DNA from: Bacteroidota bacterium
GTDB lineage: Bacteria > Bacteroidota > Bacteroidia > Chitinophagales > Chitinophagaceae
Length of the DNA: 64,000 nucleotides
Assembly (NCBI GenBank): GCA_018267915.1
Contig: JAFDXN010000062.1
Span: 1-64,000, forward strand
Reading direction: 5' to 3'
Part shown: positions 1 to 64,000 of the stretch, in pieces
Layout of the letters: each line of letters begins with the position of its first letter
How positions within the stretch are numbered: position 1 is the first letter of the stretch
The notes under the pieces: generated by a model
The model's database searches: none
The model's input: only the letters and a program-made list of their open reading frames with translations
What the model was told of the DNA's origin: nothing
Program-made: the position numbers and the translations under genes

Positions 1-1
1 C

Positions 2-370
2 ACGCAGCAGACCTACACGACCAACACGCTGCAGATGGGCGATGTGATAAGCTGCAGGGTGCGCGGCCTGAGCATATGCGACACGGCAGCCAGTGGTGTG
101 ACGATGACGGTATGGCCGGTAAATGTGGCAAATGTGGAAAATGCGACAATGTGGGTGAATGTGTATCCGAACCCGGTGAAGGATATTTTGCAGATAGACT
201 ACAGCAACATTAGCAATGCGGAGCTGGAGCTCTGCGATATGGCAGGAAGGGTGCTGATACAGCAGCCGCTGGGCCACAGCCTGGATATGAAGGGACTGGC
301 CAGCGGAACGTATATGCTAAGGATAGTGGGCGAAGGTATGAGCGTGGTGAAGATGGTGAGTAAAGAGTAG
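2..370 (+). CDS. C-terminal end of a T9SS-secreted protein (partial)
   Basis: The reading frame is open from the first bases of the window, so the 5' part lies outside. The last ~80 residues form a type IX secretion C-terminal sorting domain: VYPNPVKD, then the ELCDMAGRVL strand, then LASGTYMLRI and VVKMVSKE at the end. This domain directs outer-membrane export by the Por/T9SS machinery and is removed or anchored at the surface. The preceding residues (TYTTNTLQMGDVISCRV, CDTAASG) resemble the beta-rich repeats of large secreted adhesin-like proteins, but the catalytic or binding part is not visible. A strong terminator follows 50 nt after the stop. Confidence 0.85.
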   Translation, partial: TQQTYTTNTLQMGDVISCRVRGLSICDTAASGVTMTVWPVNVANVENATMWVNVYPNPVKDILQIDYSNISNAELELCDMAGRVLIQQPLGHSLDMKGLASGTYMLRIVGEGMSVVKMVSKE

Positions 371-419
371 GAGGGGCTGTGAATGGTGAAAAGTGGTGGT
401 GGCATTGACCATACGATAA

Positions 420-452
420 AAAGAGAATGGGGCCAGCGGCCCCGTTCTCTTT
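420..452 (+). terminator. Intrinsic terminator of the T9SS cargo gene
   Basis: A 15-bp stem (420-434 with 438-452, one T-G pair) closes on a 3-nt loop. A/T runs on both sides allow it to act in both directions, so it can also end the minus-strand small membrane gene at 494-703. Confidence 0.8.
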
Positions 453-493
453 AATTTAACCATAAAACACACAATCAGGTAGATATCTTCTAA

Positions 494-703
494 TTAGTTG
501 CTATAAGTGCTTTGGGCAGATGTGTTGCCGGTGCTATGAATACTGGTGGATCGCGAAAAGGATTTGCGGTCGGTACTGATATTGCCGTTGCTTTCGGTGC
601 TCAGGAGCAAAATCAATAATATAATAAGCGCATAAATGCCGATAAGTGTGGCGGTGAGCCGGCGGGATGCTATGTGCTGGCGCGGGGGTAATTGATAAGC
701 CAT
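494..703 (-). CDS. Small single-pass membrane protein, hypothetical
   Basis: This is a 69-residue product if started at the ATG at 701-703 (MAYQLPPRQ). The frame stays open to a Met at 772, but the extra residues look like non-coding extension and the inner start has a purine-rich GAGAGAAA tract just upstream. One hydrophobic helix spans about residues 20-36 (IGIYALIILLILLL). It is preceded by basic residues and followed by a Ser/Thr-rich tail. No family is recognised. It may be a real small inner-membrane protein or chance; coding evidence is limited to the clean helix and its position between two terminator-like elements. Confidence 0.45.
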   Translation of the reverse strand: MAYQLPPRQHIASRRLTATLIGIYALIILLILLLSTESNGNISTDRKSFSRSTSIHSTGNTSAQSTYSN

Positions 704-823
704 TGTTTCTCTCGTTTTCAAGTTCGGAAAAGGGGCACGAGCCTCAATATCATTCGAGGGTAACAGCCACAAATTCTAAGCCAAACTTGATTTTCGGTAC
801 TAATTTTAAAAAAAAACCGAAAT

Positions 824-1774
824 TTATTTAGCGAGCCATTTTTCGATCTCGCCCTTGTCGAGGGTGATGTAGCTGGCCTGGGCCTCGACCACACCATTAT
901 TAACCCAGTCGATCTGGGGTATGGCGATGATCACCTGTCCATTCTCTACCTTCTGAACGATGCGCTTAAAAGGCTCCTCTTCGAGGCGGGTATAAGGGAT
1001 ATTGGTAGCGCGCGTCTCGTCGAAGAATGCTTTGAAATTCTTATCGGCGCCTACCAGGACCATATAAAAGGGCAGATTAGGGTTCTGTTCTTTCATGATG
1101 TGTATCTTAAGGGCTGCCTTCCGGCAGTGCGGGCAACCCAGGCTGAAAAAGCAGATGATGTGCTTGCCATGATCGAGATCGATGGCGGGAATATCTTTGC
1201 CGCCGGGCTGATAGAGGGGGGCAAGGTCTAGCTTATAACTGTCTTTTCCCAGCCATGTCTGCTTTTCGAAAACCATTGGCTGGTAAATAAATGCGCCGGC
1301 GATGATGCCTATGAACAGCAAAGGCTCAAGCAGCCAGGACCACTGGAAGGAAATGCCTTTGTGGAAACGTATCAAAACGACGAGCAGCCCGATCATGATA
1401 AGGTTCTTGATAAGAGAAGCTGAGGGGCTCATCAGCACCTGGTCGCCAAAGCAGCCGCAGTTGACATTATTGCCCTGTGTGGCCCAAAGATACACGAGAT
1501 AAATGCTGAAGACGGCCAGTAGGGCAAGGGCGATCTTGAGCACCCACTTGCGGTTACCATAAAAATGAATGATCATCAACACACCGAGTGCTGCCTCAAG
1601 GCCTACGAAGAACCGGGCTAGGAAAGAAGCAAGCATCCAGGGCAGGTGAACAGAGTCGACTATATTAAACTCGAAGGCCTGGATAGGGAGGGTTTTGCTG
1701 TAAGCAGAGTATAAAAAAGTGGCTCCGAGGGCAACAGAGACCAGGATATATAAGACAACCAGAAGTTTTTTCAT
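824..1774 (-). CDS. MauE/DoxX-like membrane protein fused to a thioredoxin-fold domain
   Basis: The 316-residue protein has an N-terminal MauE/DoxX-type region (about residues 1-165) of several helices, with a conserved CGCFGD motif (Cys106, Cys108) in a loop. A thioredoxin-like domain (about 195-316) follows with a CPHC redox pair at Cys214/Cys217. MauE-type proteins help periplasmic disulfide handling by passing electrons across the membrane to a thioredoxin-like partner. Here both halves are in one chain, which suggests a self-contained thiol oxidoreductase. The next genes downstream on this strand are far away, so it is probably monocistronic. Substrate is unknown; the adjacent array of cysteine-patterned lipoproteins is a tempting but unproven client set. 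Confidence 0.8.
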   Translation of the reverse strand: MKKLLVVLYILVSVALGATFLYSAYSKTLPIQAFEFNIVDSVHLPWMLASFLARFFVGLEAALGVLMIIHFYGNRKWVLKIALALLAVFSIYLVYLWATQGNNVNCGCFGDQVLMSPSASLIKNLIMIGLLVVLIRFHKGISFQWSWLLEPLLFIGIIAGAFIYQPMVFEKQTWLGKDSYKLDLAPLYQPGGKDIPAIDLDHGKHIICFFSLGCPHCRKAALKIHIMKEQNPNLPFYMVLVGADKNFKAFFDETRATNIPYTRLEEEPFKRIVQKVENGQVIIAIPQIDWVNNGVVEAQASYITLDKGEIEKWLAK

Positions 1775-1779
1775 TACGG

Positions 1780-1787
1780 CAAAAGTA
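1780..1787 (-). promoter_or_regulatory. Candidate -7 box TACTTTTG for the MauE-thioredoxin gene
   Basis: On the minus strand TACTTTTG matches the Bacteroidota -7 consensus TAnnTTTG and ends only 5 nt before the ATG at 1774. If used, the transcript would be leaderless or nearly so. No clear -33 TTTG is seen at 19-21 nt, so the call rests on one box. Confidence 0.35.
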
Positions 1788-1937
1788 ATAACCGATAACC
1801 ATAAACGGTATAAGCAGTATATTAAAACAACAACGGTGAAATAAGGGAGGCGCTCAGCGCCCCTGTTTTACTGCAGATTACGTTCGCCGCCAGCATAAAG
1901 TTATGTATGAGGGGGAGGGATGTATTACAAGGCATAA

Positions 1938-1968
1938 AAGAAGGGCATCTGTGAAAGATGCCCTTCTT
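1938..1968 (-). terminator. Terminator of lipoprotein copy 1
   Basis: A 13-bp perfect stem (1938-1950 with 1956-1968) has a 5-nt loop and a T-rich tail on the minus strand. Its core is nearly the same as the terminator after copy 2, which indicates that gene and terminator were duplicated together. Confidence 0.8.
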
Positions 1969-1986
1969 CCACGAGAAAAAAAAGAA

Positions 1987-2211
1987 CTATTTCAGGGAAC
2001 AGCTAACTCCTGACCAAGCAGTGGTGCTAGTGTAGGTCGTACACCATGCTTTAGCGTCTTTCTTAGAGAGCTTAGTACCAGACTTAACTTCGGTAGTTTG
2101 AGTCACGCCGTTAACTGTGTAACTGCAAGAGCAAGTATACTCTTTCTTGCAAGAAGTCAAAGACAGTGCGCCGAACAGGGCAACCAGTGCGATGGGGATG
2201 ATTTTTTTCAT
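1987..2211 (-). CDS. Small cysteine-patterned lipoprotein, array copy 1
   Basis: This 74-residue protein is predicted to be exported and lipidated. MKKIIP and a hydrophobic helix lead to the lipobox LTSC (Cys21), followed by KKEY. The mature part has CSC (Cys27, Cys29), then a SKKDAK segment followed by WC, and ends in CSLK. The ATG at 2209-2211 is preferred to an upstream Met at 2262, because only the inner start gives the same signal peptide as the neighbouring copies. Copies 1 and 2 are almost identical through KSGTKLSKKDAK, so this is a recent duplication. Function is unknown; four non-lipid cysteines could form two disulfides or bind a metal. Confidence 0.8.
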   Translation of the reverse strand: MKKIIPIALVALFGALSLTSCKKEYTCSCSYTVNGVTQTTEVKSGTKLSKKDAKAWCTTYTSTTAWSGVSCSLK

Positions 2212-2231
2212 AAAGTTGGTTTTTGTTAAGG

Positions 2232-2263
2232 CAAATCTATTAAGGTGTAGCGTAAAAAGCAAT
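2232..2263 (-). promoter_or_regulatory. Promoter of lipoprotein copy 1
   Basis: The -7 box TAGATTTG lies at 2232-2239 and a -33 ATTG at 2260-2263 (minus strand), separated by 20 nt. This fits the Bacteroidota primary-sigma pattern, and it is about 20 nt upstream of the start codon. The same ATTG-N20-TAnnTTTG arrangement occurs before copies 2 and 3. Confidence 0.6.
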
Positions 2264-2296
2264 ACGTAACAAAAACAATCCTACCATTATGCAAAA

Positions 2297-2324
2297 AAAA
2301 GGGCATCTGTGAAGATGCCCTTTT
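2297..2324 (-). terminator. Terminator of lipoprotein copy 2
   Basis: A 12-bp stem (2297-2308 with 2313-2324) with GTGA in the loop and a T run on the minus strand. The core GGGCATC/GATGCCC is shared with the terminator of copy 1. Confidence 0.8.
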
Positions 2325-2338
2325 CAACATACAATGAA

Positions 2339-2560
2339 CTATTTCAGTGAACAGCTAACACCAGTCCAAGCGGCGCTAGTGTAGGCAGTACACCATGTTT
2401 TAGCGTCTTTCTTAGACAGTTTGGTGCCAGACTTAACTTCGGTAGTTTGAGTCACGCCGTTAACTGTGTAGCTGCAAGAGCAAGTATACTCTTTCTTGCA
2501 AGAAGTCAAAGACAGTGCGCCGAACAGGGCAACCAGTGCGATTGGGGCAAATTTTTTCAT
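2339..2560 (-). CDS. Small cysteine-patterned lipoprotein, array copy 2
   Basis: A 73-residue close paralogue of copy 1 with the same lipobox ALSLTSC, KKEYTCSC, the SKKDAK segment followed by WC, and the terminal CSLK. Start is taken at the ATG at 2558-2560; the upstream Met at 2584 would lie over the promoter. Differences from copy 1 are confined to the first residues and the last ~20. It has its own promoter and terminator, so each copy seems to be transcribed alone. Likely attached to a membrane through the lipidated cysteine; which membrane cannot be told from the +2/+3 lysines. Confidence 0.8.
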   Translation of the reverse strand: MKKFAPIALVALFGALSLTSCKKEYTCSCSYTVNGVTQTTEVKSGTKLSKKDAKTWCTAYTSAAWTGVSCSLK

Positions 2561-2581
2561 AATTGTAGTTTTTTTGTGGGA

Positions 2582-2613
2582 CAAAAGTATAAAGGCCTTA
2601 CGGTATAAGCAAT
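2582..2613 (-). promoter_or_regulatory. Promoter of lipoprotein copy 2
   Basis: TACTTTTG (2582-2589, minus strand) and ATTG (2610-2613) are separated by 20 nt, matching the promoters of copies 1 and 3. The predicted transcript start is only some 15 nt before the ATG. Confidence 0.6.
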
Positions 2614-2675
2614 AGTATCACAAAATATTATCCGCGCATCGCGGAGTTATTGATAATCAGTCTTATACAATGAAT

Positions 2676-2706
2676 AAAAAAGCGCACCCGTTAGGAGCGC
2701 TCTTTT
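2676..2706 (-). terminator. Terminator of lipoprotein copy 3
   Basis: AGCGC and GCGCT arms, with inner ACC/GGA pairing, sit between A and T runs. The hairpin is imperfect but lies 18 nt after the stop of copy 3, with a T-rich tail on the minus strand. Confidence 0.65.
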
Positions 2707-2723
2707 ATGTAATCGGTTTACCA

Positions 2724-2927
2724 TTACTTAAGTGAGCAGGAAGCGCCAGCTGTGTTATTGTAAGTGGTGCACCATGTTTTGGCATCTTTGTGGCTGATCT
2801 TCACGCCGGAGCTAACTTCGGTGGTTACGCCATTATAAGTGCAAGCACAAGTGTAGACTTTCTTGCAAGACGTTAATGACAATGCGCCGATGAGGGCGAT
2901 AATCGCAATTGGGGCTACTTTTTTCAT
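2724..2927 (-). CDS. Small cysteine-patterned lipoprotein, array copy 3
   Basis: A 67-residue paralogue with signal MKKVAPIAIIALIGALSLTS, lipid Cys21, KKVYTCAC (Cys27, Cys29), the SHKDAK segment followed by WC, and a terminal CSLK. The mature domain is shorter than in copies 1-2 (YNGVTTEVSS replaces the longer hairpin region), but every cysteine is kept. This copy is diverged at DNA level from copies 1-2, so the family has both old and recent duplications here. No enzyme motif is visible. Confidence 0.8.
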   Translation of the reverse strand: MKKVAPIAIIALIGALSLTSCKKVYTCACTYNGVTTEVSSGVKISHKDAKTWCTTYNNTAGASCSLK

Positions 2928-3007
2928 AATTATTGCTTTTTAAATTGTGACGAATAATATTGCCTAATGTGTCAAACAAAACAAAAACCATGTTGTACCT
3001 GACAGGA

Positions 3008-3039
3008 CAAAAGTAGAATGCTCCCAAAGCGGGTTCAAT
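3008..3039 (-). promoter_or_regulatory. Promoter of lipoprotein copy 3
   Basis: TACTTTTG (3008-3015, minus strand) and ATTG (3036-3039) are separated by 20 nt. The start codon is at 2927, which leaves a leader of about 70-75 nt, longer than for copies 1 and 2. Confidence 0.6.
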
Positions 3040-3083
3040 ACCATTTTAGTGGTATTTTTAATAAGTGGTAGTACGGATGCGGT

Positions 3084-3299
3084 TTAGTTAAGGCTGCAGC
3101 TGGTGCCGTAAACTTTCCAGTAATTGTCGTAATTGTCGCATGTGCTTTGAGCGTCTTTTTTTGCGGCATTCTTGACCTGGTAGGTGGCTGCGCCGATGCC
3201 TGTGGTGGCATTTGAACAGGTGCAAAGCCAATCCTTCTTGCAGGAAGTTAGAGAAAAGATGACAAAAACCAAAGCGGTAAAAAAGAAGACTTTTTTCAT
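3084..3299 (-). CDS. Small cysteine-patterned lipoprotein, array copy 4
   Basis: A 71-residue product with signal MKKVFFFTALVFVIFSLTS, lipid Cys20, KKDWLCTC (Cys26, Cys28), a KKDAQSTC segment and the terminal CSLN. It is more diverged than copies 1-3, but the order lipid-Cys, CxC, basic-DA-x(3)-C, C-x-L-K/N is the same. It ends in CSLN rather than CSLK. No strong promoter match was found in the ~130 nt upstream. Confidence 0.75.
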   Translation of the reverse strand: MKKVFFFTALVFVIFSLTSCKKDWLCTCSNATTGIGAATYQVKNAAKKDAQSTCDNYDNYWKVYGTSCSLN

Positions 3300-3383
3300 A
3301 AAGAAGCGTTGGACATGGTAAATTTAAGGCTTTGCCCTAACAGATGCAACAGGGCATTAAAAAGCTTTAGCCAATTACAAAAA

Positions 3384-3408
3384 ACCTGCAAGGGTTAGCC
3401 CTGCAGGT
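3384..3408 (-). terminator. Terminator of the copy 6-copy 5 operon
   Basis: ACCTGCA-A-GGG pairs with CCCTGCAGGT around a TTAG loop, with one bulged base. On the minus strand it is followed by six T residues, 24 nt after the stop of copy 5. Confidence 0.75.
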
Positions 3409-3431
3409 GGTCTGTATAGTTTCAGAAAAAG

Positions 3432-3644
3432 TTACTTAAGGCCGCAAGCCCATGTTTGACCCAAAACACTTGTAGATTGCTGATTGCACTGATTTTCAGC
3501 ATCTGAATGTTTCATTTTTCCCAAGTCCTGGTCGTACACCACGGTGCCATTGTAAGTACAAGTGCAGTGGTAATCCTTTTTACATGAGGTAAAAGAAAAG
3601 ATCGAAGCTGAAGCGATCAGCATTAAAACGGTTAGTTTTTTCAT
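3432..3644 (-). CDS. Small cysteine-patterned lipoprotein, array copy 5
   Basis: This 70-residue protein has lipobox FTSC (Cys21), KKDYHCTC (Cys27, Cys29), a KHSDAENQC segment and the terminal CGLK. It starts 18 nt after the stop of copy 6 on the same strand, with no room for its own promoter, so copies 6 and 5 should be one transcript. The mature segment (YNGTVVYDQDLGKM) is unlike the other copies apart from the cysteines and the DA motif, which points to the cysteine framework as the conserved element. Confidence 0.75.
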   Translation of the reverse strand: MKKLTVLMLIASASIFSFTSCKKDYHCTCTYNGTVVYDQDLGKMKHSDAENQCNQQSTSVLGQTWACGLK

Positions 3645-3662
3645 GGTATGTTTGTTTATATA

Positions 3663-3890
3663 TTATAAGTTGCAGTTTGTGGTGCCGGGAGTAGTAGCAT
3701 TTGCATCATCTTCAAACCTTTGGCAAGCCTGCTCGGCATCGTGATGATATTGGTTTTCAAGGTCGTGATCTACGGTTGTCTCCACCGGGCCAACGGTGTT
3801 GGTGCATTTACAGATGTAGTCGTGCTTGCAGGAGGAAAACGTAAGAGCGCCTGACAACAGGATCGCGGTAACGATGGATATCTTTTTCAT
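3663..3890 (-). CDS. Small cysteine-patterned lipoprotein, array copy 6
   Basis: A 75-residue product if started at the ATG at 3888-3890 (MKKISIV); an upstream Met at 3947 would add a stretch that is not a signal peptide. Features are lipobox FSSC (Cys21), KHDYICKC (Cys27, Cys29), a HHDAEQAC segment, and a cysteine three residues before the end (CNL). It is the most diverged and most acidic/His-rich copy. It leads a two-gene operon with copy 5 and is divergent from rpoB. Confidence 0.75.
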   Translation of the reverse strand: MKKISIVTAILLSGALTFSSCKHDYICKCTNTVGPVETTVDHDLENQYHHDAEQACQRFEDDANATTPGTTNCNL

Positions 3891-4073
3891 AATTCGTATT
3901 TTTAGCCAACAGATGTTTCCGACAGCAGGCTTAAAAAATCGTTCCACGCCTGCCGATACTGGTTCATAGCGTTGGTAGAATTGTATAAATTATCAATTTA
4001 ATAATTCTAATCTTCGAAATAACTTTTCCACATTAGCCGGAAATGCGATTTTTTTTATGAAATTGGAATATTT

Positions 4074-4105
4074 TTTGCTTATTAAAGTGACTTGCCTTAT
4101 ATTTG
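4074..4105 (+). promoter_or_regulatory. Promoter of rpoBC
   Basis: A -33 TTTG (4074-4077) and a -7 TATATTTG (4098-4105) are separated by 20 nt, an exact fit to the Bacteroidota consensus. The predicted start is about 130 nt upstream of the rpoB ATG. It shows that rpoB is transcribed from its own promoter here and not only by read-through from ribosomal-protein genes. Confidence 0.7.
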
Positions 4106-4180
4106 CAATCCCTTTGCCGGGAAGCTAGCTGTGCACAATAACAATTTGATTGACATTTATTAGGAGCAGAATTAAACCTG

Positions 4181-4227
4181 TACCAGGAGGTAAAGCCTTC
4201 GGTATGGGGTTTTTTGTTTTCAAAAAA
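4181..4227 (+). promoter_or_regulatory. Terminator-like leader hairpin before rpoB (possible attenuator)
   Basis: Arm 4181-4190 pairs with 4196-4204 (nine pairs, one bulged A) around TAAAG. It is followed by a GGGG and a run of six T (4210-4215), as in an intrinsic terminator. The T run can alternatively pair with CAAAAAA (4221-4227) just before the AAGGAG ribosome-binding site. The element lies between the promoter and the rpoB start, so it could attenuate transcription or mask the ribosome site. Regulation itself is inference. Confidence 0.45.
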
Positions 4228-4243
4228 GGAGTTTTTTAATACT

Positions 4244-7200
4244 ATGGCTATACCTCAAAAACGAACCGGATCAGGACGTGTAAATTTCGGGAAGATACAC
4301 GACGTAGCAGATACACCTGACCTGCTTGGCATCCAGCTCCAATCTTTTAAAGATTTCTTCCAACTCGAGACAACGCCCGATAAGCGTAACAACGAGGGGC
4401 TGTTCAATGTGTTCAATGAGAATTTCCCCATTACAGACACGAGGAACATCTTCGTGCTGGAATTTCTTGACTACTTCATCGACCCGCCACGCTACACGAT
4501 AGATGAGTGTATGGAGCGCGGGCTAACCTATTCGGTGCCGCTGAAGGCGAAACTGCGCCTGAGCTGTAATGATGAAGAGCACGTAGATTTCGAAACAATA
4601 GTACAGGACGTGTTCCTGGGCAATATACCGTACATGACACCGCGCGGTACGTTCGTGATCAACGGCGCTGAACGCGTTGTGGTATCGCAACTGCACCGTT
4701 CGCCGGGCGTATTCTTCGGACAGAGCGTTCACCCCAACGGCACGAAGATCTACAGCGCCCGCGTGATACCTTTCAAGGGTGCATGGATGGAATTCGCTAC
4801 GGATATCAACAACGTGATGTATGCGTACATCGACCGCAAGAAGAAATTCCCGGTTACTACGCTGCTGCGCGCTATAGGTTACGAAACAGATAAGGACATC
4901 CTGGAACTGTTTGGCATGGCTGATGAGGTGAAGACCGACAAAAAGAGCCTTGCCAACCACATAGGCCGCCGCCTGGCAGCACGCGTGCTGCGCAGCTGGA
5001 CGGAAGACTTTGTGGATGAGGACACCGGTGAAGTGGTGACCATCGAACGTAATGAAGTGGTGCTGGACCGTGACAGCGTGCTGGACGAGGACAATGCCGC
5101 TATGATACAGGAAATGGGTATACCGACCGTGTTCCTGCAGAAGGAAGAGGTGAGCGGTGACTTCTCGATCATCTACAACACGCTGAACAAGGATACATCG
5201 AACTCAGAACTGGAAGCGGTACAACACATCTATCGCCAGCTGCGCGGCAGTGACGCACCGGATGATGAAACAGCCCGTGGCATCATCGAAAAGCTGTTCT
5301 TCAGCGATAAGCGTTATGACCTTGGTGAAGTGGGCCGATACAAGATCAACCGTAAGCTTGGCCTGGATATCGACCTCGATACCAAAGTGCTGAGCAAGGA
5401 AGACATCATCTCGATCATTAAATATCTCGTTCGCCTTACTAACGGTAAAGCGGAAATAGACGATATTGATCACCTGAGCAACCGCCGTGTGCGTACTGTG
5501 GGCGAGCAGCTCTTCGCACAGTTCGGCGTTGGTCTGGCACGTATGGCGCGTACCATCCGCGAGCGTATGAACGTGCGTGATAATGAAGTGTTCACGCCGA
5601 TCGACCTGATCAATGCACGTACACTGTCATCGGTTATCAATTCATTCTTCGGTACATCGCAATTATCGCAGTTCCTTGATCAGACCAACCCGCTATCGGA
5701 AATAACACACAAACGCCGTATCTCGGCACTCGGCCCAGGCGGATTGAGCCGTGAGCGTGCGGGCTTCGAAGTACGTGACGTACACTACAGCCACTACGGC
5801 CGCCTGTGTACCATTGAAACACCAGAAGGTCCGAACATCGGTCTTATCTCCACGCTTTGCGTACATGCGAAGATCAATGACATGGGCTTTATCGAAACTC
5901 CATACCGCAAGGTGAAGGAGGGTAAAGTGGACCTGAAGCACCAGCACTACCTGAGCGCTGAAGAGGAAGACCTCGCCAAGATAGCCCAGGCAAATGTGCC
6001 ACTGGATGACAAAGGCCATTTCGTAGAAGAAAAGATCAAATCGCGTCAGACTGGTGACTTCCCGATACTGGACCGCGAAGAAGTAGAATACATGGACGTG
6101 GCGCCTAACCAGATCGTTGGTTTGAGTGCGTCGCTCATTCCGTTCCTTGAGCATGATGACGCCAACCGCGCGCTGATGGGATCGAACATGCAACGCCAGG
6201 CTGTGCCGCTGATACGCCCGCAAGTGCCAATAGTAGGTACGGGCCTGGAGGCGAAAGCTGCCCGCGATGCACGTATACAGATACATGCTGAAGGCACAGG
6301 TGTGGTGGAGTATGTGGATGCAAACGAAATACACGTGCGCTACGACCGTAATGATAAAGACAGGCTGGTTTCGTTTGAGGACGACCTGAAAGTGTATTCG
6401 CTGACGAAATATAAAAAGACCAACCAGAGCACCAGCATAACTCTCCGCCCTTGCGTAACCAAAGGACAGAAGGTGAAGAATGGCGACTTCCTGACAGAAG
6501 GCTATGCTACCAAAGATGGTGAACTGGCACTGGGCCGTAACCTGAAAGTGGCCTTTATGCCATGGAAGGGATACAACTTTGAGGATGCGATAGTGATCAA
6601 TGAAAAAGTGGTGCGTGACGACCTGTTCACGTCGGTACACATCGATGAGTATGAACTGGAAGTGCGTGATACCAAACTGGGTGAAGAAGAGCTGACACCA
6701 GATATACCAAACGTATCGGAAGAAGCTACGAAAGACCTGGATGAGAACGGTATCATCCGTATAGGTGCACACGTGGGTGAGGGCGATATCCTGATTGGTA
6801 AGATAACTCCGAAGGGTGAAACTGATCCTACGCCGGAAGAAAAACTGCTGCGGGCCATCTTTGGTGATAAAGCAGGTGATGCGAAAGACGCATCGCTGAA
6901 GGCACCAAGCGGTACTGAAGGTATCGTGATCTCAAGGCAGCTGTTCCAGCGCGCTAAGAAAGACAAGAACTCAAAAGTGCGTGAAAAGGCTGCACTGGAG
7001 AAAATAGAAAAGGTGCACGAGAAGAATGTAAGCGATATACAGAGCCTGCTGCTGGAAAAACTGCAGGTGCTGCTGAAGGATAAGACTTCCGCCGGTATCA
7101 CTAACAACTTCGGTGAGCCGGTACTTGCAAAGGGCGGTAAGTTCAACTCGAAGACACTGGGCTCGATAGACTACCAGAACGTGAACCCGCTGGGCTGGAC

Positions 7201-8056
7201 AGGTGATAAGGAGACCGACGATGCGATCAACCAACTGCTGCACAACTTCAACATCAAATTCAACGAAGAAGTTGGCCGCTACAAGCGTGAGAAATTCAAC
7301 CTGAGCATAGGCGACGAACTGCCTGCAGGTGTGTTGAAACTTGCGAAAGTATACCTGGCCAGCAAGCGTAAGCTGAAGGTGGGTGATAAGATGGCGGGAC
7401 GCCACGGTAACAAGGGTATCGTTGCCAAGATCGTTCGTGAAGAAGATATGCCCTTCCTGGAAGATGGAACACCTGTAGATATAGTACTGAACCCGCTGGG
7501 CGTGCCTTCGCGTATGAACCTGGGGCAGATTTATGAAACCATCCTCGGATGGGCAGGGGAGAAGCTGGGTGTGAAATTCGCTACGCCGATCTTCGATGGC
7601 GCTACCGTAGAAGAAATTGAAGGCCTGATAAATAAAGCGGAATTGCCAGATTTTGGTCACACCTACCTGTATGACGGCGAAACAGGCGAACGCTTCCACC
7701 AGAAGGCCACAGTTGGTATCATCTACATGATCAAACTGCACCACATGGTGGACGATAAGATGCACGCGCGTTCTATTGGCCCATACAGCCTCATTACACA
7801 GCAGCCGCTGGGTGGTAAAGCTCAGTTCGGTGGCCAGCGTTTCGGTGAAATGGAAGTTTGGGCACTTGAAGCATATGGTGCTGCAAACATCCTGCAGGAA
7901 CTGCTGACACTGAAATCGGATGACATAGTTGGTCGTGCGAAGACCTATGAAGCGATCGTGAAAGGCGACAACGTTCCGAAAGCAGGTATCCCTGAATCAT
8001 TCAATGTATTGGTGAATGAGCTTCGCGGCCTGGGTCTCGAACTGAAGTTTGAATAG
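4244..8056 (+). CDS. rpoB: RNA polymerase beta subunit
   Basis: RpoB is the catalytic beta subunit of RNA polymerase. The 1270-residue protein begins [16 protein letters not shown] at the ATG at 4244, preceded by AAGGAG (4226-4231). A TTG 30 nt upstream is in frame but lies in the T-run of the leader hairpin and is rejected. The rifampicin-binding region starts near residue 469 ([30 protein letters not shown]) and carries the usual sensitive-type residues. The active-site lysine region [17 protein letters not shown] lies near residue 1049. rpoC follows after 60 nt. Unusually, rplL and the other L7/L12-operon genes are not upstream. Confidence 0.97.
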
Positions 8057-8116
8057 GACTTTGGTTTGCGTAGAACAAGATTAAACAACAACATTTTTAA
8101 AACATTTCTTTTTAAG

Positions 8117-11100
8117 ATGGCAATAAAGAAAGAAAATCGTCCTAAAGCCGGGTTTGGCAAGATCACAATCAGTTTAGCGTCGCCTGACACTATACTGGAC
8201 CGTTCGTACGGTGAAGTGCTGAAGCCCGAAACGATCAACTATCGTACCTACAAGCCTGAACGTGACGGCCTGTTTTGCGAAAAGATCTTCGGACCGGTAA
8301 AAGACTATGAATGCTACTGCGGTAAGTATAAGCGTATACGCTACAAGGGTATCGTGTGCGACCGCTGCGGTGTAGAAGTAACGGAAAAGAAAGTGCGCCG
8401 TGAGCGCATGGGGCATATAAAGCTTGTGGTACCGATAGTGCATATCTGGTACTTCAAGAGCCTGCCTAATAAAATAGGTTACCTGTTGGGCGTAAGTTCC
8501 AAGAAGCTGGAAAGCATCGTGTACTATGAGCGTTATGTAGTAGTGCAGGCAGGTGAAGCAGATGACCTGATACGCCAGAAGCTGAACCTAAAGGACAGCG
8601 AAAGCACGCATCAGGCACTGCTGACCGAAGATGAGTACCTGGAAATACTGGATAGCATCTCGAAGGAAAACCAATACCTGCCTGATGAAGATCCGAACAA
8701 GTTCATAGCCAAGATGGGTGCTGAAGCAGTGCATAGCCTGCTGGCGCGCACTGATCTTGACCAGCTGTCGTATGATCTGCGTAATGCTGCTGCCAACGAA
8801 ACATCACAGCAGCGTAAGCAGGAAGCCCTGAAGCGCCTGAGCGTTGTTGAAGCCTTCCGTGATGCGAACACAAGGGTAGAGAACAGGCTTGAGTGGACCG
8901 TGATGCAGTACATACCGGTAATACCACCGGAACTGCGCCCGCTGGTGCCGCTGGATGGTGGCCGTTTTGCGTCATCGGACCTGAATGACCTGTACCGCCG
9001 CGTGATCATCCGTAACAACCGTTTGAAGCGCCTCATAGAGATCAAAGCTCCGGAAGTGATCCTGCGTAACGAAAAACGTATGCTGCAGGAAGCGGTTGAC
9101 TCGCTGTTTGATAACAGCCGTAAATCGAACGCCGTGAAAGCTGAAGGTGGCCGCGCGCTGAAATCGCTTTCCGATGTACTGAAGGGTAAGCAAGGCCGTT
9201 TCCGTCAGAACCTGCTGGGTAAACGTGTTGACTACTCGGGTCGTTCGGTGATCGTAGTAGGACCTGAAATGAAACTGCATGAGTGCGGTCTGCCGAAAGA
9301 CATGGCGGCTGAACTCTTTAAACCCTTTATCATCCGCAAGCTGATAGAAAGGGGTATAGTGAAGACTGTAAAGAGCGCCAAGAAGTTGGTGGAGCGCAAG
9401 GAAGCGGTGGTATGGGATATCCTGGAAAACGTACTGAAAGGGCACCCTGTACTGCTTAACCGTGCCCCTACGCTGCACAGGCTTTCTATTCAAGCCTTCC
9501 AGCCTAAGTTGATAGAAGGTAAGGCTATCCAACTGCACCCACTGGTATGTTCTGCCTTCAACGCCGACTTTGACGGTGACCAGATGGCGGTACACGTGCC
9601 GTTGAGCCATGCTGCTATATTGGAAGCACAGTTGCTGATGCTGGCTTCGCATAACATCCTGAACCCGCAGAACGGTACGCCGATCACCCTGCCTTCGCAG
9701 GACATGGTGCTTGGCCTGTACTATATCACCAAAGGCAAGAAGACCATGGGTGATGATGTGGTGAAAGGCGAAGGCAAGGCATTCTACAGCGCCGACGAAG
9801 TGAATATCGCTTATAACGAAGGCCGTGTGGACCTGCATGCATGGATAAAGGTGAAAGCCGATGTGCGCACAGCCGACGGCACACTGGAAAGGCAGCTGAT
9901 TGAAACAACAGTGGGCCGCGTGATATTCAACCAGTTCGTACCGAAGGAAAATGGTTTCGTGAATGCACTGCTTACCAAGAAGTCGCTTCGTGAGATCATC
10001 GGCCAGATACTAAAGAACACAACTATTCCTAAGACGGTACAATTCCTTGATGATATTAAGACGCTCGGTTTCCGTACAGCCTTCCGTGGTGGTTTGTCGT
10101 TCAACATCAAGGACCTTACGGTGCCTGAAGTAAAAGAAGAGCTGATCAACAATGCCCATAACGAGGTAGACGAGGTATGGGAAAACTATAACATGGGTCT
10201 TATCACGAACAACGAACGCTATAACCAGATAATCGATATCTGGTCGCGCGTGGATACCCGTGTAACTGAAACGCTGATCCGCGAGATGGCAACAGATAAG
10301 CAGGGCTTTAACTCTGTGTACATGATGCTTGACTCGGGTGCGCGTGGTTCTAAACAGCAGGTTAAGCAGCTTGCAGGCCTCAGGGGCCTGATGGCTAAGC
10401 CCCGCCGTAGTGGTTCTACAGGTTCGGAGATCATCGAAAACCCGATCCTTTCGAACTTCAAGGTAGGTTTGAGCGTATTGGAATACTTTATCTCTACGCA
10501 CGGTGCGCGTAAAGGTCTTGCGGATACCGCCCTTAAGACAGCGGATGCCGGTTACCTGACACGCCGCCTTGTGGACGTGGCCCAGGACGTTGTTATCAAC
10601 GAAGAGGACTGCGGTACACTGCGCGGTATAGCAACCTCGGCACTGAAGGACAATGAGGAAATAGTAGAGCCGCTGTACGACCGTATCCTTGGACGTACGT
10701 CGCTGCATGATGTGTTTGACCCGATAACGGAGAAGCTCATTGTACACGCAGGTGATGAAATAACTGAAGACGTAGCCAGGGAAATAGAAGAGAGCGCCAT
10801 AGATTCTGTAGAGATACGCTCCGTACTGACCTGCGAAAGCCGTCGTGGTGTGTGTGCCAAATGCTATGGTAAAAACCTGGCAACCGGCTACATGACACAG
10901 AAAGGCGATGCAGTAGGTATCATAGCTGCACAGTCGATCGGTGAGCCGGGTACACAGCTTACGCTGCGTACGTTCCACGTGGGTGGTGTTGCGGGTTCTT
11001 CTGCGATCGAGTCGCAATTGGCTGCGAGGTTTGACGGTACTGTACAGTTCGATGGTCTGCGTACTACGAAGTATACAGATGCCGAAGGTGAAACACAGAT

Positions 11101-12439
11101 CGTGGTAATAGGCCGTACCGGTGAGGTGCGTATAGTGGACGTGGCTAATGACCGCCTGCTGATCACTAACAACATACCTTACGGCTCGATACTGAAAGTG
11201 ACCAATGGCCAGAAGGTGCATAAAGGTGATGTGATCTGCACATGGGATCCGTTCAACGCCGTAATCATATCGGAAGTGAGCGGTAAAGTGAAGCTGGAGA
11301 ACGTCATCGAAGGTGTTACTTACCGTGAAGAAGCGGACGAGCAAACAGGCCACCGCGAAAAAGTGGTTATCGAAACAAAAGATAAAACCAAGATACCTGC
11401 GATCATTGTTGAAGGTAAGGAGGAAAAATCATACAACCTGCCGGTGGGTTCGCACATCATTGTGAGCACAGGCGATGCCGTAACGAACGGGCAGGTGCTG
11501 GTGAAAATACCACGTATCCTTGGCCGTAGCCGAGACATCACGGGTGGTCTGCCGCGCGTAACGGAACTTTTCGAAGCACGTAACCCGAGCAACCCTGCTG
11601 TGGTAGCCGAGATAGACGGTGTGGTAGCCTTTGGTAATGTGAAGCGTGGTAACCGCGAGATCATCGTAGAATCGCGCGAGGGACTGGTGAAGAAATACCT
11701 GGTGCCGCTGACACGCCACATCATGGTGCAGGATGGTGACTTCGTGAAGGCAGGTACATCGCTATCGGATGGTGCTACTACTCCGGGCGACATCCTGGCG
11801 ATCAAAGGACCTTTTGCAGTACAGGAATACCTGGTGAACGAAATACAGGAAGTATATCGCTTACAGGGTGTGAAGATCAATGATAAGCACATTGAAGTTA
11901 TCGTGCGCCAGATGATGCGTAAGGTTTCTATCGTAGATCCGGGAGATACCAAGTTCCTGGAAGAAGATACAGTTGACAAGTTCGAATTCATGGAAGAGAA
12001 CGACTGGATCTTTGACAAGAAGGTAGTTACTGAAGCCGGCGATTCTGAGAACATGCACCCGGGCCAGATCGTTACGCTGCGCGAGATACGCGAAGAAAAC
12101 AGCCAACTGCGCCGCGCAGACAAAAAGCTGATCGAATTCCGCGATGCTGCACCGGCTACATCGGCGCCGATGCTGCTGGGTATCACGAAGGCTTCGCTGG
12201 GTACGCAGAGCTGGATATCTGCTGCATCGTTTCAGGAAACAACCAAAGTACTGTCGCAGGCATCGATCAACGGTAAGAGCGATATGCTGATGGGCCTGAA
12301 AGAGAACGTTATCACGGGCAACCTGATACCAGCCGGTACCGGTATGCGCGACTTCGACGACATGGTAGTAGGTTCGAAAGAAGAATTTGAACTGCTGATG
12401 GCGAACAGGGACGTGCTGCAGTTTGACGAAGAAGAATAG
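8117..12439 (+). CDS. rpoC: RNA polymerase beta' subunit
   Basis: RpoC is the beta' subunit. It is 1440 residues when started at the ATG at 8117 ([15 protein letters not shown]); a TTG at 8066 would add a non-conserved leader. The N-terminal zinc site is CYC...CDRC (Cys66, Cys68, Cys81, Cys84). The Mg-binding loop NADFDGD is at residues 482-488. A second zinc site uses CGTLRG and [11 protein letters not shown], and the trigger-loop/bridge-helix region [17 protein letters not shown] is intact. Cotranscribed with rpoB; a strong terminator follows. Confidence 0.97.
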
Positions 12440-12458
12440 TTCAGACTAAATGATAATA

Positions 12459-12490
12459 ATAAAGGCTGCCAAGGGCAGCCTTTATCTTTT
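12459..12490 (+). terminator. Terminator of rpoBC
   Basis: A perfect 12-bp stem (12459-12470 with 12474-12485) with an AAG loop, followed by CTTTTTA. It starts 20 nt after the rpoC stop. Confidence 0.85.
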
Positions 12491-12536
12491 TATATAAGTC
12501 GATGCGCCGGGGTATAGACAGGAAATTGCGCAAAAT

Positions 12537-12671
12537 ACCGTGTTTTCACGGTGTTTTATTTAATATATAATCTCTAGCTTCGCAGTGGGGAAAGAACCCT
12601 TTGCTTTTTTAGGCTGGCAACAGCCACCTACCACTATGGATCGGGGTCGCATCAGCGGTCCCGATCGTTTT
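12537..12671 (+). other. Intergenic stretch with three hairpins, possible small RNA
   Basis: After the rpoC terminator the + strand shows ACCGTG-TTTT-CACGGT followed by GTTTTATTT (12537-12561). A GGCTG-GCAA-CAGCC stem with a GNRA tetraloop follows (12612-12625). Last is GATCGGG...CCCGATC followed by GTTTTTT (12639-12671). The final hairpin has its T run on the + strand, yet no + gene is present to need it. A small RNA ending at 12671 would explain this. I found no convincing TAnnTTTG promoter and do not recognise a known RNA family, so this is weak. Confidence 0.25.
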
Positions 12672-13070
12672 TTACTCCAGCATGATCTTGCTTTTGTTCT
12701 CGATGATCGTCCGGCGGCCAAAGGCGAAATCGACAAAATGCGCCTCGCCCTTTTTTGCATCGATCCTCTGCACGGCGCGACCATATTCTTTGTCAGACTT
12801 ATCGACTACCCTTGCCGTAATAACGGCGTTGAAATCATTTTCGAAGATGAGGTAAATACTTACGGTATCTTCGTTCATCACGAACTTGCCTGTCTTCAGC
12901 CCTTTGGCCTGCAGGACAGGCGAGAGTTGCAGGCTGCACTCCAGGTTCTTGTCGATCCCTTCTTTGATACTGGTTACGATCTCGGTACCGGCTTCACCAA
13001 CTTTTTTACCGGCATTATGGCAGGAGGAGAAAAGTATTGCCGCAAGCCCGCAGCAAATGATTGCTTTCAT
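12672..13070 (-). CDS. Lipoprotein, hypothetical
   Basis: This 132-residue product has signal peptide MKAIICCGLAAILF and lipobox FSSC (Cys17). Then comes a KKVGEAGTEIVTSIKEGIDK helix and a beta-rich region (FVMNEDTVSIYLIFENDFNAVITARVVDK). No named family is recognised. The fold looks like a small beta-sandwich carried on a lipid anchor. It lies directly downstream of the DUF6600-like gene on the same strand but is separated by that gene's terminator, so it is probably transcribed on its own. The short spacing to the + strand T run at 12671 means its own terminator is not obvious. Confidence 0.75.
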   Translation of the reverse strand: MKAIICCGLAAILFSSCHNAGKKVGEAGTEIVTSIKEGIDKNLECSLQLSPVLQAKGLKTGKFVMNEDTVSIYLIFENDFNAVITARVVDKSDKEYGRAVQRIDAKKGEAHFVDFAFGRRTIIENKSKIMLE

Positions 13071-13111
13071 AATAAACGGTTTAGCAATAGCAAGTTATAA
13101 AAGAAAAGTAC

Positions 13112-13146
13112 AAAAGAAAAGGCCGCCCTTTCGGACGGCCCTTCTA
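13112..13146 (-). terminator. Terminator of the DUF6600-like gene
   Basis: GGCCGcCC pairs with GGaCGGCC (13121-13128 with 13133-13140, one mismatch) around TTTC. On the minus strand the hairpin is followed by a T-rich tail. Confidence 0.75.
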
Positions 13147-13168
13147 TTTATAAAGGTGTTCGTTTTTT

Positions 13169-14659
13169 CTATCGTCTTCCACCGCGAAGCTCATTATTCT
13201 CCTGGCGGGGTGCGGGTGTAGGCTGAGGCCTTGGCTGCGGCATAGGCTGAGGCCTGTTCTCAAAGTGCTGCTGTTGCGGCTGCGGCCTGCTTTCAAAATG
13301 CTGCTGTTGCGGCATAGGCTGTGGCCTGTTCTCGAAACGCTGCTGTTGTGGTGCAGGCTGTGGCCTGTTCTCGAAGCGCTGCTGTTGTGGTGCAGGCTGT
13401 GGCCTGTTCTCGAAGCGCTGCTGTTGTGGTGCAGGCTGCGGTCTGTTCTCGAAACGCTGCTGTTGTGGTGCAGGCTGTGGCCTGTTCTCGAAACGTTGCT
13501 GTTGCACGGGCTGCCTTTGAGGCTCTAGCTGCTGCGGCCTGTTGTCAAACCTGCGATCGGGCTGCTGCTGAACCGGTTGCCTTTGCGGTTGCACCTGTTG
13601 AGGCCTATTGTCGAACCTACGATCCGGCTGCTGCTGAACAGGTTGCCTTTGCGGTTGCAGTTGTTGCGGCCTGTTATCAAACCTGCGCTCGGGTTGCAGT
13701 TGCTGCGGCTGAGTCCTTTGCGGCTGTAGCTGTTGGACTGGCTGCTGCCTTGTATTCTGCGGTCTGATCGCGGGCGTAACATTACGCTGGACCGGTTGCA
13801 CCTGGCGGTTTTGGACTGCTGTCCTGAATTCAGGGCGGGTGTTAGTAACAGCCTGCGGCCTGGTGCTTATAGCCCTTGGGGCCTGCAGTGCGCGGGCCGG
13901 AGCCGGACGGCCACCGTTACCGGTTGCGTTACGTACCTGCGGACGAAACACATTGAGACTGTTGCCGCTAATTTGTGCAGGGCCGGGCCTGCGACCAGTG
14001 TTTACGTTGTAAACGTTAACACGTTGGTGCGTAACACGTTGTATTTCGTCAGGGCGTGGACCGTACACGTAGCGGTTATGATAGTTATTGTTGATGAAAT
14101 AGGTGTTGTGTATAATGGTGGTATTATACCCTGCACCCCTCCAATAGCGATGGAAATCGTGCCTGTAAAGGTATTGAGGGCCTACGAATACCCACCAGTT
14201 ATCGGGGCAATAATAGCTGCCGAAAGACACCGAGAGGCTTACACCGGGGCCCATAGGCGCCCAACCATAGTAGCCACCGCCTGAACGCCAGCTAACCCAT
14301 GCAGGACCCCATTCGTCGCCGGGTATCCATACCCAGCCATAATATGGATCGTATGTCCAGCGGCCGTAGTGGAAGGTCGCCCATCCCCATGGATAGTCTG
14401 ACACCCACATGTTACCATATTCGGTTGCTGCCCAATAACCCCTGGTATAGTAGGGGCGGAAGTCTGACCCGACGTCGGGCACCCATACATATCCGTATTG
14501 CGGATCGGAGACCCATTCACCGTAAGGTGAGAGGTCGTCGTAAAACGTTTGATAAGACACATAGTCGTCTTGTGCGCTGGCCTTGATAGCAGGGGTTGCT
14601 GCTACGAAGCCCACCGTCAGCACAGTGACCATTAGTATCCATTTAAGTAAGCTTTTCAT
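13169..14659 (-). CDS. DUF6600-like secreted protein with Q/P-rich repeat tail
   Basis: The protein is 496 residues from the ATG at 14657-14659 (MKSLLKW), with a signal peptide ending near ASAQD. Residues ~30-180 are rich in Trp, Tyr and Gly, with repeats such as YGEWVSDPQYGYVWVPD, YGRWTYDPYYGWVWIPGDEW and WVSWRSGGGYYGWAPM. This is the pattern of DUF6600/YXWGXW-type envelope proteins. The C-terminal half is low complexity: three 22-residue RRFDNRPQQ units and seven ~13-residue RFENRPQPAPQQQ units. The tail is probably disordered and extracellular or periplasmic. Family assignment is from the Trp/Tyr pattern only; the role is unknown. Confidence 0.75.
   Translation of the reverse strand: MKSLLKWILMVTVLTVGFVAATPAIKASAQDDYVSYQTFYDDLSPYGEWVSDPQYGYVWVPDVGSDFRPYYTRGYWAATEYGNMWVSDYPWGWATFHYGRWTYDPYYGWVWIPGDEWGPAWVSWRSGGGYYGWAPMGPGVSLSVSFGSYYCPDNWWVFVGPQYLYRHDFHRYWRGAGYNTTIIHNTYFINNNYHNRYVYGPRPDEIQRVTHQRVNVYNVNTGRRPGPAQISGNSLNVFRPQVRNATGNGGRPAPARALQAPRAISTRPQAVTNTRPEFRTAVQNRQVQPVQRNVTPAIRPQNTRQQPVQQLQPQRTQPQQLQPERRFDNRPQQLQPQRQPVQQQPDRRFDNRPQQVQPQRQPVQQQPDRRFDNRPQQLEPQRQPVQQQRFENRPQPAPQQQRFENRPQPAPQQQRFENRPQPAPQQQRFENRPQPAPQQQRFENRPQPMPQQQHFESRPQPQQQHFENRPQPMPQPRPQPTPAPRQENNELRGGRR
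13232..13495 (-). repeat. Coding minisatellite, seven ~39-bp units
   Basis: Seven tandem units encode RFENRPQPAPQQQ (four copies), one RFENRPQPMPQQQ, a shortened HFESRPQPQQQ and HFENRPQPMPQP. Unit length is 39 bp except near the 3' end. The middle copies are nearly identical in DNA, which suggests recent slippage or unequal exchange. Confidence 0.9.
13496..13687 (-). repeat. Coding repeat, three 66-bp units
   Basis: Three units encode RRFDNRPQQ(L/V)(Q/E)PQRQPVQQQPD, the last lacking PD. They share the R-F-D/E-N-R-P-Q core with the 39-bp units next to them, so the two repeat arrays probably have one origin. Confidence 0.9.
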
Positions 14660-14814
14660 TGTTCCTTGTTTTAATGTTCTGTTTTGTGTGACCAAGCTTT
14701 GTCTGTCTTATGTATTCCAAAAGCGGTTCCTGTTTTAGCCAAGAGAATGTTAATCTCAGTCATGCAAGGTTATCCAATAATGATGCCAGCTTTACAATAT
14801 TATTGTTATAAACG

Positions 14815-15939
14815 TTATTTCTTAGTGTATGTAATCCTGTAAACTGCATGATTCATATCATCAGATACGAGCATAGAGCCATCCTTTAAGACAAGGAGAT
14901 CAACCGGCCGTCCCCAAGGTGTGCGACCCTGCAGCCAACCGTCGGCAAAGATCTCGTAGCTTTTCTCTTTATTGCCGTTAAGACGTACAAGAGTGATCCT
15001 GTAACCATCGGGGTCTGTGCGGTTCCATGAGCCATGTTCGGGTATGAATACCTGGTTTTTATACTCTTGCGGGAACATGTTGCCGGTATAGAATTTCATC
15101 CCGAGTGCAGCTACGTGTGCTTGCAGTTTGGCAACAGGCGGCATGCATTCGGAACAGGCGTATTTGCGTCCATACTCAGGGTCTGGAACGTTATCGCCGT
15201 GGCGGTATGGATAGCCGAAATGCATGCCTTTTGCAGGCGCGCAATTCAGCTCATCCGGAGGGAAGTCGTCCCCCATCAGATCGCGGCCGTTATCAGTGAA
15301 CCAGAGCTCTTTTGTAAGAGGATGCCAGTCGAAACCGACAGTATTACGAATGCCTTTCGCATATACTTCCTGTCCTGTCCCATCCGGGTTCATCCGGGTG
15401 ATACTGGCATAGCGCGGGTCTTTGCCCGATTCATCGCAGATATTGCATGGCGCTCCTACAGGGACATACAATTTACCGTCAGGCCCGAAGGCGATATACT
15501 TCCAGCCGTGGTGTGCATCGGTAGGGAACTTGTCGTAAACCAACACGGGCTTTGGCGGGTTAGCCAGGTTTTGTTCAATATTGTCAATACGCCAGACCTT
15601 ACTGATCTCGGCTATATACAGGCTACCATTATGGAAGGCAACACCATTTGGGGTGTTCATGCCCTTCGCTACTACGTATTGCTTATCGGCAACACCATCG
15701 TTGTTAGCGTCGACCAAAGCATAAACTTTATCAAAGTCCTTTGTGCCGACGAATATCGTCCCCTTTGCGCCTATGGCTAACGAGCGGGCACCTGTTATGT
15801 TCTTTGCGAAGTAACTGATGTGAAAGCCGGGGGGCAATTTGACCTTGGCAAGGTCGTCAGTAGTCTGGGCCTTATTGCTACATGAGACCATGCACAAGAG
15901 CGAGAGGAGGAAAGCTGCTTTTGTGAGCGCTTGTTTCAT
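14815..15939 (-). CDS. PQQ-dependent sugar (sorbosone-type) dehydrogenase lipoprotein
   Basis: This 374-residue protein starts at the ATG at 15937-15939 (MKQALTKAAF). It has a lipobox MVSC (Cys19), so it should be a membrane-attached envelope protein. The rest is a six-bladed propeller of the glucose/sorbosone dehydrogenase family: LPPGFHISYFAKN, GARSLAIGAKGTIFVGT, TPNGVAFHNGSLYIAE, DAHHGWKYIAFGPDGKLYVPVG, GIRNTVGFDWHP, LWFTDNGRD and PEHGSWNR. Such enzymes oxidise aldoses with PQQ. No PQQ synthesis genes are in view. CNIC and CSEC pairs may form disulfides. Substrate cannot be told from sequence. Confidence 0.85.
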   Translation of the reverse strand: MKQALTKAAFLLSLLCMVSCSNKAQTTDDLAKVKLPPGFHISYFAKNITGARSLAIGAKGTIFVGTKDFDKVYALVDANNDGVADKQYVVAKGMNTPNGVAFHNGSLYIAEISKVWRIDNIEQNLANPPKPVLVYDKFPTDAHHGWKYIAFGPDGKLYVPVGAPCNICDESGKDPRYASITRMNPDGTGQEVYAKGIRNTVGFDWHPLTKELWFTDNGRDLMGDDFPPDELNCAPAKGMHFGYPYRHGDNVPDPEYGRKYACSECMPPVAKLQAHVAALGMKFYTGNMFPQEYKNQVFIPEHGSWNRTDPDGYRITLVRLNGNKEKSYEIFADGWLQGRTPWGRPVDLLVLKDGSMLVSDDMNHAVYRITYTKK

Positions 15940-16124
15940 GGAATAAATATACATATTCCATCAAAAACCGGCATCAACAACCATATACCATGCTAAACGC
16001 TTGTTAACCAGATGAAAAGCGAGCGTTAATTGCAGCAAAAAGTTTTCCGGAGCGATGTGATATGACGATGTTTGTATTGCTCAGAGAAAATTTTTCATAG
16101 TGTTCATTTAACCAGAACTCGAAG

Positions 16125-16150
16125 TCCCGCGGTCGCGCGGGATTTTTCTT
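16125..16150 (+). terminator. Terminator-like hairpin just upstream of the alpha/beta hydrolase
   Basis: TCCCGCG and CGCGGGA (16125-16131 with 16136-16142) close on GTCG and are followed by TTTTTC. There is no clear + gene in front, so it could be a leader element of the hydrolase gene or end an unseen transcript from 15950-16120. Confidence 0.5.
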
Positions 16151-16167
16151 TTTGCTACCTTCATGCC

Positions 16168-16848
16168 ATGCAAAACCTCCTGGTATTACATGGCGCCATA
16201 GGAGCTGCCGACCATATGAAGCCATTGGCCGATGCACTGGGCGATAAGTACAAAGTACATACACTTAACTTTTCGGGACATGGGGGCATGCCTTATGCTG
16301 GCGATTTTTCTATTCCCCTTTTTGCAGAGGAGGCACTGCAATTTATTGAAGCCCGGAAGCTGGAGGATGTATCGGTGTTTGGCTATAGCATGGGCGGCTA
16401 TGTAGCGATGTATATGGCGATTAAGCAGCCGAAACTTTTGCAAAAGATAGTGACGCTGGCAACAAAATTTCATTGGGATACAGAAGTGACCGCAAAGGAA
16501 GTGCAGATGCTGGATGTGGACAAAATAGAAGCAAAAGTGCCGGCATTCGCCAAGGCGCTGAAAGAGCGGCATGCACCTAATGAATGGAAAGAAGTGCTGG
16601 CGAAAACAGCCGATATGTTGCGCAGATTAGGAGAAGACAATGCACTTAAATTGGCCGATTATGCAACAATACAAACACCGGCACTCTTGCTGCTCGGCGA
16701 CAGAGATAAAATGATAGGCCTTGAGGAAACGGTTGCGGTATATAAGGCATTGCCAAATGCACAGATGGGTATGCTACCCAATACCCAGCATCCTATAGAA
16801 CAGGTGGACGCTGAACTGTTAGCTTATTTCATTAAGCGCTTTGTGTAA
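16168..16848 (+). CDS. Alpha/beta-fold hydrolase
   Basis: A 226-residue cytosolic hydrolase from the ATG at 16168 (MQNLLVLHGAIGA). A Met at 16072 is in frame but would run through the hairpin at 16125-16150. The oxyanion loop LHGAIGA, the nucleophile elbow GYSMGGY, an acid after LLLGDRDKM and a His near the end (NTQHPIEQ) give a complete Ser-Asp-His set. It resembles small esterases of the MhpC/BioH type. The spacer between hairpin and start is short. Substrate unknown. Confidence 0.85.
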   Translation: MQNLLVLHGAIGAADHMKPLADALGDKYKVHTLNFSGHGGMPYAGDFSIPLFAEEALQFIEARKLEDVSVFGYSMGGYVAMYMAIKQPKLLQKIVTLATKFHWDTEVTAKEVQMLDVDKIEAKVPAFAKALKERHAPNEWKEVLAKTADMLRRLGEDNALKLADYATIQTPALLLLGDRDKMIGLEETVAVYKALPNAQMGMLPNTQHPIEQVDAELLAYFIKRFV

Positions 16849-16956
16849 ATGCACAATATCACTTAAAATTTTTCGTATTCTCAGCTATCTGAGCTAATGA
16901 CTTAAACAAACAAAAAATCAAGGGTTGCAATTAGCGGCCTTTGTAAACACTGGAGA

Positions 16957-17166
16957 ATGCATTTAAAAATACTTGAAGCGCAATACGACGGTAAAGTTTT
17001 TAGGATAGAGCAAGATTTGCCGGAGGTCGGCTATTATTTTTATGTATACGAAGATGGCAAATGTATATTTGACTATTTACAGGCAAATTGCGATCAATGT
17101 AAAGAACAGGCACGTAAACTATTTGAAGTACCATTAAATTGTTGGAGGCAAATAAATAAAGGCTGA
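16957..17166 (+). CDS. Small hypothetical protein
   Basis: This 69-residue soluble protein (MHLKILEAQYDGKVFRIEQD...) has a CDQC pair near residue 45 and a Cys at 30 residues. Strand-turn-strand segments (KVFRIEQDLPEVGYYFYVYEDGKCIFDY) and an amphipathic helix (KEQARKLFEV) look like a compact folded domain. No family is recognised. A GGAG stands immediately before the ATG, closer than usual. The stop is 4 nt from the convergent DUF885 gene. Confidence 0.6.
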   Translation: MHLKILEAQYDGKVFRIEQDLPEVGYYFYVYEDGKCIFDYLQANCDQCKEQARKLFEVPLNCWRQINKG

Positions 17167-17170
17167 ACTG

Positions 17171-18499
17171 TTATCTGTTGTTAAAGTAGTCGCTATGCAG
17201 TTTCTGTTTTACAATTTCAAGTGGGTAGTAACTCATCAGCAGATATCGCTTATGAAATTCCTTAAGGTCAAATTCCCTGTTGTGTTGCATTGCGTCTTGT
17301 TTCATAGCTTCCATTTCATGAGCACCTACTTTATAGCTTAGGGCTTGTGCCGGCCAGTTGGTGACGCGGGTTATTTCTCTTTCCATTATATCGTCCTGGC
17401 CAGGCACATTCTCTTTCCAGAATTTCGCCGCCTTATCGTGGTCCCAGCCGTAGTAGTGAATACCGGCATCGAGCACCAGGCGGACGGAACGTACCAGGTC
17501 CCATTCCCATTTGCCGAGTTCTTTGTAAGGATCTGTGTATAGTCCTATCTCCTTGCCATAGTATTCTACATAGCACCCCCATCCCTCGAAATTGCCGGGG
17601 TAGTAAAACAGGTGCTGAAAGCCCGGTTCACCGCTGAGACTTCTGCGTATGCTCGACTGCAAGTGGTGGCCCGGTATTGCCTCGTGCATATACAGCCATT
17701 CCATAGCTCGTTTATTGTGCCTTCCGCCGTAGAAATTGTATTGGAACACGTCCTTATCATAAGGATTGTCGTCTTTGCTTAAATAGATGCCGGGTGGGGT
17801 ATTAGGCCCGGCATTTGGCCACTCCATTACTGAAACCGGTGGCACCGTTTGCAAGTCAACAAAGCGGCTTAAGTGTTCTCTTACCTCTTTGTCTATCTCT
17901 TCATATACCTTTGCGATCGCATCTTTATCATGCAGATAAAAGCTGTCGTTTTGCAGATGTTTGTAAAAGGCTGCTTTGTCTGTGAATCCAAGCCGGTTTT
18001 GGATCGATTCGATCTGTTGTTGCACACGTTTGGTTTCGCTTATACCCAACTCGAACACTTGCTCTGGTGTGAAAGCGGAACTTGTGTAACGCTTTACGAA
18101 GAGTGCGTAGTATTGTTTGTGGTTGGCCAAGGCATACAGACCGTTCTGCGGCATCTTCTTCCCCTGCTTTACCCATTGCTGCTCCAGCAGGACACGCTGA
18201 AGGTTCAGATCAATCTCATAAGCCAGGTGGGTATAGTAAAGTTGATCTGCACTATCTAAATTACCTTTTGTATAACTGCGCAGTTCTCGTTGTTCCTTCC
18301 TGAAAAATGCTTCCTGTTTGTCGAGATCATTAAGCTGGGGGATACTGTTAAAATAGTCGTGGTAGTCGAAGACCAGTTCGGGAATATGCAATGCGGTGTA
18401 CCCTGATTCAAACCCCGACAGAAATTGTTTGAAGTTGCCTGCATGCACCCGCAGTGCGGCGAGAAGGCAAACGGCGATGGACAAAAAGCGGCGATACAT
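17171..18499 (-). CDS. DUF885-family metallopeptidase-like protein
   Basis: This 442-residue exported protein has signal peptide MYRRFLSIAVCLLAALRVHA. It matches DUF885 in the HEAIPGHHLQ motif (a zinc-peptidase-type signature), with downstream FEGWGCYVEYYGKEIG and VLDAGIHYYGW segments also typical of the family. At 442 residues it is shorter than many family members. The ATG at 18497-18499 is chosen because the alternative at 18523 would overlap the upstream gene; the chosen start leaves 5 nt to it. It is in an operon with the PDZ-hydrolase gene, so both envelope enzymes may act together. Substrate unknown. Confidence 0.85.
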   Translation of the reverse strand: MYRRFLSIAVCLLAALRVHAGNFKQFLSGFESGYTALHIPELVFDYHDYFNSIPQLNDLDKQEAFFRKEQRELRSYTKGNLDSADQLYYTHLAYEIDLNLQRVLLEQQWVKQGKKMPQNGLYALANHKQYYALFVKRYTSSAFTPEQVFELGISETKRVQQQIESIQNRLGFTDKAAFYKHLQNDSFYLHDKDAIAKVYEEIDKEVREHLSRFVDLQTVPPVSVMEWPNAGPNTPPGIYLSKDDNPYDKDVFQYNFYGGRHNKRAMEWLYMHEAIPGHHLQSSIRRSLSGEPGFQHLFYYPGNFEGWGCYVEYYGKEIGLYTDPYKELGKWEWDLVRSVRLVLDAGIHYYGWDHDKAAKFWKENVPGQDDIMEREITRVTNWPAQALSYKVGAHEMEAMKQDAMQHNREFDLKEFHKRYLLMSYYPLEIVKQKLHSDYFNNR

Positions 18500-18504
18500 C
18501 CAGT

Positions 18505-19809
18505 TTAACTTTTGCGCAGCCAATTCATCACAATTTTCCTTAAATCTGCATTGTATGGTCCCGGGTTTCGCAATCCCTGCTGAAAATCGGAGGCATACTC
18601 CATTCCGTGGGTTGCAGCTATAGTAGCAAATGTGGCTGCACCGCTATTGTAATGGTTTACCGCATTGGTGATGATCTCATGATCGTCTTTACACGAAATA
18701 AAATCGCCTTCACCCCATATCAGCAATGCCTTTCCTTTGAAGGAGTGCCATAGTGCCGGTATATTGAGCGAATACAGCTCATCATTGTATTGACGCGACC
18801 GAAGATCAAATACGGAAAGGTGCTCGAGACAGGCCGGTTTTTTTGTAGCAGCCTGTTCTTTGCTCATCCTCTCGGAAAAGTAATAAGCTGCACATTCACA
18901 ACAGTCTTTTATATAGTCGTCCGTCGAGTCCGGCTCCCATCCCTCCGCCTCTGCAATGGTCCGCCTGCTTTTTAGCAGGTATTCGATAAAATTAGAACCA
19001 ATAGTTCCGTACGCGATAATACCTTTAACGGGTACCTGTGCGGCCACCATTGGTGCCATCACACCACCCATGCTATGCCCGAAGAGGAAGAGTTTATCTG
19101 TGGAGAACTGCTTGTTTTGCTCAAGTTGCTTAATTGCTTCGACGTAGCCATTTACCTCCTCTTTAAAGCTGATCTTATCACAGTCTTTACTGTAGCCTTT
19201 GTTATCACCCATGCCGGGTTTCTCGATCCGTACGGTGGTGAAGCCTGCCCTTGCAAGGTAGTTGAGCATCTGTAACTCGTTAGCTGCCGTGTCGAAAGCA
19301 AAATCCATAGAGTAGCAGCCGATGCCACCGATGAACACAAGTGCAGATCCGTTGGGGTTTGTTTTGGGCTTTGTAATGATGATGCGTTGCAGGCCGCTGT
19401 TCGTTTTTGCATAGGTGTAGTCCACTACCAGGTCGGGGTACTTCTCTTGCGGGAAGCGCATAAATGTGGCTTTGCCTTTAATGGTCTTACCATTGCGTAA
19501 CAATTCGTAAGTAAATGCGTCAGTTTTTTGCGCGGCTACGTAGCTCGATGTTGCTGCTGCCTTGTTCGTTGGGGTGCCGTTAATAAAGAGCAGAACGTCG
19601 CCTTTTTTGAAGCCGGCCGCTTCGGCAGTCGATCCGGGAATGATCTTATCCAACAAAACGCCCTGCCGGCCCGGTAGTTGCATTATACGTACCATGTCGT
19701 CGGTTATATCACGCATGGATATGCCAAGGAAGGGCCGGCGTTTCATTTCCTGGGCGTGCGTAGTAATATTCAATGTAATTAATAACACCAGTGTAATGAG
19801 TTTTTGCAT
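18505..19809 (-). CDS. Exported PDZ-alpha/beta hydrolase fusion
   Basis: The 434-residue protein starts at MQKLITLVLLITLNITTHAQ (ATG at 19807-19809), a clean signal peptide; the frame extends upstream to 19902 without coding character. A PDZ domain occupies about residues 22-115 (RPFLGISMRDITDDM, IIPGSTAEAAGFKKGDVLLFING). An alpha/beta hydrolase follows with nucleophile elbow FGHSMGG and an acid in LIWGEGDFI, and a His near ATHGMEY. The PDZ part may dock C-termini of partners or substrates. It precedes the DUF885 peptidase by 5 nt. Confidence 0.85.
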   Translation of the reverse strand: MQKLITLVLLITLNITTHAQEMKRRPFLGISMRDITDDMVRIMQLPGRQGVLLDKIIPGSTAEAAGFKKGDVLLFINGTPTNKAAATSSYVAAQKTDAFTYELLRNGKTIKGKATFMRFPQEKYPDLVVDYTYAKTNSGLQRIIITKPKTNPNGSALVFIGGIGCYSMDFAFDTAANELQMLNYLARAGFTTVRIEKPGMGDNKGYSKDCDKISFKEEVNGYVEAIKQLEQNKQFSTDKLFLFGHSMGGVMAPMVAAQVPVKGIIAYGTIGSNFIEYLLKSRRTIAEAEGWEPDSTDDYIKDCCECAAYYFSERMSKEQAATKKPACLEHLSVFDLRSRQYNDELYSLNIPALWHSFKGKALLIWGEGDFISCKDDHEIITNAVNHYNSGAATFATIAATHGMEYASDFQQGLRNPGPYNADLRKIVMNWLRKS

Positions 19810-19907
19810 AAGCCGTATGTTAGCAACACTAAAATTAGCTGTGCCGGTTGTGGCATTGCTACCTTGTATGGGGGGATTTATAGTTTTATTTTTAAGGAAC
19901 ATTTAAT

Positions 19908-20289
19908 ATGGTTACGGCAGGCTACTCCGGAACACCACTGGTGAAAAGTTGGGCATAAAAAAGGAGTTTACGATAATGACAGTAAATGCCCCCGGCATTA
20001 CTTCAGCTTACTCGGCGGCATGCCCAAAATGAAATTGGAATTGGACGAAAAGAAGCTGAAAGATTTCATTCACTTCTTTCCAAAGAACGAAAAGGAGGCA
20101 AATGGCGCAGGATGGGATGATATGGGTGTCGTGGCCAAAGAAAGCGTCGAAGGTGGTGAGTAACGTAAATGAAGCTATTATCAGGAAACATGCCTTGAGT
20201 ATAGGTCTTGTAGATATAAGGTATGCGCCGTTAATGATGTGTGGTCGGCGATGAAATTTGTGATGCGGGTAAAGAACAGGGTAAAATAA
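19908..20289 (+). pseudogene. Decayed DUF3052-family gene (four frame changes)
   Basis: Read across frames, the + strand gives a nearly full DUF3052 protein. It starts MVTAGYSGTPLVK (19908-19946), then KLGIKKEFTIMTVNAPG (from 19946), then HYFSLLGGMPKMKL and FIHFFPKNEKE (from 19996). It continues QDGMIWVSWPKKASK with VNEAIIRKHALSIGLVDI (from about 20108) and ends CAVNDVWSAMKFVMRVKNR (20224-20289). The shifts near 19946, 19996 and 20222 look like single-base losses; the one near 20100 accompanies loss of about ten residues. Stops occur in every single frame. Family identity is from recalled DUF3052 motifs. Assembly error is an alternative, but four shifts in 380 bp between intact genes favour decay. 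Confidence 0.85.
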
Positions 20290-20312
20290 AAGCCCCGCCA
20301 ATGGCGGGGCTT
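20281..20312 (-). terminator. Terminator of rplY
   Basis: A perfect 10-bp stem AAGCCCCGCC/GGCGGGGCTT (20290-20299 with 20303-20312) with a 3-nt loop and TTTATTTTA on the minus strand, 23 nt after the rplY stop. It abuts the 3' end of the DUF3052 remnant. Confidence 0.85.
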
Positions 20313-20335
20313 CGTATAGAAAGTGGTTCGAATGA

Positions 20336-20950
20336 TCACTTCTTTGCAGGAGCAGCTTTTGCACCGCCCGCAGCAGCCTTAGCTTCTTCAGTTTCAGCCT
20401 GGCGCAGGGCACGGGTTGTAACAACAGAAGCGATGGGTATACGTGGCGAGTTCATGATCTCCATGTTGTCGGCTTTCACGTCTTCCACGCGCACGTTACC
20501 GCCTATTAGCAGGTCGTCGATGTTTACCTCGATGTTCTCAGCGAGGTATTTAGGATAAGTGCGAACTTTAAGTGTTTTCGCTTTTACCACAAGACGGCCA
20601 CCGTCTTTAACGCCCTGGGGCTGACCTGTGAACTTCAAAGGTAGGTCGGCAATTACTTTACGGTCTTCCACCAGTTCCAGGAAGTCGATGTGGGCCAGCT
20701 CGTCTGTAACCACGTCGAACTGGAGATCCTTCATGATGGTACGGTAAGTAGTGCCGTCCACAGTGATCTCTGCCAACTGGAAGTTAGGAGTGTACACCAG
20801 TTGACGATAGTCCATTACCGGTGCTGCGAAATGGATGGTTTCTTTGCCGCCGTAGATCACGCCCGGCACCATGCCTTCAGAACGAAGCTGGCGTGTTGCT
20901 TTTTTGCCAATTTCGCTTCTTTTCTTTCCTTCGATTTTGATGCTTTTCAT
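20336..20950 (-). CDS. rplY: 50S ribosomal protein L25 (Ctc type)
   Basis: L25 binds 5S rRNA in the large subunit. The 204-residue product is the long CTC form: the N-terminal L25 domain (MKSIKIEGKKRSEIGKKATRQLRSEGMVPGVIYGG, a family hallmark shown here up to its GVIYGG turn) and a C-terminal TL5-like beta domain from about residue 95. The last ~20 residues are Ala/Lys-rich (EEAKAAAGG). prs lies upstream on the same strand, a common pairing, though here 187 nt with palindromic repeats separates them. Confidence 0.95.
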   Translation of the reverse strand: MKSIKIEGKKRSEIGKKATRQLRSEGMVPGVIYGGKETIHFAAPVMDYRQLVYTPNFQLAEITVDGTTYRTIMKDLQFDVVTDELAHIDFLELVEDRKVIADLPLKFTGQPQGVKDGGRLVVKAKTLKVRTYPKYLAENIEVNIDDLLIGGNVRVEDVKADNMEIMNSPRIPIASVVTTRALRQAETEEAKAAAGGAKAAPAKK

Positions 20951-21032
20951 TTTACTTTTTCTTTTCAGCGCCGAGCGAAATACCCGTCTAACATCCGGAC
21001 GTTGAAAACGTTTTTAATTTTAAAAAAAGGTA

Positions 21033-21131
21033 CCCCTTAGGGGGACGGATTTTGTTGCTTAAACAGACTCTCCTAACCTCCCTGAAGGGAGGAAAGAATA
21101 TTTTATTGAAAGACCTTAGCCCCTTTAGGGG
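21033..21131. repeat. Intergenic cluster of three GC-rich palindromes between prs and rplY
   Basis: CCCCTTAGGGG (21033-21043), CCTCCCTGAAGGGAGG (21077-21092) and CCCCTTTAGGGG (21120-21131) lie in under 100 bp. The middle 16-mer recurs in reverse-complement orientation at 36111-36126, with similar flanks. This suggests a dispersed palindromic repeat. The one nearest prs may also help end its transcript. Confidence 0.6.
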
Positions 21132-21137
21132 TTGGGG

Positions 21138-22085
21138 TTACTTCCTGTTGCTATGAATAAACAAAGAACTTATGGACTTGTTTTCGAAGGTATTGCGGAT
21201 AGCCACTGCAAAGAGTTCGGCTGTCGATAATACTTTTATTTTAGAACAGTCCTGCTTCAAGGGTATAGTATCGCAAACCACCAGTTCTTCCAGCTCGGAG
21301 TTTTGTATATTCTCGTAAGCTTTGCCGCTTAGCACCGGGTGTGTACAAAATGCACGTACCGAAAGCGCTCCACGTTCTTTCAAAATCGCTGCTGACTTGC
21401 TTAGTGTGCCGGCAGTATCGCAGATATCGTCGATCAATATCACGTCCCTGCCGCTCACATCGCCTATCACCGTCATAGCTGCCACCTCGTTGGCACGCTT
21501 ACGTTGCTTGTCGCAGATAACCATATCCACTTCAAAATATTTGGCAACTTCGCGCACCCTGTTGGTACTACCTACGTCGGGGGACGCAAAGATAAGGTTT
21601 TTCATCTTAAGATTCTCAATATAAGGGATGAAAACTGCCGAGCTATCGAGGTGATCCACAGGTATATCAAAAAAACCTTGAATTTGTGGTGCATGCAGGT
21701 CCATGGTCATGACACGGTTGGCGCCAGCCGTAGTGAGCAGGTTGGCTACCAGTTTGGATGCTATCGCCACACGTGGCTTATCCTTACGGTCCTGGCGGGC
21801 GAAGCCGAAGTAGGGGATAACCGCAGTGATGTAGCCAGCTGAAGCCCTGCGGGCGGCATCGATCATCATCAGCAATTCCATAAGGTTATCGGAAGGGGCA
21901 AAGGTGGACTGGACCAGGAAAACATAGTCGCCACGGATCGATTCCTTAAATTCTGGCTGGAACTCGCCATCGCTGAATTTCTGGATATCTACTTGCCCAA
22001 GAGGCTTACCAAAGTGTTTTGCTATTTTCTCGGCGAGGTAATGTGAGCCTGTGCCGGAGAATATTTTAACTGAAGGTTGCAGCAT
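21138..22085 (-). CDS. prs: Ribose-phosphate pyrophosphokinase
   Basis: Prs makes PRPP from ribose-5-phosphate and ATP for nucleotide, His and Trp synthesis. The 315-residue protein has the class I layout: FSGTGSHYLAEKIA, the flexible ATP-binding FSDGEFQPEFKESIRG loop, YFGFARQDRK, MDLHAPQIQGFFDIPVDHL, and the PRPP loop VILIDDICDTAGTL. Length is normal for the class. Start MLQPSVKIFSG at 22083-22085 lies about 10 nt from the predicted transcript start, so the leader is very short. Confidence 0.95.
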   Translation of the reverse strand: MLQPSVKIFSGTGSHYLAEKIAKHFGKPLGQVDIQKFSDGEFQPEFKESIRGDYVFLVQSTFAPSDNLMELLMMIDAARRASAGYITAVIPYFGFARQDRKDKPRVAIASKLVANLLTTAGANRVMTMDLHAPQIQGFFDIPVDHLDSSAVFIPYIENLKMKNLIFASPDVGSTNRVREVAKYFEVDMVICDKQRKRANEVAAMTVIGDVSGRDVILIDDICDTAGTLSKSAAILKERGALSVRAFCTHPVLSGKAYENIQNSELEELVVCDTIPLKQDCSKIKVLSTAELFAVAIRNTFENKSISSLFIHSNRK

Positions 22086-22101
22086 AAAAATGAATGGACT
22101 G

Positions 22102-22131
22102 CAAAATTAGCCAAACAGTTCTTGTGGCAAA
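22102..22131 (-). promoter_or_regulatory. Promoter of prs
   Basis: Minus-strand TAATTTTG (22102-22109) and TTTG (22128-22131) are separated by 18 nt, close to the Bacteroidota consensus. The -7 box lies only 16 nt from the start codon. Confidence 0.55.
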
Positions 22132-22611
22132 ACCGAATTATGCACACTGTTGAAAATTATCGTGCACCGATGCTTTACCTAAAAAGGAGATACATGGGAA
22201 AGACTATGCATATCTAAAAATGTAGGGCCGCTAACCGGATGTGAGGCAGTACATAAGCTTACCGGTTAGCAGACAGGGCACGCGACAATGCGAAAACGAA
22301 AAAAATATTGATCTCCAATATATTGGACGTAGCTATCGGAATAATGGTTGAGATGTAATTGGTCGGGAGCCTGGCTCGTAATAGTCGTCGGGGCATCCGA
22401 TCTATATGCTCCCGAGACACACATGGGCGTATTGCCGGCGGATATTTAAGTATTCTGCAGGGAGATCGTCCTTATCATGGTGAGGAACGCGAAAGATCTG
22501 TACGAGAAGGACACAATGCGTCTAACGCCGACGGAGAAGAGGATATGATAGTAATGAAAAACATTATTACAATTACTACCTTGCAGCAAGCAACTAATTT
22601 TCATAAAAAAC
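22132..22611. other. 480-bp intergenic stretch with one inverted repeat
   Basis: I see no convincing gene. A reading frame of 93 codons at 22359-22640 (+) has no family features and would overlap the next gene's start. The perfect 9-bp inverted repeat GCTAACCGG/CCGGTTAGC (22230-22238 and 22262-22270, 23-nt loop) may be a regulatory or transcript-end structure. TACCTTGC about 30 nt before the next gene resembles a -7 box. Confidence 0.4.
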
Positions 22612-23871
22612 ATGAAGCCCTCCAGAATAATATTGATTAATTTCCTTACCGCAATATCATATGCGTGTTTTTTATATGTTTTTCAGTTATTTCTTCATCG
22701 CCTGGATTATATCGGCCATATGCCAGATGAAAAGAATATCATAGTGTTCGATGCCGATTGGTATCATAGCATTGTGATAAACGGGTATGTAAATGGTGAT
22801 GCCGGCAGCAATACAGGCTTTTTTATCTTCTTCCCGTTCATCTGGAAGATATTGCACGTTGGGGGCATTGGTATGGCCCTCGTCAATGTATTATTGTTCT
22901 CATTCGGTTTTGCCCTGCTTTGCGCGGTTTTACCATTCAGCGAGACGGAAAGGCTTCTTTTATTATCGCTGCCCTCCATTTTTTTTTGTTTCGTACCCTA
23001 CTCGGAAGCGATCAGTTTTCTTGAGATAGCTGTGGTGTTCTGGGGCATCGTCCATAAGAAACATTACCTGGTTTGGTTATTCCTTTTCTTGGCAGGGCTA
23101 ACGCGGGCCACAACTATCTTTCTTATCCCTGGCTTCATAATCATGGAACTGGTGGCAAATGCCAATAGGTCATGGCTATCTTCTTTGTACAAGGCCGCTC
23201 GTTATTTCGTGATGCCGATAGTTGCCGGCCTTAGCGTATTCATATGGTATGAACATCATTGTACGGGCATCTGGTTTGTCTATTTTGATCAGCAGGCTAG
23301 AAATTGGGGTCATAAGTTTTCGGTGCCTGTACTTCCATTCGGCAGTCTGGAAGGCCCGCGCACTCTGTGGATCAATTCTCTTGCGGTGTTCACAGGGTTA
23401 ACTGCGTTGATAATAGTATCCGTAAAATTCATCCGCTGGCTAGGTGGAAAGGCATACGATAACAGCCTTTTAGTATTGTCGCTTTGCTATATGAGCTTTA
23501 CCACTCTCTACGCTATATTTTTTAATCCCCAGTGGGCCGATGGCCACACGGTTATTGCTGCGTTGCACAGGTATGTTTTCGCCACTCCCTTTTTCTTTGT
23601 GTTCCTGCATCATTGCTTCAACAACGTACGTTTCACCTGGAAGCATTACCTGGGTGTTACGCTATTTGCCAACGCCGTTTGGCTGTTATCAGGGTCTTAT
23701 CTGCACATTCAAAATACCTTGTTCTTTAGCTTTAATACTCTTTGTATCCTGCTGGTAATGACCTACGGAACTAAAAAAAATGCATGGCCCCTATTGCTAC
23801 TTATCACCATCTGTTTTACTATGCAGATAAACCTCTTTCAACAATTTATCGGGGGCATATACCCGGAATAA
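22612..23871 (+). CDS. GT-C-like polytopic membrane glycosyltransferase (PIG-V-like)
   Basis: This 419-residue protein has about 9-11 hydrophobic helices. The first loop holds FDADWYHSIVINGY, like the acidic (F/W)D(S/G)xWYxxIAxxGY motif of PIG-V-type mannosyltransferases of the GT-C fold. Later loops contain FFPFIWK, a RATTIFLIPGF segment and a WADGHTVIAALHRYVFATPFF region. Such enzymes use lipid-linked sugars on the outer face of the membrane. The gene stands alone, without other glycan genes. The assignment rests on the first-loop motif and topology. Confidence 0.65.
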   Translation: MKPSRIILINFLTAISYACFLYVFQLFLHRLDYIGHMPDEKNIIVFDADWYHSIVINGYVNGDAGSNTGFFIFFPFIWKILHVGGIGMALVNVLLFSFGFALLCAVLPFSETERLLLLSLPSIFFCFVPYSEAISFLEIAVVFWGIVHKKHYLVWLFLFLAGLTRATTIFLIPGFIIMELVANANRSWLSSLYKAARYFVMPIVAGLSVFIWYEHHCTGIWFVYFDQQARNWGHKFSVPVLPFGSLEGPRTLWINSLAVFTGLTALIIVSVKFIRWLGGKAYDNSLLVLSLCYMSFTTLYAIFFNPQWADGHTVIAALHRYVFATPFFFVFLHHCFNNVRFTWKHYLGVTLFANAVWLLSGSYLHIQNTLFFSFNTLCILLVMTYGTKKNAWPLLLLITICFTMQINLFQQFIGGIYPE

Positions 23872-23882
23872 TTACAGCTTTG

Positions 23883-23913
23883 CTTGGCGCTATCCGCCGC
23901 ATGGTTATCTTTG
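23883..23913 (+). promoter_or_regulatory. Promoter of the OsmC-family gene
   Basis: CTTG (23883-23886) and TATCTTTG (23906-23913) are separated by 19 nt. The ATG at 23942 is 28 nt beyond the -7 box. Confidence 0.6.
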
Positions 23914-23941
23914 GGTGTTTCTTTTAACTAAAATATTATAC

Positions 23942-24355
23942 ATGAAACGTAACGCTACCGCCATATGGAATGGCTCAGGAAAAGAAGGCACTGGAACGCT
24001 GAGCACACAAAGCACCACGCTGAGTAACGCGCAATACTCTTACAAAAGCCGCTTTGAGGAAGGTGTAGGAACCAATCCCGAAGAGTTGATGGCTGCTGCA
24101 CATGCGGGTTGCTTCAGCATGAAATTATCCTTCGTATTGGGTGCAGCAGGTTTTACACCTGATGAGATAAAGACGGATTGCGTGATCACACTGGAGAATG
24201 GTGCTATCACCAAGAGTGAACTAACCACGCGCGCGAAAGTGCCAGGTATAGATGCGGCAAAATTTAAGGAGTGCGCCGAGGATGCGAAGGCAAATTGCCC
24301 GGTATCGAAAGCATACGGCGCTTTTGAAATAACGCTCGATGCTGCATTGGTGTAA
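23942..24355 (+). CDS. OsmC-family peroxiredoxin
   Basis: OsmC/Ohr proteins reduce organic hydroperoxides using two cysteines. The 137-residue protein begins MKRNATAIWNGSGKEGTGTLS at 23942; an upstream TTG at 23915 would overlap the promoter. Motifs are TNPEELMAAAHAGCFSMKLSFVL (first redox Cys within AGCFSM) and ANCPVSKAY (second Cys). The pattern ATWNGxxKxGxG is of the OsmC rather than Ohr type. It is monocistronic, with its own promoter and terminator. Confidence 0.9.
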   Translation: MKRNATAIWNGSGKEGTGTLSTQSTTLSNAQYSYKSRFEEGVGTNPEELMAAAHAGCFSMKLSFVLGAAGFTPDEIKTDCVITLENGAITKSELTTRAKVPGIDAAKFKECAEDAKANCPVSKAYGAFEITLDAALV

Positions 24356-24374
24356 ATTTCTAATTTATAAATTG

Positions 24375-24407
24375 AAAAAGTCCCGCTCCTTGCGGGACTT
24401 TTTTTAT
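24375..24407 (+). terminator. Terminator of the OsmC-family gene
   Basis: AAAAAGTCCCGC pairs with GCGGGACTTTTT (24375-24386 with 24392-24403), continuing into a T run. The loop is five bases. Confidence 0.9.
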
Positions 24408-24714
24408 CCACATTTTAGTTAGGGCATTTCGCTTTGTAATTTAATTATATATATATTGATTGGTCCTTCATTTATTTAACAAAAAGCTAATAAATACGTT
24501 TGTTAACGACTGGTTAATGACACTCGAATGCCTATGTAGGTTATTGTTTTTTTATGAAAAGGCTTTGATATTTGGCTTAATACTTGATTTACCAAGAAAC
24601 TGAAATAAGACTAGAAGAGCAAGAACCATGTATGCCAGTGCAGGTTGTCGTGTACTCAAGTTTTTATCCTCACCCACATATTGCTGATTTTTTAACAACC
24701 ATTAATTGTGTAAA
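24408..24714. other. 307-bp AT-rich intergenic stretch
   Basis: No gene or remnant is recognised. Several short T runs and TTTG words occur, but no pair has the right spacing for a confident promoter of the following gene. Confidence 0.4.
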
Positions 24715-25353
24715 ATGGGGTACAAATCTTTTGTTAGTTTGAACATTGCCGTAATAGGCGAAGGTGTCGTAAGTGAGAACATCGCGCGGAGTCTTGCAAT
24801 GGCGGGACATTACATTTTCATGGGTTTGCGTGACGAGCAGTTGGTTACCAATTCGCTGCTGGGAGAATTCGAAAATATCGAAGCCTGCACCGTTGGGAAT
24901 GCGGCATGCGAGGCTGACATCATTATTATGGCGATACCAGTAGAAGAGGTGCGCGATGTGTCTTATTTGCTGGGCGATGTAAGAAAGAAGGTTATAATCG
25001 GCGCTACCGGCAACGTGTATCCCAAGCCGGCAGAATTTGTACATGCTGTTAATGTTATGCGTTCCATCACCGGCTGCCCGCACGTGGTAAAAAGCTTTAA
25101 CTGCGCAGGGTATGAAAACCTGTTCTCAGATTCATTTGCAAAACGGGGTGCGGATATGTTCGTTGCCGGTGATAGCAAGAAGGCGAAGGAAATGGTCAAA
25201 TTGCTTGCGAAGGACATGGGCTTTGCCAATTGCTACGACTTTGGAGACAATGACTCAGTACCCTTGCTGGAAGACCTCGCCAAATGCTGGTATAACCTGG
25301 CCATCACACAGAAGCTGGGACAGAATATTTCTTTTAAGCTGTTTAGGGATTAA
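24715..25353 (+). CDS. F420-dependent-NADP-reductase-like NAD(P)-binding protein
   Basis: This 212-residue protein starts at the ATG at 24715. A Rossmann fold opens with LNIAVIGEGVVSENIARSLA; the usual third Gly of GxGxxG is altered (GEGVVS). The motifs EADIIIMAIPVEEV, KKVIIGATGNVYP and KSFNCAGYEN are those of the coenzyme-F420-dependent NADP oxidoreductase-like/pyrroline-carboxylate-reductase-like group. Bacteroidota generally lack F420, so another reductant is expected. Stands alone, ending 5 nt before a convergent gene. Substrate unknown. Confidence 0.7.
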   Translation: MGYKSFVSLNIAVIGEGVVSENIARSLAMAGHYIFMGLRDEQLVTNSLLGEFENIEACTVGNAACEADIIIMAIPVEEVRDVSYLLGDVRKKVIIGATGNVYPKPAEFVHAVNVMRSITGCPHVVKSFNCAGYENLFSDSFAKRGADMFVAGDSKKAKEMVKLLAKDMGFANCYDFGDNDSVPLLEDLAKCWYNLAITQKLGQNISFKLFRD

Positions 25354-25358
25354 TCACC

Positions 25359-26078
25359 TTATTGTTCGCTTGCCAACACGTCGGCTATATGAATAGCTTT
25401 TAAGGGTAAGCCGTGTTTATCTATGTAGCCCTGAAGGTGCATAAGGCAGGAAGCATCGGTAGATATGATGTATTTCGCTCCGGCATCGATGGCACTTTGC
25501 GTCTTTACCTGTGCCATGCCAGCGGAGATATCGCTGAACTTTACGGCGAAGGTGCCACCGAAACCACAGCAAGTTTCGGCTTCCTTCATTTCGGTAAGTT
25601 CCAGACCCTTCACTTTGCTGAGCAGTTTCCGGGGAGCAGACTTAATGTTACACTCGCGCAGTGCGGCACAGGCATCGTGATAAGTGGCCCTGGCATTGAG
25701 TGAGGCGCCAAGGTCTTCTTTGCCTAATACATCTACGATGAATTCTGTGAATTCGTATAGTTTTCCTTTTATTTCTGTACACTTATTGTGCTCCGAACTA
25801 TTTTCGAAGAGCTTTTCATAATGGTTTCGTATGAAGCCTGCACAGGAGCCTCCCGGAGTAACTATATAGCTGTCGCTATCGAAATCATTTAGAAACTTGT
25901 GACCAACTGCTTTGGCTTCTTTCCAATATCCCGCATTGAATGCCGGTTGGCCACAGCATGTTTGTCTGGCATTGTAGTATAGTTCACAGCCGAGGCTTTC
26001 GAGTACCTTTGCCATGTTCATTCCCGTTTGTGGGTACAACTGGTCTATGAAACAAGGTATGAAGAGCTGTACCCTCAT
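25359..26078 (-). CDS. LutA-like (Fe-S)-binding oxidoreductase subunit, CCG-domain protein
   Basis: This 239-residue protein has two cysteine-rich CCG domains: PCFIDQLYP...QTCCGQPAFNAG and YHDACAALREC...ETCCGFGGTF. Together with GGSCAGFIRNHY they fit LutA/YkgE and the C-terminal part of GlpC/HdrB-type proteins. In the Lut system LutABC oxidises L-lactate with quinone-linked electron transfer; lutB and lutC are not next to it here. Its ATG overlaps the ribH stop by 4 nt (26075-26078), so it is translationally coupled to ribH. Confidence 0.85.
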   Translation of the reverse strand: MRVQLFIPCFIDQLYPQTGMNMAKVLESLGCELYYNARQTCCGQPAFNAGYWKEAKAVGHKFLNDFDSDSYIVTPGGSCAGFIRNHYEKLFENSSEHNKCTEIKGKLYEFTEFIVDVLGKEDLGASLNARATYHDACAALRECNIKSAPRKLLSKVKGLELTEMKEAETCCGFGGTFAVKFSDISAGMAQVKTQSAIDAGAKYIISTDASCLMHLQGYIDKHGLPLKAIHIADVLASEQ

Positions 26079-26581
26079 AGACCAGTAAGTTTCCTGCTAT
26101 TGTGTATCATTTTGAGCGCCGTTATGGCGGCTTCTTCACCTTTGTGGCCATGTTCGCCGCCCAGCCTTTCCCATGCCTGTTCTTCGTTATCCAGTGTGAG
26201 CACACCGAAGATCACAGGAACGGGCAAACTAAGATTGAGCTGGGTGATGCCATTGGTTACTGCCTGGGATACATATTCGAAGTGTGGTGTACCGCCGCGT
26301 ATCACAGCACCAAACGCGATGATGGCTTCGGGCAGTTCTTTTTTAGCTTGCAGGTGTTCAAAAAGCTGCCTGCAACCGAAGGGTAATTCAAAACTGCCCG
26401 GTACAACCTGTTTGGTAACTATATCGCCCCCAAAGCGGTGTATCATGCTCTCGCAGCCATTCACCAGTTCCTTTACTATCTTTTCATTCCATTCCGTGTA
26501 AACAATAGCAACCCTGGCGAGTTTTAGTTCGCTGAGCATATCCGTATTCAGCAATGACGCGCTATTCTTCGATTGTGCCAT
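26075..26581 (-). CDS. ribH: 6,7-dimethyl-8-ribityllumazine synthase
   Basis: RibH performs the penultimate step of riboflavin synthesis, condensing the pyrimidinedione amine with 3,4-dihydroxy-2-butanone phosphate. The 168-residue product shows VAIVYTEWNEKIVKELVNG, VPGSFELPFGC, FGAVIRGGTPHFEYVS (catalytic His within TPHFE) and the GVLTLDNEEQAWERLGG...NKGEEAA-type end (here HKGEEAA). The first ~20 residues are an extra N-terminal segment. It lies between a TPR gene and a LutA-like gene on the same strand. Confidence 0.95.
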   Translation of the reverse strand: MAQSKNSASLLNTDMLSELKLARVAIVYTEWNEKIVKELVNGCESMIHRFGGDIVTKQVVPGSFELPFGCRQLFEHLQAKKELPEAIIAFGAVIRGGTPHFEYVSQAVTNGITQLNLSLPVPVIFGVLTLDNEEQAWERLGGEHGHKGEEAAITALKMIHNSRKLTGL

Positions 26582-26589
26582 AAAAGAAT

Positions 26590-26620
26590 GATCCCTTTAT
26601 GCCAAAGGTATAAAGGGATC
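26590..26620 (-). promoter_or_regulatory. Perfect palindrome containing a -7 box in front of ribH
   Basis: GATCCCTTTAT/ATAAAGGGATC is an 11-bp perfect inverted repeat with a 9-nt loop, 9 nt before the ribH ATG. On the minus strand the arm and loop contain TACCTTTG, an exact TAnnTTTG word. No T tail follows, so it is not a normal terminator. It could be an operator over a ribH promoter or an mRNA hairpin near the ribosome site. No matching -33 box was found. Confidence 0.4.
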
Positions 26621-26641
26621 GCAAATAAAATTGTAAAAGTA

Positions 26642-27337
26642 TTAATTCAGCACACCGAGGCGTGCAAGGTTTTTATCTATCTCGCGTGCCTGGTCGCTGT
26701 TAGGATATTCGTCGCGTATGCGTAAGTATGCTTTTTTGGCATCGTCAACCTTGTTATCTTTTTCGTACGCGAGGCCTGCACGCAGTAAGTACATTGGCGT
26801 TAGCGCTGTGTTATCCTTGTCGCCAGCCGCTTTATTATAATATTCTATACCCTTGTTCATATTGCCGGTTTCGATGTAAGCGTCGCCCAGCAGACCATAA
26901 GCCGCATATTGAACGGGAGTGCCTTTTCCATCGAAATCTTCGAGTTCGCTTATGGCCTTTTTGAATTCCCCTTTATGCAGGTAGCAAACTCCGGCATAAT
27001 AGTGACAAAGGTTCGCCTGGCGGGTGCCGCTGTATTTCTTCGCTATTTTCAGGAAGCCCATGTGCTGGCCGTCACCGTTGAGCGCCTTATCCGACGAGTC
27101 GGCCTGGAAATAGGTTTGCGCAAAGTGCATAGCAGTAGCAGCTTTCTCCTCCTGGGGAGCTTTATACAATTTGAAGTATGCAAACAAGCCGACAACCACT
27201 ACCAGCACGATCGTGGTAATAGAATTGATACGCTTTTTATTTCTTTCGTAAAAGACCTCGATATTTTCCAGGGCTTTGCTTTCCTCCACTTCTGCGGCCT
27301 TAGTGGCTCCGGGTTGGGTTCTTGCTCTGTTTGCCAT
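26642..27337 (-). CDS. Membrane-anchored tetratricopeptide-repeat protein (YfgM-like)
   Basis: This 231-residue protein has a cytoplasmic N-terminus, one helix at about residues 40-58 (ITTIVLVVVVGLFAYFKLY) and periplasmic TPR repeats (NLCHYYAGVCYLHKGEFKKAISELEDF, AAYGLLGDAYIETGNMNKGIEYYNKAA, LLRAGLAYEKDNKVDDAKKAYLRIRDEYP). The layout is like YfgM, a chaperone-linked periplasmic TPR protein. The TPR-ribH order with recF nearby is, as I recall, frequent in Bacteroidota. Downstream of pdhA by 42 nt, so probably cotranscribed. Confidence 0.8.
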   Translation of the reverse strand: MANRARTQPGATKAAEVEESKALENIEVFYERNKKRINSITTIVLVVVVGLFAYFKLYKAPQEEKAATAMHFAQTYFQADSSDKALNGDGQHMGFLKIAKKYSGTRQANLCHYYAGVCYLHKGEFKKAISELEDFDGKGTPVQYAAYGLLGDAYIETGNMNKGIEYYNKAAGDKDNTALTPMYLLRAGLAYEKDNKVDDAKKAYLRIRDEYPNSDQAREIDKNLARLGVLN

Positions 27338-27379
27338 TTAATTATGTGTGATTTATGATTTGTTTTTGTGATTGTTATG

Positions 27380-28372
27380 TTAGTCGGTGATAAAGGGATA
27401 ATCTGCTTCTGCATAGATGTCCTTATACAATTCGTCGTCATTTGGCCAGGGGCTTTCCTCTGCAAACTGTACTGCTTCCTCCACTTCGTGACGCACTTTT
27501 TCGTTTATCTGCTCTATCTGTGCCTCTGTAGCCCATTTGTTGTCCATAATGGTCTTAAGCACGGTATTTAGGGGGTCCTTTTCCTTGTATTCCTCCAGTT
27601 CTTCCTTAGTGCGGTATTTGGCCGGGTCACTCATAGAGTGGCCGCGGTAGCGGTAAGTTTTTATTTCGAGGAAGGTAGGGCCCCCACCTTCGCGGGCGCG
27701 ACGCACGGCGCGGTCGATGGCTTTATGCACATCTTCGCAGCTCATGCCGTCGACACTGTCGCCGGGCATATCATATGCATCGGCCAGGCGGTATATATCC
27801 AACACTTTAGAAGTACGCTCCACAGAGGTGCCCATTGCGTAATAGTTATTCTCGCAGATGAACACAACGGGCAGCTGCCAAAGCACGGCCATATTGAAGG
27901 TTTCGTGCAGCAGGCCCTGGCGGGCAGCGCCATCGCCAAAGAAGCAAAGCGTAGCCCTGTCGGTACCCTGGTATTGCTCGGCAAATGCAATGCCTGCGCC
28001 GAGCCCTATCTGCCCACCGACGATGCCGTGACCGCCGAAAAAGCGTTTTTCCTTAGAGAAAAAGTGCATACTGCCGCCCTTGCCCTTAGTACAGCCGGTG
28101 GCTTTGCCATATAGCTCGGCCATGCATTCTTTGGCGGGTATGCCCTTGGCGATGGCCAAACCATGATCGCGGTAGGCCGTGATAATGTTATCATCGTCGC
28201 GCAGGGCTGTCATGGCGCCTGCTGCAACTGCCTCTTGCCCGATATATAAATGGCAGAAACCGCGTATCTTTTGCATGCCGTAGAGCTGACCCGCTTTTTC
28301 TTCAAAACGGCGCAGCAGCAGCATGATCTCATACCAGTATAAATATGTTTCCTTTCCGAATGGAGTCTGCAC
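27380..28372 (-). CDS. pdhA: Pyruvate dehydrogenase E1 component, alpha subunit
   Basis: PdhA binds thiamine diphosphate and decarboxylates pyruvate in the PDH complex. Conserved parts include YWYEIMLLLRRFEEKAGQLYG, GFCHLYIGQEAVAAG, the ThDP motif FFGDGAARQGLLHETFN...ENNYYAMGT, and the phosphorylation-loop-like RYRGHSMSDPAKYRT. The GTG at 28370-28372 (VQTPFGKETYL) is preferred. The ATG at 28450 would run 25 nt into recF, and its extra residues are not conserved. The resulting product is 330 residues. No E1 beta gene follows; it must lie elsewhere. Confidence 0.92.
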   Translation of the reverse strand: MQTPFGKETYLYWYEIMLLLRRFEEKAGQLYGMQKIRGFCHLYIGQEAVAAGAMTALRDDDNIITAYRDHGLAIAKGIPAKECMAELYGKATGCTKGKGGSMHFFSKEKRFFGGHGIVGGQIGLGAGIAFAEQYQGTDRATLCFFGDGAARQGLLHETFNMAVLWQLPVVFICENNYYAMGTSVERTSKVLDIYRLADAYDMPGDSVDGMSCEDVHKAIDRAVRRAREGGGPTFLEIKTYRYRGHSMSDPAKYRTKEELEEYKEKDPLNTVLKTIMDNKWATEAQIEQINEKVRHEVEEAVQFAEESPWPNDDELYKDIYAEADYPFITD

Positions 28373-28425
28373 TGATTTTCTAAATTTGTGCGAAAATATA
28401 AAAACTTTCGTTCCCTTCTCCCTGC

Positions 28426-29505
28426 TTGAACACTTTAAGAAAAATAACATTATTCCAGTTCCGTAACTACAGTACGGCCGGTTTTGAATTTAATGCACCC
28501 GTGACCTGCATCACAGGCCTTAACGGGAGCGGTAAGACCAACCTGCTGGATGCAGTTTATTACCTCTGCTATACCAAAAGCTACTTCTCGGCCTACCAGC
28601 AAAACAGCGTGCAGCACGGCGTGGATGGCTTTAGGGTAGAGGGGCTGTTTACGAAGGACGATCGGACGGAGACCATCAGCTGCAAATGGAAGCAGGGCAA
28701 AAAGGACATAACGGCCGATGGGGTGGAGTATGAGCGACCGACGGACCATATAGGCAAATACGCTGCCGTGATGATAGCCCCCGACGATATGGAGCTGGTG
28801 AACGAGGGCAGCGAGGGGCGCCGCCGCTGGGTGGATAGCATCTTGGGACAGGTGGACAGAGAGTATCTGGAGCGACTGATGCAGTACCAACGAGTGTTAC
28901 TGCAGCGCAATGCGTGGTTGAAAATGCAGGCGCTTAAACCCTCTCCGGATAGCGTTGAGTTAGAGTATTACAATGAAAAGCTGGCATCGGACGGCACTTA
29001 TATCTACGACAAGCGTAGAATCTTTATAAATCAGTTCGTACCTATTCTACAGTCATTTTACCAGCGCTTATCGGGTGGGAGGGAGCAGGTGACCGCGATT
29101 TACGAAAGTGATCTGGCAAAAGGCTCCCTTGAGAAGCTATTGAAACAAGGGCTAGAGCATGACCTTCGTCTGCAGCGCACTTTACGTGGAGTGCACAAGG
29201 ACGACTGGGATTTTGTGCTCAATGGATTGCCCTTAAAACAGTATGGCTCTCAGGGGCAGAAAAAGAGCTTTTTATTTGCGCTGAAGCTGGCGCAATATGC
29301 CTATCTGAGTATGGAACAAGGCCATCTGCCGATACTGCTGCTCGACGATATTTTCGAAAAACTGGACCAGCAACGTATGGAGGCCTTGCTGAACATCATT
29401 AAGGGCCCGGAGTTCGGGCAGGTGATATTAACAGATACCCATGCTGAACGTGTAAGAGAAGCCTTTGGTAGTAGTGCTGATATTGGATTTATCCATCTTC
29501 AATAA
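28426..29505 (+). CDS. recF: DNA replication and repair protein RecF
   Basis: RecF is an SMC-like ATPase that loads RecA at gaps with RecOR. The 359-residue product has Walker A GLNGSGKTN (residues 31-39), the signature QGQKKSFLFALKLAQ, and Walker B LLLDDIFEKLDQQR. It starts TTG at 28426 (NTLRKITLFQFRNY); no ATG is close enough to keep the conserved first strand. Divergent from pdhA with about 53 nt between the chosen starts, so the two promoters must overlap. Not next to dnaN here. Confidence 0.93.
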   Translation: MNTLRKITLFQFRNYSTAGFEFNAPVTCITGLNGSGKTNLLDAVYYLCYTKSYFSAYQQNSVQHGVDGFRVEGLFTKDDRTETISCKWKQGKKDITADGVEYERPTDHIGKYAAVMIAPDDMELVNEGSEGRRRWVDSILGQVDREYLERLMQYQRVLLQRNAWLKMQALKPSPDSVELEYYNEKLASDGTYIYDKRRIFINQFVPILQSFYQRLSGGREQVTAIYESDLAKGSLEKLLKQGLEHDLRLQRTLRGVHKDDWDFVLNGLPLKQYGSQGQKKSFLFALKLAQYAYLSMEQGHLPILLLDDIFEKLDQQRMEALLNIIKGPEFGQVILTDTHAERVREAFGSSADIGFIHLQ

Positions 29506-29585
29506 TTTTGACCGACGTTATCAATGCGATAAATACACGCATTTATCCTATTTATTATCAATTACGCTTTTTTTCGATTTTGGCT

Positions 29586-29614
29586 TTTGATTTTTCCCTT
29601 TTCACTTACCTTTG
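29586..29614 (+). promoter_or_regulatory. Candidate promoter of citrate synthase
   Basis: TACCTTTG (29607-29614) is an exact -7 box. A TTTG at 29586-29589 lies 17 nt upstream, slightly closer than the usual 19-21. The leader to the ATG at 29656 is about 35 nt. Confidence 0.5.
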
Positions 29615-29655
29615 TGGGCATTAAAAAATACCCTTCCTCAAATTCTCGATAAAAT

Positions 29656-30978
29656 ATGGGTTACGTAAAAGAAAGGTTTAAGGCAGTAGCTGATACTCAG
29701 GCCGGCGTTATCAAAAGCATTATAGCTGAACATGGCGACAAAGTACTTGACAAAGTGACGATCGCGCAGGCCTACCAGGGTATGCGCGGTATCCCGGGGC
29801 TGATCACCGAAACTTCCCTGCTGGATTCCAACGAAGGCATCCGTTTCCGTGGTTTTTCTATTCCCGAACTAAGAGAGAAACTGCCGAAAGTGGAAGGTGG
29901 TAACGAACCTTTGCCCGAAGGACTCTTTTACCTGATGCTGGTAGGTGAGATACCCAGCCAGGAAGATGTAGACCATATCTCCGCTACATGGGCCCGCCGC
30001 TCACATGTGCCCAACTATGTGTTCGATACTATCGAGGCATTGCCGGTGAGCACACACCCCATGACCCAATTCTGCACTGCAGTATTGGCGCTCCAGACCG
30101 AATCGAAATTCGCAAAGGCTTACGAAGAAGGCATCAGTAAGAAGGAGTACTGGTCGTACATGTACGAGGATACCATGACCCTGATCGCACGCCTCCCACG
30201 TGTAGCCGCATATATCTATCGCCGCAAGTACAAGAACGGCGACCACATACAGCCCGATGGCATGCTTGACTGGTCGGCCAACTTTGCCCATATGATGGGT
30301 TATAACGATGAAGGCTTCAAAGAACTGATGCGGCTGTATCTTACCATACATGCCGACCATGAAGGTGGCAACGTATCGGCACATGCTACCCACCTGGTGG
30401 GTTCGGCACTGAGCGATGCTTATCTCTCGTTCACCGCAGGTATGACCGGCCTTGCAGGTCCGCTGCACGGCCTGGCCAACCAGGAAGTGATACGCTGGAT
30501 AGAAGAACTGCAAAGGGAAATAGGCAGCGACTGCCCCACAAAAGAGCAGATAGCTGATTACATAAAGAAGACACTGAGCGAAGGCAAAGTGGTACCGGGC
30601 TATGGCCACGCTGTGCTGCGCAAGACCGATCCACGCTTTACTGCGCAGATGGAATTTGCTAAAACGCATTGCCCTGATGACCCCGTGGTGAAGACAGTGT
30701 GGAATGTGTATGAAGTGGCACCCCCGATACTGGAAAGCACCGGCAAGATAAAGAACCCATGGCCTAACGTGGATGCGCATTCAGGCGCATTGCTGAAGCA
30801 TTATGGCCTGGTGGAAGAAGATTTCTACACAGTGCTCTTCGGCGTATCTCGCGCACTGGGTGTATTGGCCAGCCTTTGCTGGGACCGCGCCCTTGGTTTT
30901 GCCATAGAGCGTCCGAAGTCAATGACCACCGAATGGATACAGAAGTTTGTAGCCAAGGGTGAGGCGGTAGCAGGATAG
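29656..30978 (+). CDS. gltA: Citrate synthase, mitochondrial (eukaryotic) type
   Basis: The enzyme condenses acetyl-CoA and oxaloacetate at the entry of the TCA cycle. The 440-residue chain follows mitochondrial citrate synthase closely: [66 protein letters not shown] and [20 protein letters not shown]. The catalytic triad is His271, His318 and Asp373, aligned to pig His274, His320 and Asp375. Usual bacterial type I/II enzymes lack most of these strings. A terminator follows. It may be the only citrate synthase or a second one; this window cannot tell. Confidence 0.95.
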
Positions 30979-31029
30979 TGAACAGGTAACAGCGAACAGA
31001 TAACAGTGAAAGCTGTTTTTCGATATCAT

Positions 31030-31060
31030 AAAAAGCATGCAGCGATACTGCTTGCTTTTT
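31030..31060 (+). terminator. Terminator of citrate synthase
   Basis: AAAAAGCAtGCAG pairs with CTGCtTGCTTTTT (31030-31042 with 31048-31060, one T-T mismatch), ending in five T. Confidence 0.8.
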
Positions 31061-31106
31061 AGTTTAATCAAAATCAAATTACAAATCATAAATCGACGGA
31101 TTGAAA

Positions 31107-32081
31107 ATGAACAAGGGTCCTATTTCGCAATTTATCCAGCACCATTATCGCCACTTCAACGCAGCAGCGCTTGTTGATGCAGCTAAAGGCTATGAAACAC
31201 ACCTGCTTGAAAATGGTAAAATGCTGGTATCATTGGCGGGCGCTATGAGTACCGCCGAGCTTGGTATTTCACTTGCAGAAATGATTCGCCAGGATAAGAT
31301 ACAGATCATCAGCTGCACCGGTGCCAACCTGGAAGAGGATATCATGAACCTCGTAGCACATACGCACTATAAACGCGTGCCTAACTACCGCGACCTGAGC
31401 CCGAAAGAAGAGTGGGAGCTGCTGGAACAAGGTTTTAACCGCGTTACCGATACGTGCATACCTGAGGAAGAAGCATTCCGCCGTATACAGCGCCACATCT
31501 TTAAGATATGGAAGGATGCGGAAGAGAAAGGTGAGCGCTACTTTCCACACGAGTATATGTACAAACTACTGCTGAGCGAAGTGATGAAGCCTGACTACGA
31601 GATAGACCCCAAACATAGCTGGATGATAGCTGCGGCAGAGAAGAACCTGCCTATCATCGTTCCGGGTTGGGAAGACAGCACGATGGGCAACATTTTTGCA
31701 TCCTATTGCATAAAGGGTGAATTGAAGCCTTCGACCATGAAGAGCGGTATCGAATACATGATATGGCTCAGCGAATGGTACCGCGCCAATTCTGGCGGTA
31801 AAGGCGTGGGCTTCTTCCAGATAGGTGGGGGTATTGCCGGCGACTTCCCCATATGCGTGGTTCCGATGATGTACCAGGATCTTGAGTGGCACGACGTACC
31901 TTTCTGGAGCTATTTCTGCCAGATAAGTGATTCTACGACATCGTATGGCTCATACAGCGGTGCGGTGCCTAACGAGAAAATAACTTGGGGTAAACTGGAT
32001 ATTAATACACCCAAGTATATTGTAGAGAGCGATGCCACCATTGTGGCACCGTTGATATTTGCTTACTTGTTGGGTTGGTAA
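31107..32081 (+). CDS. Deoxyhypusine-synthase-family protein
   Basis: This 324-residue protein starts at the ATG at 31107 (MNKGPISQFIQHHY). It has the DHS fold motifs LVSLAGAMSTAELG, ISCTGANLEEDIMN, VPGWEDSTMGN, GGGIAGDFPICV and the end GSYSGAVPNEKITWGKLD. Lys296 in WGK matches the active-site lysine of eukaryotic DHS. Bacteria have no eIF5A to modify, and bacterial homologues include homospermidine synthases and enzymes of unknown function. No other polyamine gene is adjacent. Spermidine/NAD chemistry is probable; the product is not predictable. Confidence 0.85.
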   Translation: MNKGPISQFIQHHYRHFNAAALVDAAKGYETHLLENGKMLVSLAGAMSTAELGISLAEMIRQDKIQIISCTGANLEEDIMNLVAHTHYKRVPNYRDLSPKEEWELLEQGFNRVTDTCIPEEEAFRRIQRHIFKIWKDAEEKGERYFPHEYMYKLLLSEVMKPDYEIDPKHSWMIAAAEKNLPIIVPGWEDSTMGNIFASYCIKGELKPSTMKSGIEYMIWLSEWYRANSGGKGVGFFQIGGGIAGDFPICVVPMMYQDLEWHDVPFWSYFCQISDSTTSYGSYSGAVPNEKITWGKLDINTPKYIVESDATIVAPLIFAYLLGW

Positions 32082-32101
32082 TCAAACAATAATATCAGTC
32101 G

Positions 32102-32135
32102 AAGCCGTCTGCCGAATAGCCAGACGGCTTTTTTA
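32102..32135 (+). terminator. Terminator of the DHS-like gene
   Basis: AAGCCGTCTG pairs with CAGACGGCTT (32102-32111 with 32121-32130) and runs into TTTTT. The loop is nine bases. Confidence 0.9.
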
Positions 32136-32163
32136 ATTATCTTTAAAGTTCATGTATTGAAAG

Positions 32164-33741
32164 ATGAAACACCGCATCATTCTCCTGCTCTTTGGTTTAT
32201 TCCGTACATATGCAGGGTTGGCACAAAACGATGACATCTCGGGTGGCAACTTCTTCGAAGGTGAACCATATCTCGCACTCGATCCCACCAATCCGCAGCA
32301 CATGGTTGTGGCATGGATGGGTTATGTGCCATTGCAGCCTTTGCATATCAAAACGAAGGCAACATTTGATGGCGGACAAACATGGAGTACTGCAGTTGCC
32401 GTTCCCCACATTGCGTCTACCTACAAGTCGGCTGACCCCTCGCTTGCTTTCGATCATACCGGTAATTTATTTCTATGCTTCATTGATTACAGGCAGTCCC
32501 CTGACTCAGGTGGTGTATACGTGGTAAAATCCACAGATGGCGGCCTCACATGGGGTGCGCCGCAACAGGTGATAGACGGCTATGCCGATGCAGGTAAAAG
32601 GCCGCTGGACCGCCCATGGCTGGCGATTGGTAAGGCACCCGCTGCTAGCGTAGATACACTGTATGTCACTACCAAGCCGGCACCATGGATAGCACCGCCC
32701 AACAGGCCTTACTTCATGAAATCGTACGACGAGGGTCAGACCTGGACCAACTGGAAGTATATTGATAGCACCGGCTGGCTGGTGGGCAGCTTTGTGAAGC
32801 AGCCTATGGCGGCACCCGCAGTGGATGCTGCAGGTAGGTTTCATTGTGTGTATCCGGCCTATAATGCGGTTGACAATATACATGCACGTGAGATCATGGC
32901 TTCTTTGATACCCGGGACAGCGAATTCATTCAGCTATACCAGCACTTACATATTCACGGCGGCCGCGGCGGCCAATGATACTTTATCGAAAGGAGGGCAG
33001 CGGTTGATATCAGACCCGACGAATCCCGATCATATGGCCTTTCTCTGGCCTTTCTACTATAACAGCGATATGGACGTATTCTGTATCGAGTCGCTGGATA
33101 ATGGAAATACATGGAGCCCATTAGCAAGAATAAACGACGACCCGGTTAATAACGGCCGTATGCAGGATCTCGTTTGGGCCAACTTCGATGAGCATGGCGA
33201 TATCATCGCCGCATGGCGCGACAGGCGCAATGCGCCGGATACGGGCTACGCACAACCTTCAGAAATATGGGGCGCAGTAAAATGGAAAGACTCTGCCAGC
33301 TTTTCGGCTAACTTCAGGATATCGGATACCATTGTGGCTTATGACAGTACTTACCTCTCCGGCAGCGGTAATGATTTTATGAACGTGGTGATGGCTCAGG
33401 ATACACTTAGTGCAGTGTGGGGCGACGTGCGCACCGGTGTCCTGAACATCTGGTTCAACCGCATGGCTGTGAACGGACCGGCTACGGGCATCAGGAAACT
33501 AGTGAGTGAAAAAGCACCTGAGGTTGAATTGTATCCCAATCCTTCGGGCAACACGGTTACAATAAAGGGCGAGGACCTGCAACAGTTGTCGGTGTATGAT
33601 GCAGCAGGCAGGCCGGTATTACGACAGATTACCGCTAAAGACAAAACGACGTTCAATGTATCACATTTGAAAGCCGGCGATTATTTTGTTGTCATAACAA
33701 CGAAGAGTGGGATGGTGACTAAGCAGTTCGAGAAACGATAA
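32164..33741 (+). CDS. Secreted Asp-box (BNR/sialidase-like) protein with T9SS domain
   Basis: This 525-residue protein has a signal peptide ending YAGLAQ. A propeller contains four Asp-box motifs: TFDGGQTWS, STDGGLTWG, SYDEGQTWT and SLDNGNTWS. An Arg near YRQSPDSGG and the DRRNAPDTG segment recall sialidase-like folds, but a full sialidase active site (Arg triad, Tyr/Glu) is not evident. The last ~75 residues (VELYPNPSGNTVTI, LSVYDAAGRPVL, LKAGDYFVVI) are a T9SS sorting domain. Probable extracellular carbohydrate-binding or -cleaving protein. Its stop directly abuts the stop of the next convergent gene. Confidence 0.85.
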   Translation: MKHRIILLLFGLFRTYAGLAQNDDISGGNFFEGEPYLALDPTNPQHMVVAWMGYVPLQPLHIKTKATFDGGQTWSTAVAVPHIASTYKSADPSLAFDHTGNLFLCFIDYRQSPDSGGVYVVKSTDGGLTWGAPQQVIDGYADAGKRPLDRPWLAIGKAPAASVDTLYVTTKPAPWIAPPNRPYFMKSYDEGQTWTNWKYIDSTGWLVGSFVKQPMAAPAVDAAGRFHCVYPAYNAVDNIHAREIMASLIPGTANSFSYTSTYIFTAAAAANDTLSKGGQRLISDPTNPDHMAFLWPFYYNSDMDVFCIESLDNGNTWSPLARINDDPVNNGRMQDLVWANFDEHGDIIAAWRDRRNAPDTGYAQPSEIWGAVKWKDSASFSANFRISDTIVAYDSTYLSGSGNDFMNVVMAQDTLSAVWGDVRTGVLNIWFNRMAVNGPATGIRKLVSEKAPEVELYPNPSGNTVTIKGEDLQQLSVYDAAGRPVLRQITAKDKTTFNVSHLKAGDYFVVITTKSGMVTKQFEKR

Positions 33742-34554
33742 TTATCTCCTTTGTGCTACAACCCGGTTTCCCGCAATAGAAAAATTGTAAGTATACCCCC
33801 ATCCTGTGTTTAGAGCATTGGCGAAGTAAGAAAGCACCTTTGTAGGAATATTATTCGACTTATCATAATATAAACCAATGTCATCTGCGTTGTCTTTTAT
33901 CCAGCATAAATAAAATTGGTTAGTATTTAAGTCAATCACAAGGATTGATTGGTTCATGCAACCTATATGCAGGTAGGAAAAGTCTTCAATCAACAAGCCA
34001 TCCTCCAGCTTAAAAGTTGGCATAAATCCAGAGCCTGTCAAGAATTGTAGATACTCAACGTATTCAGTGCCTAGGATCTGCTTTAGCTTTTTTACAGTAG
34101 TCAGTTGTTCGAAAAACTTACTTTCCCATGGATCCAATCCAACGAACACCTTGTACTTACCCCCTCCTATGGTTTTGGGGTATTGGCCGCTTTTGATTTC
34201 GCGTAAAGTAAATGGGTACTTTCTCGCCTTCATCTTCCACTCACCGTGAATTGTCGAATCATTAATGAATCGCCCCGCAAAAGTTTCATGTATGGTTCCT
34301 GTTGGGTCCTCGTCCTGTAAAACGATATTCTTCCCATTCTTTTTGCCAAAAAGACTAATTGTATTATCAGCTCCTTTCTGGCTGTCGTAAGAGTAGTGAC
34401 CAGATAGCGAGCCAAAACGGCCAATTATATACGCGGAGATATTGTAGGGGCCAATACTGCCTTTATATTGTTTATTAAAAGTTTCCAGTGGTAACTGGGC
34501 ACGCGACACCATGCTGAGCAATATCGCCGTTAAGATTGCAAAACTGTATTTCAT
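33742..34554 (-). CDS. Secreted protein, hypothetical
   Basis: This 270-residue product has signal peptide MKYSFAILTAILLSMVSRAQ. The mature region is beta-rich (GPYNISAYIIGRFGSLSGHYSYDSQKG, TFAGRFINDSTIHGEWKMKAR), resembling small calycin/lipocalin-like 'GxWxG' repeat proteins. A C-terminal half (FEQLTTVKKLKQILGTEYVEYLQFLTGSGF) is more helical. No family name can be given. The ATG follows the stop of the upstream flavoprotein gene with no spacer (34552-34557), so translation is likely coupled. Its stop abuts the convergent Asp-box gene. Confidence 0.75.
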   Translation of the reverse strand: MKYSFAILTAILLSMVSRAQLPLETFNKQYKGSIGPYNISAYIIGRFGSLSGHYSYDSQKGADNTISLFGKKNGKNIVLQDEDPTGTIHETFAGRFINDSTIHGEWKMKARKYPFTLREIKSGQYPKTIGGGKYKVFVGLDPWESKFFEQLTTVKKLKQILGTEYVEYLQFLTGSGFMPTFKLEDGLLIEDFSYLHIGCMNQSILVIDLNTNQFYLCWIKDNADDIGLYYDKSNNIPTKVLSYFANALNTGWGYTYNFSIAGNRVVAQRR

Positions 34555-36072
34555 TTAAGGCTGTTTTATTCTTCCCAACAAATAGTCCATCCCCACTAAC
34601 TCTGCACAAGTTGCAATAGCCGTAATACTCACTCCCAGTACCCCATGCAGATTTACATTTTGCCCAGTAAGTAGCAGGTTTGGTATCTTAGTTCGTGTGG
34701 CGATGGTAGTTTCGGCAGGTTTATTAATGTCTTTAAGTATACCGTAGAGTGAGCCGCCCGGTGAATTGGTATAGTCGCGGTAGGTGAGGGGAGTGGCGCT
34801 GCTTTGGGTTATGATATTTCCTTTCAGTTCGGGAATGCGTTCATACATCCTGTCGAGTAGTAGTGCTGCTTTTTGTTCTTTGAATATTTCGTAGTCGCTT
34901 CCACGCTCATTTTCTTCTCCCGTCCTGTTGATTGTATCCGCCCATTTAGCTACTTCTTCGTAATGCATGTAGCTCAGTATCGACAGGCTTTCTGCATAGC
35001 CGGGGGTGGCTTGGTCTTCCACAAAAAATGCTGCATAGTTGGCCGGCCATTCATTGGCTTTATAATTGACTGCACTCCATGCATCCTCATTGGCATTCCA
35101 ATAAATGTTGTATCGCCGCATCGGTACAGCCCCCGGTCTTAGTACCAGGTTTAGCATGTATGTCGATATTGTTTGTTTCAGCCCCCTGATTCGCTTCCTG
35201 TAGGCGCCACGTAACATATCACTATCCACCATGTCGAGTACCCGCTCGGGATGGACGGCCGCGATAAATTGTTTTGCATAAAAGCGTTGGCCCTGTTTGG
35301 TTTCAGCGTAGCTAATCTGCCCATTCTCCTCAACCAGTTTACTTACTTCTGTATTCCTATACACCTCGCCGCCATGCGACTGCAGTTCCTTCCACAAAAA
35401 CTTAGCTATCTGCGAACTGCCTGGCAGTACTTTATGGGCGCTGTGTATATAGCTCTCCAATACCAGGGCATGCAGGTAAAAGGGCGTTTTACCGAATTCG
35501 CCCGCATACAGCAGGTTGTTGCCTGCCAGAACGTTTTGCAGTTTTTTGTTGGCGGTAATTTTTTCCAGTGTCTCCGTCAATCCCCATCCGCTTACGGCTA
35601 ATTTTTCGTCGGCACTACCATTGCGCAGCCTGTACAACGGAAAATGATCGCCAACTTTTTTAAGCGCTTTTATGTAATGCTCCAGTGCAGCCCCTTCACC
35701 GGGGAAATAGGGTAGCAATTGCTCCACGAAGTTTTCTTCGCCAATGGCATGTGGATAAAGTGTTGGGTCATCGCCAAAGGCTATCCTGTCAAAGCCATCT
35801 GCATCGTAGGCACTTAAGGATAACTTGTCGAGGATACCTGCGTATTTAAGTATCTGCCAGAGGGTATGTCCTTCTCCGAGACCTCCTACGTAGTGTACGC
35901 AACTATCAAAAACCTTCTTTTGCAGCGAAAATGTTTGCAGGCAACCGCCTATTTGTTTGTCGCGCTCCAGCACGCACACCTTCATGCCTTCTTTGGCCAG
36001 TATCACGGCGCAGAGCATGCCACCAAGACCGCCGCCCACAATTACTACGTCGTATGTATGGGTTGAAGACAA
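34555..36072 (-). CDS. FAD-dependent oxidoreductase, RetSat/CrtI-like
   Basis: The 505-residue flavoprotein has an N-terminal dinucleotide-binding motif VVIVGGGLGGMLCAVILAKEG with VLERDKQIGGCLQTF, and the C-terminal FAD contact NLLLTGQNVNLHGVLGVSITAI. This layout is shared by phytoene desaturases and retinol saturases (all-trans-retinol 13,14-reductase). The conserved SCVHYVGG segment favours the RetSat-like branch. Start is TTG at 36072 (MSSTHTYDVVIVGGG), since no Met occurs before the FAD motif. No carotenoid genes are adjacent. A saturase or desaturase of a polyene lipid is inferred. Confidence 0.8.
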   Translation of the reverse strand: MSSTHTYDVVIVGGGLGGMLCAVILAKEGMKVCVLERDKQIGGCLQTFSLQKKVFDSCVHYVGGLGEGHTLWQILKYAGILDKLSLSAYDADGFDRIAFGDDPTLYPHAIGEENFVEQLLPYFPGEGAALEHYIKALKKVGDHFPLYRLRNGSADEKLAVSGWGLTETLEKITANKKLQNVLAGNNLLYAGEFGKTPFYLHALVLESYIHSAHKVLPGSSQIAKFLWKELQSHGGEVYRNTEVSKLVEENGQISYAETKQGQRFYAKQFIAAVHPERVLDMVDSDMLRGAYRKRIRGLKQTISTYMLNLVLRPGAVPMRRYNIYWNANEDAWSAVNYKANEWPANYAAFFVEDQATPGYAESLSILSYMHYEEVAKWADTINRTGEENERGSDYEIFKEQKAALLLDRMYERIPELKGNIITQSSATPLTYRDYTNSPGGSLYGILKDINKPAETTIATRTKIPNLLLTGQNVNLHGVLGVSITAIATCAELVGMDYLLGRIKQP

Positions 36073-36107
36073 TGTTATTTATTAAAGAGTTTATGTATTT
36101 ACGTATG

Positions 36108-36135
36108 TCCCCTCCCTTCAGGGAGGCCGGGAGGG
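36108..36135. repeat. Dispersed palindromic repeat copy
   Basis: CCTCCCTTCAGGGAGG (36111-36126), followed by CCGGGAGGG, is the exact reverse complement of the 16-mer at 21077-21092. It sits between the glmM stop and the RetSat-like start. Confidence 0.6.
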
Positions 36136-37527
36136 TTAACCCACTGCCTGCATCATCTCCTTGATATCGGCCATAATGCGCTTGGCAATGTTGTTAGCAG
36201 TGGTCTCAGAACTGCTTTCGGCATAGATCCGTATGATAGGCTCGGTGTTTGATGTACGCAGGTGTACCCAGTCGTTGTCGAAGTCTATGCGCAGCCCGTC
36301 TTCGGTATTGATTGGTTGTTTTTTATACTTATCTTTTATCTGGGCAAATATCTTTTTCACGTCTACGTCCTCGTCCAGCTCTATTTTGTTTTTCGAGATA
36401 ATATAGTCAGGGTATGTATTGCGTAGTGCCCTGACCGACTTGCCCGATTTGGCCAGGTGTGTAAGGAACAGCGCTATGCCAATGAGTGCGTCCCTTCCGT
36501 AATGCAGTTCCGGTACGATCACCCCGCCGTTGCCCTCGCCGCCTATCACGGCGTTTACTTCCTTCATCTTCTTTACCACGTTCACCTCGCCAACGGCGCT
36601 GGGAAAGTACTGCCCGCCATGCTTTTCAGTTACATCTTTCAGCGCACGGGTCGATGATAAATTCGATACGGTGTTTCCTTTTTTATTGCTCAGCACATAA
36701 TCGGCTATAGCTACCAATGTATATTCTTCCCCAAAAAGGCTGCCGTCGTCACATACGAAGCAAAGCCTGTCTACATCGGGGTCCACCGCTATGCCCATTG
36801 TTGCTTTTTTCTTTTCTACGGCATGGCATAGTTCGGTCAGGTTTTCCGGTAGTGGCTCAGGGTTATGAGCGAATTTGCCGGTCACCTCTTCATTGATCAC
36901 CGTTACGTCCGTAACGCCCAGTGCTTTCAACAGTTCCGGCACAGCGATCGCACCCGTCGAGTTGACAGGGTCAACTATTATTTTATACCCTTGTTTTTTG
37001 ATAATAGCCACATCTACAAGCGGGTGCTTCAGTATGGAGTCAATATGTTTTTGTATGTAGGTACCGTCGGTCGTGATGCTCCCCAGTTTGTTCACGTCGG
37101 CATAATCAGCCTCATTCTTCTCTGCATGGTCCAGTATCCACTGGCCTTCAGCTGCGTTAAGAAATTCACCGTCTTTATTGAGCAATTTCAGGGCATTCCA
37201 CTCTTTGGGGTTATGGCTGGCTGTTAATATGATACCGCCGCCGGCTTCCTCCATCTTCACCGCCATTTCTACAGTTGGGGTAGTGCTTAGCCCCAGGTCC
37301 ACCACCTGGAATCCCATGCCCTGTAGTGTCGCCGATACAAGATTATGGACCATCGGGCCTGATATGCGCCCGTCGCGACCGATAACGATCTTTTTATTGC
37401 TTCCCTGGTTCGTCACCCAGGCACCGTAAGCAGTGGTGAATTTTACAATATCGATGGGCGTGAGGCTATTGCCGGGTTTACCGCCTATTGTACCTCGAAT
37501 GCCGGATATAGATTTTATGAGTGCCAT
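36136..37527 (-). CDS. glmM: Phosphoglucosamine mutase
   Basis: GlmM converts glucosamine-6-P to glucosamine-1-P for peptidoglycan and LPS. The 463-residue protein has the alpha-D-phosphohexomutase domains in order: SISGIRGTIGG, GRDGRISGPM, phosphoserine loop TASHNPKEWNA (Ser104), metal loop DPDVDRL, sugar loop GGEGNGGVI and phosphate-binding RTSNTEP. The substrate loop EGNGG rather than EMSGH marks the GlmM-like subgroup, although the family overlaps with phosphomannomutases in Bacteroidota. It seems monocistronic. Confidence 0.88.
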   Translation of the reverse strand: MALIKSISGIRGTIGGKPGNSLTPIDIVKFTTAYGAWVTNQGSNKKIVIGRDGRISGPMVHNLVSATLQGMGFQVVDLGLSTTPTVEMAVKMEEAGGGIILTASHNPKEWNALKLLNKDGEFLNAAEGQWILDHAEKNEADYADVNKLGSITTDGTYIQKHIDSILKHPLVDVAIIKKQGYKIIVDPVNSTGAIAVPELLKALGVTDVTVINEEVTGKFAHNPEPLPENLTELCHAVEKKKATMGIAVDPDVDRLCFVCDDGSLFGEEYTLVAIADYVLSNKKGNTVSNLSSTRALKDVTEKHGGQYFPSAVGEVNVVKKMKEVNAVIGGEGNGGVIVPELHYGRDALIGIALFLTHLAKSGKSVRALRNTYPDYIISKNKIELDEDVDVKKIFAQIKDKYKKQPINTEDGLRIDFDNDWVHLRTSNTEPIIRIYAESSSETTANNIAKRIMADIKEMMQAVG

Positions 37528-37737
37528 AGTGTCCAGTTGCCACGAAGATAAGCGTTTGATAGTCTGTTGATATGTGCATAGGCCAAAATTTATAGGCTTG
37601 CAGGAAATTAAGAATATGAGAATCTTTTTTATGAATTTAATTGCTTGACCTTGTAACTTTTTTTCCTCTGGAACGATTCAGTTTTTTAACTATTTAGTAT
37701 TTGTATATTTCTTAATTTCGCACAAAGTTTTCCCAAT

Positions 37738-40560
37738 ATGCATTTTTCTATTAAGTATTTCCTGCGCTATGCATTTAGCGGCGCATTGCTGATGGCTTCG
37801 CTTGCGCCGGCCACAGCACAAGACCTTAAGGCACCGCTGCCTGTTGATCCGCACATCATCAAAGGCAAATTTTCCAACGGTCTTACCTATTACATTCGCC
37901 CTAACGGCAAGCCGGAGAAGAAGGTAGAACTCCGCCTCATTGTAAAGGCTGGTTCCATCCTGGAGAATGACGATCAGAGAGGTCTTGCACACTTCATGGA
38001 GCACATGAACTTTAACGGCACCAAGAATTTTCAGAAGAATGACCTCGTAAGCTACCTGCAGTCGATAGGCGTACAGTTCGGCGCTGACCTGAATGCTTAC
38101 ACAGCATTCGATCAGACAGTCTACATACTGCCGATCCCTACGGACAACGCAGATAACCTCGAGAAAGGCTTCCAGATCATTGAAGACTGGGCGCATAATG
38201 CACTGCTTACCGACAAAGACATCGATGACGAGCGTGGCGTTGTGCTGGAAGAAAGCCGTCTTGGCAAAGGTGCGCAGATGCGTATGCTGGATAAATTCTT
38301 CCCTAAGTTGGCCTCCGGAACTAAATATGCCGAGCGCCTTCCGATCGGTAAGGACGAGATCCTGAAGACGTTTAAGTATGATAAGATCCGTAGTTTCTAT
38401 AAAGACTGGTACCGACCCGATCTGCAGGCTGTAGCAGTGGTAGGTGCTATCGATTCAGCGACTGCTATGAAAATGCTGAATAAGCACTTTGCCAGCCTTA
38501 GCAATCCGGCCAATGAAAAGCCACGCAAGTACGAGCAGGTGGGTCCGCGCACCAAATCAGAAGCTATGGTGTTGACTGATAAGGAAGCTACCAGCTCAAG
38601 TCTTTCAATATTCTTCTCTTATAACAAAAAGCATGACGAGAAACTGATCGGCGACTACCGTACCGATCTGGTTCGTTCACTGGTTACCCAGATGATCAAC
38701 CGCCGGTTCGAAGATCTGTCTAAAAGCAGCAATCCTCCTTTCCCGTTTGCGGGTGCAGATTTCGACAACCTGATCCAGGGCTACGAAGCGTTTGAAGTGC
38801 AGGCTGCTTTCAGCAATGATGGTCCCCAAAAGGCGCTCGATGCCGTTGCGGCAGAATTACTGCGTGCAAAGCAATATGGCTTCACGAACAGCGAACTTGA
38901 AATTGCCCGCAAGAATATGATGGCCAGTATGGAAAAATCATATAACGAGCGTAACACCACTGAGAGCTCGGACTATGTCGAAGAATATATCCGCAACTTC
39001 CTCAACAATGAGCCTATTCCCGGCATCGAAAATGAGTACAGTTATTATAAGAGCATGCTGCCCGGTATTTCTCTAAATGAGCTTAATGCTACAGCAAAAG
39101 ACATCATGTCAAACATGAACGTATTCAGCCTTATCATGGCTCCTGAAAAATCGGATGTGAAGCTGCCTACTGATGCCGAGCTACTTGCTATGACAAATAA
39201 GGCTTTTCAGCAGCAGGTTAAACCAATGGAGGAGAAAGCGGTTGCCAGCGACCTGGAAACCGGCGATATTAACCAGGGCCATATAGTGTCGCAGACCGTA
39301 GTTAACGGCCTCAACGCTACTACGTACACACTTAGCAATGGTGTGAAAGTAACAATCAAGCCTACTGACTTTAAGAGCGATGAAATTTTGCTTAAAGGTG
39401 TGAAGAAGGGTGGTACCAGCAACTACACTGTTGCCGATAAATACAACGTTAATTTCGCTACAGACCTGGTTGACGCAATGGGCGTTGGTAAATATGATCC
39501 TACTGAGCTCGACAAGATCACCTCGGGCAAAACTGCCAAGGTTAGCTTCGACATCAGCGATATCAACGATGATATCACCGGTAATAGTAGTGTGAAGGAT
39601 TTTGAGACACTGATGAAGCTCATTTACCTCAACGCTACTCAGCCCCGCAAAGACGATGCACTGTTCGCTGCTTACAAAACAAAGCAAAAGACAATGCTTC
39701 AATTTATGTCGGCCAATCCGCAGGTTTCGTTTTTCGATACAACGATCAAGTCGCTCTACGGTGGCAACCCGCTGGCAAGGATGATCTTCCCACATGCAGA
39801 AGACTTTGAAAAGATCAACCTCGACCGTTCATTGGAGATATATAAGAACGAATTCGGTACGGCTGACGGCTACAATTTCTTCATCGTGGGCAATGTTGAT
39901 CCCGCTACAGCTATTCCGCTGATCGAAAAGTACCTTGGCGGTATACCTGCTGCTAAGAAAGAACCTAATTTTAAAGACAATGGTGTGCGCATGGTAACAG
40001 GCGAGCATACTATCCGCGTTAAGAAAGGTAAGGAAAAGCAGAGTATGATATTTGCCGGTTACTACGGCGATGCTAAATATTCAGAAGATCTTTCGCTGCA
40101 GGCTAAAGCTGTTGCTGAAATCCTGAACATTAAAGTGATACAGGACCTGCGTGAAAAGATGGGTGGTATCTATACCGGAGGTTTCTATGCCGATGTAAGG
40201 AAGGAGCCGTATAGCCGTTATGCTGTAATGATGCAGCTGCCTTGCGGTCCTGAAAATGTCGACAAGCTGCTTGCTGCCTCCAAGGAAGAGATCAAGAGCC
40301 TGAAGGAAAAAGGCCCCGAAGCTGCTGACCTGGATAAGGTAAAGAGTCAATGGCGCGAGAAATACCGTACCAGCCTTAAGGAAAACAAATTCTGGAGTGA
40401 GAAGCTGGAAGATATCCTCTTTTGGGGTCGTGACCAGGAACACATCGTGCAGTATGAAGTTTGGATCGATAAGCTAACACCGGCTGATATACAAAAGACC
40501 GCGAAGATGCTGTTCGACGGTAAGAACGAGTTCACTTCGATACTTTTCCCTGAATCGTAA
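37738..40560 (+). CDS. M16-family zinc metallopeptidase (insulinase-like), exported
   Basis: This 940-residue protein has signal peptide MHFSIKYFLRYAFSGALLMA and a cleavage near TAQD. The first M16 unit holds the inverted zinc motif HFMEH (His85, Glu88, His89) and the downstream third ligand region DDERGVVLEES. The second half (from about residue 520, LSNGVKVTIKPTDFKSDEI) is a paralogous inactive unit with the R/Y pair region near GGIYTGGFYADVRKEPYSRY. This is the double-clamshell layout of large PqqL-like peptidases. It degrades periplasmic peptides; substrate unknown. Confidence 0.92.
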   Translation: MHFSIKYFLRYAFSGALLMASLAPATAQDLKAPLPVDPHIIKGKFSNGLTYYIRPNGKPEKKVELRLIVKAGSILENDDQRGLAHFMEHMNFNGTKNFQKNDLVSYLQSIGVQFGADLNAYTAFDQTVYILPIPTDNADNLEKGFQIIEDWAHNALLTDKDIDDERGVVLEESRLGKGAQMRMLDKFFPKLASGTKYAERLPIGKDEILKTFKYDKIRSFYKDWYRPDLQAVAVVGAIDSATAMKMLNKHFASLSNPANEKPRKYEQVGPRTKSEAMVLTDKEATSSSLSIFFSYNKKHDEKLIGDYRTDLVRSLVTQMINRRFEDLSKSSNPPFPFAGADFDNLIQGYEAFEVQAAFSNDGPQKALDAVAAELLRAKQYGFTNSELEIARKNMMASMEKSYNERNTTESSDYVEEYIRNFLNNEPIPGIENEYSYYKSMLPGISLNELNATAKDIMSNMNVFSLIMAPEKSDVKLPTDAELLAMTNKAFQQQVKPMEEKAVASDLETGDINQGHIVSQTVVNGLNATTYTLSNGVKVTIKPTDFKSDEILLKGVKKGGTSNYTVADKYNVNFATDLVDAMGVGKYDPTELDKITSGKTAKVSFDISDINDDITGNSSVKDFETLMKLIYLNATQPRKDDALFAAYKTKQKTMLQFMSANPQVSFFDTTIKSLYGGNPLARMIFPHAEDFEKINLDRSLEIYKNEFGTADGYNFFIVGNVDPATAIPLIEKYLGGIPAAKKEPNFKDNGVRMVTGEHTIRVKKGKEKQSMIFAGYYGDAKYSEDLSLQAKAVAEILNIKVIQDLREKMGGIYTGGFYADVRKEPYSRYAVMMQLPCGPENVDKLLAASKEEIKSLKEKGPEAADLDKVKSQWREKYRTSLKENKFWSEKLEDILFWGRDQEHIVQYEVWIDKLTPADIQKTAKMLFDGKNEFTSILFPES

Positions 40561-40581
40561 AATTGCTTTAAATAAAAATAG

Positions 40582-40612
40582 TAAAGGGCTCGTATGAGCC
40601 CTTTATTATTTT
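40582..40612. terminator. Bidirectional terminator, M16 gene and response regulator
   Basis: TAAAGGGCTC pairs with GAGCCCTTTA (40582-40591 with 40596-40605). T-rich tracts lie on both sides, so it can serve the + M16 gene and the - regulator gene. Confidence 0.8.
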
Positions 40613-40628
40613 ATAGAGTTAGACGTTC

Positions 40629-41048
40629 TCAGCTGATCATACCTTCAGGCATCCACAGCCGGGCTATCGAATCTGTAACGTCTACCAGTTCTTTGTAGGA
40701 CGAGGGTTTTGTCAAAAAGCAATTTGCCCCTAGTTCATACGATATATCCCGGTCTTTTTCGGAAGAGGAAGTTGTCAACACGATCACGGGTATGGGCTGC
40801 CATGTCTTGTTGGTTTTTATCTCCTTCAGCACCTCCTTTCCGTCTTTTCCGGGCATGTTCAGGTCCAGCAATATGATCTTAAGATCGTCAGGATCGTTTT
40901 CTGTTTCAAGATGGTTCAGTAGCTGGACCCCATCTTTCATGAAGATATACTCGTGGTTATGCTTATTCTCAAGAAAAGCGTCGCGTATCGATTCTCGGTC
41001 ATCGGGATCGTCGTCAACAATGAAAACATTGTGTTTTAATAATCTCAT
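40629..41048 (-). CDS. Response regulator, single receiver domain (Rcp1-like)
   Basis: This 139-residue protein is a lone receiver: acidic pocket FIVDDDPDDRE, phosphoacceptor Asp62 in ILLDLNMPGKDG, switch residue region VIVLTTSSSEKD, and Lys in CFLTKPSSYKEL. It lacks an output domain, like Rcp1/CheY-type regulators paired with PAS or phytochrome kinases. Its ATG overlaps the stop of the kinase gene by one base (TGATG), which couples translation. It probably takes phosphate from that kinase and acts through protein contacts or a phosphorelay. Confidence 0.92.
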   Translation of the reverse strand: MRLLKHNVFIVDDDPDDRESIRDAFLENKHNHEYIFMKDGVQLLNHLETENDPDDLKIILLDLNMPGKDGKEVLKEIKTNKTWQPIPVIVLTTSSSEKDRDISYELGANCFLTKPSSYKELVDVTDSIARLWMPEGMIS

Positions 41049-44000
41049 CAGGATGGTAGTATAATGGTAAAGGTGGCGCCTTCGTTTTTAATAGCGTTGG
41101 CGAAAATGGTTCCTCCGTGGTTTTCAACTACTTTCTTACAAATAGCCAGGCCTATGCCCGTGCCTTCGTATTCGTTTCGGCCATGGAGTCTTTGAAAGAT
41201 AGTGAATATTTTATTGGCAAACTCGTTTTCAAAACCGATGCCATTGTCGCTAACGGTAATTTCGAGATATTTACGCGCTTTCGCCAGGTTATGCCCCACC
41301 ACTTCTTTAGGGCTAAGATACCGGTGTTCTATTTTTATCTCGGGTTGTACTCCTTCCCGCGTAAATTTAAGTGAGTTATTAATGAGATTTTGGAATAACT
41401 GCCGCATTTGCGAAGGCACCACCTTAGCTTCCGGCAGATCTGAAACAGTGATCTTAGCATTAGCGGCTTCGATCTTCAGTTCTGCAAATTGTAGGGCGTC
41501 CTGTACGATCTTTTGCAGGCTGGCAGATTCAAAGTTTTTATTGCCTGAAACTACGGATATGGAAAGCAGGTCGTTGATCATGAGTTGCATGCGAAGCGAT
41601 GAATCGATGATCTTCTGTAGGTAAACCTTCCCCTTCTCATCCAGATTTTCGTACTGTGTACTGGTCAGTCTGTCGCCGAAAGTGCAAATTTTCCGCAATG
41701 GTTCCTTAAGGTCGTGGCTGGCTACATAAGCATACTCTTGCAAGCTTGCATTCGATTGTTGCAACTCCAGGTTCTTCTGGTGCAGCACACGTTCTGCCTC
41801 TTCCTGCATAGTTATGTCTATCGAAATGTTCAAAACCGTTTGCACCATTCCGTTGGCGTCCCTTTCGAACACCGTGCCGAAGGTATGGAACCACCTATAC
41901 TCGCCGTTCTTGTGCCGCATACGGTATTTGAACTCGGCGACAAAGTTTTGTGCCCTGTTTGCCGGGTTGTTGGCCAGCATTAGCGCTTCAGCATTCTGCT
42001 GTGTAATGCGCTCCAGGTCTTCCGGATGCACAATGCTGCTGAAAAATGCTACACCCCCGCGTACGCCTTCTTCAGGTTCGTAGCCCAAAAGCTTAGTTAG
42101 CCCACCGCTGATGTATAAATATTGCCCCGTATTGATATTGTAGGACGCGATAATAGATGGGGTAGTGTCCGCTATTTTTTGAATGAACTCTTTACTGTCC
42201 CTAAGCTCCTTCTCCGCCTCCTTTTGTCTCGTTACATCCTGCGTAGTGCCAATGACTTTCACCGGTCTTCCCTCACCATCTCTTACCAGTTCCTTGATGG
42301 CGTGTAGTATTTTTGTTTTTCCCTTGCCGGTAACGATGCGGTAGTTAAAGTCCTGTATGACATTGGTCTCCATCAGTGCCTGCAAGCCTTCCTCTACGGT
42401 GCGCCTGTCCTCCTCGTGTTGGAAAGAAACCATGAATTTTCTTGTTAATTCTACATTTTTGTCAAGTTCATAGATGTCATACATCTCGTCCGTCCAGGTA
42501 ACATGGTCGGTTTTCAAGTCCCAGGTCCAGCTACCCATTTGCGCCATTTCCTGCGCTTGTTTGTAAAGGCTCTCGCTATCCTGCAGTTTGTCGATGAGTG
42601 TTTGTCGCTCGGTCACATCCTGGCAGGTGCCGGTCATACTGATCACTTTACCATTTGCATCCGTTTGTACTTCACTTTTACTATGCAGTATTTTTATCTT
42701 GCCATCTTTCGCGATTATCTTATAGATATGGTCTTCCGGCTCGCCTGTTTCAAATACATGCTGTACTTGTTGCAATCTTTTGTCCCTGTAGTCGGGATGC
42801 ACATGTGAGATATAAGTCTCAAAACTTACGGGAGTGGATTGTGGCTCCATTCCGTATATGCGGAACATTTCGTCGCTCCATGTTACCTTGTTGGCCAGCA
42901 CATCCCAGCTCCAGTTGCCGATATGGGTCTGAGCCTGTGCTTGTTTAAACATTACATCGCTTCGCTGCAGTTCTTCCAGCATTGTTTGCCTTTCGGTTAC
43001 GTCCTGTATGGTGCCGATAAGCTTGTAAGGCTTGCCATGTGCCCAAAGTACCTCTGATTTTGCGTGTAATATCTTTACATGGCCATCCTCAGTGCATATT
43101 CTGTAAATAGTCTCGCTGGCGTGGCCTTCTTCAAGGGTAGCTCTTAGCCGCGCGGTCATGCGCTCTTTATCATCCGGATGAGTAAGGTCTGTGATACGGT
43201 CGAACGTCAACTCCGTTCCTTCGACAAAGTTGTATATCCTGTATAGCTCATCCGACCATTCTATTTTGTTGGTTTCAAACTCCCACGTCCAGCTGCCGAT
43301 GTGCGACATTGCCTGTGCCTGCTTAAAAAGCCTGTCGCTGTCGCTCAACCGGTCGATCATTTTTTGTTTCTCGGTAATATCAGCCACCGTGCCGTTAAAA
43401 CGATACGGCTTGCCGTCCCTGAACGTTACGATGCCTTTAGAAGCAACTACTCTTTCTTCGCCGTTTCTTGTCAGGAGGCGGTATTCACATTCGTAACTGC
43501 CGCCCAGGCTCATGGCTTCCTTCATTGCATTCAGTACTCGTTCCTTATCGTTACGGTGTACCTTTTCCATGAAGCTCTGCAAGTCGCCTGTTTCGTCAAG
43601 GTCCAGTATTTTTAGTAGCTGGGGGGTTGCCGTTGTCTTTTTACTTACAAGGTCCCATTCAAAGCTACCCAGTTGCCCCAGTGCCTGTGCTTCGAGCAAT
43701 TGTTGCTCCTGTTTGGCAATTTTCTCTCTGAGGATATTTTTATATATAACAAGTGACGAAGTAACACTCTGTTCGTCGTAAATGTCTATCTCTTTTATGA
43801 TTTCCAGCAATTCAAATGCATCGCTGGTATAGCCCGGCAGGTATTTGAGCATTACCGTCTTTCGCACATAGGTACCTAAGGTGAGGTCCTCGGTAGCTAT
43901 GTCGTCGCGCGCAATGATGTCGATGTCATTGCTCTCCCATTTCTGCAGACTTTCTTCCAATTTTTCGCGGAGCCTGTTCTCTTCGGCTGCTTGTAAAAAA

Positions 44001-44230
44001 TCACCGTGCGATTGTAAGGACAGTGCTATCAATTGCTCTTCCGGCATATCCTTAAGCACGCGCATCAACGGCACGTCCAGCGCTCTGCATTCCCTTATCA
44101 GGTCTTGCACATATGCTTCAAGGTGGTTTACCCGCAGGTATTTTGCAAAGCCCGGCAGCCATTTAAAGTGGAGCTTGTCTTTGACCTGGCTAAGCGGAGC
44201 CTCCGTAACTATCGCTTCTTTCAAGGGCAT
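41048..44230 (-). CDS. Soluble multi-PAS sensor histidine kinase
   Basis: The 1060-residue kinase has no membrane helix. Residues ~1-185 form a helical N-terminal region of unknown type. Five PAS/PAC units follow at about 190-300, 305-425, 430-545, 555-675 and 690-820; units 2-4 repeat the string LFKQAQ...HIGSWTWE...WSDE...IY. HisKA follows with phospho-His839 in SHDLKEPLRK, and HATPase_c with NLINNSLKFTR, DNGIGFENEFA and EGTGIGLAICKKVVENHGG. This resembles hybrid-free cytoplasmic sensors for redox or small ligands. The signal is unknown. Cotranscribed with its receiver. Confidence 0.93.
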   Translation of the reverse strand: MPLKEAIVTEAPLSQVKDKLHFKWLPGFAKYLRVNHLEAYVQDLIRECRALDVPLMRVLKDMPEEQLIALSLQSHGDFLQAAEENRLREKLEESLQKWESNDIDIIARDDIATEDLTLGTYVRKTVMLKYLPGYTSDAFELLEIIKEIDIYDEQSVTSSLVIYKNILREKIAKQEQQLLEAQALGQLGSFEWDLVSKKTTATPQLLKILDLDETGDLQSFMEKVHRNDKERVLNAMKEAMSLGGSYECEYRLLTRNGEERVVASKGIVTFRDGKPYRFNGTVADITEKQKMIDRLSDSDRLFKQAQAMSHIGSWTWEFETNKIEWSDELYRIYNFVEGTELTFDRITDLTHPDDKERMTARLRATLEEGHASETIYRICTEDGHVKILHAKSEVLWAHGKPYKLIGTIQDVTERQTMLEELQRSDVMFKQAQAQTHIGNWSWDVLANKVTWSDEMFRIYGMEPQSTPVSFETYISHVHPDYRDKRLQQVQHVFETGEPEDHIYKIIAKDGKIKILHSKSEVQTDANGKVISMTGTCQDVTERQTLIDKLQDSESLYKQAQEMAQMGSWTWDLKTDHVTWTDEMYDIYELDKNVELTRKFMVSFQHEEDRRTVEEGLQALMETNVIQDFNYRIVTGKGKTKILHAIKELVRDGEGRPVKVIGTTQDVTRQKEAEKELRDSKEFIQKIADTTPSIIASYNINTGQYLYISGGLTKLLGYEPEEGVRGGVAFFSSIVHPEDLERITQQNAEALMLANNPANRAQNFVAEFKYRMRHKNGEYRWFHTFGTVFERDANGMVQTVLNISIDITMQEEAERVLHQKNLELQQSNASLQEYAYVASHDLKEPLRKICTFGDRLTSTQYENLDEKGKVYLQKIIDSSLRMQLMINDLLSISVVSGNKNFESASLQKIVQDALQFAELKIEAANAKITVSDLPEAKVVPSQMRQLFQNLINNSLKFTREGVQPEIKIEHRYLSPKEVVGHNLAKARKYLEITVSDNGIGFENEFANKIFTIFQRLHGRNEYEGTGIGLAICKKVVENHGGTIFANAIKNEGATFTIILPS

Positions 44231-44384
44231 TGATTTTATATGGGTGATGCTACTTGGTTAATGCCCCCGCAGAGGGGATTCCCTTAAGTTACATCATTTT
44301 GATAAAATAAAAGCAAACGTGTAATTGCTAAAAAATCGTGCCAACGACGTGCGTCCGGTGGGCTTCTGCAACTTTGCATCAGAA

Positions 44385-44413
44385 ATAAACAAGGGCTCCC
44401 GCAGGAGCCCTTT
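44385..44413 (-). terminator. Terminator of recA
   Basis: AAGGGCTCC pairs with GGAGCCCTT (44391-44399 with 44404-44412). On the minus strand a T-rich tail follows, 30 nt after the recA stop. Confidence 0.8.
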
Positions 44414-44442
44414 GTTTCTATTGATACTTACTAAAAACCTTG

Positions 44443-45444
44443 TTAATTGCTTTCCGAAGGCTGTAGCGCGGCCCTTATCTTGCCTTCCACTTCTTCGGCA
44501 ACCTCGGGGTTATCTGTGAGGAATTGCTTCACCGCATCGCGGCCCTGACCTATTTTGCTATCGTTGTAGCTGAACCAGCTACCGCTTTTATTCAATATGC
44601 CCAGTTCTACACCCATATCTATAATTTCGCCGATCTTACTGATACCTTCACCGAAAATGATATCAAACTCTACCTGGCGGAATGGGGGAGCAACCTTGTT
44701 CTTCACCACCTTCACCCTGGTACGGTTACCGCTGGCAACGTCGCCGTCCTTTATCTGGCTTACACGACGGATATCAAGACGCACTGAAGCGTAGAACTTC
44801 AGGGCATTACCGCCGGTAGTGGTTTCAGGATTGCCGAACATCACGCCGATCTTTTCGCGAAGCTGATTGATGAAAATGCAACAGCAGCCGGTGCGGCTGA
44901 TAGTAGCAGTAAGCTTACGCAATGCCTGACTCATAAGCCTGGCCTGCAGGCCCATTTTGCTTTCGCCCATTTCCCCTTCCAGTTCGCCCTTAGGCACCAG
45001 TGCCGCTACCGAGTCGATGACCACCACGTCTACCGCACCCGATGATATTAGCCTGTCGGCTATTTCCAGGCCCTGCTCTCCATAGTCGGGCTGGGAGATA
45101 ATAAGGTTATCCACATCCACACCCAACTTACGCGCATAGCCGGCATCAAAAGCGTGTTCTGCGTCTATAATGGCGCATATACCACCTTTCTTTTGCGCTT
45201 CGGCGATGGTGTGTATTGCTATAGTAGTTTTACCTGAAGATTCAGGGCCATATATTTCAATGATACGCCCACGGGGGAAACCACCTACGCCCAAAGCCAC
45301 ATCGAGACCCAGGGAGCCCGTGCTGATTGTATCCGTTTTTTCATGTTGTTTTTCGCCCAGCATCATTACCGAGCCTTTGCCATAGTCCTTTTCTATCTTG
45401 TCTAGTGCCAGTTTTAATACCTTCAATTTTTCATCTGCTGCCAT
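44443..45444 (-). CDS. recA: Recombinase RecA
   Basis: RecA forms the strand-exchange filament and triggers LexA cleavage. The 333-residue protein has Walker [10 protein letters not shown] (residues 66-74), Walker [14 protein letters not shown]1 loop [21 protein letters not shown] region and L2 [22 protein letters not shown]. The C-terminal tail is short and acidic. It is preceded by a long minus-strand gap after rpsG with its own terminator, so recA has its own promoter, which I could not pinpoint. Confidence 0.97.
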
Positions 45445-45602
45445 AAAATTTCCTTTTAATAACGATTAATATTTTTCCAAAAATACTGACAAATGCATCA
45501 GTAGGTCCAAAAGCAGGGGAGAAGATATCCACATTTTTAAGCAACTCCAAAAGCAAAAAACATGAAACCCGCCGATATGAAACAGCATCCAAACGATAGC
45601 AA

Positions 45603-45634
45603 AAATGAAAAAGTCCCGCGAAAACGCAGGACTT
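45603..45634 (-). terminator. Terminator of rpsLG
   Basis: AAGTCCcGCG pairs with CGCaGGACTT (45611-45620 with 45625-45634, one mismatch) around AAAA, followed on the minus strand by TTTTTCATTTTT. It ends the operon directly after rpsG, where fusA would be expected. Confidence 0.8.
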
Positions 45635-45658
45635 CACAATATATTAAACTCACAAAAA

Positions 45659-46126
45659 TTAAACTTTGAAGTGGCTGAATGCCTTGTTGGCTTCGGCCAT
45701 ACGGTGCGTATCTTCTTTCTTCTTTACAGCAGCACCTTCGCCTTTTGCAGCAGCCACTATTTCATTAGCGAGCTTGTCCGCGATAGTTTTACCGTTACGC
45801 TCGCGGCTGTAGCGGATGAGCCACTTCATGCTCAGCGATATCTTACGGTCAGGACGAACCTCAGTAGGTATCTGGAAAGTAGCACCCCCTATACGGCGGC
45901 TACGAACCTCAACGGCAGGAGTTACATTTACCAAAGCGCGTTTCCACACTTCATAGCCGTTCTCACTGGTCATTTTCTCAACCTTATCCAGCGCATCGTA
46001 AAAGGCGCTCAGCACCACGGTTTTATTGCCGCCCCACATCAGGCAGTTTACAAAGCGGGTTACGTTTTTATCGTTGAATTTCGGATCCGGTGCTAAAGGA
46101 ATCTTTTTGGCTTGTGCCTTTCTCAT
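45659..46126 (-). CDS. rpsG: 30S ribosomal protein S7
   Basis: S7 nucleates the 30S head and contacts the E-site tRNA. The 155-residue protein has the typical MRKAQAKKIPLAPDPKF start, RFVNCLMWGGNK, and VEVRSRRIGGATFQIPTEV (beta-ribbon), and a KWLIRYSRERNGKT segment. It follows rpsL by 42 nt in the usual order. The following gene fusA is missing here: a terminator and recA come next. Confidence 0.97.
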   Translation of the reverse strand: MRKAQAKKIPLAPDPKFNDKNVTRFVNCLMWGGNKTVVLSAFYDALDKVEKMTSENGYEVWKRALVNVTPAVEVRSRRIGGATFQIPTEVRPDRKISLSMKWLIRYSRERNGKTIADKLANEIVAAAKGEGAAVKKKEDTHRMAEANKAFSHFKV

Positions 46127-46168
46127 GCTAAATGATTGTTGGCTTTAATTACTTATTAGTATAAAAAA

Positions 46169-46552
46169 TTATTTTTTCTTTGCTTTTTCTTTCTTAGTAC
46201 CGTATTTAGAGCGGCTCTGCTTACGGTCTTTTACGCCGGCAGTATCCAATGCCCCACGAACGATATGGTAACGAACACCAGGAAGATCCTTAACACGACC
46301 ACCACGGATAAGCACGATACTGTGCTCCTGCAGGTTGTGGCCTTCACCGGGGATGTAGGCGATAACCTCCACTTTATTAGTGAGACGAACCTTAGCTACC
46401 TTGCGGAGGGCTGAGTTTGGCTTCTTAGGCGTGGTAGTGTACACACGGGTACAAACTCCACGGCGTTGCGGACAAGCATCCAAAGCTCGAGACTTTGACT
46501 TGGCGCGGATTTGCTGACGACCTTTACGAACTAATTGCTGTATTGTAGGCAT
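46169..46552 (-). CDS. rpsL: 30S ribosomal protein S12
   Basis: S12 lies at the decoding centre. The 127-residue protein has the universal [12 protein letters not shown] start, the [21 protein letters not shown] loop region with the lysine linked to streptomycin sensitivity (TPKKPN), and [17 protein letters not shown]. No resistance-type substitution is seen in these loops. It leads the operon from a strong promoter. Confidence 0.97.
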
Positions 46553-46585
46553 TTCTTACCGTTGGTATAAAATTAAAATGGAGTG

Positions 46586-46616
46586 CAAAGGTAAATATTT
46601 TCTTAATCAGAACAAA
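46586..46616 (-). promoter_or_regulatory. Promoter of rpsLG
   Basis: Minus-strand TTTG (46613-46616) and TACCTTTG (46586-46593) are separated by exactly 19 nt, a textbook Bacteroidota promoter, about 34 nt before the rpsL ATG. Confidence 0.75.
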
Positions 46617-46685
46617 AAAAATAACTGAATATTTTAGGGCCGGCAGGGGGGAGAATGTTTTATTTTTTATCTTAATGTTTCTTTG

Positions 46686-46693
46686 TAACTTTG
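46686..46693 (+). promoter_or_regulatory. -7 box of the cold-shock gene
   Basis: TAACTTTG matches TAnnTTTG and lies 28 nt before the ATG at 46722. The -33 region is a T run without a clear TTTG. Confidence 0.5.
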
Positions 46694-46721
46694 TTGGATT
46701 ATTCATTTTATAATAAATATA

Positions 46722-46916
46722 ATGCAAGAAGGTACAGTAAAATTTTTCAATGATACCAAAGGCTTTGGTTTCATTACACCTGCAAGTGGCGGTCAAGACA
46801 TTTTTGTGCATGTTTCAGGTCTCGCCGATGAGATCAGGGAAAATGACAGGGTTTCCTACGAAGTCCAAAATGGTAAAAAAGGATTAAATGCGATCAATGT
46901 TCGCCGCGTAGGCTAA
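46722..46916 (+). CDS. Cold-shock domain protein (CspA family)
   Basis: This 64-residue OB-fold protein carries both RNA-binding motifs, RNP1 KGFGFI and RNP2 DIFVHVS, in EGTVKFFNDTKGFGFITP and GGQDIFVHVSGL. It melts RNA secondary structure and acts as an antiterminator or translation helper. It has its own promoter and terminator, and is divergent from rpsL. Confidence 0.95.
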   Translation: MQEGTVKFFNDTKGFGFITPASGGQDIFVHVSGLADEIRENDRVSYEVQNGKKGLNAINVRRVG

Positions 46917-46937
46917 TTTTTGATATTATTTGATTTT

Positions 46938-46967
46938 AAGCATCCGGCTCAGCCGGATGCTTTTTTT
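46938..46967 (+). terminator. Terminator of the cold-shock gene
   Basis: AAGCATCCGG pairs with CCGGATGCTT around CTCAG (46938-46962) and is followed by a T run of seven. Confidence 0.9.
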
Positions 46968-47027
46968 GTGCAAGCCATTTTATCAAAATATTGAAACCGC
47001 TGGAATGAATATTGTTCCCAGGAATTT

Positions 47028-47462
47028 ATGAAGCACTGCATCCGTCTTGTGATGATCTGTATAATTGGATTCTATTCCTGCAAAAGTGAAAGGCCATCAC
47101 GTTACATCAGGTTGAGGGCCGCCACGATCACTGGCCGGTGGGAGCTAAATCAGCTACTTACCAGTACAGACGGGTTGAAGCTATTTCCTGCGAGGCGCCC
47201 CTATATTACTATCGACAGTGCAGGTCAGCGATTTGCCGGCAACACAGGCTGCAATTCGATAAGTGGACCGTTGGACATCAGTGCGCTTAAGATACAGTTC
47301 AAAGAGCCGATAATTATGACCAAGATGGCGTGCCAGGGTGGCATGGAAGGAGAAAGTATCTTTCTGCATAGCCTGCACGACGTAAACAGCTATATATTAA
47401 ATGACAGCAGCCTCAGCCTGATGAAAGACGGGCAACTCATGATGCAATTCCTCAAACATTGA
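47028..47462 (+). CDS. META-domain lipoprotein (HslJ-like)
   Basis: This 144-residue protein has a short signal and a lipobox-like GFYSC (Cys18). The rest is a META domain: ITGRWELNQLL, RPYITIDSAGQRFAGNTGCNSISGP and IIMTKMACQGGMEGESIFLHSL. In E. coli HslJ this domain is linked to heat-shock and novobiocin resistance in the envelope. The GNTGCNSISG core and the TKMACQGG cysteine are the conserved hallmarks. No operon partner is evident. Confidence 0.88.
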   Translation: MKHCIRLVMICIIGFYSCKSERPSRYIRLRAATITGRWELNQLLTSTDGLKLFPARRPYITIDSAGQRFAGNTGCNSISGPLDISALKIQFKEPIIMTKMACQGGMEGESIFLHSLHDVNSYILNDSSLSLMKDGQLMMQFLKH

Positions 47463-47629
47463 CACCACCTCCATATAGCGTGGCAAAATATTAGCCGACG
47501 TTGAAAAACAGTATGATTAGTAAATTAAATCTCGTGCAGCAGGATTAAAACAAGGCTAAATAATATTCACCGGGGCGAGCGGGCTTAAACCGTGTTGTGT
47601 ACTATGGATCAAAATAAAAAGATAAGATC

Positions 47630-47743
47630 ATGAGAAAGCTAGTTTTGCCGGTTGTTGCCCTGATGCTTACCATCGGCATGGCATCGTGCCTGGTAGTTGT
47701 TCCCAACCATCATCCCCATTATCGGCATCATCGCGGTTATTAG
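47630..47743 (+). CDS. Very small His-rich lipoprotein (37 residues)
   Basis: The ORF runs ATG 47630 to TAG 47743. MRKLVLPVVALMLTIGMAS is a full signal peptide and Cys20 follows as a lipid-modification site. The mature peptide is then only 18 residues: CLVVVPN followed by HHPHYRHHRGY, with five histidines. It resembles other tiny 'CVVVP-HH' lipoproteins I recall from Bacteroidota. A metal-binding or surface role is guesswork. The signal peptide, lipobox and proper stop make chance unlikely, but there is no clear ribosome site. Confidence 0.6.
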   Translation: MRKLVLPVVALMLTIGMASCLVVVPNHHPHYRHHRGY

Positions 47744-47824
47744 TAATGGTTAAGCTATTGTGTGGCAAGGGTCAACAGATTTGTATTTTTTACGGAAATT
47801 AGTATTTTCGAAAAAAATATACTT

Positions 47825-48598
47825 ATGAAACGGACCTTTGCCATACTGGCTATTACACTATCAGTCATCTATCTGTCAACAAGCGGTTGCGTAAAAGGCA
47901 GCGACCCCACTGATCCCGGAAACACCATATCCGGTATTATCCCCAATATAGCAAGTTTTGAAATTGCGGCTGCTGCCACCTTCATTAAGGGCGCAGCCAC
48001 GCTTATCAATATTGCCTCTACATCACTGGTGGACGATAACTATACAGTGAATTATACCCTCACCGGCTCTAACAGCTATACAGGCACTGCCAGTATGCAT
48101 TTTAGTGGCGGGCAGGGGAGCTTTAATACGGAAATATTAAATAATGGGGGTAACACAAGCATCACCATCAATTCCATCACCAGCTCTACCGGGAATACGA
48201 CTAATATCACCTCGCATAATACTTCAAGCTTTTTTGATTCTACCGGTCTGCTTACTTGCACGATCAATGGCAATCCATTCAGGGCAACAGACGTTGAGGC
48301 TTCATTGTCAGGGAATATGCTTGTGATAACAGGCACAGAATGGGAGCCGGCTTTGAGAACGGTATCTTTAAGAGTGAATAATTACGCACACGCCCCTATT
48401 AACGCCTCCTTCAATATTGCCGATGCCAGTGAATTCAATGGCGCGGCGGGTTATACTGCACCCAGTACCGCGGTAGGGGATGCGTATGGAAACATAAATA
48501 TTACCAGCGTGTCACCAGTGCTTCAAGGTAGTTTCTCATTTACAACTACCGATTCATCGAAGTTTGCAGGGGGTACGTTTATTAGCAAAGCACCCTAG
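47825..48598 (+). CDS. Lipoprotein of the DUF6252-like group
   Basis: This 257-residue product starts at the ATG at 47825 (MKRTFAILAI); the frame extends upstream to 47762 without signal-peptide character. The lipobox is STSGC (Cys22). A Ser/Thr/Asn-rich beta region follows (YTVNYTLTGSNSYTGTASMHFSGG). Then comes CTINGNPFRATDVEASLSGNMLVITG, like the 'NGxxFxAtd...' pattern of DUF6252-type lipoproteins. Its TAG overlaps the TAG of the convergent aminotransferase in a single CTAG. Role unknown. Confidence 0.75.
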   Translation: MKRTFAILAITLSVIYLSTSGCVKGSDPTDPGNTISGIIPNIASFEIAAAATFIKGAATLINIASTSLVDDNYTVNYTLTGSNSYTGTASMHFSGGQGSFNTEILNNGGNTSITINSITSSTGNTTNITSHNTSSFFDSTGLLTCTINGNPFRATDVEASLSGNMLVITGTEWEPALRTVSLRVNNYAHAPINASFNIADASEFNGAAGYTAPSTAVGDAYGNINITSVSPVLQGSFSFTTTDSSKFAGGTFISKAP

Positions 48599-49872
48599 CT
48601 ATTGTGGCCGTGTGCGTCTTGTAAGTCGGTCAACGCATCAACCAATGCATTCAGTTCTGCAGTAGTCGTAAATATATTGGGTGTGATACGGCAGCCTCGT
48701 ACACCTGCATTGTCGATAGCTACGGTGTAGATGCCATATTTCTTCATGAGCGTATCAGCCATATCGGCTGGCTTCATGCCTTTTATCCCCACATTCGCAA
48801 TGCCGCAGGAGCGTGCGGGGTCTGCCGGTGTATTCATATGGATGCCGGGCAAGTGCCTTACCTGGTTTACCCAATAGTTTTGCAGGTACCGTAGTCGCGA
48901 CTCCTTGCGCTCGGGACCGATACTTAGGTAATAGTCAATAGCATCGTTGACTGCCAGATCGACTGTTACAGGATTGGTACCGGTGTGATTAAGCCGCATT
49001 ATATCACCGTCTTTCTTACTGCTGTCGGCAAACACCGGCCATATTTTGGAGATGTGCTCTCTTTTAACGTACAACATACCTGCCCCAAGCGGCGCACTAA
49101 GCCATTTATGCAGGCTGCTGCCATAGTAATCGCAATTCAACTCGTCTATGCGGAAGTGAAGATGTGCAAAGGCATGAGCGCCATCTACCATTACCTGCAC
49201 ACCGTGCCTGTGCGCCATGTCGCATATTTTGCGCACCGGCAATATATGGCCTGTGATGTTGATCATGTGGCACACCATGAGCAACTTGGTGCGCGGGGTG
49301 ATAGCCCGTTCATAGAGTTCTACGATCTCTTCGTCGCTTTTAGGGTCTAGCGGAATGGAAACGATCTTATTTATCGTCCCGAAGCGTTTAGATACCTGTT
49401 TGAACATATCCAGCATGGCGCCATAATCCTGCTCAGCCATAATAGCCTCGTCGCCCCGCTTCCAATGCTGGCCATTGATGATCATATCCAGCGACTCGGT
49501 CGTATTCCTGGTTATGACGAGTTCATCTTCGCCGCAGCCTGCCAGCCTGGCCAGCCGGTGCGCTATGCGGTTCTTATTATCGAACTGTACAGTACGCATA
49601 TAGTGTGCACCCTCGAGGTTGACATATTTGATGTGGTCGAGATAACGGCTTAAAACAGGTTTTGGCGTAATGCAGTAATAGCCATTCTCCAGGTTAATAA
49701 AATCAGGATTGATCTTGTATTCGCCACGCACCTGCCCCCAGAAATCCTCGTCAACACCCCGAATGGTAGGCGATAACTCTTCGATCCTGCGGGCCATTCT
49801 GCCAAATGCCGGCAATGCTGCAAGGCTAAGTCCAAGTATGGACGTGTTCTTCAGAAACGTGCGCTTATCCAT
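48595..49872 (-). CDS. Exported class V aminotransferase-fold PLP enzyme
   Basis: This 425-residue protein begins MDKRTFLKNTSILGLSLAALPAFG, a Tat-like export signal with KR instead of RR. The PLP fold follows: ENGYYCITPKPVLSRY, RNTTESLDMIING, VDGAHAFAHLHF (pyridine-N Asp), and the Schiff-base Lys in SSLHKWLSAPLGAG. This is the isopenicillin-N-epimerase-like/cysteine-desulfurase-like branch. Such proteins are normally cytosolic; export needs PLP to be bound before Tat transport. Substrate unknown. It ends in the shared CTAG with the convergent lipoprotein. Confidence 0.85.
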   Translation of the reverse strand: MDKRTFLKNTSILGLSLAALPAFGRMARRIEELSPTIRGVDEDFWGQVRGEYKINPDFINLENGYYCITPKPVLSRYLDHIKYVNLEGAHYMRTVQFDNKNRIAHRLARLAGCGEDELVITRNTTESLDMIINGQHWKRGDEAIMAEQDYGAMLDMFKQVSKRFGTINKIVSIPLDPKSDEEIVELYERAITPRTKLLMVCHMINITGHILPVRKICDMAHRHGVQVMVDGAHAFAHLHFRIDELNCDYYGSSLHKWLSAPLGAGMLYVKREHISKIWPVFADSSKKDGDIMRLNHTGTNPVTVDLAVNDAIDYYLSIGPERKESRLRYLQNYWVNQVRHLPGIHMNTPADPARSCGIANVGIKGMKPADMADTLMKKYGIYTVAIDNAGVRGCRITPNIFTTTAELNALVDALTDLQDAHGHNS

Positions 49873-49944
49873 TGATTGTGTTTAGATACAGAAAGATATT
49901 AAATTAGTATAGAAGAAAGGAATATAACCGAAAAAGAAAGCATA

Positions 49945-50499
49945 ATGCTGCAAGTCAATTTTACGCCATTCCCAACACTGGAGACCGAGCGGCTCCTGCT
50001 CAGGCGCGTATTGCCTTCCGATGCACGGGAGATCTTCGCTATGAGAAATGATCCGGTACTGACACAATATACCTGGGTGACCGCACACAGCCTGGATGAT
50101 GCTATTGCACACATCAATAGGATAGACAATAGTATATGGAACAACGATGTGATATTGTGGGGCATCTGCCTGAAAGATGAAAAGCAACTGGCGGGAACTA
50201 TATGCTACTGGAATATAGAACGTGAACAGGATAAGGCTGAACTCGGCTATGGGCTACTGCATGGCTACATGAAAAGGGGCATCATGAATGAAGCGCTGCA
50301 ATGTGTATTGCAGTACGGCTTCAGTGAGATGAAGCTTAAAATGATAGAGGCTTATACCCATATGAATAATCAAGGCTCTGTTAACCTGTTAAGCAGGAAT
50401 GGTTTCGTGCTGCATCACGATATAGAGGCGAAAAAGGCAGGAAAGGATGAACTGAAAGAGCGGCTTATCTTTTTGCTCGAGGCTAAACCTCAGCCTTAA
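49945..50499 (+). CDS. GNAT acetyltransferase, RimJ/RimL type
   Basis: This 184-residue protein opens with LETERLLLRRVLPSDAREIFAM, the RimL-type strand. The acetyl-CoA loop is in YGLLHGYMKRGIMNEAL, with a Y-T-H-M-N-N-Q-G-S segment (IEAYTHMNNQGSVNLLSRNGF) at the C-terminal half. These enzymes acetylate N-termini of ribosomal proteins or small amines. It is a stand-alone gene; the target is unknown. Confidence 0.88.
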   Translation: MLQVNFTPFPTLETERLLLRRVLPSDAREIFAMRNDPVLTQYTWVTAHSLDDAIAHINRIDNSIWNNDVILWGICLKDEKQLAGTICYWNIEREQDKAELGYGLLHGYMKRGIMNEALQCVLQYGFSEMKLKMIEAYTHMNNQGSVNLLSRNGFVLHHDIEAKKAGKDELKERLIFLLEAKPQP

Positions 50500-50640
50500 T
50501 ATTTTCATTTCTTATTGAATTTCACTGCATTGCGGAGGGCAACCCTTTGCGCTCGTTCTATTGTTATGCCTTGGCACGGTAATTTAAAACATGTGTTTGT
50601 GAGTGTGTTTAGTGATTTGAAATTTTTTAAATTCTATTTT

Positions 50641-51216
50641 ATGTTGAAATACATCTTAATACCGTGCCTTGTGATAACAGCCATGGCATCTTGCCGTAGT
50701 GGGGATGAAAACGGCACGAAGACGACAGCAAAAAACGGCATGGAATGCAATACAACCAATGGTACGAATACCACAACGGCTGCCACAACAAACGCGGCAA
50801 CCGCAATGGGTGAAAACACGTCTGCAAATGAAAACCGTAACAACGGAAGCGGCGCGGGCGCCATGCAGAATATCAATCAAAAAAGCAGAAAGACCGTGTA
50901 CCGCACGGGTACAGAACGCCATCTGGCGACCACGAAAGGCTGGTTTCCCCAGGCGTCGGACAGGTTGCTTAATGAAAACGACGTTAAATACCTTACGAAC
51001 TGGGGAATGGCTGTAATGAAGAACGAGATCTATGCCCGTCACGGAATGATATTCAAACCCGGTATGCTGAGAGACCACTTTGCAAAGCAATCCTGGTATC
51101 ACCCTGCGGCCACTAACGTACAGGCCAGGTTAACCAGCGTCGAAAAGGCTAACCTTAACTATCTGGAAAACTATAAAGAGCAGCAGCCTGCGAACCAGCT
51201 AGCCCTCAACGATTAA
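50641..51216 (+). CDS. YARHG-domain lipoprotein
   Basis: This 191-residue product starts at the ATG at 50641 (MLKYILIPCLVITAMASC); the upstream in-frame start at 50515 lacks a signal. Lipid Cys18 is followed by a Thr/Asn/Ala-rich linker of about 70 residues (TNGTNTTTAATTNAATA), then a YARHG domain. That domain spans LLNENDVKYLTNWGMAVMKNEIYARHG, FAKQSWYHP and LTSVEKANLNYL. YARHG domains are extracellular and thought to bind peptidoglycan or proteins. The linker spans from membrane to wall. Confidence 0.88.
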   Translation: MLKYILIPCLVITAMASCRSGDENGTKTTAKNGMECNTTNGTNTTTAATTNAATAMGENTSANENRNNGSGAGAMQNINQKSRKTVYRTGTERHLATTKGWFPQASDRLLNENDVKYLTNWGMAVMKNEIYARHGMIFKPGMLRDHFAKQSWYHPAATNVQARLTSVEKANLNYLENYKEQQPANQLALND

Positions 51217-51252
51217 ATATTACCACGAACGCAGGTGTGGAAGGGGTTGGTT

Positions 51253-52032
51253 TTAAACCAGCTCCTTCCACGTTTCGTGCATCCAGTTCTTTATTTGGTG
51301 ATCGGTAAGATCAAATTTTACCGGCACTACCGAGGCGTAGCCTTCTTCCAGTGCCTGCACATCGGTGTCTGTACCTTCGTCCATATTCACGAAACGCCCC
51401 ACCATCCAGTAGTATGCCTTTCCCCGTGGGTCTACACGATGGTCGAAATTCTCCTCCCATTTGGCATATGCCTGGCGGCACAGCTTCATCCCCTTAAAGT
51501 CTGCTTCGGTCAATTTGGGGATATTGACATTCAGCAGCAAATGTTCCGGCATCTTTTCATTGAGCATACGGTTAGCTATACTTCTGACTACTTTTTGGGC
51601 AACAGTAAAATCAGCATGAAAGCTGAAGTCGAGTAATGAGAAACCGGCCGAGGGTATGCCTTCAATGGCAGCTTCCATAGCCGCGCTCATGGTTCCGGAA
51701 TAAATAAGATTGATCGAGTGGTTGGCGCCATGATTGATCCCACTCAGGCAGATATCCGGTTTACGGTGTAATATTTTGTCGCGGGCAAGCTTCACACAAT
51801 CTACCGGCGTGCCGCTGCATTGCCATGATTCAATGCCTTCAAATTCGTCAACCTTATCAAGCCTTAAAGGAGTGCCTATCGTAATGGCATGTCCCATTCC
51901 TGACTGCGGGCTATCGGGCGCTACTACTATTACCTGCCCGAGGTCTTTTACTGCCTCAACCAACGCGCATATACCCGGAGCGGTTATGCCATCGTCGTTC
52001 GTAATTAAAATAACAGGTCTGCTATTATCCAT
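51253..52032 (-). CDS. surE: 5'/3'-nucleotidase SurE
   Basis: SurE dephosphorylates nucleoside monophosphates. The 259-residue protein has the metal-binding start ILITNDDGITAPGI (Asp13, Asp14), VVVAPDSPQSGMGHAIT-type loop (here IVVAPDSPQSGMGHAIT), SGTPVDCVKLA and SGINHGANHSINLIYSGTMSAAMEAAIEG-type core. The length is normal. It converges with the YARHG gene; a stem-loop at 51237-51271 (GTGGAAGG/CCTTCCAC) overlaps its last codons and may end both transcripts. Confidence 0.94.
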   Translation of the reverse strand: MDNSRPVILITNDDGITAPGICALVEAVKDLGQVIVVAPDSPQSGMGHAITIGTPLRLDKVDEFEGIESWQCSGTPVDCVKLARDKILHRKPDICLSGINHGANHSINLIYSGTMSAAMEAAIEGIPSAGFSLLDFSFHADFTVAQKVVRSIANRMLNEKMPEHLLLNVNIPKLTEADFKGMKLCRQAYAKWEENFDHRVDPRGKAYYWMVGRFVNMDEGTDTDVQALEEGYASVVPVKFDLTDHQIKNWMHETWKELV

Positions 52033-52042
52033 GTTTTGCCGT

Positions 52043-52831
52043 TTACCAGTCGCTGCGCTGCAGCATCATCCGGCCTGCAAAATAATAAATCAAAATCCAA
52101 GCTATTGTTACAATTACGTAAGGGCCCATGGATGCATCCGGCTGCTTAGCTATGTGTTTCATCAAACTTACAAGTGGAAAGGGCAGCAACTCGTCGCTTG
52201 ATTGAAGGGGCAGGTAATTGCCCAACTTCATATCCATTTTCCAGTTGATTAAACCCTTAAGTATACTTTCTATGATTATACTATACAGGAAAAAGAGGCC
52301 GATAGCTAGCCCGCTGCGCTTGATCCAAAGGCTGAGGAAAAGCGCAAAGCCCAGGTAATCGACAGACAAAAGGAAAAAATAGCCCACCTGCTCGAACTTA
52401 TCAACAACATCGGTGATCGAACCTCCGTTAGCTAATCCGAAGATGAGCCCGACAAGGAAAAGAAATAAGGTTGCTGCCAGGCTGAGCGCTATTACCATGC
52501 CCACTTTAGCGTGATAGAACTGCATCCTGCTCCAGCCGTCGATAACGTTTTGCCTGTTCGTGCGGAAGTTATATTCGTTGGTTGTGAGTATGATGACCAG
52601 TATCGAGAGAAACACTACGAAGATACTAGCCCAAAAGCCCAGGTTGCCCCATACCTCCGGGAAGGCATAAGCCTGGCTCAACAAATTGATAGAACTATTG
52701 CCCATCGATATCATTCCTGAGGATATCTCATAGTTCCACAATGGTAAAAGCACTATGAAGAAACCAATCAAGATCCAGAAGGTGCGGTAACGTTTTATTT
52801 TAAGCCACTCAATGGCTAGTAATGATCTCAT
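52043..52831 (-). CDS. ABC-2-type transporter permease
   Basis: The 262-residue protein has six hydrophobic helices and the cytosolic N-terminal LLAIEWLKIKRYRTFW typical of ABC-2 permeases. The first extracellular loop is long (EISSGMISMGNSSINLLSQAY). It starts 3 nt after the ATPase gene stop and forms a transporter with it. Such pairs export drugs, peptides or help gliding; the cargo is unknown. surE is 10 nt downstream. Confidence 0.85.
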   Translation of the reverse strand: MRSLLAIEWLKIKRYRTFWILIGFFIVLLPLWNYEISSGMISMGNSSINLLSQAYAFPEVWGNLGFWASIFVVFLSILVIILTTNEYNFRTNRQNVIDGWSRMQFYHAKVGMVIALSLAATLFLFLVGLIFGLANGGSITDVVDKFEQVGYFFLLSVDYLGFALFLSLWIKRSGLAIGLFFLYSIIIESILKGLINWKMDMKLGNYLPLQSSDELLPFPLVSLMKHIAKQPDASMGPYVIVTIAWILIYYFAGRMMLQRSDW

Positions 52832-52834
52832 GCT

Positions 52835-53725
52835 TTAGTTGTTTGTCAATTCCATGAATTTTGTTTCGAGGCTCTTCTTCTTCAGCAGCAGGTGGCTAAG
52901 GATGATCCCTTTGCTAACGCAGTATTCATTGATACCTTGTGTGGTCACATTCTCGCTGCATGTAACCTGTATCAGGTCATTAGCCACCTGAACCTTTGTT
53001 ATGCCCGGCATGGTTGCAAGTACGCCCTCTAATAGCTGCATATCGGCAGCTTTTACCTCTACCTGGTCTTCGCTACGCAGCACTTCATCCACGGGGCCGC
53101 TTAGCAGCAAGTCGCCTTTTTTCAGGATGGCAACGTGAGTGCATACTTTCTCCACCTCATCCAGCAGGTGGCTGGCCATAATGATCGTGATCCCTTCTTT
53201 GTTCAGCATGCGTATCATTTCGCGCACTTCTGCAATGCCTGCCGGGTCCAGGCCATTGGTAGGCTCGTCGAACACAAGGACTTTTGGATTGCCAAGCAAT
53301 GCGGCAGCAATTGCCAGCCGCTGTTTCATACCCAGCGAATATGTTTGGAATTTGCTGTCCTTACGCTGCAACAGGCCCATTTTTTCCAACACTCTTAATT
53401 TATCGTCTTTGCCGCGCTGTTTGATTGCGGCATTTACCTCCAGGTTGCCCATAGCGCTCAGGTAGTGGTAAAAGTTGGGTGTCTCCAGCAGCGAGCCTAT
53501 CTGTCGGCGGGCTGCATCCTGTTGCATGCCCCCGAACCATTGAAAGCTGCCGGCGTCTGCGTTCAGCACATTCAGTATGGTGCCCAGCAGGGTAGTTTTG
53601 CCGCTGCCGTTAGGTCCCAGTATGCCGAATACGCAACCTTCAGGCACTTCGAAGGAAACGTTCTTCAGCGCCTGTACGGGGCCGTAAGATTTTGTAAGAT
53701 TGTTGATGGATAATATTGTTTGCAA
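52835..53725 (-). CDS. ABC transporter ATP-binding protein
   Basis: The 296-residue ATPase has Walker A GPNGSGKT (residues 37-44), signature YSLGMKQRLAIAAALLG, Walker B VLVFDEPTNGLDP and H-loop MASHLLDEVE. A C-terminal ~80-residue domain after the ATPase is typical of the CcmA/BcrA-type subunits that pair with ABC-2 permeases. It is the first gene of the ATPase-permease pair. Confidence 0.93.
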   Translation of the reverse strand: MQTILSINNLTKSYGPVQALKNVSFEVPEGCVFGILGPNGSGKTTLLGTILNVLNADAGSFQWFGGMQQDAARRQIGSLLETPNFYHYLSAMGNLEVNAAIKQRGKDDKLRVLEKMGLLQRKDSKFQTYSLGMKQRLAIAAALLGNPKVLVFDEPTNGLDPAGIAEVREMIRMLNKEGITIIMASHLLDEVEKVCTHVAILKKGDLLLSGPVDEVLRSEDQVEVKAADMQLLEGVLATMPGITKVQVANDLIQVTCSENVTTQGINEYCVSKGIILSHLLLKKKSLETKFMELTNN

Positions 53726-53736
53726 AGCCCGCTATT

Positions 53737-54558
53737 TTAGGATACGAATAAGTCTTTTTGTAAGCTGCCGCCGGGATTCACCGCATAACTATCCAGGTCA
53801 GTGATGCCCATTTTAGCTAATATTTCCTCATCGAGAAACGTATTGCCGGTGCATTCGGCTGATAGTTGAGTGAGAATATAATGTGCTGTATCAGCCAGTA
53901 TCGCAGGCTTGCGACTGCGCTGTACCAGCATATCACCTCCAAGGATGTTTTGCACCGCTGCTGTCGCAATAGTGGTAACAGGCCACAGCGCATTTGCCGC
54001 GATTTTGTCCTTCTTCAGTTCCGCTGCCCAGCCCAGTGTCAGCATACTCATGCTATACTTGGTGATGGTGTAAGCAGGGGAGAAGGCAAACCATTGCGGC
54101 TTCATATCAAGCGGGGGCGATAGCGTCAGGATGTGCGCATTAGGTGATTTCCGGAGGAAAGGAATGCAATGCCGCGTAACAAGGAAAGTGCCACGCACAT
54201 TGATGGCCTGCATCAGGTCGAAGCGTTTGGTCTCCGTTTGTTCGGTGCCGCTGAGCGATATGGCCGATGCATTATTTACTACGCCATCGATGCCCCCGAA
54301 AATAGCGACCGTTTGCTGAACCGCGTTGAGTATCTGCTCTTCGTCGCGTATATCGCATTGTATGGCGAGGGCTTTACCGCCGGCCTGCTGTACCTCTTCG
54401 GCCGCGGAGTAGATAGTGCCGCCCAGTTTAGGGTTTTCTGTTACCGATTTAGCTACTATAGCAATGTTCGCGCCATCTGCCGCTAGCTTCAACGCGATGG
54501 CTTTGCCAATGCCCCTGCTGGCGCCGGTGATAAAAAAGGTCTTTCCCTGCAATTGCAT
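53737..54558 (-). CDS. Short-chain dehydrogenase, HSDL2-like
   Basis: This 273-residue enzyme has the TGASRGIG cofactor motif (residues 11-18), NNAS in VVNNASAIS, and the catalytic YTITK. The IAIVAKSVTENPKLGGTIYSAAEEV segment and the RSRKPAILADTAHYILTQ segment are characteristic of hydroxysteroid dehydrogenase-like protein 2. It probably acts on a fatty acyl or steroid-like substrate with NAD(P). It lacks the C-terminal SCP2 domain of animal HSDL2. Confidence 0.85.
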   Translation of the reverse strand: MQLQGKTFFITGASRGIGKAIALKLAADGANIAIVAKSVTENPKLGGTIYSAAEEVQQAGGKALAIQCDIRDEEQILNAVQQTVAIFGGIDGVVNNASAISLSGTEQTETKRFDLMQAINVRGTFLVTRHCIPFLRKSPNAHILTLSPPLDMKPQWFAFSPAYTITKYSMSMLTLGWAAELKKDKIAANALWPVTTIATAAVQNILGGDMLVQRSRKPAILADTAHYILTQLSAECTGNTFLDEEILAKMGITDLDSYAVNPGGSLQKDLFVS

Positions 54559-54643
54559 ATGATCTTTTATCGGTTAAATGAACGGAATGTTACAATCTTT
54601 TCCGATTACTTGTTACAAGGTAATTAAACTTTTAACGGAAATA

Positions 54644-54675
54644 AAAAAGGCTGCAGTACAACCACAGCCTTTTTA
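54644..54675. terminator. Terminator of T9SS paralogue 1
   Basis: AAAAAGGCTG pairs with CAGCCTTTTT (54644-54653 with 54665-54674) with an 11-nt loop. A/T runs on both sides allow it to work for the minus-strand gene at 54695. Confidence 0.8.
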
Positions 54676-54694
54676 TTTCACTCTTCAAAGGAAG

Positions 54695-55669
54695 CTATTG
54701 TTTCAATACTTTTATCGTAAGTACCTGTTTCCTGGTATTAAGTTCGGAAACAGAGCCAAAATATGTGCCGGCAGGCAGTGCAACAGGGATGTTGAAATGT
54801 TCCGACTCCCTTCCCGAAGCAACGAATGTGTTTACGAATACTAAATGACCATTACCATCCACGAGGCCAACGGTATATTGATGGCCTTGTGTCAGATTCG
54901 CTTTTATGGTAAGGCCATTGTTGTCCAGGTGCGCATTGGTAATGTTTGCTTTGGTGGAAATGTTTTTAACTGCCGTCGGGGTATCGGTAGTATAGTATGC
55001 CCAACTCGCGATCAGTATCGGAGCGAGGCCAGTGCCCAAAGTCGAATCTATCCTCATAAGAGGGTAATGATGTGTGCTGTCATACCAGCGATAAGATACG
55101 AAACTAATAGTTTCATTACCGAAGCCAGTGGTGTCGATCTCGGTTTGAGTGAATTTTACGCGCAATACGTTGGGGAACGTGCCTTGCGGTGTGATCAAGG
55201 TGCCGTAGCCATCCACCTTCATTATGCTCGTGCCTGCTCCTGTGCCCGTTACCGCAGCGCTAAGCGTTTCATTAAAGCTGCTCGACGCAGTGTCGAGATA
55301 GCTTATAGGGTGTAACACTGAAGTGATGTTTGAATTATAGCTTACTGAAGCAGTCGCACCTACATCTATGCCGGTTACAGCGGTCTCTGTGTCCGAAATA
55401 GCCATGTATGTCGTAATACTATTAAAGGTCATCATCGCATTAGCTGGATTGGTAGCAGCCAAGATTGTATCCGTCTCGACCAGGCTATCGGTTACCGAAG
55501 CAAAATTCCATGTCTGATTTGCGCCTGCAGGGCCCGGAGTTACACCGCTGCAATGCCTGTAATTGAACATTTCACCCACATGATAGTACTCGGCGCTATC
55601 TATCACGGGTTGCGCCATTGCGCTCATCGGCAAGGCTAAAGTTAAAAGTGCGTAAACTAGTTTTTTCAT
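54695..55669 (-). CDS. T9SS-secreted protein, tandem paralogue 1
   Basis: This 324-residue protein has signal MKKLVYALLTLALPMSAMAQ. The next ~215 residues form a shared domain: NQTWNFASVTDS, GYGTLITPQGTFPNVLRVKFTQTEID and YRWYDSTHHYPLMRIDS. The last ~75 residues are a sorting domain (HLDNNGLTIKANLTQG, VGLVDGNGHLVFV, LPAGTYFGSV, LTIKVLKQ). The shared domain also occurs in the next two genes. No known enzyme motif is seen; it looks like a beta-sandwich binding domain exposed at the cell surface. Confidence 0.85.
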   Translation of the reverse strand: MKKLVYALLTLALPMSAMAQPVIDSAEYYHVGEMFNYRHCSGVTPGPAGANQTWNFASVTDSLVETDTILAATNPANAMMTFNSITTYMAISDTETAVTGIDVGATASVSYNSNITSVLHPISYLDTASSSFNETLSAAVTGTGAGTSIMKVDGYGTLITPQGTFPNVLRVKFTQTEIDTTGFGNETISFVSYRWYDSTHHYPLMRIDSTLGTGLAPILIASWAYYTTDTPTAVKNISTKANITNAHLDNNGLTIKANLTQGHQYTVGLVDGNGHLVFVNTFVASGRESEHFNIPVALPAGTYFGSVSELNTRKQVLTIKVLKQ

Positions 55670-55751
55670 AAGGTAAATTTTGGTAAATATACTGCGTTTT
55701 CCGCTTACAAATCTCTTTACTACAGCAGTTTAGATCCTGATACTCACCAAA

Positions 55752-55775
55752 AAAAGGACACCTGGGTGTCCTTTT
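55752..55775 (-). terminator. Terminator of T9SS paralogue 2
   Basis: AAAAGGACACC pairs with GGTGTCCTTTT (55752-55762 with 55765-55775), with the innermost pair probably open to give a CTGG loop. T-rich on the minus strand. Confidence 0.8.
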
Positions 55776-55797
55776 ATCTGCTGTTGCTTTTTTGAAG

Positions 55798-56811
55798 TTA
55801 CTCCTTAGCTACTCTTATAACGGTTGGAGCATCTTGCTTATTAATGCCCGAAACAGTGATCACATAGTTTCCGGCGGGTAAGACTCTGTTTAGGTTAATG
55901 TGCTGCAGCCCGGCCTGGGCGGTAAAGGTGTTACTATAAACAGCCTGCCCGTTAATAGTAAAAACGCTTATTACATATGCCGCGCCGGTTTCAAGCTTTG
56001 CATTCAGCACAATACCCTTGTCATCAAGGTGGGCAGTAGCGGCCTGGATGCTATTATTGTTCAAGTTATTGAGCCCGGCAGGAAACAAAGCCTGCAAATA
56101 TTGACTTGTTGAGGAGGTGTCTGAGACATTTGCCAGGAACCCGGTGCCCACCCTGTACAGCGAATCCACACGAAAAAGCGGGGCTGTATGGCTGCTATCG
56201 TACCAGAGGTACGAAACCTGATAGTTCCTGATCGTATTTCCGGGTATCGAATCTATATTGTCGCTGGTCCTCTTCACCCTCAGCACGTTATTAAAAGTGC
56301 CTGCAGGGGTTTTTAAGGTGCCCGATCCGTCTACCTCGATCTTAGAGGTGCCGGCGCCCGTCAGGGTATTGGTCAGGGCTGTCACGGTGCTTGTATAGCT
56401 GTTGCTATCCATAAGCCCGTAGGTTAAGTTGCGGTCTATCAATAGCACACCTGCGTTATAGGTAGATATTGCGGGGGGTGCGGCCGCCATAACTAGTGTG
56501 CTTTGGGTCGATGTTTTATGCACTTTGCTGCCGGCAGCATTAAGCACGGGAGTGGGCGAGAGTATGATGTTGCCCGAGGCAGGCGTGGTATCGGCCAATA
56601 CCCATGTGGTGTGTTGCCCGTTACCTGAGTCTTGCACAGCATGAAAATCCCAGATCACGGCCATTCCCCCGTAGGCAAAACTGTCAGGCGGTGTGCATAC
56701 CATATAGTGTATTTCATCTCCCACGTTGAAGTTTTCTGCGTTATGCACTTGCGCCTTCGAGAAGGCAGGCGTTAGCAATAACAGCAGCAAGAAGTAGTAG
56801 TATTTTTTCAT
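55798..56811 (-). CDS. T9SS-secreted protein, tandem paralogue 2
   Basis: This 337-residue protein has signal MKKYYYFLLLLLLTPAFSKAQ. The shared domain is recognisable by DGSGTLKTPAGTFNNVLRVK, YLWYDSSHTAPLFRVDS and the N-terminal VGDEIHYMVCTPP. The C-terminal sorting domain has HLDDKGIVLNAKLETG, ISVFTINGQAVYSNTFTA, LPAGNYVITV and PTVIRVAKE. It has its own terminator. Divergence from paralogues 1 and 3 is large outside the motifs, so the triplication is old. Confidence 0.85.
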   Translation of the reverse strand: MKKYYYFLLLLLLTPAFSKAQVHNAENFNVGDEIHYMVCTPPDSFAYGGMAVIWDFHAVQDSGNGQHTTWVLADTTPASGNIILSPTPVLNAAGSKVHKTSTQSTLVMAAAPPAISTYNAGVLLIDRNLTYGLMDSNSYTSTVTALTNTLTGAGTSKIEVDGSGTLKTPAGTFNNVLRVKRTSDNIDSIPGNTIRNYQVSYLWYDSSHTAPLFRVDSLYRVGTGFLANVSDTSSTSQYLQALFPAGLNNLNNNSIQAATAHLDDKGIVLNAKLETGAAYVISVFTINGQAVYSNTFTAQAGLQHINLNRVLPAGNYVITVSGINKQDAPTVIRVAKE

Positions 56812-56875
56812 AGAGTCATTTTATGTAAAAGTACGTTATTTGAACGCACGGCGAACGCCCTTTTTAAAAAACAAA

Positions 56876-56907
56876 AAAGCTACCGCGCTTTGTGGCGAGG
56901 TAGCTTT
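56876..56907 (-). terminator. Terminator of T9SS paralogue 3
   Basis: AAAGCTACC pairs with GGTAGCTTT (56876-56884 with 56899-56907); the loop contains CGC/GCG that can extend the stem. On the minus strand TTTTTTGTTTT follows. Confidence 0.75.
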
Positions 56908-56925
56908 CCAAATATAAGATGATGA

Positions 56926-57849
56926 TTACTGTTTGATTGTTTTCAGTACGATCGGCGCATTGATGCTATTCTTCTTTACAAAGCTCAGGATGTAAGTGCC
57001 GGCAGGTAAATCCTGGTTGAGGTTAAAGGTCTGGGTGCTGGTTGTTGCAGTAAAACTATTCTGATACACCTTTTGACCTGAAATATTAAAGATGCTCATT
57101 TCATAGCTCTTATCGAGTTCAAGAGCAGCATTCAAGGTCACCTTATTTCCTGACATATTAACCGTTGTATTCCGTGCGGCATAATTAACGCTCGGTACGG
57201 CAGTCGGGAAATCTGCGGTCAGGAACTGTGTTGTCGATTGGGAACCGAATGCGGTTGTTATCGAATCGACCCTGAATACAGGTGCGTGATGGTTGTCCAC
57301 ATACCACAGGTAATAGACATGATCAGTGGTTAGGTTAATGATTCCCGAATCCACCTGGTGCATTGCCAGTCGAACCCTCAGTACATTTTCAGTATAGGTT
57401 GCTGCGGGCGTCTTTAATGTGCCCCAACCGTCAACAACCAGGTCGCATGTGCCCGATCCATGTCCCACCAGAGTTGTGTCCACAAAAGAGTTATTCGCTA
57501 CATCGTTGTAAGCTATCGGTCGTTTTGCATATAGCGCTCCGGGGGTATAGTTGGCGAGACCATTGCTTATCATGTACGAGGTGGTCGAGGTCATCATGAA
57601 ATCGATGCCTCCGACAATTACGCCACCATTCGAGTCGGTCTGAACAATATCAACAGTGCCGGCGCCGGTATCGGGCAAAGAGGAAAAGTCCCAGGTTTGG
57701 TGTCCGCCTGGTCCGGGAGCTGTGGCCGTGGTAAGCTGATAATGTATCTCCTCGCCAACTGAATAATTTTCAGCGTTGTTGATGGTCGGCTGAGCGATTG
57801 TTAACAAAGGCAATGCAAAAGCTAATAAAGCAAGGTAATGTTTCTTCAT
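56926..57849 (-). CDS. T9SS-secreted protein, tandem paralogue 3
   Basis: The 307-residue product starts at the ATG at 57847-57849 (MKKHYLALLAFALPLLTIAQ); a Met at 57975 would add non-signal residues. The shared domain contains VGEEIHYQLTTATAPGPGGHQTWDFSSL, DGWGTLKTPAATYTENVLRVR and YLWYVDNHHAPVFRVDS. The sorting domain has MSIFNISGQKVYQNSF, LPAGTYILSFV and PIVLKTIKQ. Three such genes in a row, each with own terminator, suggest separately tuned surface variants. Confidence 0.85.
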   Translation of the reverse strand: MKKHYLALLAFALPLLTIAQPTINNAENYSVGEEIHYQLTTATAPGPGGHQTWDFSSLPDTGAGTVDIVQTDSNGGVIVGGIDFMMTSTTSYMISNGLANYTPGALYAKRPIAYNDVANNSFVDTTLVGHGSGTCDLVVDGWGTLKTPAATYTENVLRVRLAMHQVDSGIINLTTDHVYYLWYVDNHHAPVFRVDSITTAFGSQSTTQFLTADFPTAVPSVNYAARNTTVNMSGNKVTLNAALELDKSYEMSIFNISGQKVYQNSFTATTSTQTFNLNQDLPAGTYILSFVKKNSINAPIVLKTIKQ

Positions 57850-58001
57850 AAGGATAAATTTTTGTAAATATATACCATTTACAATTAATTTTTTATCAAT
57901 TTCCTGATATTTTGGCCATTCGCTTGTATCTGCCCCTAATCCTTTACATTTCCTACATTTACGCTTCAGAAGCATTTCTTAAGGATACAATCGAACAAGG
58001 C

Positions 58002-59123
58002 ATGGGTCAGCGCAATGTGTTATATTATCTTTTCTCGGTCATTCGTGTGCTTCTTTATCCTTTAGCCTTGGTTTATGGGGCTGTGGTTTGGATGCGTAAC
58101 AAGCTTTACGACAGCAAGTTCTTTTCTTCTATAGAGTTCAGTGTCCCGGTCATTACAGTTGGTAATCTATCGGTGGGCGGCACAGGCAAAACCCCGCATG
58201 TGGAGTATATCATCCGCTTGCTGCAATACAGGTATCGGGTGGCCACACAGAGCAGGGGCTATAAGCGCCGTACACAGGGCTTCCTGCTGGCCGACGCGAA
58301 CACCAATGCTGTGAAGATAGGCGACGAGCCCATGCAGTACCATATGAAGTTTCCCGATCTGGCTGTCAGTGTGGCTGAGGAGCGGATGACCGGTATCCCA
58401 CAACTGCTTGGTCTCCGGCCCGATATAGAGGTGGTGATACTCGACGATGCTTACCAGCATCGCTCTGTTAAGGCGGGACTCAATATACTCGTCACCGATT
58501 ATTCAAAACCCTTTTACAAAGACCATGTAATGCCCTTCGGAACTTTACGTGAGGGTCGGAGCTCCTACCAACGGGCCAACATGATCGTCGTTTCAAAATG
58601 CCCGCCCGACCTGTCGCTGGCGGAAGCCGAAGACATCCGGCAAAAAATAAAGCCACTACCCGGTCAGCAAGTATTCTTTACAGCCATTCAGTACGATGTG
58701 CCTTACGATTTCTTCACAAAGGAAAAATTGCTGCTCAATAATGCCAATGCAGTATTGGTTTGTGGCATCGCAAAGCCGGAGCCTTTGATAAAGCACCTGG
58801 AGGGAATAAGCGCTAATGTGCATACCCTGTCTTACGCGGACCACCACTATTTTCTGCAGCGCGACCTGGAGGAGATGAAGGAGGCCGTTAATAACTGGCA
58901 AGTGCCGGATAAAATAATAGTCACTACCGAAAAAGACGCGGCCCGCTTGCTGGTTCATGCAGACAAGATGAGGGAGTGGGGCATAAGCATTGCAGTACTG
59001 CCCATAAAGGTATCAGTTCTGTTGGGACAGGCTGCCTTATTTGATGCATTGATCAATACTTATGTCGAAAAGACCATCGCTGAAAATATGCCGCCGGGTG
59101 CCCCCGACGATCATCATTTATAG
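58002..59123 (+). CDS. lpxK: Tetraacyldisaccharide 4'-kinase
   Basis: LpxK adds the 4'-phosphate to lipid A. The 373-residue product starts at the ATG at 58002 (MGQRNVLYYLFSVIR), preceded by AAGG. A TTG at 57912 is in frame, but its extension is not conserved. There is an N-terminal membrane-associated helix (VIRVLLYPLALVYGAVVWM), the P-loop TVGNLSVGGTGKTPH, SRGYKRRTQGF and the VVILDDAYQHR segment. It ends 10 nt inside the convergent YD-repeat gene. Confidence 0.93.
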   Translation: MGQRNVLYYLFSVIRVLLYPLALVYGAVVWMRNKLYDSKFFSSIEFSVPVITVGNLSVGGTGKTPHVEYIIRLLQYRYRVATQSRGYKRRTQGFLLADANTNAVKIGDEPMQYHMKFPDLAVSVAEERMTGIPQLLGLRPDIEVVILDDAYQHRSVKAGLNILVTDYSKPFYKDHVMPFGTLREGRSSYQRANMIVVSKCPPDLSLAEAEDIRQKIKPLPGQQVFFTAIQYDVPYDFFTKEKLLLNNANAVLVCGIAKPEPLIKHLEGISANVHTLSYADHHYFLQRDLEEMKEAVNNWQVPDKIIVTTEKDAARLLVHADKMREWGISIAVLPIKVSVLLGQAALFDALINTYVEKTIAENMPPGAPDDHHL

Positions 59124-59989
59124 CTATACAGGTTGGTCACGAGCTTAAAGCCTTCGGGGTCCCAGGTCTCTTCTCGTATCAGCCTGCCCCCTTTGTCGTA
59201 ATAATACTTTTTGTCAAAGCGAAGGTTCTCGAATTTCGCATCATCGCTTTTCTTTTTGCTATAGCTGGTGGCGGTGCTATGCATCTTTGTCATCTTGCCG
59301 TTGTCATAATTATATTCTATTGTACGGGTCAGGTATTTAACACCTTTGTTATAGTAATCCCTTGTCTTTTTTATTAGTAGTTTATCTTTTGAGTATTGGC
59401 TGTTGATCACGATATAGCTCTTTTCCTTCAGCCTTCCGGCATCGGTGTATACAATATCCCTTGTCGACCCTAACTGGTCAGGATAAGAGATCATGTGCCA
59501 TTGTTCTCCACCTGTTTGGGATATAAGCCTGCCGACATTATCGTATTTGTAGCTAATAGTGTCGTGCAGCCATTTCCAGGTAACAGAAGGTTCACCGCCA
59601 TCTGCCGCAGGACTGCCAAAGCGTTCGTGCCTCTTGATGACGGTCATTATCCGTTGCCCTTTTTTGTTATAGCCATGCTCAGTGATCGCCGTGTCCTCAA
59701 ATTCGTGTCCCCTGAAGCGCTCCTCTTTTTTCAATAGGCTGTCGCTGTAGGTATAGAATACCCTTGTTCCCTGCTCATCTCCTTCTTCCTCCGGGTCTAT
59801 GCTGTTGTTTGTTTTCAAATACGCTTTTGTCAAGACCCTCCCTTTGTCGTCATAGTGTTCCGTAGCTATCGTCAGCATGTTAGTGCTGTCTTCGTATCTG
59901 AATTGCGAAAAGGTCCGGGTTTTGTATTTCTGTGCAGATAGTATTAAAGGGAACGATATAAGCAGTATCGTCAGCAATTTCTGTTTCAT
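59114..59989 (-). CDS. Secreted YD-repeat-like protein
   Basis: This 291-residue product starts at MKQKLLTILLISFPLILSAQ (ATG 59987-59989), a signal peptide; an upstream start at 60046 is less likely. The mature part has about six degenerate YD-type strands: YDDKGRVLTK, YNKKGQRIMT, YDNVGRLIS, YTDAGRLKE, YDNGKMTK and YYDKGGRLIRE. This is the repeat type that builds RHS/teneurin shells, but there is no RHS core or toxin domain. Function unknown. Overlaps the end of lpxK by 10 nt in the opposite direction. Confidence 0.75.
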   Translation of the reverse strand: MKQKLLTILLISFPLILSAQKYKTRTFSQFRYEDSTNMLTIATEHYDDKGRVLTKAYLKTNNSIDPEEEGDEQGTRVFYTYSDSLLKKEERFRGHEFEDTAITEHGYNKKGQRIMTVIKRHERFGSPAADGGEPSVTWKWLHDTISYKYDNVGRLISQTGGEQWHMISYPDQLGSTRDIVYTDAGRLKEKSYIVINSQYSKDKLLIKKTRDYYNKGVKYLTRTIEYNYDNGKMTKMHSTATSYSKKKSDDAKFENLRFDKKYYYDKGGRLIREETWDPEGFKLVTNLYSYK

Positions 59990-60496
59990 AAGCGCTAATT
60001 TATCAAAATTCCTTTTTTGTAGATGTTTGGCCTTGTGTCTTTGCAAATAGCCATTTCAGCATGCAGATGGATTAACAAATAGATTATGTTGGCTGGCAAA
60101 AATGTGGATATCCTTTTTTGGAGGCGCTATGCCGCTTATCGTAACTTGCAGCAGATGGGGGGTATTCTTATTTGTCTAACGGAGGTACTCTTATTTTATT
60201 TCTGTTATATCCTAAAAATAGTAAAAAAAGAGGAAATGTTTATTCCGGCCTGCAAAGGTAACAGGAAAGAGCAGGAAATAACTGGAAAATGCAATATGGC
60301 CTGTGTATCAAAGCTTTCCGGGGATGTTGCCGGGCAAAACAGGAAATAACTCCTTAAGGCCCCATCGAGGAAATAATGAATAATTCCTATGCGTTGGCTG
60401 GTACATTTTTTATCTTAAATCCCTGAATTCCCGCTTAATCATTAAATCATTTAAATCGCGGTTTAGACGACTTATCTTTATAACCGACAATTTATC
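59990..60496. other. 507-bp intergenic stretch between two divergent genes
   Basis: No gene or remnant is recognised. An 87-codon frame at 60086-60349 (+) has no signal, motif or ribosome site. The minus strand has an exact TACCTTTG at 60256-60263 with no -33 partner, about 270 nt before the YD-repeat gene. The + strand shows TATCTTTA 17 nt before rnr. AGGAAATAA occurs three times between 60275 and 60380. Confidence 0.4.
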
Positions 60497-62542
60497 ATGG
60501 CCAAAAAACACAAAGCATCGCATAAAAAGAAGGTAGACGGTGGCGGCAAAAAGCAGTATAAGGGCCGCCTCGAGATCACGCGCAATGGTATGGGCTTCGT
60601 GATCGTGGAGGGACAGGAACAGGATATATTGGTCCGTAGAGATTTCATACGCAATGCCTTGAACGGCGATGAGGTGCGGGTAGAGTTGACGGACAGGGGC
60701 AAAAAGTTCGGTGCCCGCCCGGAGGGTATTATTGTGGAGGTGCTGAACAGGAAGCAAAGCGAGTTCAGCGGCAGGCTGGAAGTGCATCCGCACTTTGCAT
60801 TCCTGATTACTGATAGCGAAAAAATGCCCGTGGATATATATATCCCCCTGCATCTGCTGCATGGCGCCAAACACGGCGATCATGTTATGGGCCGTATCGT
60901 GGAATGGACAGGCAAGACCAAGAACCCTGTAGGCGAAATAGTGAGCGTGCTCACCAATGAGAGCGTCAACGAAGTAGCTATGCAAGGCATCCTTGCTGAA
61001 AATGGCTTCCCCCTCACTTTTCCGGATGATGTAATGGAAGAGGCTGCCCGCTACCCGGAGGGTGTCAGCAAGCAGGATATTAAGAAGCGAAGAGATCTTC
61101 GTGATACCTTGACTTTTACCATTGACCCCGTGGATGCAAAAGATTTTGACGATGCTATTTCGGTAAAGAAGTTGAAAGGCGAATGGTTTGAAATAGGGGT
61201 GCACATAGCCGATGTAAGCCACTACATAGAGGTGGATTCTGCCTTAGATAAAGAAGCTTTCCGCAGGGCTACAAGTGTGTACCTGCCGGATAGGGTATTG
61301 CCAATGTTGCCGGAGAGATTGTCCAACGGATTGTGTTCACTCCGGCCTCGCGAAGAGAAATACACTTTCTCGGCCATGTTCACGATGAATAAGGCGGGCA
61401 AGGTCAAAGACTACTGGCTCGGCAAAACGGTCATCAACTCCGACAGACGATTTACCTACGAAGAAGTGCAGGAAATAATTGAAGGCGCCAGCGGCGACCA
61501 TGAAGAGGAAGTGCACCTGCTCAACACAATGGCGCAAACCCTGCGCAAACAGCGGTTTAAAAAAGGCGCTATCAACTTTTCATCGCAGGAGGTGCGCTTC
61601 CAACTCGATGAGACCGGAAGGCCTGTTGGCATTGTAGTGAAGGAGAGTAAGGAAGCTCATCAACTGGTGGAAGAATTTATGCTGTTAGCCAATAGGACCG
61701 TGGCTGAATACGTGTCGGAAATAGAAATAAAGGGCAAGCCTATTCCTTTTCCCTACCGCGTGCATGATACACCTGATGAGGATAAACTTAAAATGTTCAC
61801 CTCATTTGCTTCGCGCTTTGGTGTGCGCTTTAACCTCGGCTCCCCCGAAGAGATCGCGAAGTCTTTCAATGAAATGCTGAAAATGGTTGAAGGCAAACCG
61901 GAACAGCATGTGCTCGAAACCCTGGGCATCCGTACCATGGCAAAAGCCGTTTACACTACAGATAACATCGGTCACTATGGGCTGGGCTTCGAGAACTATT
62001 GTCACTTTACCTCACCTATCCGTCGTTACCCCGACGTGCTCGTGCACAGAATCTTATTCGACTGCCTTGAAGGTGATCCTCAGCCTATTAAGCACCTCGA
62101 AACACAATGCCGTCACTGCTCCGACCAGGAGCGCAGAGCCATGGAAGCAGAGCGTGCCGCCAATAAATACAAGCAGGTGGAGTATATGCAGGACTTCGTA
62201 GGTGAGGAATTTGAAGCCGTTATCAGTGGGGTGTCCAATTTTGGTTTCTGGGCAGAAACGGTAGAGCATAAGTGCGAAGGCATGGTATCTATGGCCGACT
62301 TGCACGACATTGATGATTTTGAACTGAAAGAAGGCGAATACGCACTGGTAGGCCGCCATACAAAAATGCGCTTCGGCATGGGCGATAAAGTGACTGTTAG
62401 GGTAGTGTCCGCTAATCTTGAAAAGCGGCAGATCGACTACTCGCTTGTTACTGCCGATCATTCGCCAAAGAAGCCCAAAGGCCCGAAACAGCAAAGGAGT
62501 GCTCCACATCCCTCAAAGCAAAACAGGAAATATAAAAGGTAA
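60497..62542 (+). CDS. rnr: Ribonuclease R
   Basis: RNase R is a processive 3'-5' exonuclease that degrades structured RNA. The 681-residue protein has a basic N-terminus (MAKKHKASHKKK), cold-shock domains (YKGRLEITRNGMGFV, FSGRLEVHPHFAFL), the RNB catalytic domain with the acidic cluster TIDPVDAKDFDDAISV, and an S1 domain (FEAVISGVSNFGFWAE). A basic C-terminal tail (KKPKGPKQQ) follows. It is shorter than the E. coli enzyme. The next gene starts 3 nt after its stop. Confidence 0.95.
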   Translation: MAKKHKASHKKKVDGGGKKQYKGRLEITRNGMGFVIVEGQEQDILVRRDFIRNALNGDEVRVELTDRGKKFGARPEGIIVEVLNRKQSEFSGRLEVHPHFAFLITDSEKMPVDIYIPLHLLHGAKHGDHVMGRIVEWTGKTKNPVGEIVSVLTNESVNEVAMQGILAENGFPLTFPDDVMEEAARYPEGVSKQDIKKRRDLRDTLTFTIDPVDAKDFDDAISVKKLKGEWFEIGVHIADVSHYIEVDSALDKEAFRRATSVYLPDRVLPMLPERLSNGLCSLRPREEKYTFSAMFTMNKAGKVKDYWLGKTVINSDRRFTYEEVQEIIEGASGDHEEEVHLLNTMAQTLRKQRFKKGAINFSSQEVRFQLDETGRPVGIVVKESKEAHQLVEEFMLLANRTVAEYVSEIEIKGKPIPFPYRVHDTPDEDKLKMFTSFASRFGVRFNLGSPEEIAKSFNEMLKMVEGKPEQHVLETLGIRTMAKAVYTTDNIGHYGLGFENYCHFTSPIRRYPDVLVHRILFDCLEGDPQPIKHLETQCRHCSDQERRAMEAERAANKYKQVEYMQDFVGEEFEAVISGVSNFGFWAETVEHKCEGMVSMADLHDIDDFELKEGEYALVGRHTKMRFGMGDKVTVRVVSANLEKRQIDYSLVTADHSPKKPKGPKQQRSAPHPSKQNRKYKR

Positions 62543-62545
62543 TTC

Positions 62546-63511
62546 ATGCACTCATTCAAGGAACTCATTCAATTATTCGAAGAAAAATTTGCTGCAATAT
62601 TACCTTTCCCGCAGGTGCCGGATAGCCTGTATGAGCCATGCCGGTATTTTTTGCAGATAGGTGGTAAACGAATAAGACCTGTGCTCTGCCTGATGGGCAA
62701 CGAGTTGTTTGGTGAAATAGGCGAAGATGCCTGGCATGCTGCAACCGGCATAGAGTTGTTTCACAACTTTACGCTCATCCACGACGATATTATGGACAAG
62801 GCGCCGCTGCGCCGCGGCAAAGCTACCATACACGAAAGGAATGGCCTGACGGCTGGGATATTGTGCGGCGATGTGATGAGCATCTATTCCTACGACAGGC
62901 TGGCGAATATCAAAACTTCACTGCCGCAGATATTGCATCTCTTTAATAAAACCGCGATAGAAGTTTGTGAAGGTCAGCAATTGGATATGGATTTCGAACA
63001 GCGCGACGATGTAAGCATTGCCGACTATATACACATGATCACCAATAAAACGTCTGTACTATTGGCCTGTAGCCTTAAGATGGGCGCCTTACTTGGCGGT
63101 GCCACCGATGGCAATGCCAATAAGCTTTACGAATTTGGCAAGAACATGGGCATCGCATTTCAGCTACAGGACGATTACCTCGATGCATTTGGCGCAACAG
63201 AAAAATTGGGCAAACAGAACGGTGGTGATATTAAGGCCAATAAGAAAACCTACCTGTTGCTCAAAGCCCGGGAAGGTGCAAATGTTGCACAACAGCAACT
63301 GATAAAAGACTGGCTATGCCATGATGGCGAAGAAAAAGTATCGGCTATGTTGCAACTATTCAAAGACACGGGCGCCGACAAAGCATGCCGTGAAGCAGTA
63401 GAGCGTTATTCGGAGATGGCATTTAATTGCCTGGAAGAAGTGGCTGTAGTAAGCAAGCGCAAAGCGCCACTGAATGAGCTGGCCGCCTACTTATTGCAAC
63501 GAGATAAATAA
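62546..63511 (+). CDS. Polyprenyl synthetase (trans-isoprenyl diphosphate synthase)
   Basis: The enzyme adds isopentenyl units to an allylic diphosphate for quinone or undecaprenyl-type lipids. The 321-residue protein has GGKRIRPVL, the first Asp-rich motif DDIMD (80-84, within HDDIMDKAPLRRGK), GDVMSIYSYDRL and the second QDDYLDAFG (Asp209, Asp210, Asp213). Chain length cannot be set from motifs alone; bulky residues before DDxxD (FTLIH) suggest a medium-chain product. It is 3 nt downstream of rnr and likely in its operon. Confidence 0.93.
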   Translation: MHSFKELIQLFEEKFAAILPFPQVPDSLYEPCRYFLQIGGKRIRPVLCLMGNELFGEIGEDAWHAATGIELFHNFTLIHDDIMDKAPLRRGKATIHERNGLTAGILCGDVMSIYSYDRLANIKTSLPQILHLFNKTAIEVCEGQQLDMDFEQRDDVSIADYIHMITNKTSVLLACSLKMGALLGGATDGNANKLYEFGKNMGIAFQLQDDYLDAFGATEKLGKQNGGDIKANKKTYLLLKAREGANVAQQQLIKDWLCHDGEEKVSAMLQLFKDTGADKACREAVERYSEMAFNCLEEVAVVSKRKAPLNELAAYLLQRDK

Positions 63512-63552
63512 TCGTTTATTTTTGGTTTTGACTTTTAACTTTTGACTTAGAA

Positions 63553-63963
63553 ATGAACTACTGGCTTGTAAAATCCGAACCATTCAAATACAGTTGGGAT
63601 CAATTGGTAGAAGACGGTAAAACTATGTGGGATGGCGTGCGTAACTATGCCGCCCGTAATAACCTCCGTGCTATGAAAAAAGGCGATGAGGTGCTGTTCT
63701 ACCATAGTAACGAAGGGCTCGCGATAGTAGGCATTGCCGAAGTGGTGAAGGAAGCTTACCAGGATCCCACCACCGATGATGCCAACTGGGTAGTAGTGGA
63801 TCTCAAGCCAAAGAAAGCCATACCCAACCCTGTAACATTGGAGCAACTGAAAGCCGACCCCTCTTTCGCCGATATGGACCTGGTGCGTTTAGGCCGCCTG
63901 TCTGTAGGCACTGTAAAATCGGCCGAGTACAAGAAGATAATGAAGATGGGTGGCGTGAAGTGA
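63553..63963 (+). CDS. EVE-domain protein (PUA-like fold)
   Basis: This 136-residue protein is an EVE domain throughout: NYWLVKSEPFKYSWDQLVEDGKT (the family's opening), WDGVRNYAARNNLRAMKKGDEVLFYHS, GIAEVVKEAYQDPT and LVRLGRLSVGTV. EVE domains bind modified bases in DNA or RNA; the short single-domain form is a widespread housekeeping type like Thy28. It follows the prenyl synthase by 41 nt. The stop is next to a minus-strand stop at 63964. Confidence 0.9.
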   Translation: MNYWLVKSEPFKYSWDQLVEDGKTMWDGVRNYAARNNLRAMKKGDEVLFYHSNEGLAIVGIAEVVKEAYQDPTTDDANWVVVDLKPKKAIPNPVTLEQLKADPSFADMDLVRLGRLSVGTVKSAEYKKIMKMGGVK

Positions 63964-64000
63964 TCAAATCCCACGTTCTTTATTCCAGTCAGCCTGCATT
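63964..64000 (-). CDS. Possible C-terminal end of a minus-strand gene (partial)
   Basis: The minus strand is open from the window edge to a TGA at 63964-63966, giving only MQADWNKERGI as the last residues. It would abut the convergent EVE gene, as other convergent pairs here do. Too short to identify; may be chance. Confidence 0.25.
   Translation of the reverse strand, partial: MQADWNKERGI

Follow-up and report, generated by a model that had tools for sequence, protein, structure and literature searches.

The 64,000-nucleotide stretch of Bacteroidota DNA analysed here (the window) contains six consecutive genes for small lipoproteins that belong to a widespread, phylum-wide, multi-copy and unnamed Bacteroidota family. 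The array is best explained as a lineage-specific tandem expansion of that family. The neighbouring gene encodes a MauE-thioredoxin fusion (MauE-Trx), which we consider reasonably likely to be a dedicated enzyme making two disulfides in these small, putatively outer-membrane lipoproteins. The relevant features of the window are as follows.

494..703, minus strand: one-helix membrane protein, 69 aa, downstream of MauE-Trx (ORF; cluster of 11 locus copies)
824..1774, minus strand: MauE-thioredoxin fusion, 316 aa, with CGC Cys 106/108 in MauE and CPHC Cys 214/217 in the thioredoxin-like domain (Pfam, alignment, AlphaFold2)
1940..1968, minus strand: terminator hairpin of copy 1, GAAGGGCATCT...AGATGCCCTTCTT (sequence; matched to copy 2)
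1987..2211, minus strand, including stop codon: lipoprotein copy 1, 74 aa, lipid Cys 21, mature Cys 7, 9, 37 and 51 (ORF, alignment, AlphaFold2 model of the mature form)
2232..2262, minus strand: Bacteroidota-type promoter of copy 1, TTG-N20-TAGATTTG, -7 box starting at -28 from the ATG (0.013 such sites expected per 120 nt)
2298..2324, minus strand: terminator hairpin of copy 2, stem near-identical to that of copy 1 (sequence)
2339..2560, minus strand, including stop codon: lipoprotein copy 2, 73 aa (ORF, alignment)
2582..2612, minus strand: Bacteroidota-type promoter of copy 2, TTG-N20-TACTTTTG (sequence)
2724..2927, minus strand, including stop codon: lipoprotein copy 3, 67 aa (ORF, alignment)
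3084..3299, minus strand, including stop codon: lipoprotein copy 4, 71 aa, with an orthologue in the array of genome G002 (ORF, alignment)
3432..3644, minus strand, including stop codon: lipoprotein copy 5, 70 aa, with orthologues in the G002 and G003 arrays (ORF, alignment)
3663..3890, minus strand, including stop codon: lipoprotein copy 6, 75 aa, with orthologues in the G002 and G003 arrays (ORF, alignment)
4244..8056, plus strand: rpoB, a divergently oriented neighbour marking the array's conserved position, outside the module (ORF)

The initial annotation had described six minus-strand genes of 67–75 aa with an invariant C-CxC-C-C framework, and ORF analysis and alignment bear this out. 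Residues M1, K2 and K3, the S-C lipobox, Lys at +2, the CxC motif, D-A, the following Cys and the final C-x-L are invariant in all six copies. Copies 1 and 2, noted earlier as near-identical with a common terminator, share 92% protein identity, and the similarity extends through the terminator hairpin; copies 4–6 are 33–35% identical to copy 1. An N-terminal signal and a lipobox Cys, as recognized by signal peptidase II, are present in the six copies and in aligned homologues, so that lipidation is predicted. In profile searches of the same genome the six copies scored E = 1e-29 to 7e-34 and further members elsewhere E = 1e-13 to 1e-3; thus, the array pattern is not due to chance. Of 121 unique sequences taken from the window and the fetched loci, 119 retain cysteines 3 and 4, neither of which the search pattern for the collection had required. 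Cysteines are lost jointly in one homologue (L147), and only the last is lost in another (L040). The single joint loss suggests the pairing C7-C37 and C9-C51.

The AlphaFold2 model of mature copy 1 predicts a ββαβ mini-domain (pLDDT 87.4) with all four cysteines within the core of secondary structure. The lipoproteins have no conserved His or Met and the mature domains contain few hydrophobic residues besides the cysteines; these domains look as if they require staples. A Foldseek search of the model against the PDB gave nothing significant (best E 0.6), and against viral structures the best match had E 0.07, with a TM-score of ∼0.7 to uncharacterized phage proteins, small folds being easily matched.

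No named family had been recognized for these proteins, and Pfam, NCBIfam, PADLOC, PHROGs and PDB sequence searches assign none. Among 100 members, Pfam identified no family, PADLOC gave no meaningful match and NCBIfam gave only two isolated weak matches; the PDB sequence search had no match, and no account of the family emerged from literature searches on the motif or on small lipoproteins paired with thioredoxin. Using a mature-only profile (A3), chosen because the signal-bearing profile (A1) falsely matches long lipoproteins through the signal alone, about 18–21 copies were counted in the genome of the window and 9–24 in genus-mates, with none in most other Chitinophagaceae. The neighbours of the dispersed copies in the former show no recurring function. 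Most family members lie at fixed positions in the chromosome next to housekeeping genes, for example rpoB, which adjoins family genes in 16 of 80 loci, also in genus-mates. Loss of the cysteines and lipobox in orthologous arrays, or a homologue of assigned function, had been named as grounds for abandoning the initial view; cysteines and lipobox persist, and no such homologue was found.

Copies 6 and 5, separated by 18 nt, are probably co-transcribed. It had been suggested that duplication reflects a dosage need or a diversifying interaction. The former appears weak, as the codon adaptation of the copies is ordinary (0.53–0.63, compared with 0.74–0.75 for rpoB/rpoC), and the idea of high expression was not supported by this test. 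Diversifying selection is likewise unsupported, since dN/dS is ∼0.09–0.16 between copies and orthologues wherever dS could be estimated, placing the orthologues under purifying selection.

The fusion protein is a member of the MauE family (PF07291; E = 8e-24, 84.8 bits against a cut-off of 27), and both of its cysteine pairs are invariant in 21 aligned homologues. Its AlphaFold2 model has a pLDDT of 88, and Foldseek placed the thioredoxin domain closest to TlpA/ResA-type thioredoxins. CPHC, the motif of the oxidant DsbA, is present in most MauE-Trx proteins. Neither DsbB (PF02600) nor VKOR (PF07884) was matched in the genome of the window, control genomes being positive, and the MauE-Trx homologues scanned match MauE and not the DsbB or VKOR models. 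Homologues of the small membrane protein at 494..703, which had no Pfam match, occupy the same position in locus L150 and several genus-mates.

The gene pair recurs widely. A membrane CxxC thioredoxin-like gene lies directly downstream on the same strand, mostly 11–200 nt away, in 38 of the 80 loci that were fetched solely by the lipoprotein (37 by script, with L150 added by hand), and takes the form either of MauE plus thioredoxin, as in the window, or of a shorter thioredoxin-like protein; the short partner of Flavobacteriales is without MauE. From the side of the enzyme, 12 of 18 full-length MauE-Trx genes among 61 relatives have a family lipoprotein 69–234 nt upstream of the MauE domain (13 of 18 when L310 is added), where random placement would give ∼0.05 of 18, and none of 28 other tabulated MauE genes does. 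MauE-Trx profile scores are bimodal (215–465 bits and below 115), with the upper group in 14 genomes. Thirteen of these are among the 17 lipoprotein genomes (Fisher p = 5e-9) and the fourteenth, G016, also encodes the lipoprotein, giving 14 of 14. A second lipoprotein/MauE-Trx pair occurs in the genome of the window (contig C49). MauE proteins of the BT_3928 family (NF045576) share the MauE domain but are longer (about 360–440 aa), score below 115 bits on the MauE-Trx profile and, in 0 of 17 tabulated cases, have a family lipoprotein nearby. The initial guess that the MauE-thioredoxin protein handles the lipoprotein disulfides now has the support of linkage across many unrelated loci and of phyletic co-occurrence.

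We propose that the lipoprotein, a mini-domain of ∼50 residues sitting directly on its lipid anchor, would first be exported by Sec and lipidated, after which the DsbA-like CPHC domain would oxidize its four non-lipid cysteines to two disulfides. The CGC pair of MauE would then take electrons from the thioredoxin domain, as DsbB or VKOR does elsewhere, and the folded lipoprotein would move to the outer membrane. The arrangement resembles the DsbA-DsbB and VKOR-thioredoxin systems in combining a CPHC thioredoxin domain with a membrane domain that has its own conserved cysteine pair, but here the membrane domain is MauE. It also resembles MauE/MauD in methylamine dehydrogenase maturation, where MauE and a thioredoxin-like protein stand beside a small exported multi-cysteine protein, whereas in the window MauE and thioredoxin form one polypeptide and a 50-residue, multi-copy lipoprotein is the presumed client. 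In a passage of PMC7794033 that cites van der Palen 1997, MauE is proposed to help form the disulfides of the small exported protein of methylamine dehydrogenase.

In Capnocytophaga, the lipoprotein export signal (LES) is K-(D/E)2 or Q-A-(D/E)2 after the lipid Cys (PMC5080379). The C-K-K-D/E-Y/W start of the present proteins has one acidic residue and does not conform to the minimal form of this rule. In relatives, 25 of 30 SusD proteins likewise have Lys at +3; only 2 of 20 BamD proteins do (both counted by eye). A different, local type of surface signal is thus possible in the lipoproteins, and the surface position first ascribed to them may hold.

Several observations count against a dedicated folding module. 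TlpA/ResA proteins, the closest relatives of the thioredoxin domain, are mostly reductases. Some half of the 80 loci lack a thioredoxin neighbour, as do nearly all of the dispersed copies in the genome of the window, so that the enzyme would need to act in trans. Genomes G037, G042, G044 and G057 have the lipoprotein without MauE-Trx, and MauE-Trx relatives without the lipoprotein exist outside the class; a different, cysteine-poor lipoprotein precedes MauE-Trx in G005 and G036, and the MauE-less Flavobacteriales partner also belongs here.

The reductase resemblance would suit lipoproteins that act as envelope thiol metal-binding proteins for copper or zinc, their cysteines kept reduced by MauE-Trx or another thioredoxin-fold neighbour, much as TlpA keeps the cysteines of ScoI reduced. 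CxC and the two further cysteines could form a thiolate site, and in five related loci a SCO1/SenC copper-chaperone gene lies just downstream in place of MauE-Trx. However, these loci represent one narrow lineage, and the prevalence of the oxidant-type CPHC motif, the apparent need for staples in domains poor in other hydrophobic residues and the lack of a conserved His or Met make metal binding unlikely.

A further reading concerns the job of the folded protein and is compatible with oxidative folding by MauE-Trx. By analogy with T5 Llp and Rtp45, the lipoproteins might serve in superinfection exclusion or receptor blocking by jamming outer-membrane proteins on the periplasmic side, with many copies covering different receptors. 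An IMG/VR contig (L299/L300) encodes an intact member of 71 aa with all five cysteines, on the strand opposite to its neighbours, beside a 1613-aa virion structural protein and with its own TAGATTTG box and terminator, which resembles a moron-like cassette and makes superinfection exclusion a testable guess. In size the family is close to the lipoproteins Llp and Rtp45 (∼6–8 kDa, as is Cor), and a structural disulfide is present in Rtp45 (PMC9586334, PMC12685063). Against this, three scans yielded a single viral contig, and searching 50,697 annotated phages with either copy 2 or the phage member gave no match, as did a search of annotated plasmids with copy 2. The weak PHROG matches to Cor (PHROG 1119) are confined to residues 1–45, mainly the signal, with no similarity in the mature part, and the present family is chromosomal and multi-copy, mostly at fixed places beside housekeeping genes, with a four-cysteine ββαβ fold. 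Superinfection exclusion is thus improbable as the role of these proteins. We regard as distinctly improbable the fuller proposal of a disulfide-stapled repertoire of outer-membrane plugs, shared with phages, that would block receptors or protein channels and be folded by a dedicated MauE-thioredoxin oxidase; if true, the array would serve as a cassette for superinfection immunity or receptor gating, carried on the chromosome together with its own folding machine.

It is very improbable that the lipoproteins are RiPP-type or bacteriocin-like precursors, lipidated and cysteine-modified with a dedicated redox enzyme as in DAG-RiPPs or pediocin/PedC. DAG-RiPPs of Bacteroidota (dyb/chr clusters) are likewise small lipoproteins with further cysteines (PMC12636315), and MauE genes adjoin cysteine-rich candidate precursors in Streptomyces (PMC7794033), but the genome of the window has no match to the DUF692-type MNIO family (PF05114), for which control genomes were positive and on which ground MNIO-type identity was rejected. 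Moreover, the members have no CPACGMG motif, neither a transporter gene nor any other tailoring gene is seen repeatedly in their vicinity, and a globular fold is predicted for the domain. That the neighbourhood is a mere accident of the conserved rpoB-side position, with lipoproteins unrelated to MauE-Trx, is scarcely credible and already contradicted, since loci without rpoB also show the pairing, the partner architectures differ, and the same genome has the pair at a second locus, despite the conserved rpoB adjacency described above.

Members of the lipoprotein family are at present annotated as hypothetical or left unannotated, and the family could therefore be named and assayed. As a small and abundant candidate client with genetic linkage to the enzyme, the lipoprotein would allow MauE-thioredoxin fusions to be tested directly for disulfide formation, which bears on how disulfides may be formed in Bacteroidota without DsbB or VKOR.

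The six minus-strand lipoprotein genes at 1987–3890, each encoding 67–75 residues with a lipid Cys and four further cysteines, are real, and ORF and alignment analysis confirmed all the features listed for them in the initial annotation. Copies 1 and 2 each carry a strong match to the Bacteroidota promoter (TTG-N20-TAnnTTTG; 0.013 expected per 120 nt) at equal distance from the start codon, copy 3 has a match of this form at a greater distance, and a gap of 18 nt separates copies 5 and 6. The coding sequence and terminator stem are common to copies 1 and 2, with the upstream regions diverging more, and their synonymous differences cluster towards the 3' end, a pattern consistent with recent duplication or with gene conversion. 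The copies and their orthologues are under purifying selection, with dN/dS values of 0.16 for the copy 1–copy 2 pair and about 0.09–0.10 when these are compared with their G002 orthologue; synonymous sites are saturated in the remaining orthologue pairs (dN 0.14–0.49). Codon adaptation to rpoB/rpoC is 0.53–0.63 for the copies, which falls inside the span of ordinary window genes (0.45–0.69) and short of rpoB/rpoC themselves (0.74–0.75). At the window edge, 35–370 (plus strand) encodes a protein C terminus that, judged by eye, resembles a T9SS-type sorting domain (YPNPVKD...).

These proteins constitute a real, unnamed family of four-cysteine lipoproteins with a predicted fold; curated-family searches found no family convincingly covering any member. 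By profile search (E ≤ 1e-3), the own genome holds about 18 members when the mature part alone is used and 21 when the signal is added, dispersed over many contigs. One of these (L075:5577–6251, on G000:C49) adjoins a gene for a DoxX-family membrane protein. Members at E ≤ 1e-3 occur in 17 of 61 relatives, with 9–24 in genus-mates, 8 in a Taibaiella genome (G005) and none in most other Chitinophagaceae. A scan of 84,980 species with the pattern CKK[DE][YW]xCxC gave 525 matches and 343 confirmed relatives, 80 of which were kept as loci, nearly all from records titled Bacteroidota, including Chitinophagales and Flavobacteriales. Two loci from a record titled Azovibrio restrictus MAG (L113 and L148) are near-identical to two loci of one uncultured Bacteroidota MAG (L116 and L178), so the label looks like a binning or naming error. 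The five cysteines are the sole invariant columns among 100 aligned members, with K2, K3 and A33 nearly invariant, although conservation within the search pattern is partly by construction; the last two cysteines lie outside it, and the complete framework is present in 119 of 121 sequences.

An AlphaFold2 model (100 sequences; pLDDT 87.4, pTM 0.63) comprises strands 3–13, 16–28 and 50–53 and a helix at 30–43, placing Cys7 and Cys9 on strand 1, Cys37 in the helix and Cys51 on strand 3 (mature copy 1 numbering). From this topology, conserved basic residues would lie at the lipid-near end and variable loops at the far end. No PDB entry was significantly similar to the lipoprotein by sequence or structure search. 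In the homologue L147 (4489–4740), the second CxC cysteine and the final cysteine are both missing, a joint loss that would fit C9–C51 and C7–C37 pairing, although it is a single event and L040 has lost the last Cys alone. Surface exposure is possible: C-K-K-D-Y is an incomplete surface-export signal under the Capnocytophaga rule, but among the relatives most SusD proteins (surface, 25/30) and few BamD proteins (periplasm-facing, 2/20) have Lys at +3, as counted by eye.

Genetic linkage ties the family strongly to a membrane thioredoxin. The features that bear on this linkage, and the phage-borne member, are as follows.

Window 824–1774 (minus strand): MauE-Trx, a MauE domain with a thioredoxin-like domain (domain match, predicted structure and structure search)
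L127, L132, L145, L166 and L173, about 5305–6419: SCO1/SenC copper-chaperone gene in the place that a thioredoxin gene takes at other loci
L271:2508–3020 and L307:2668–3270 (G036 and G005): non-family lipoprotein upstream of MauE-Trx
L081 / G000:C49:28624–29860, also L306, L308, L309, L310 and L044: lipoprotein subfamily with a conserved [PT]GxPGLPDS-like loop
L299:4947–5162 (opposite strand to its neighbours; IMGVR_UViG_3300010885_033467): phage family member of 71 residues with all five cysteines

Among 21 MauE-Trx homologues, Cys106/108 (MauE part) and Cys214/217 (thioredoxin part, mostly CPHC) are invariant. A membrane CxxC thioredoxin-like gene lies downstream on the same strand, mostly 11–200 nt away, in 38 of the 80 loci, which were chosen by lipoprotein alone. 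The partner has either about 300–330 residues with MauE, or about 190–240 residues with a few transmembrane segments, no MauE and a mostly CPYC-like motif; in five further loci of one lineage, SCO1/SenC is found just downstream of the lipoprotein. A shared position beside rpoB, the divergent neighbour of the array, does not explain the pairing, because many paired loci have no rpoB nearby. In genus-mates and L150, as at window 494–703 (minus strand), MauE-Trx or copy-1 orthologues are followed by a conserved 69-residue single-helix membrane protein (motif S-[KR]-[WR]-L-T-A-T-L).

In searches that started from the enzyme, full-length MauE-Trx matches in the 61 relatives were cleanly separated from other MauE proteins, and a family lipoprotein lies 69–234 nt upstream of the MauE domain in 12 of 18 full-length MauE-Trx genes versus 0 of 28 other MauE genes tabulated. 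Reading of flanks added a thirteenth, in G016, where the lipoprotein is more diverged and falls beyond the 17 genomes detected at E ≤ 1e-3. The lipoprotein is present in 14/14 genomes with MauE-Trx and occurs without it in four; the Fisher value for co-occurrence (5e-9) overstates independence because the relatives share ancestry, and the stronger argument is that the pairing recurs, at two loci per genome and in two architectures. Across several genera, it is the distinct loop subfamily (e.g. PGLPDS) that accompanies the second MauE-Trx. In G036 and G005, MauE-Trx is preceded by a different lipoprotein of about 170–180 residues with few cysteines and the motif ..DATP..NP..GTF. DsbB and VKOR profiles gave no match in the own genome.

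The phage member, on a 62.6-kb IMG/VR record, is the sole viral occurrence found in three scans. It lies beside a virion structural protein gene as a single-gene cassette with a promoter-like TAGATTTG box and its own hairpin-plus-T terminator, which is how a moron gene is laid out. Two small lipoproteins of phages, Llp and Rtp45, act from the periplasm to block receptors of the outer membrane (PMC9586334, PMC12685063), which suggests that the folded lipoprotein may have such a role. MauE-Trx would oxidise the lipoproteins, in cis or in trans, and the combination would best be seen as disulfide-forming machinery devoted to one kind of small exported protein.
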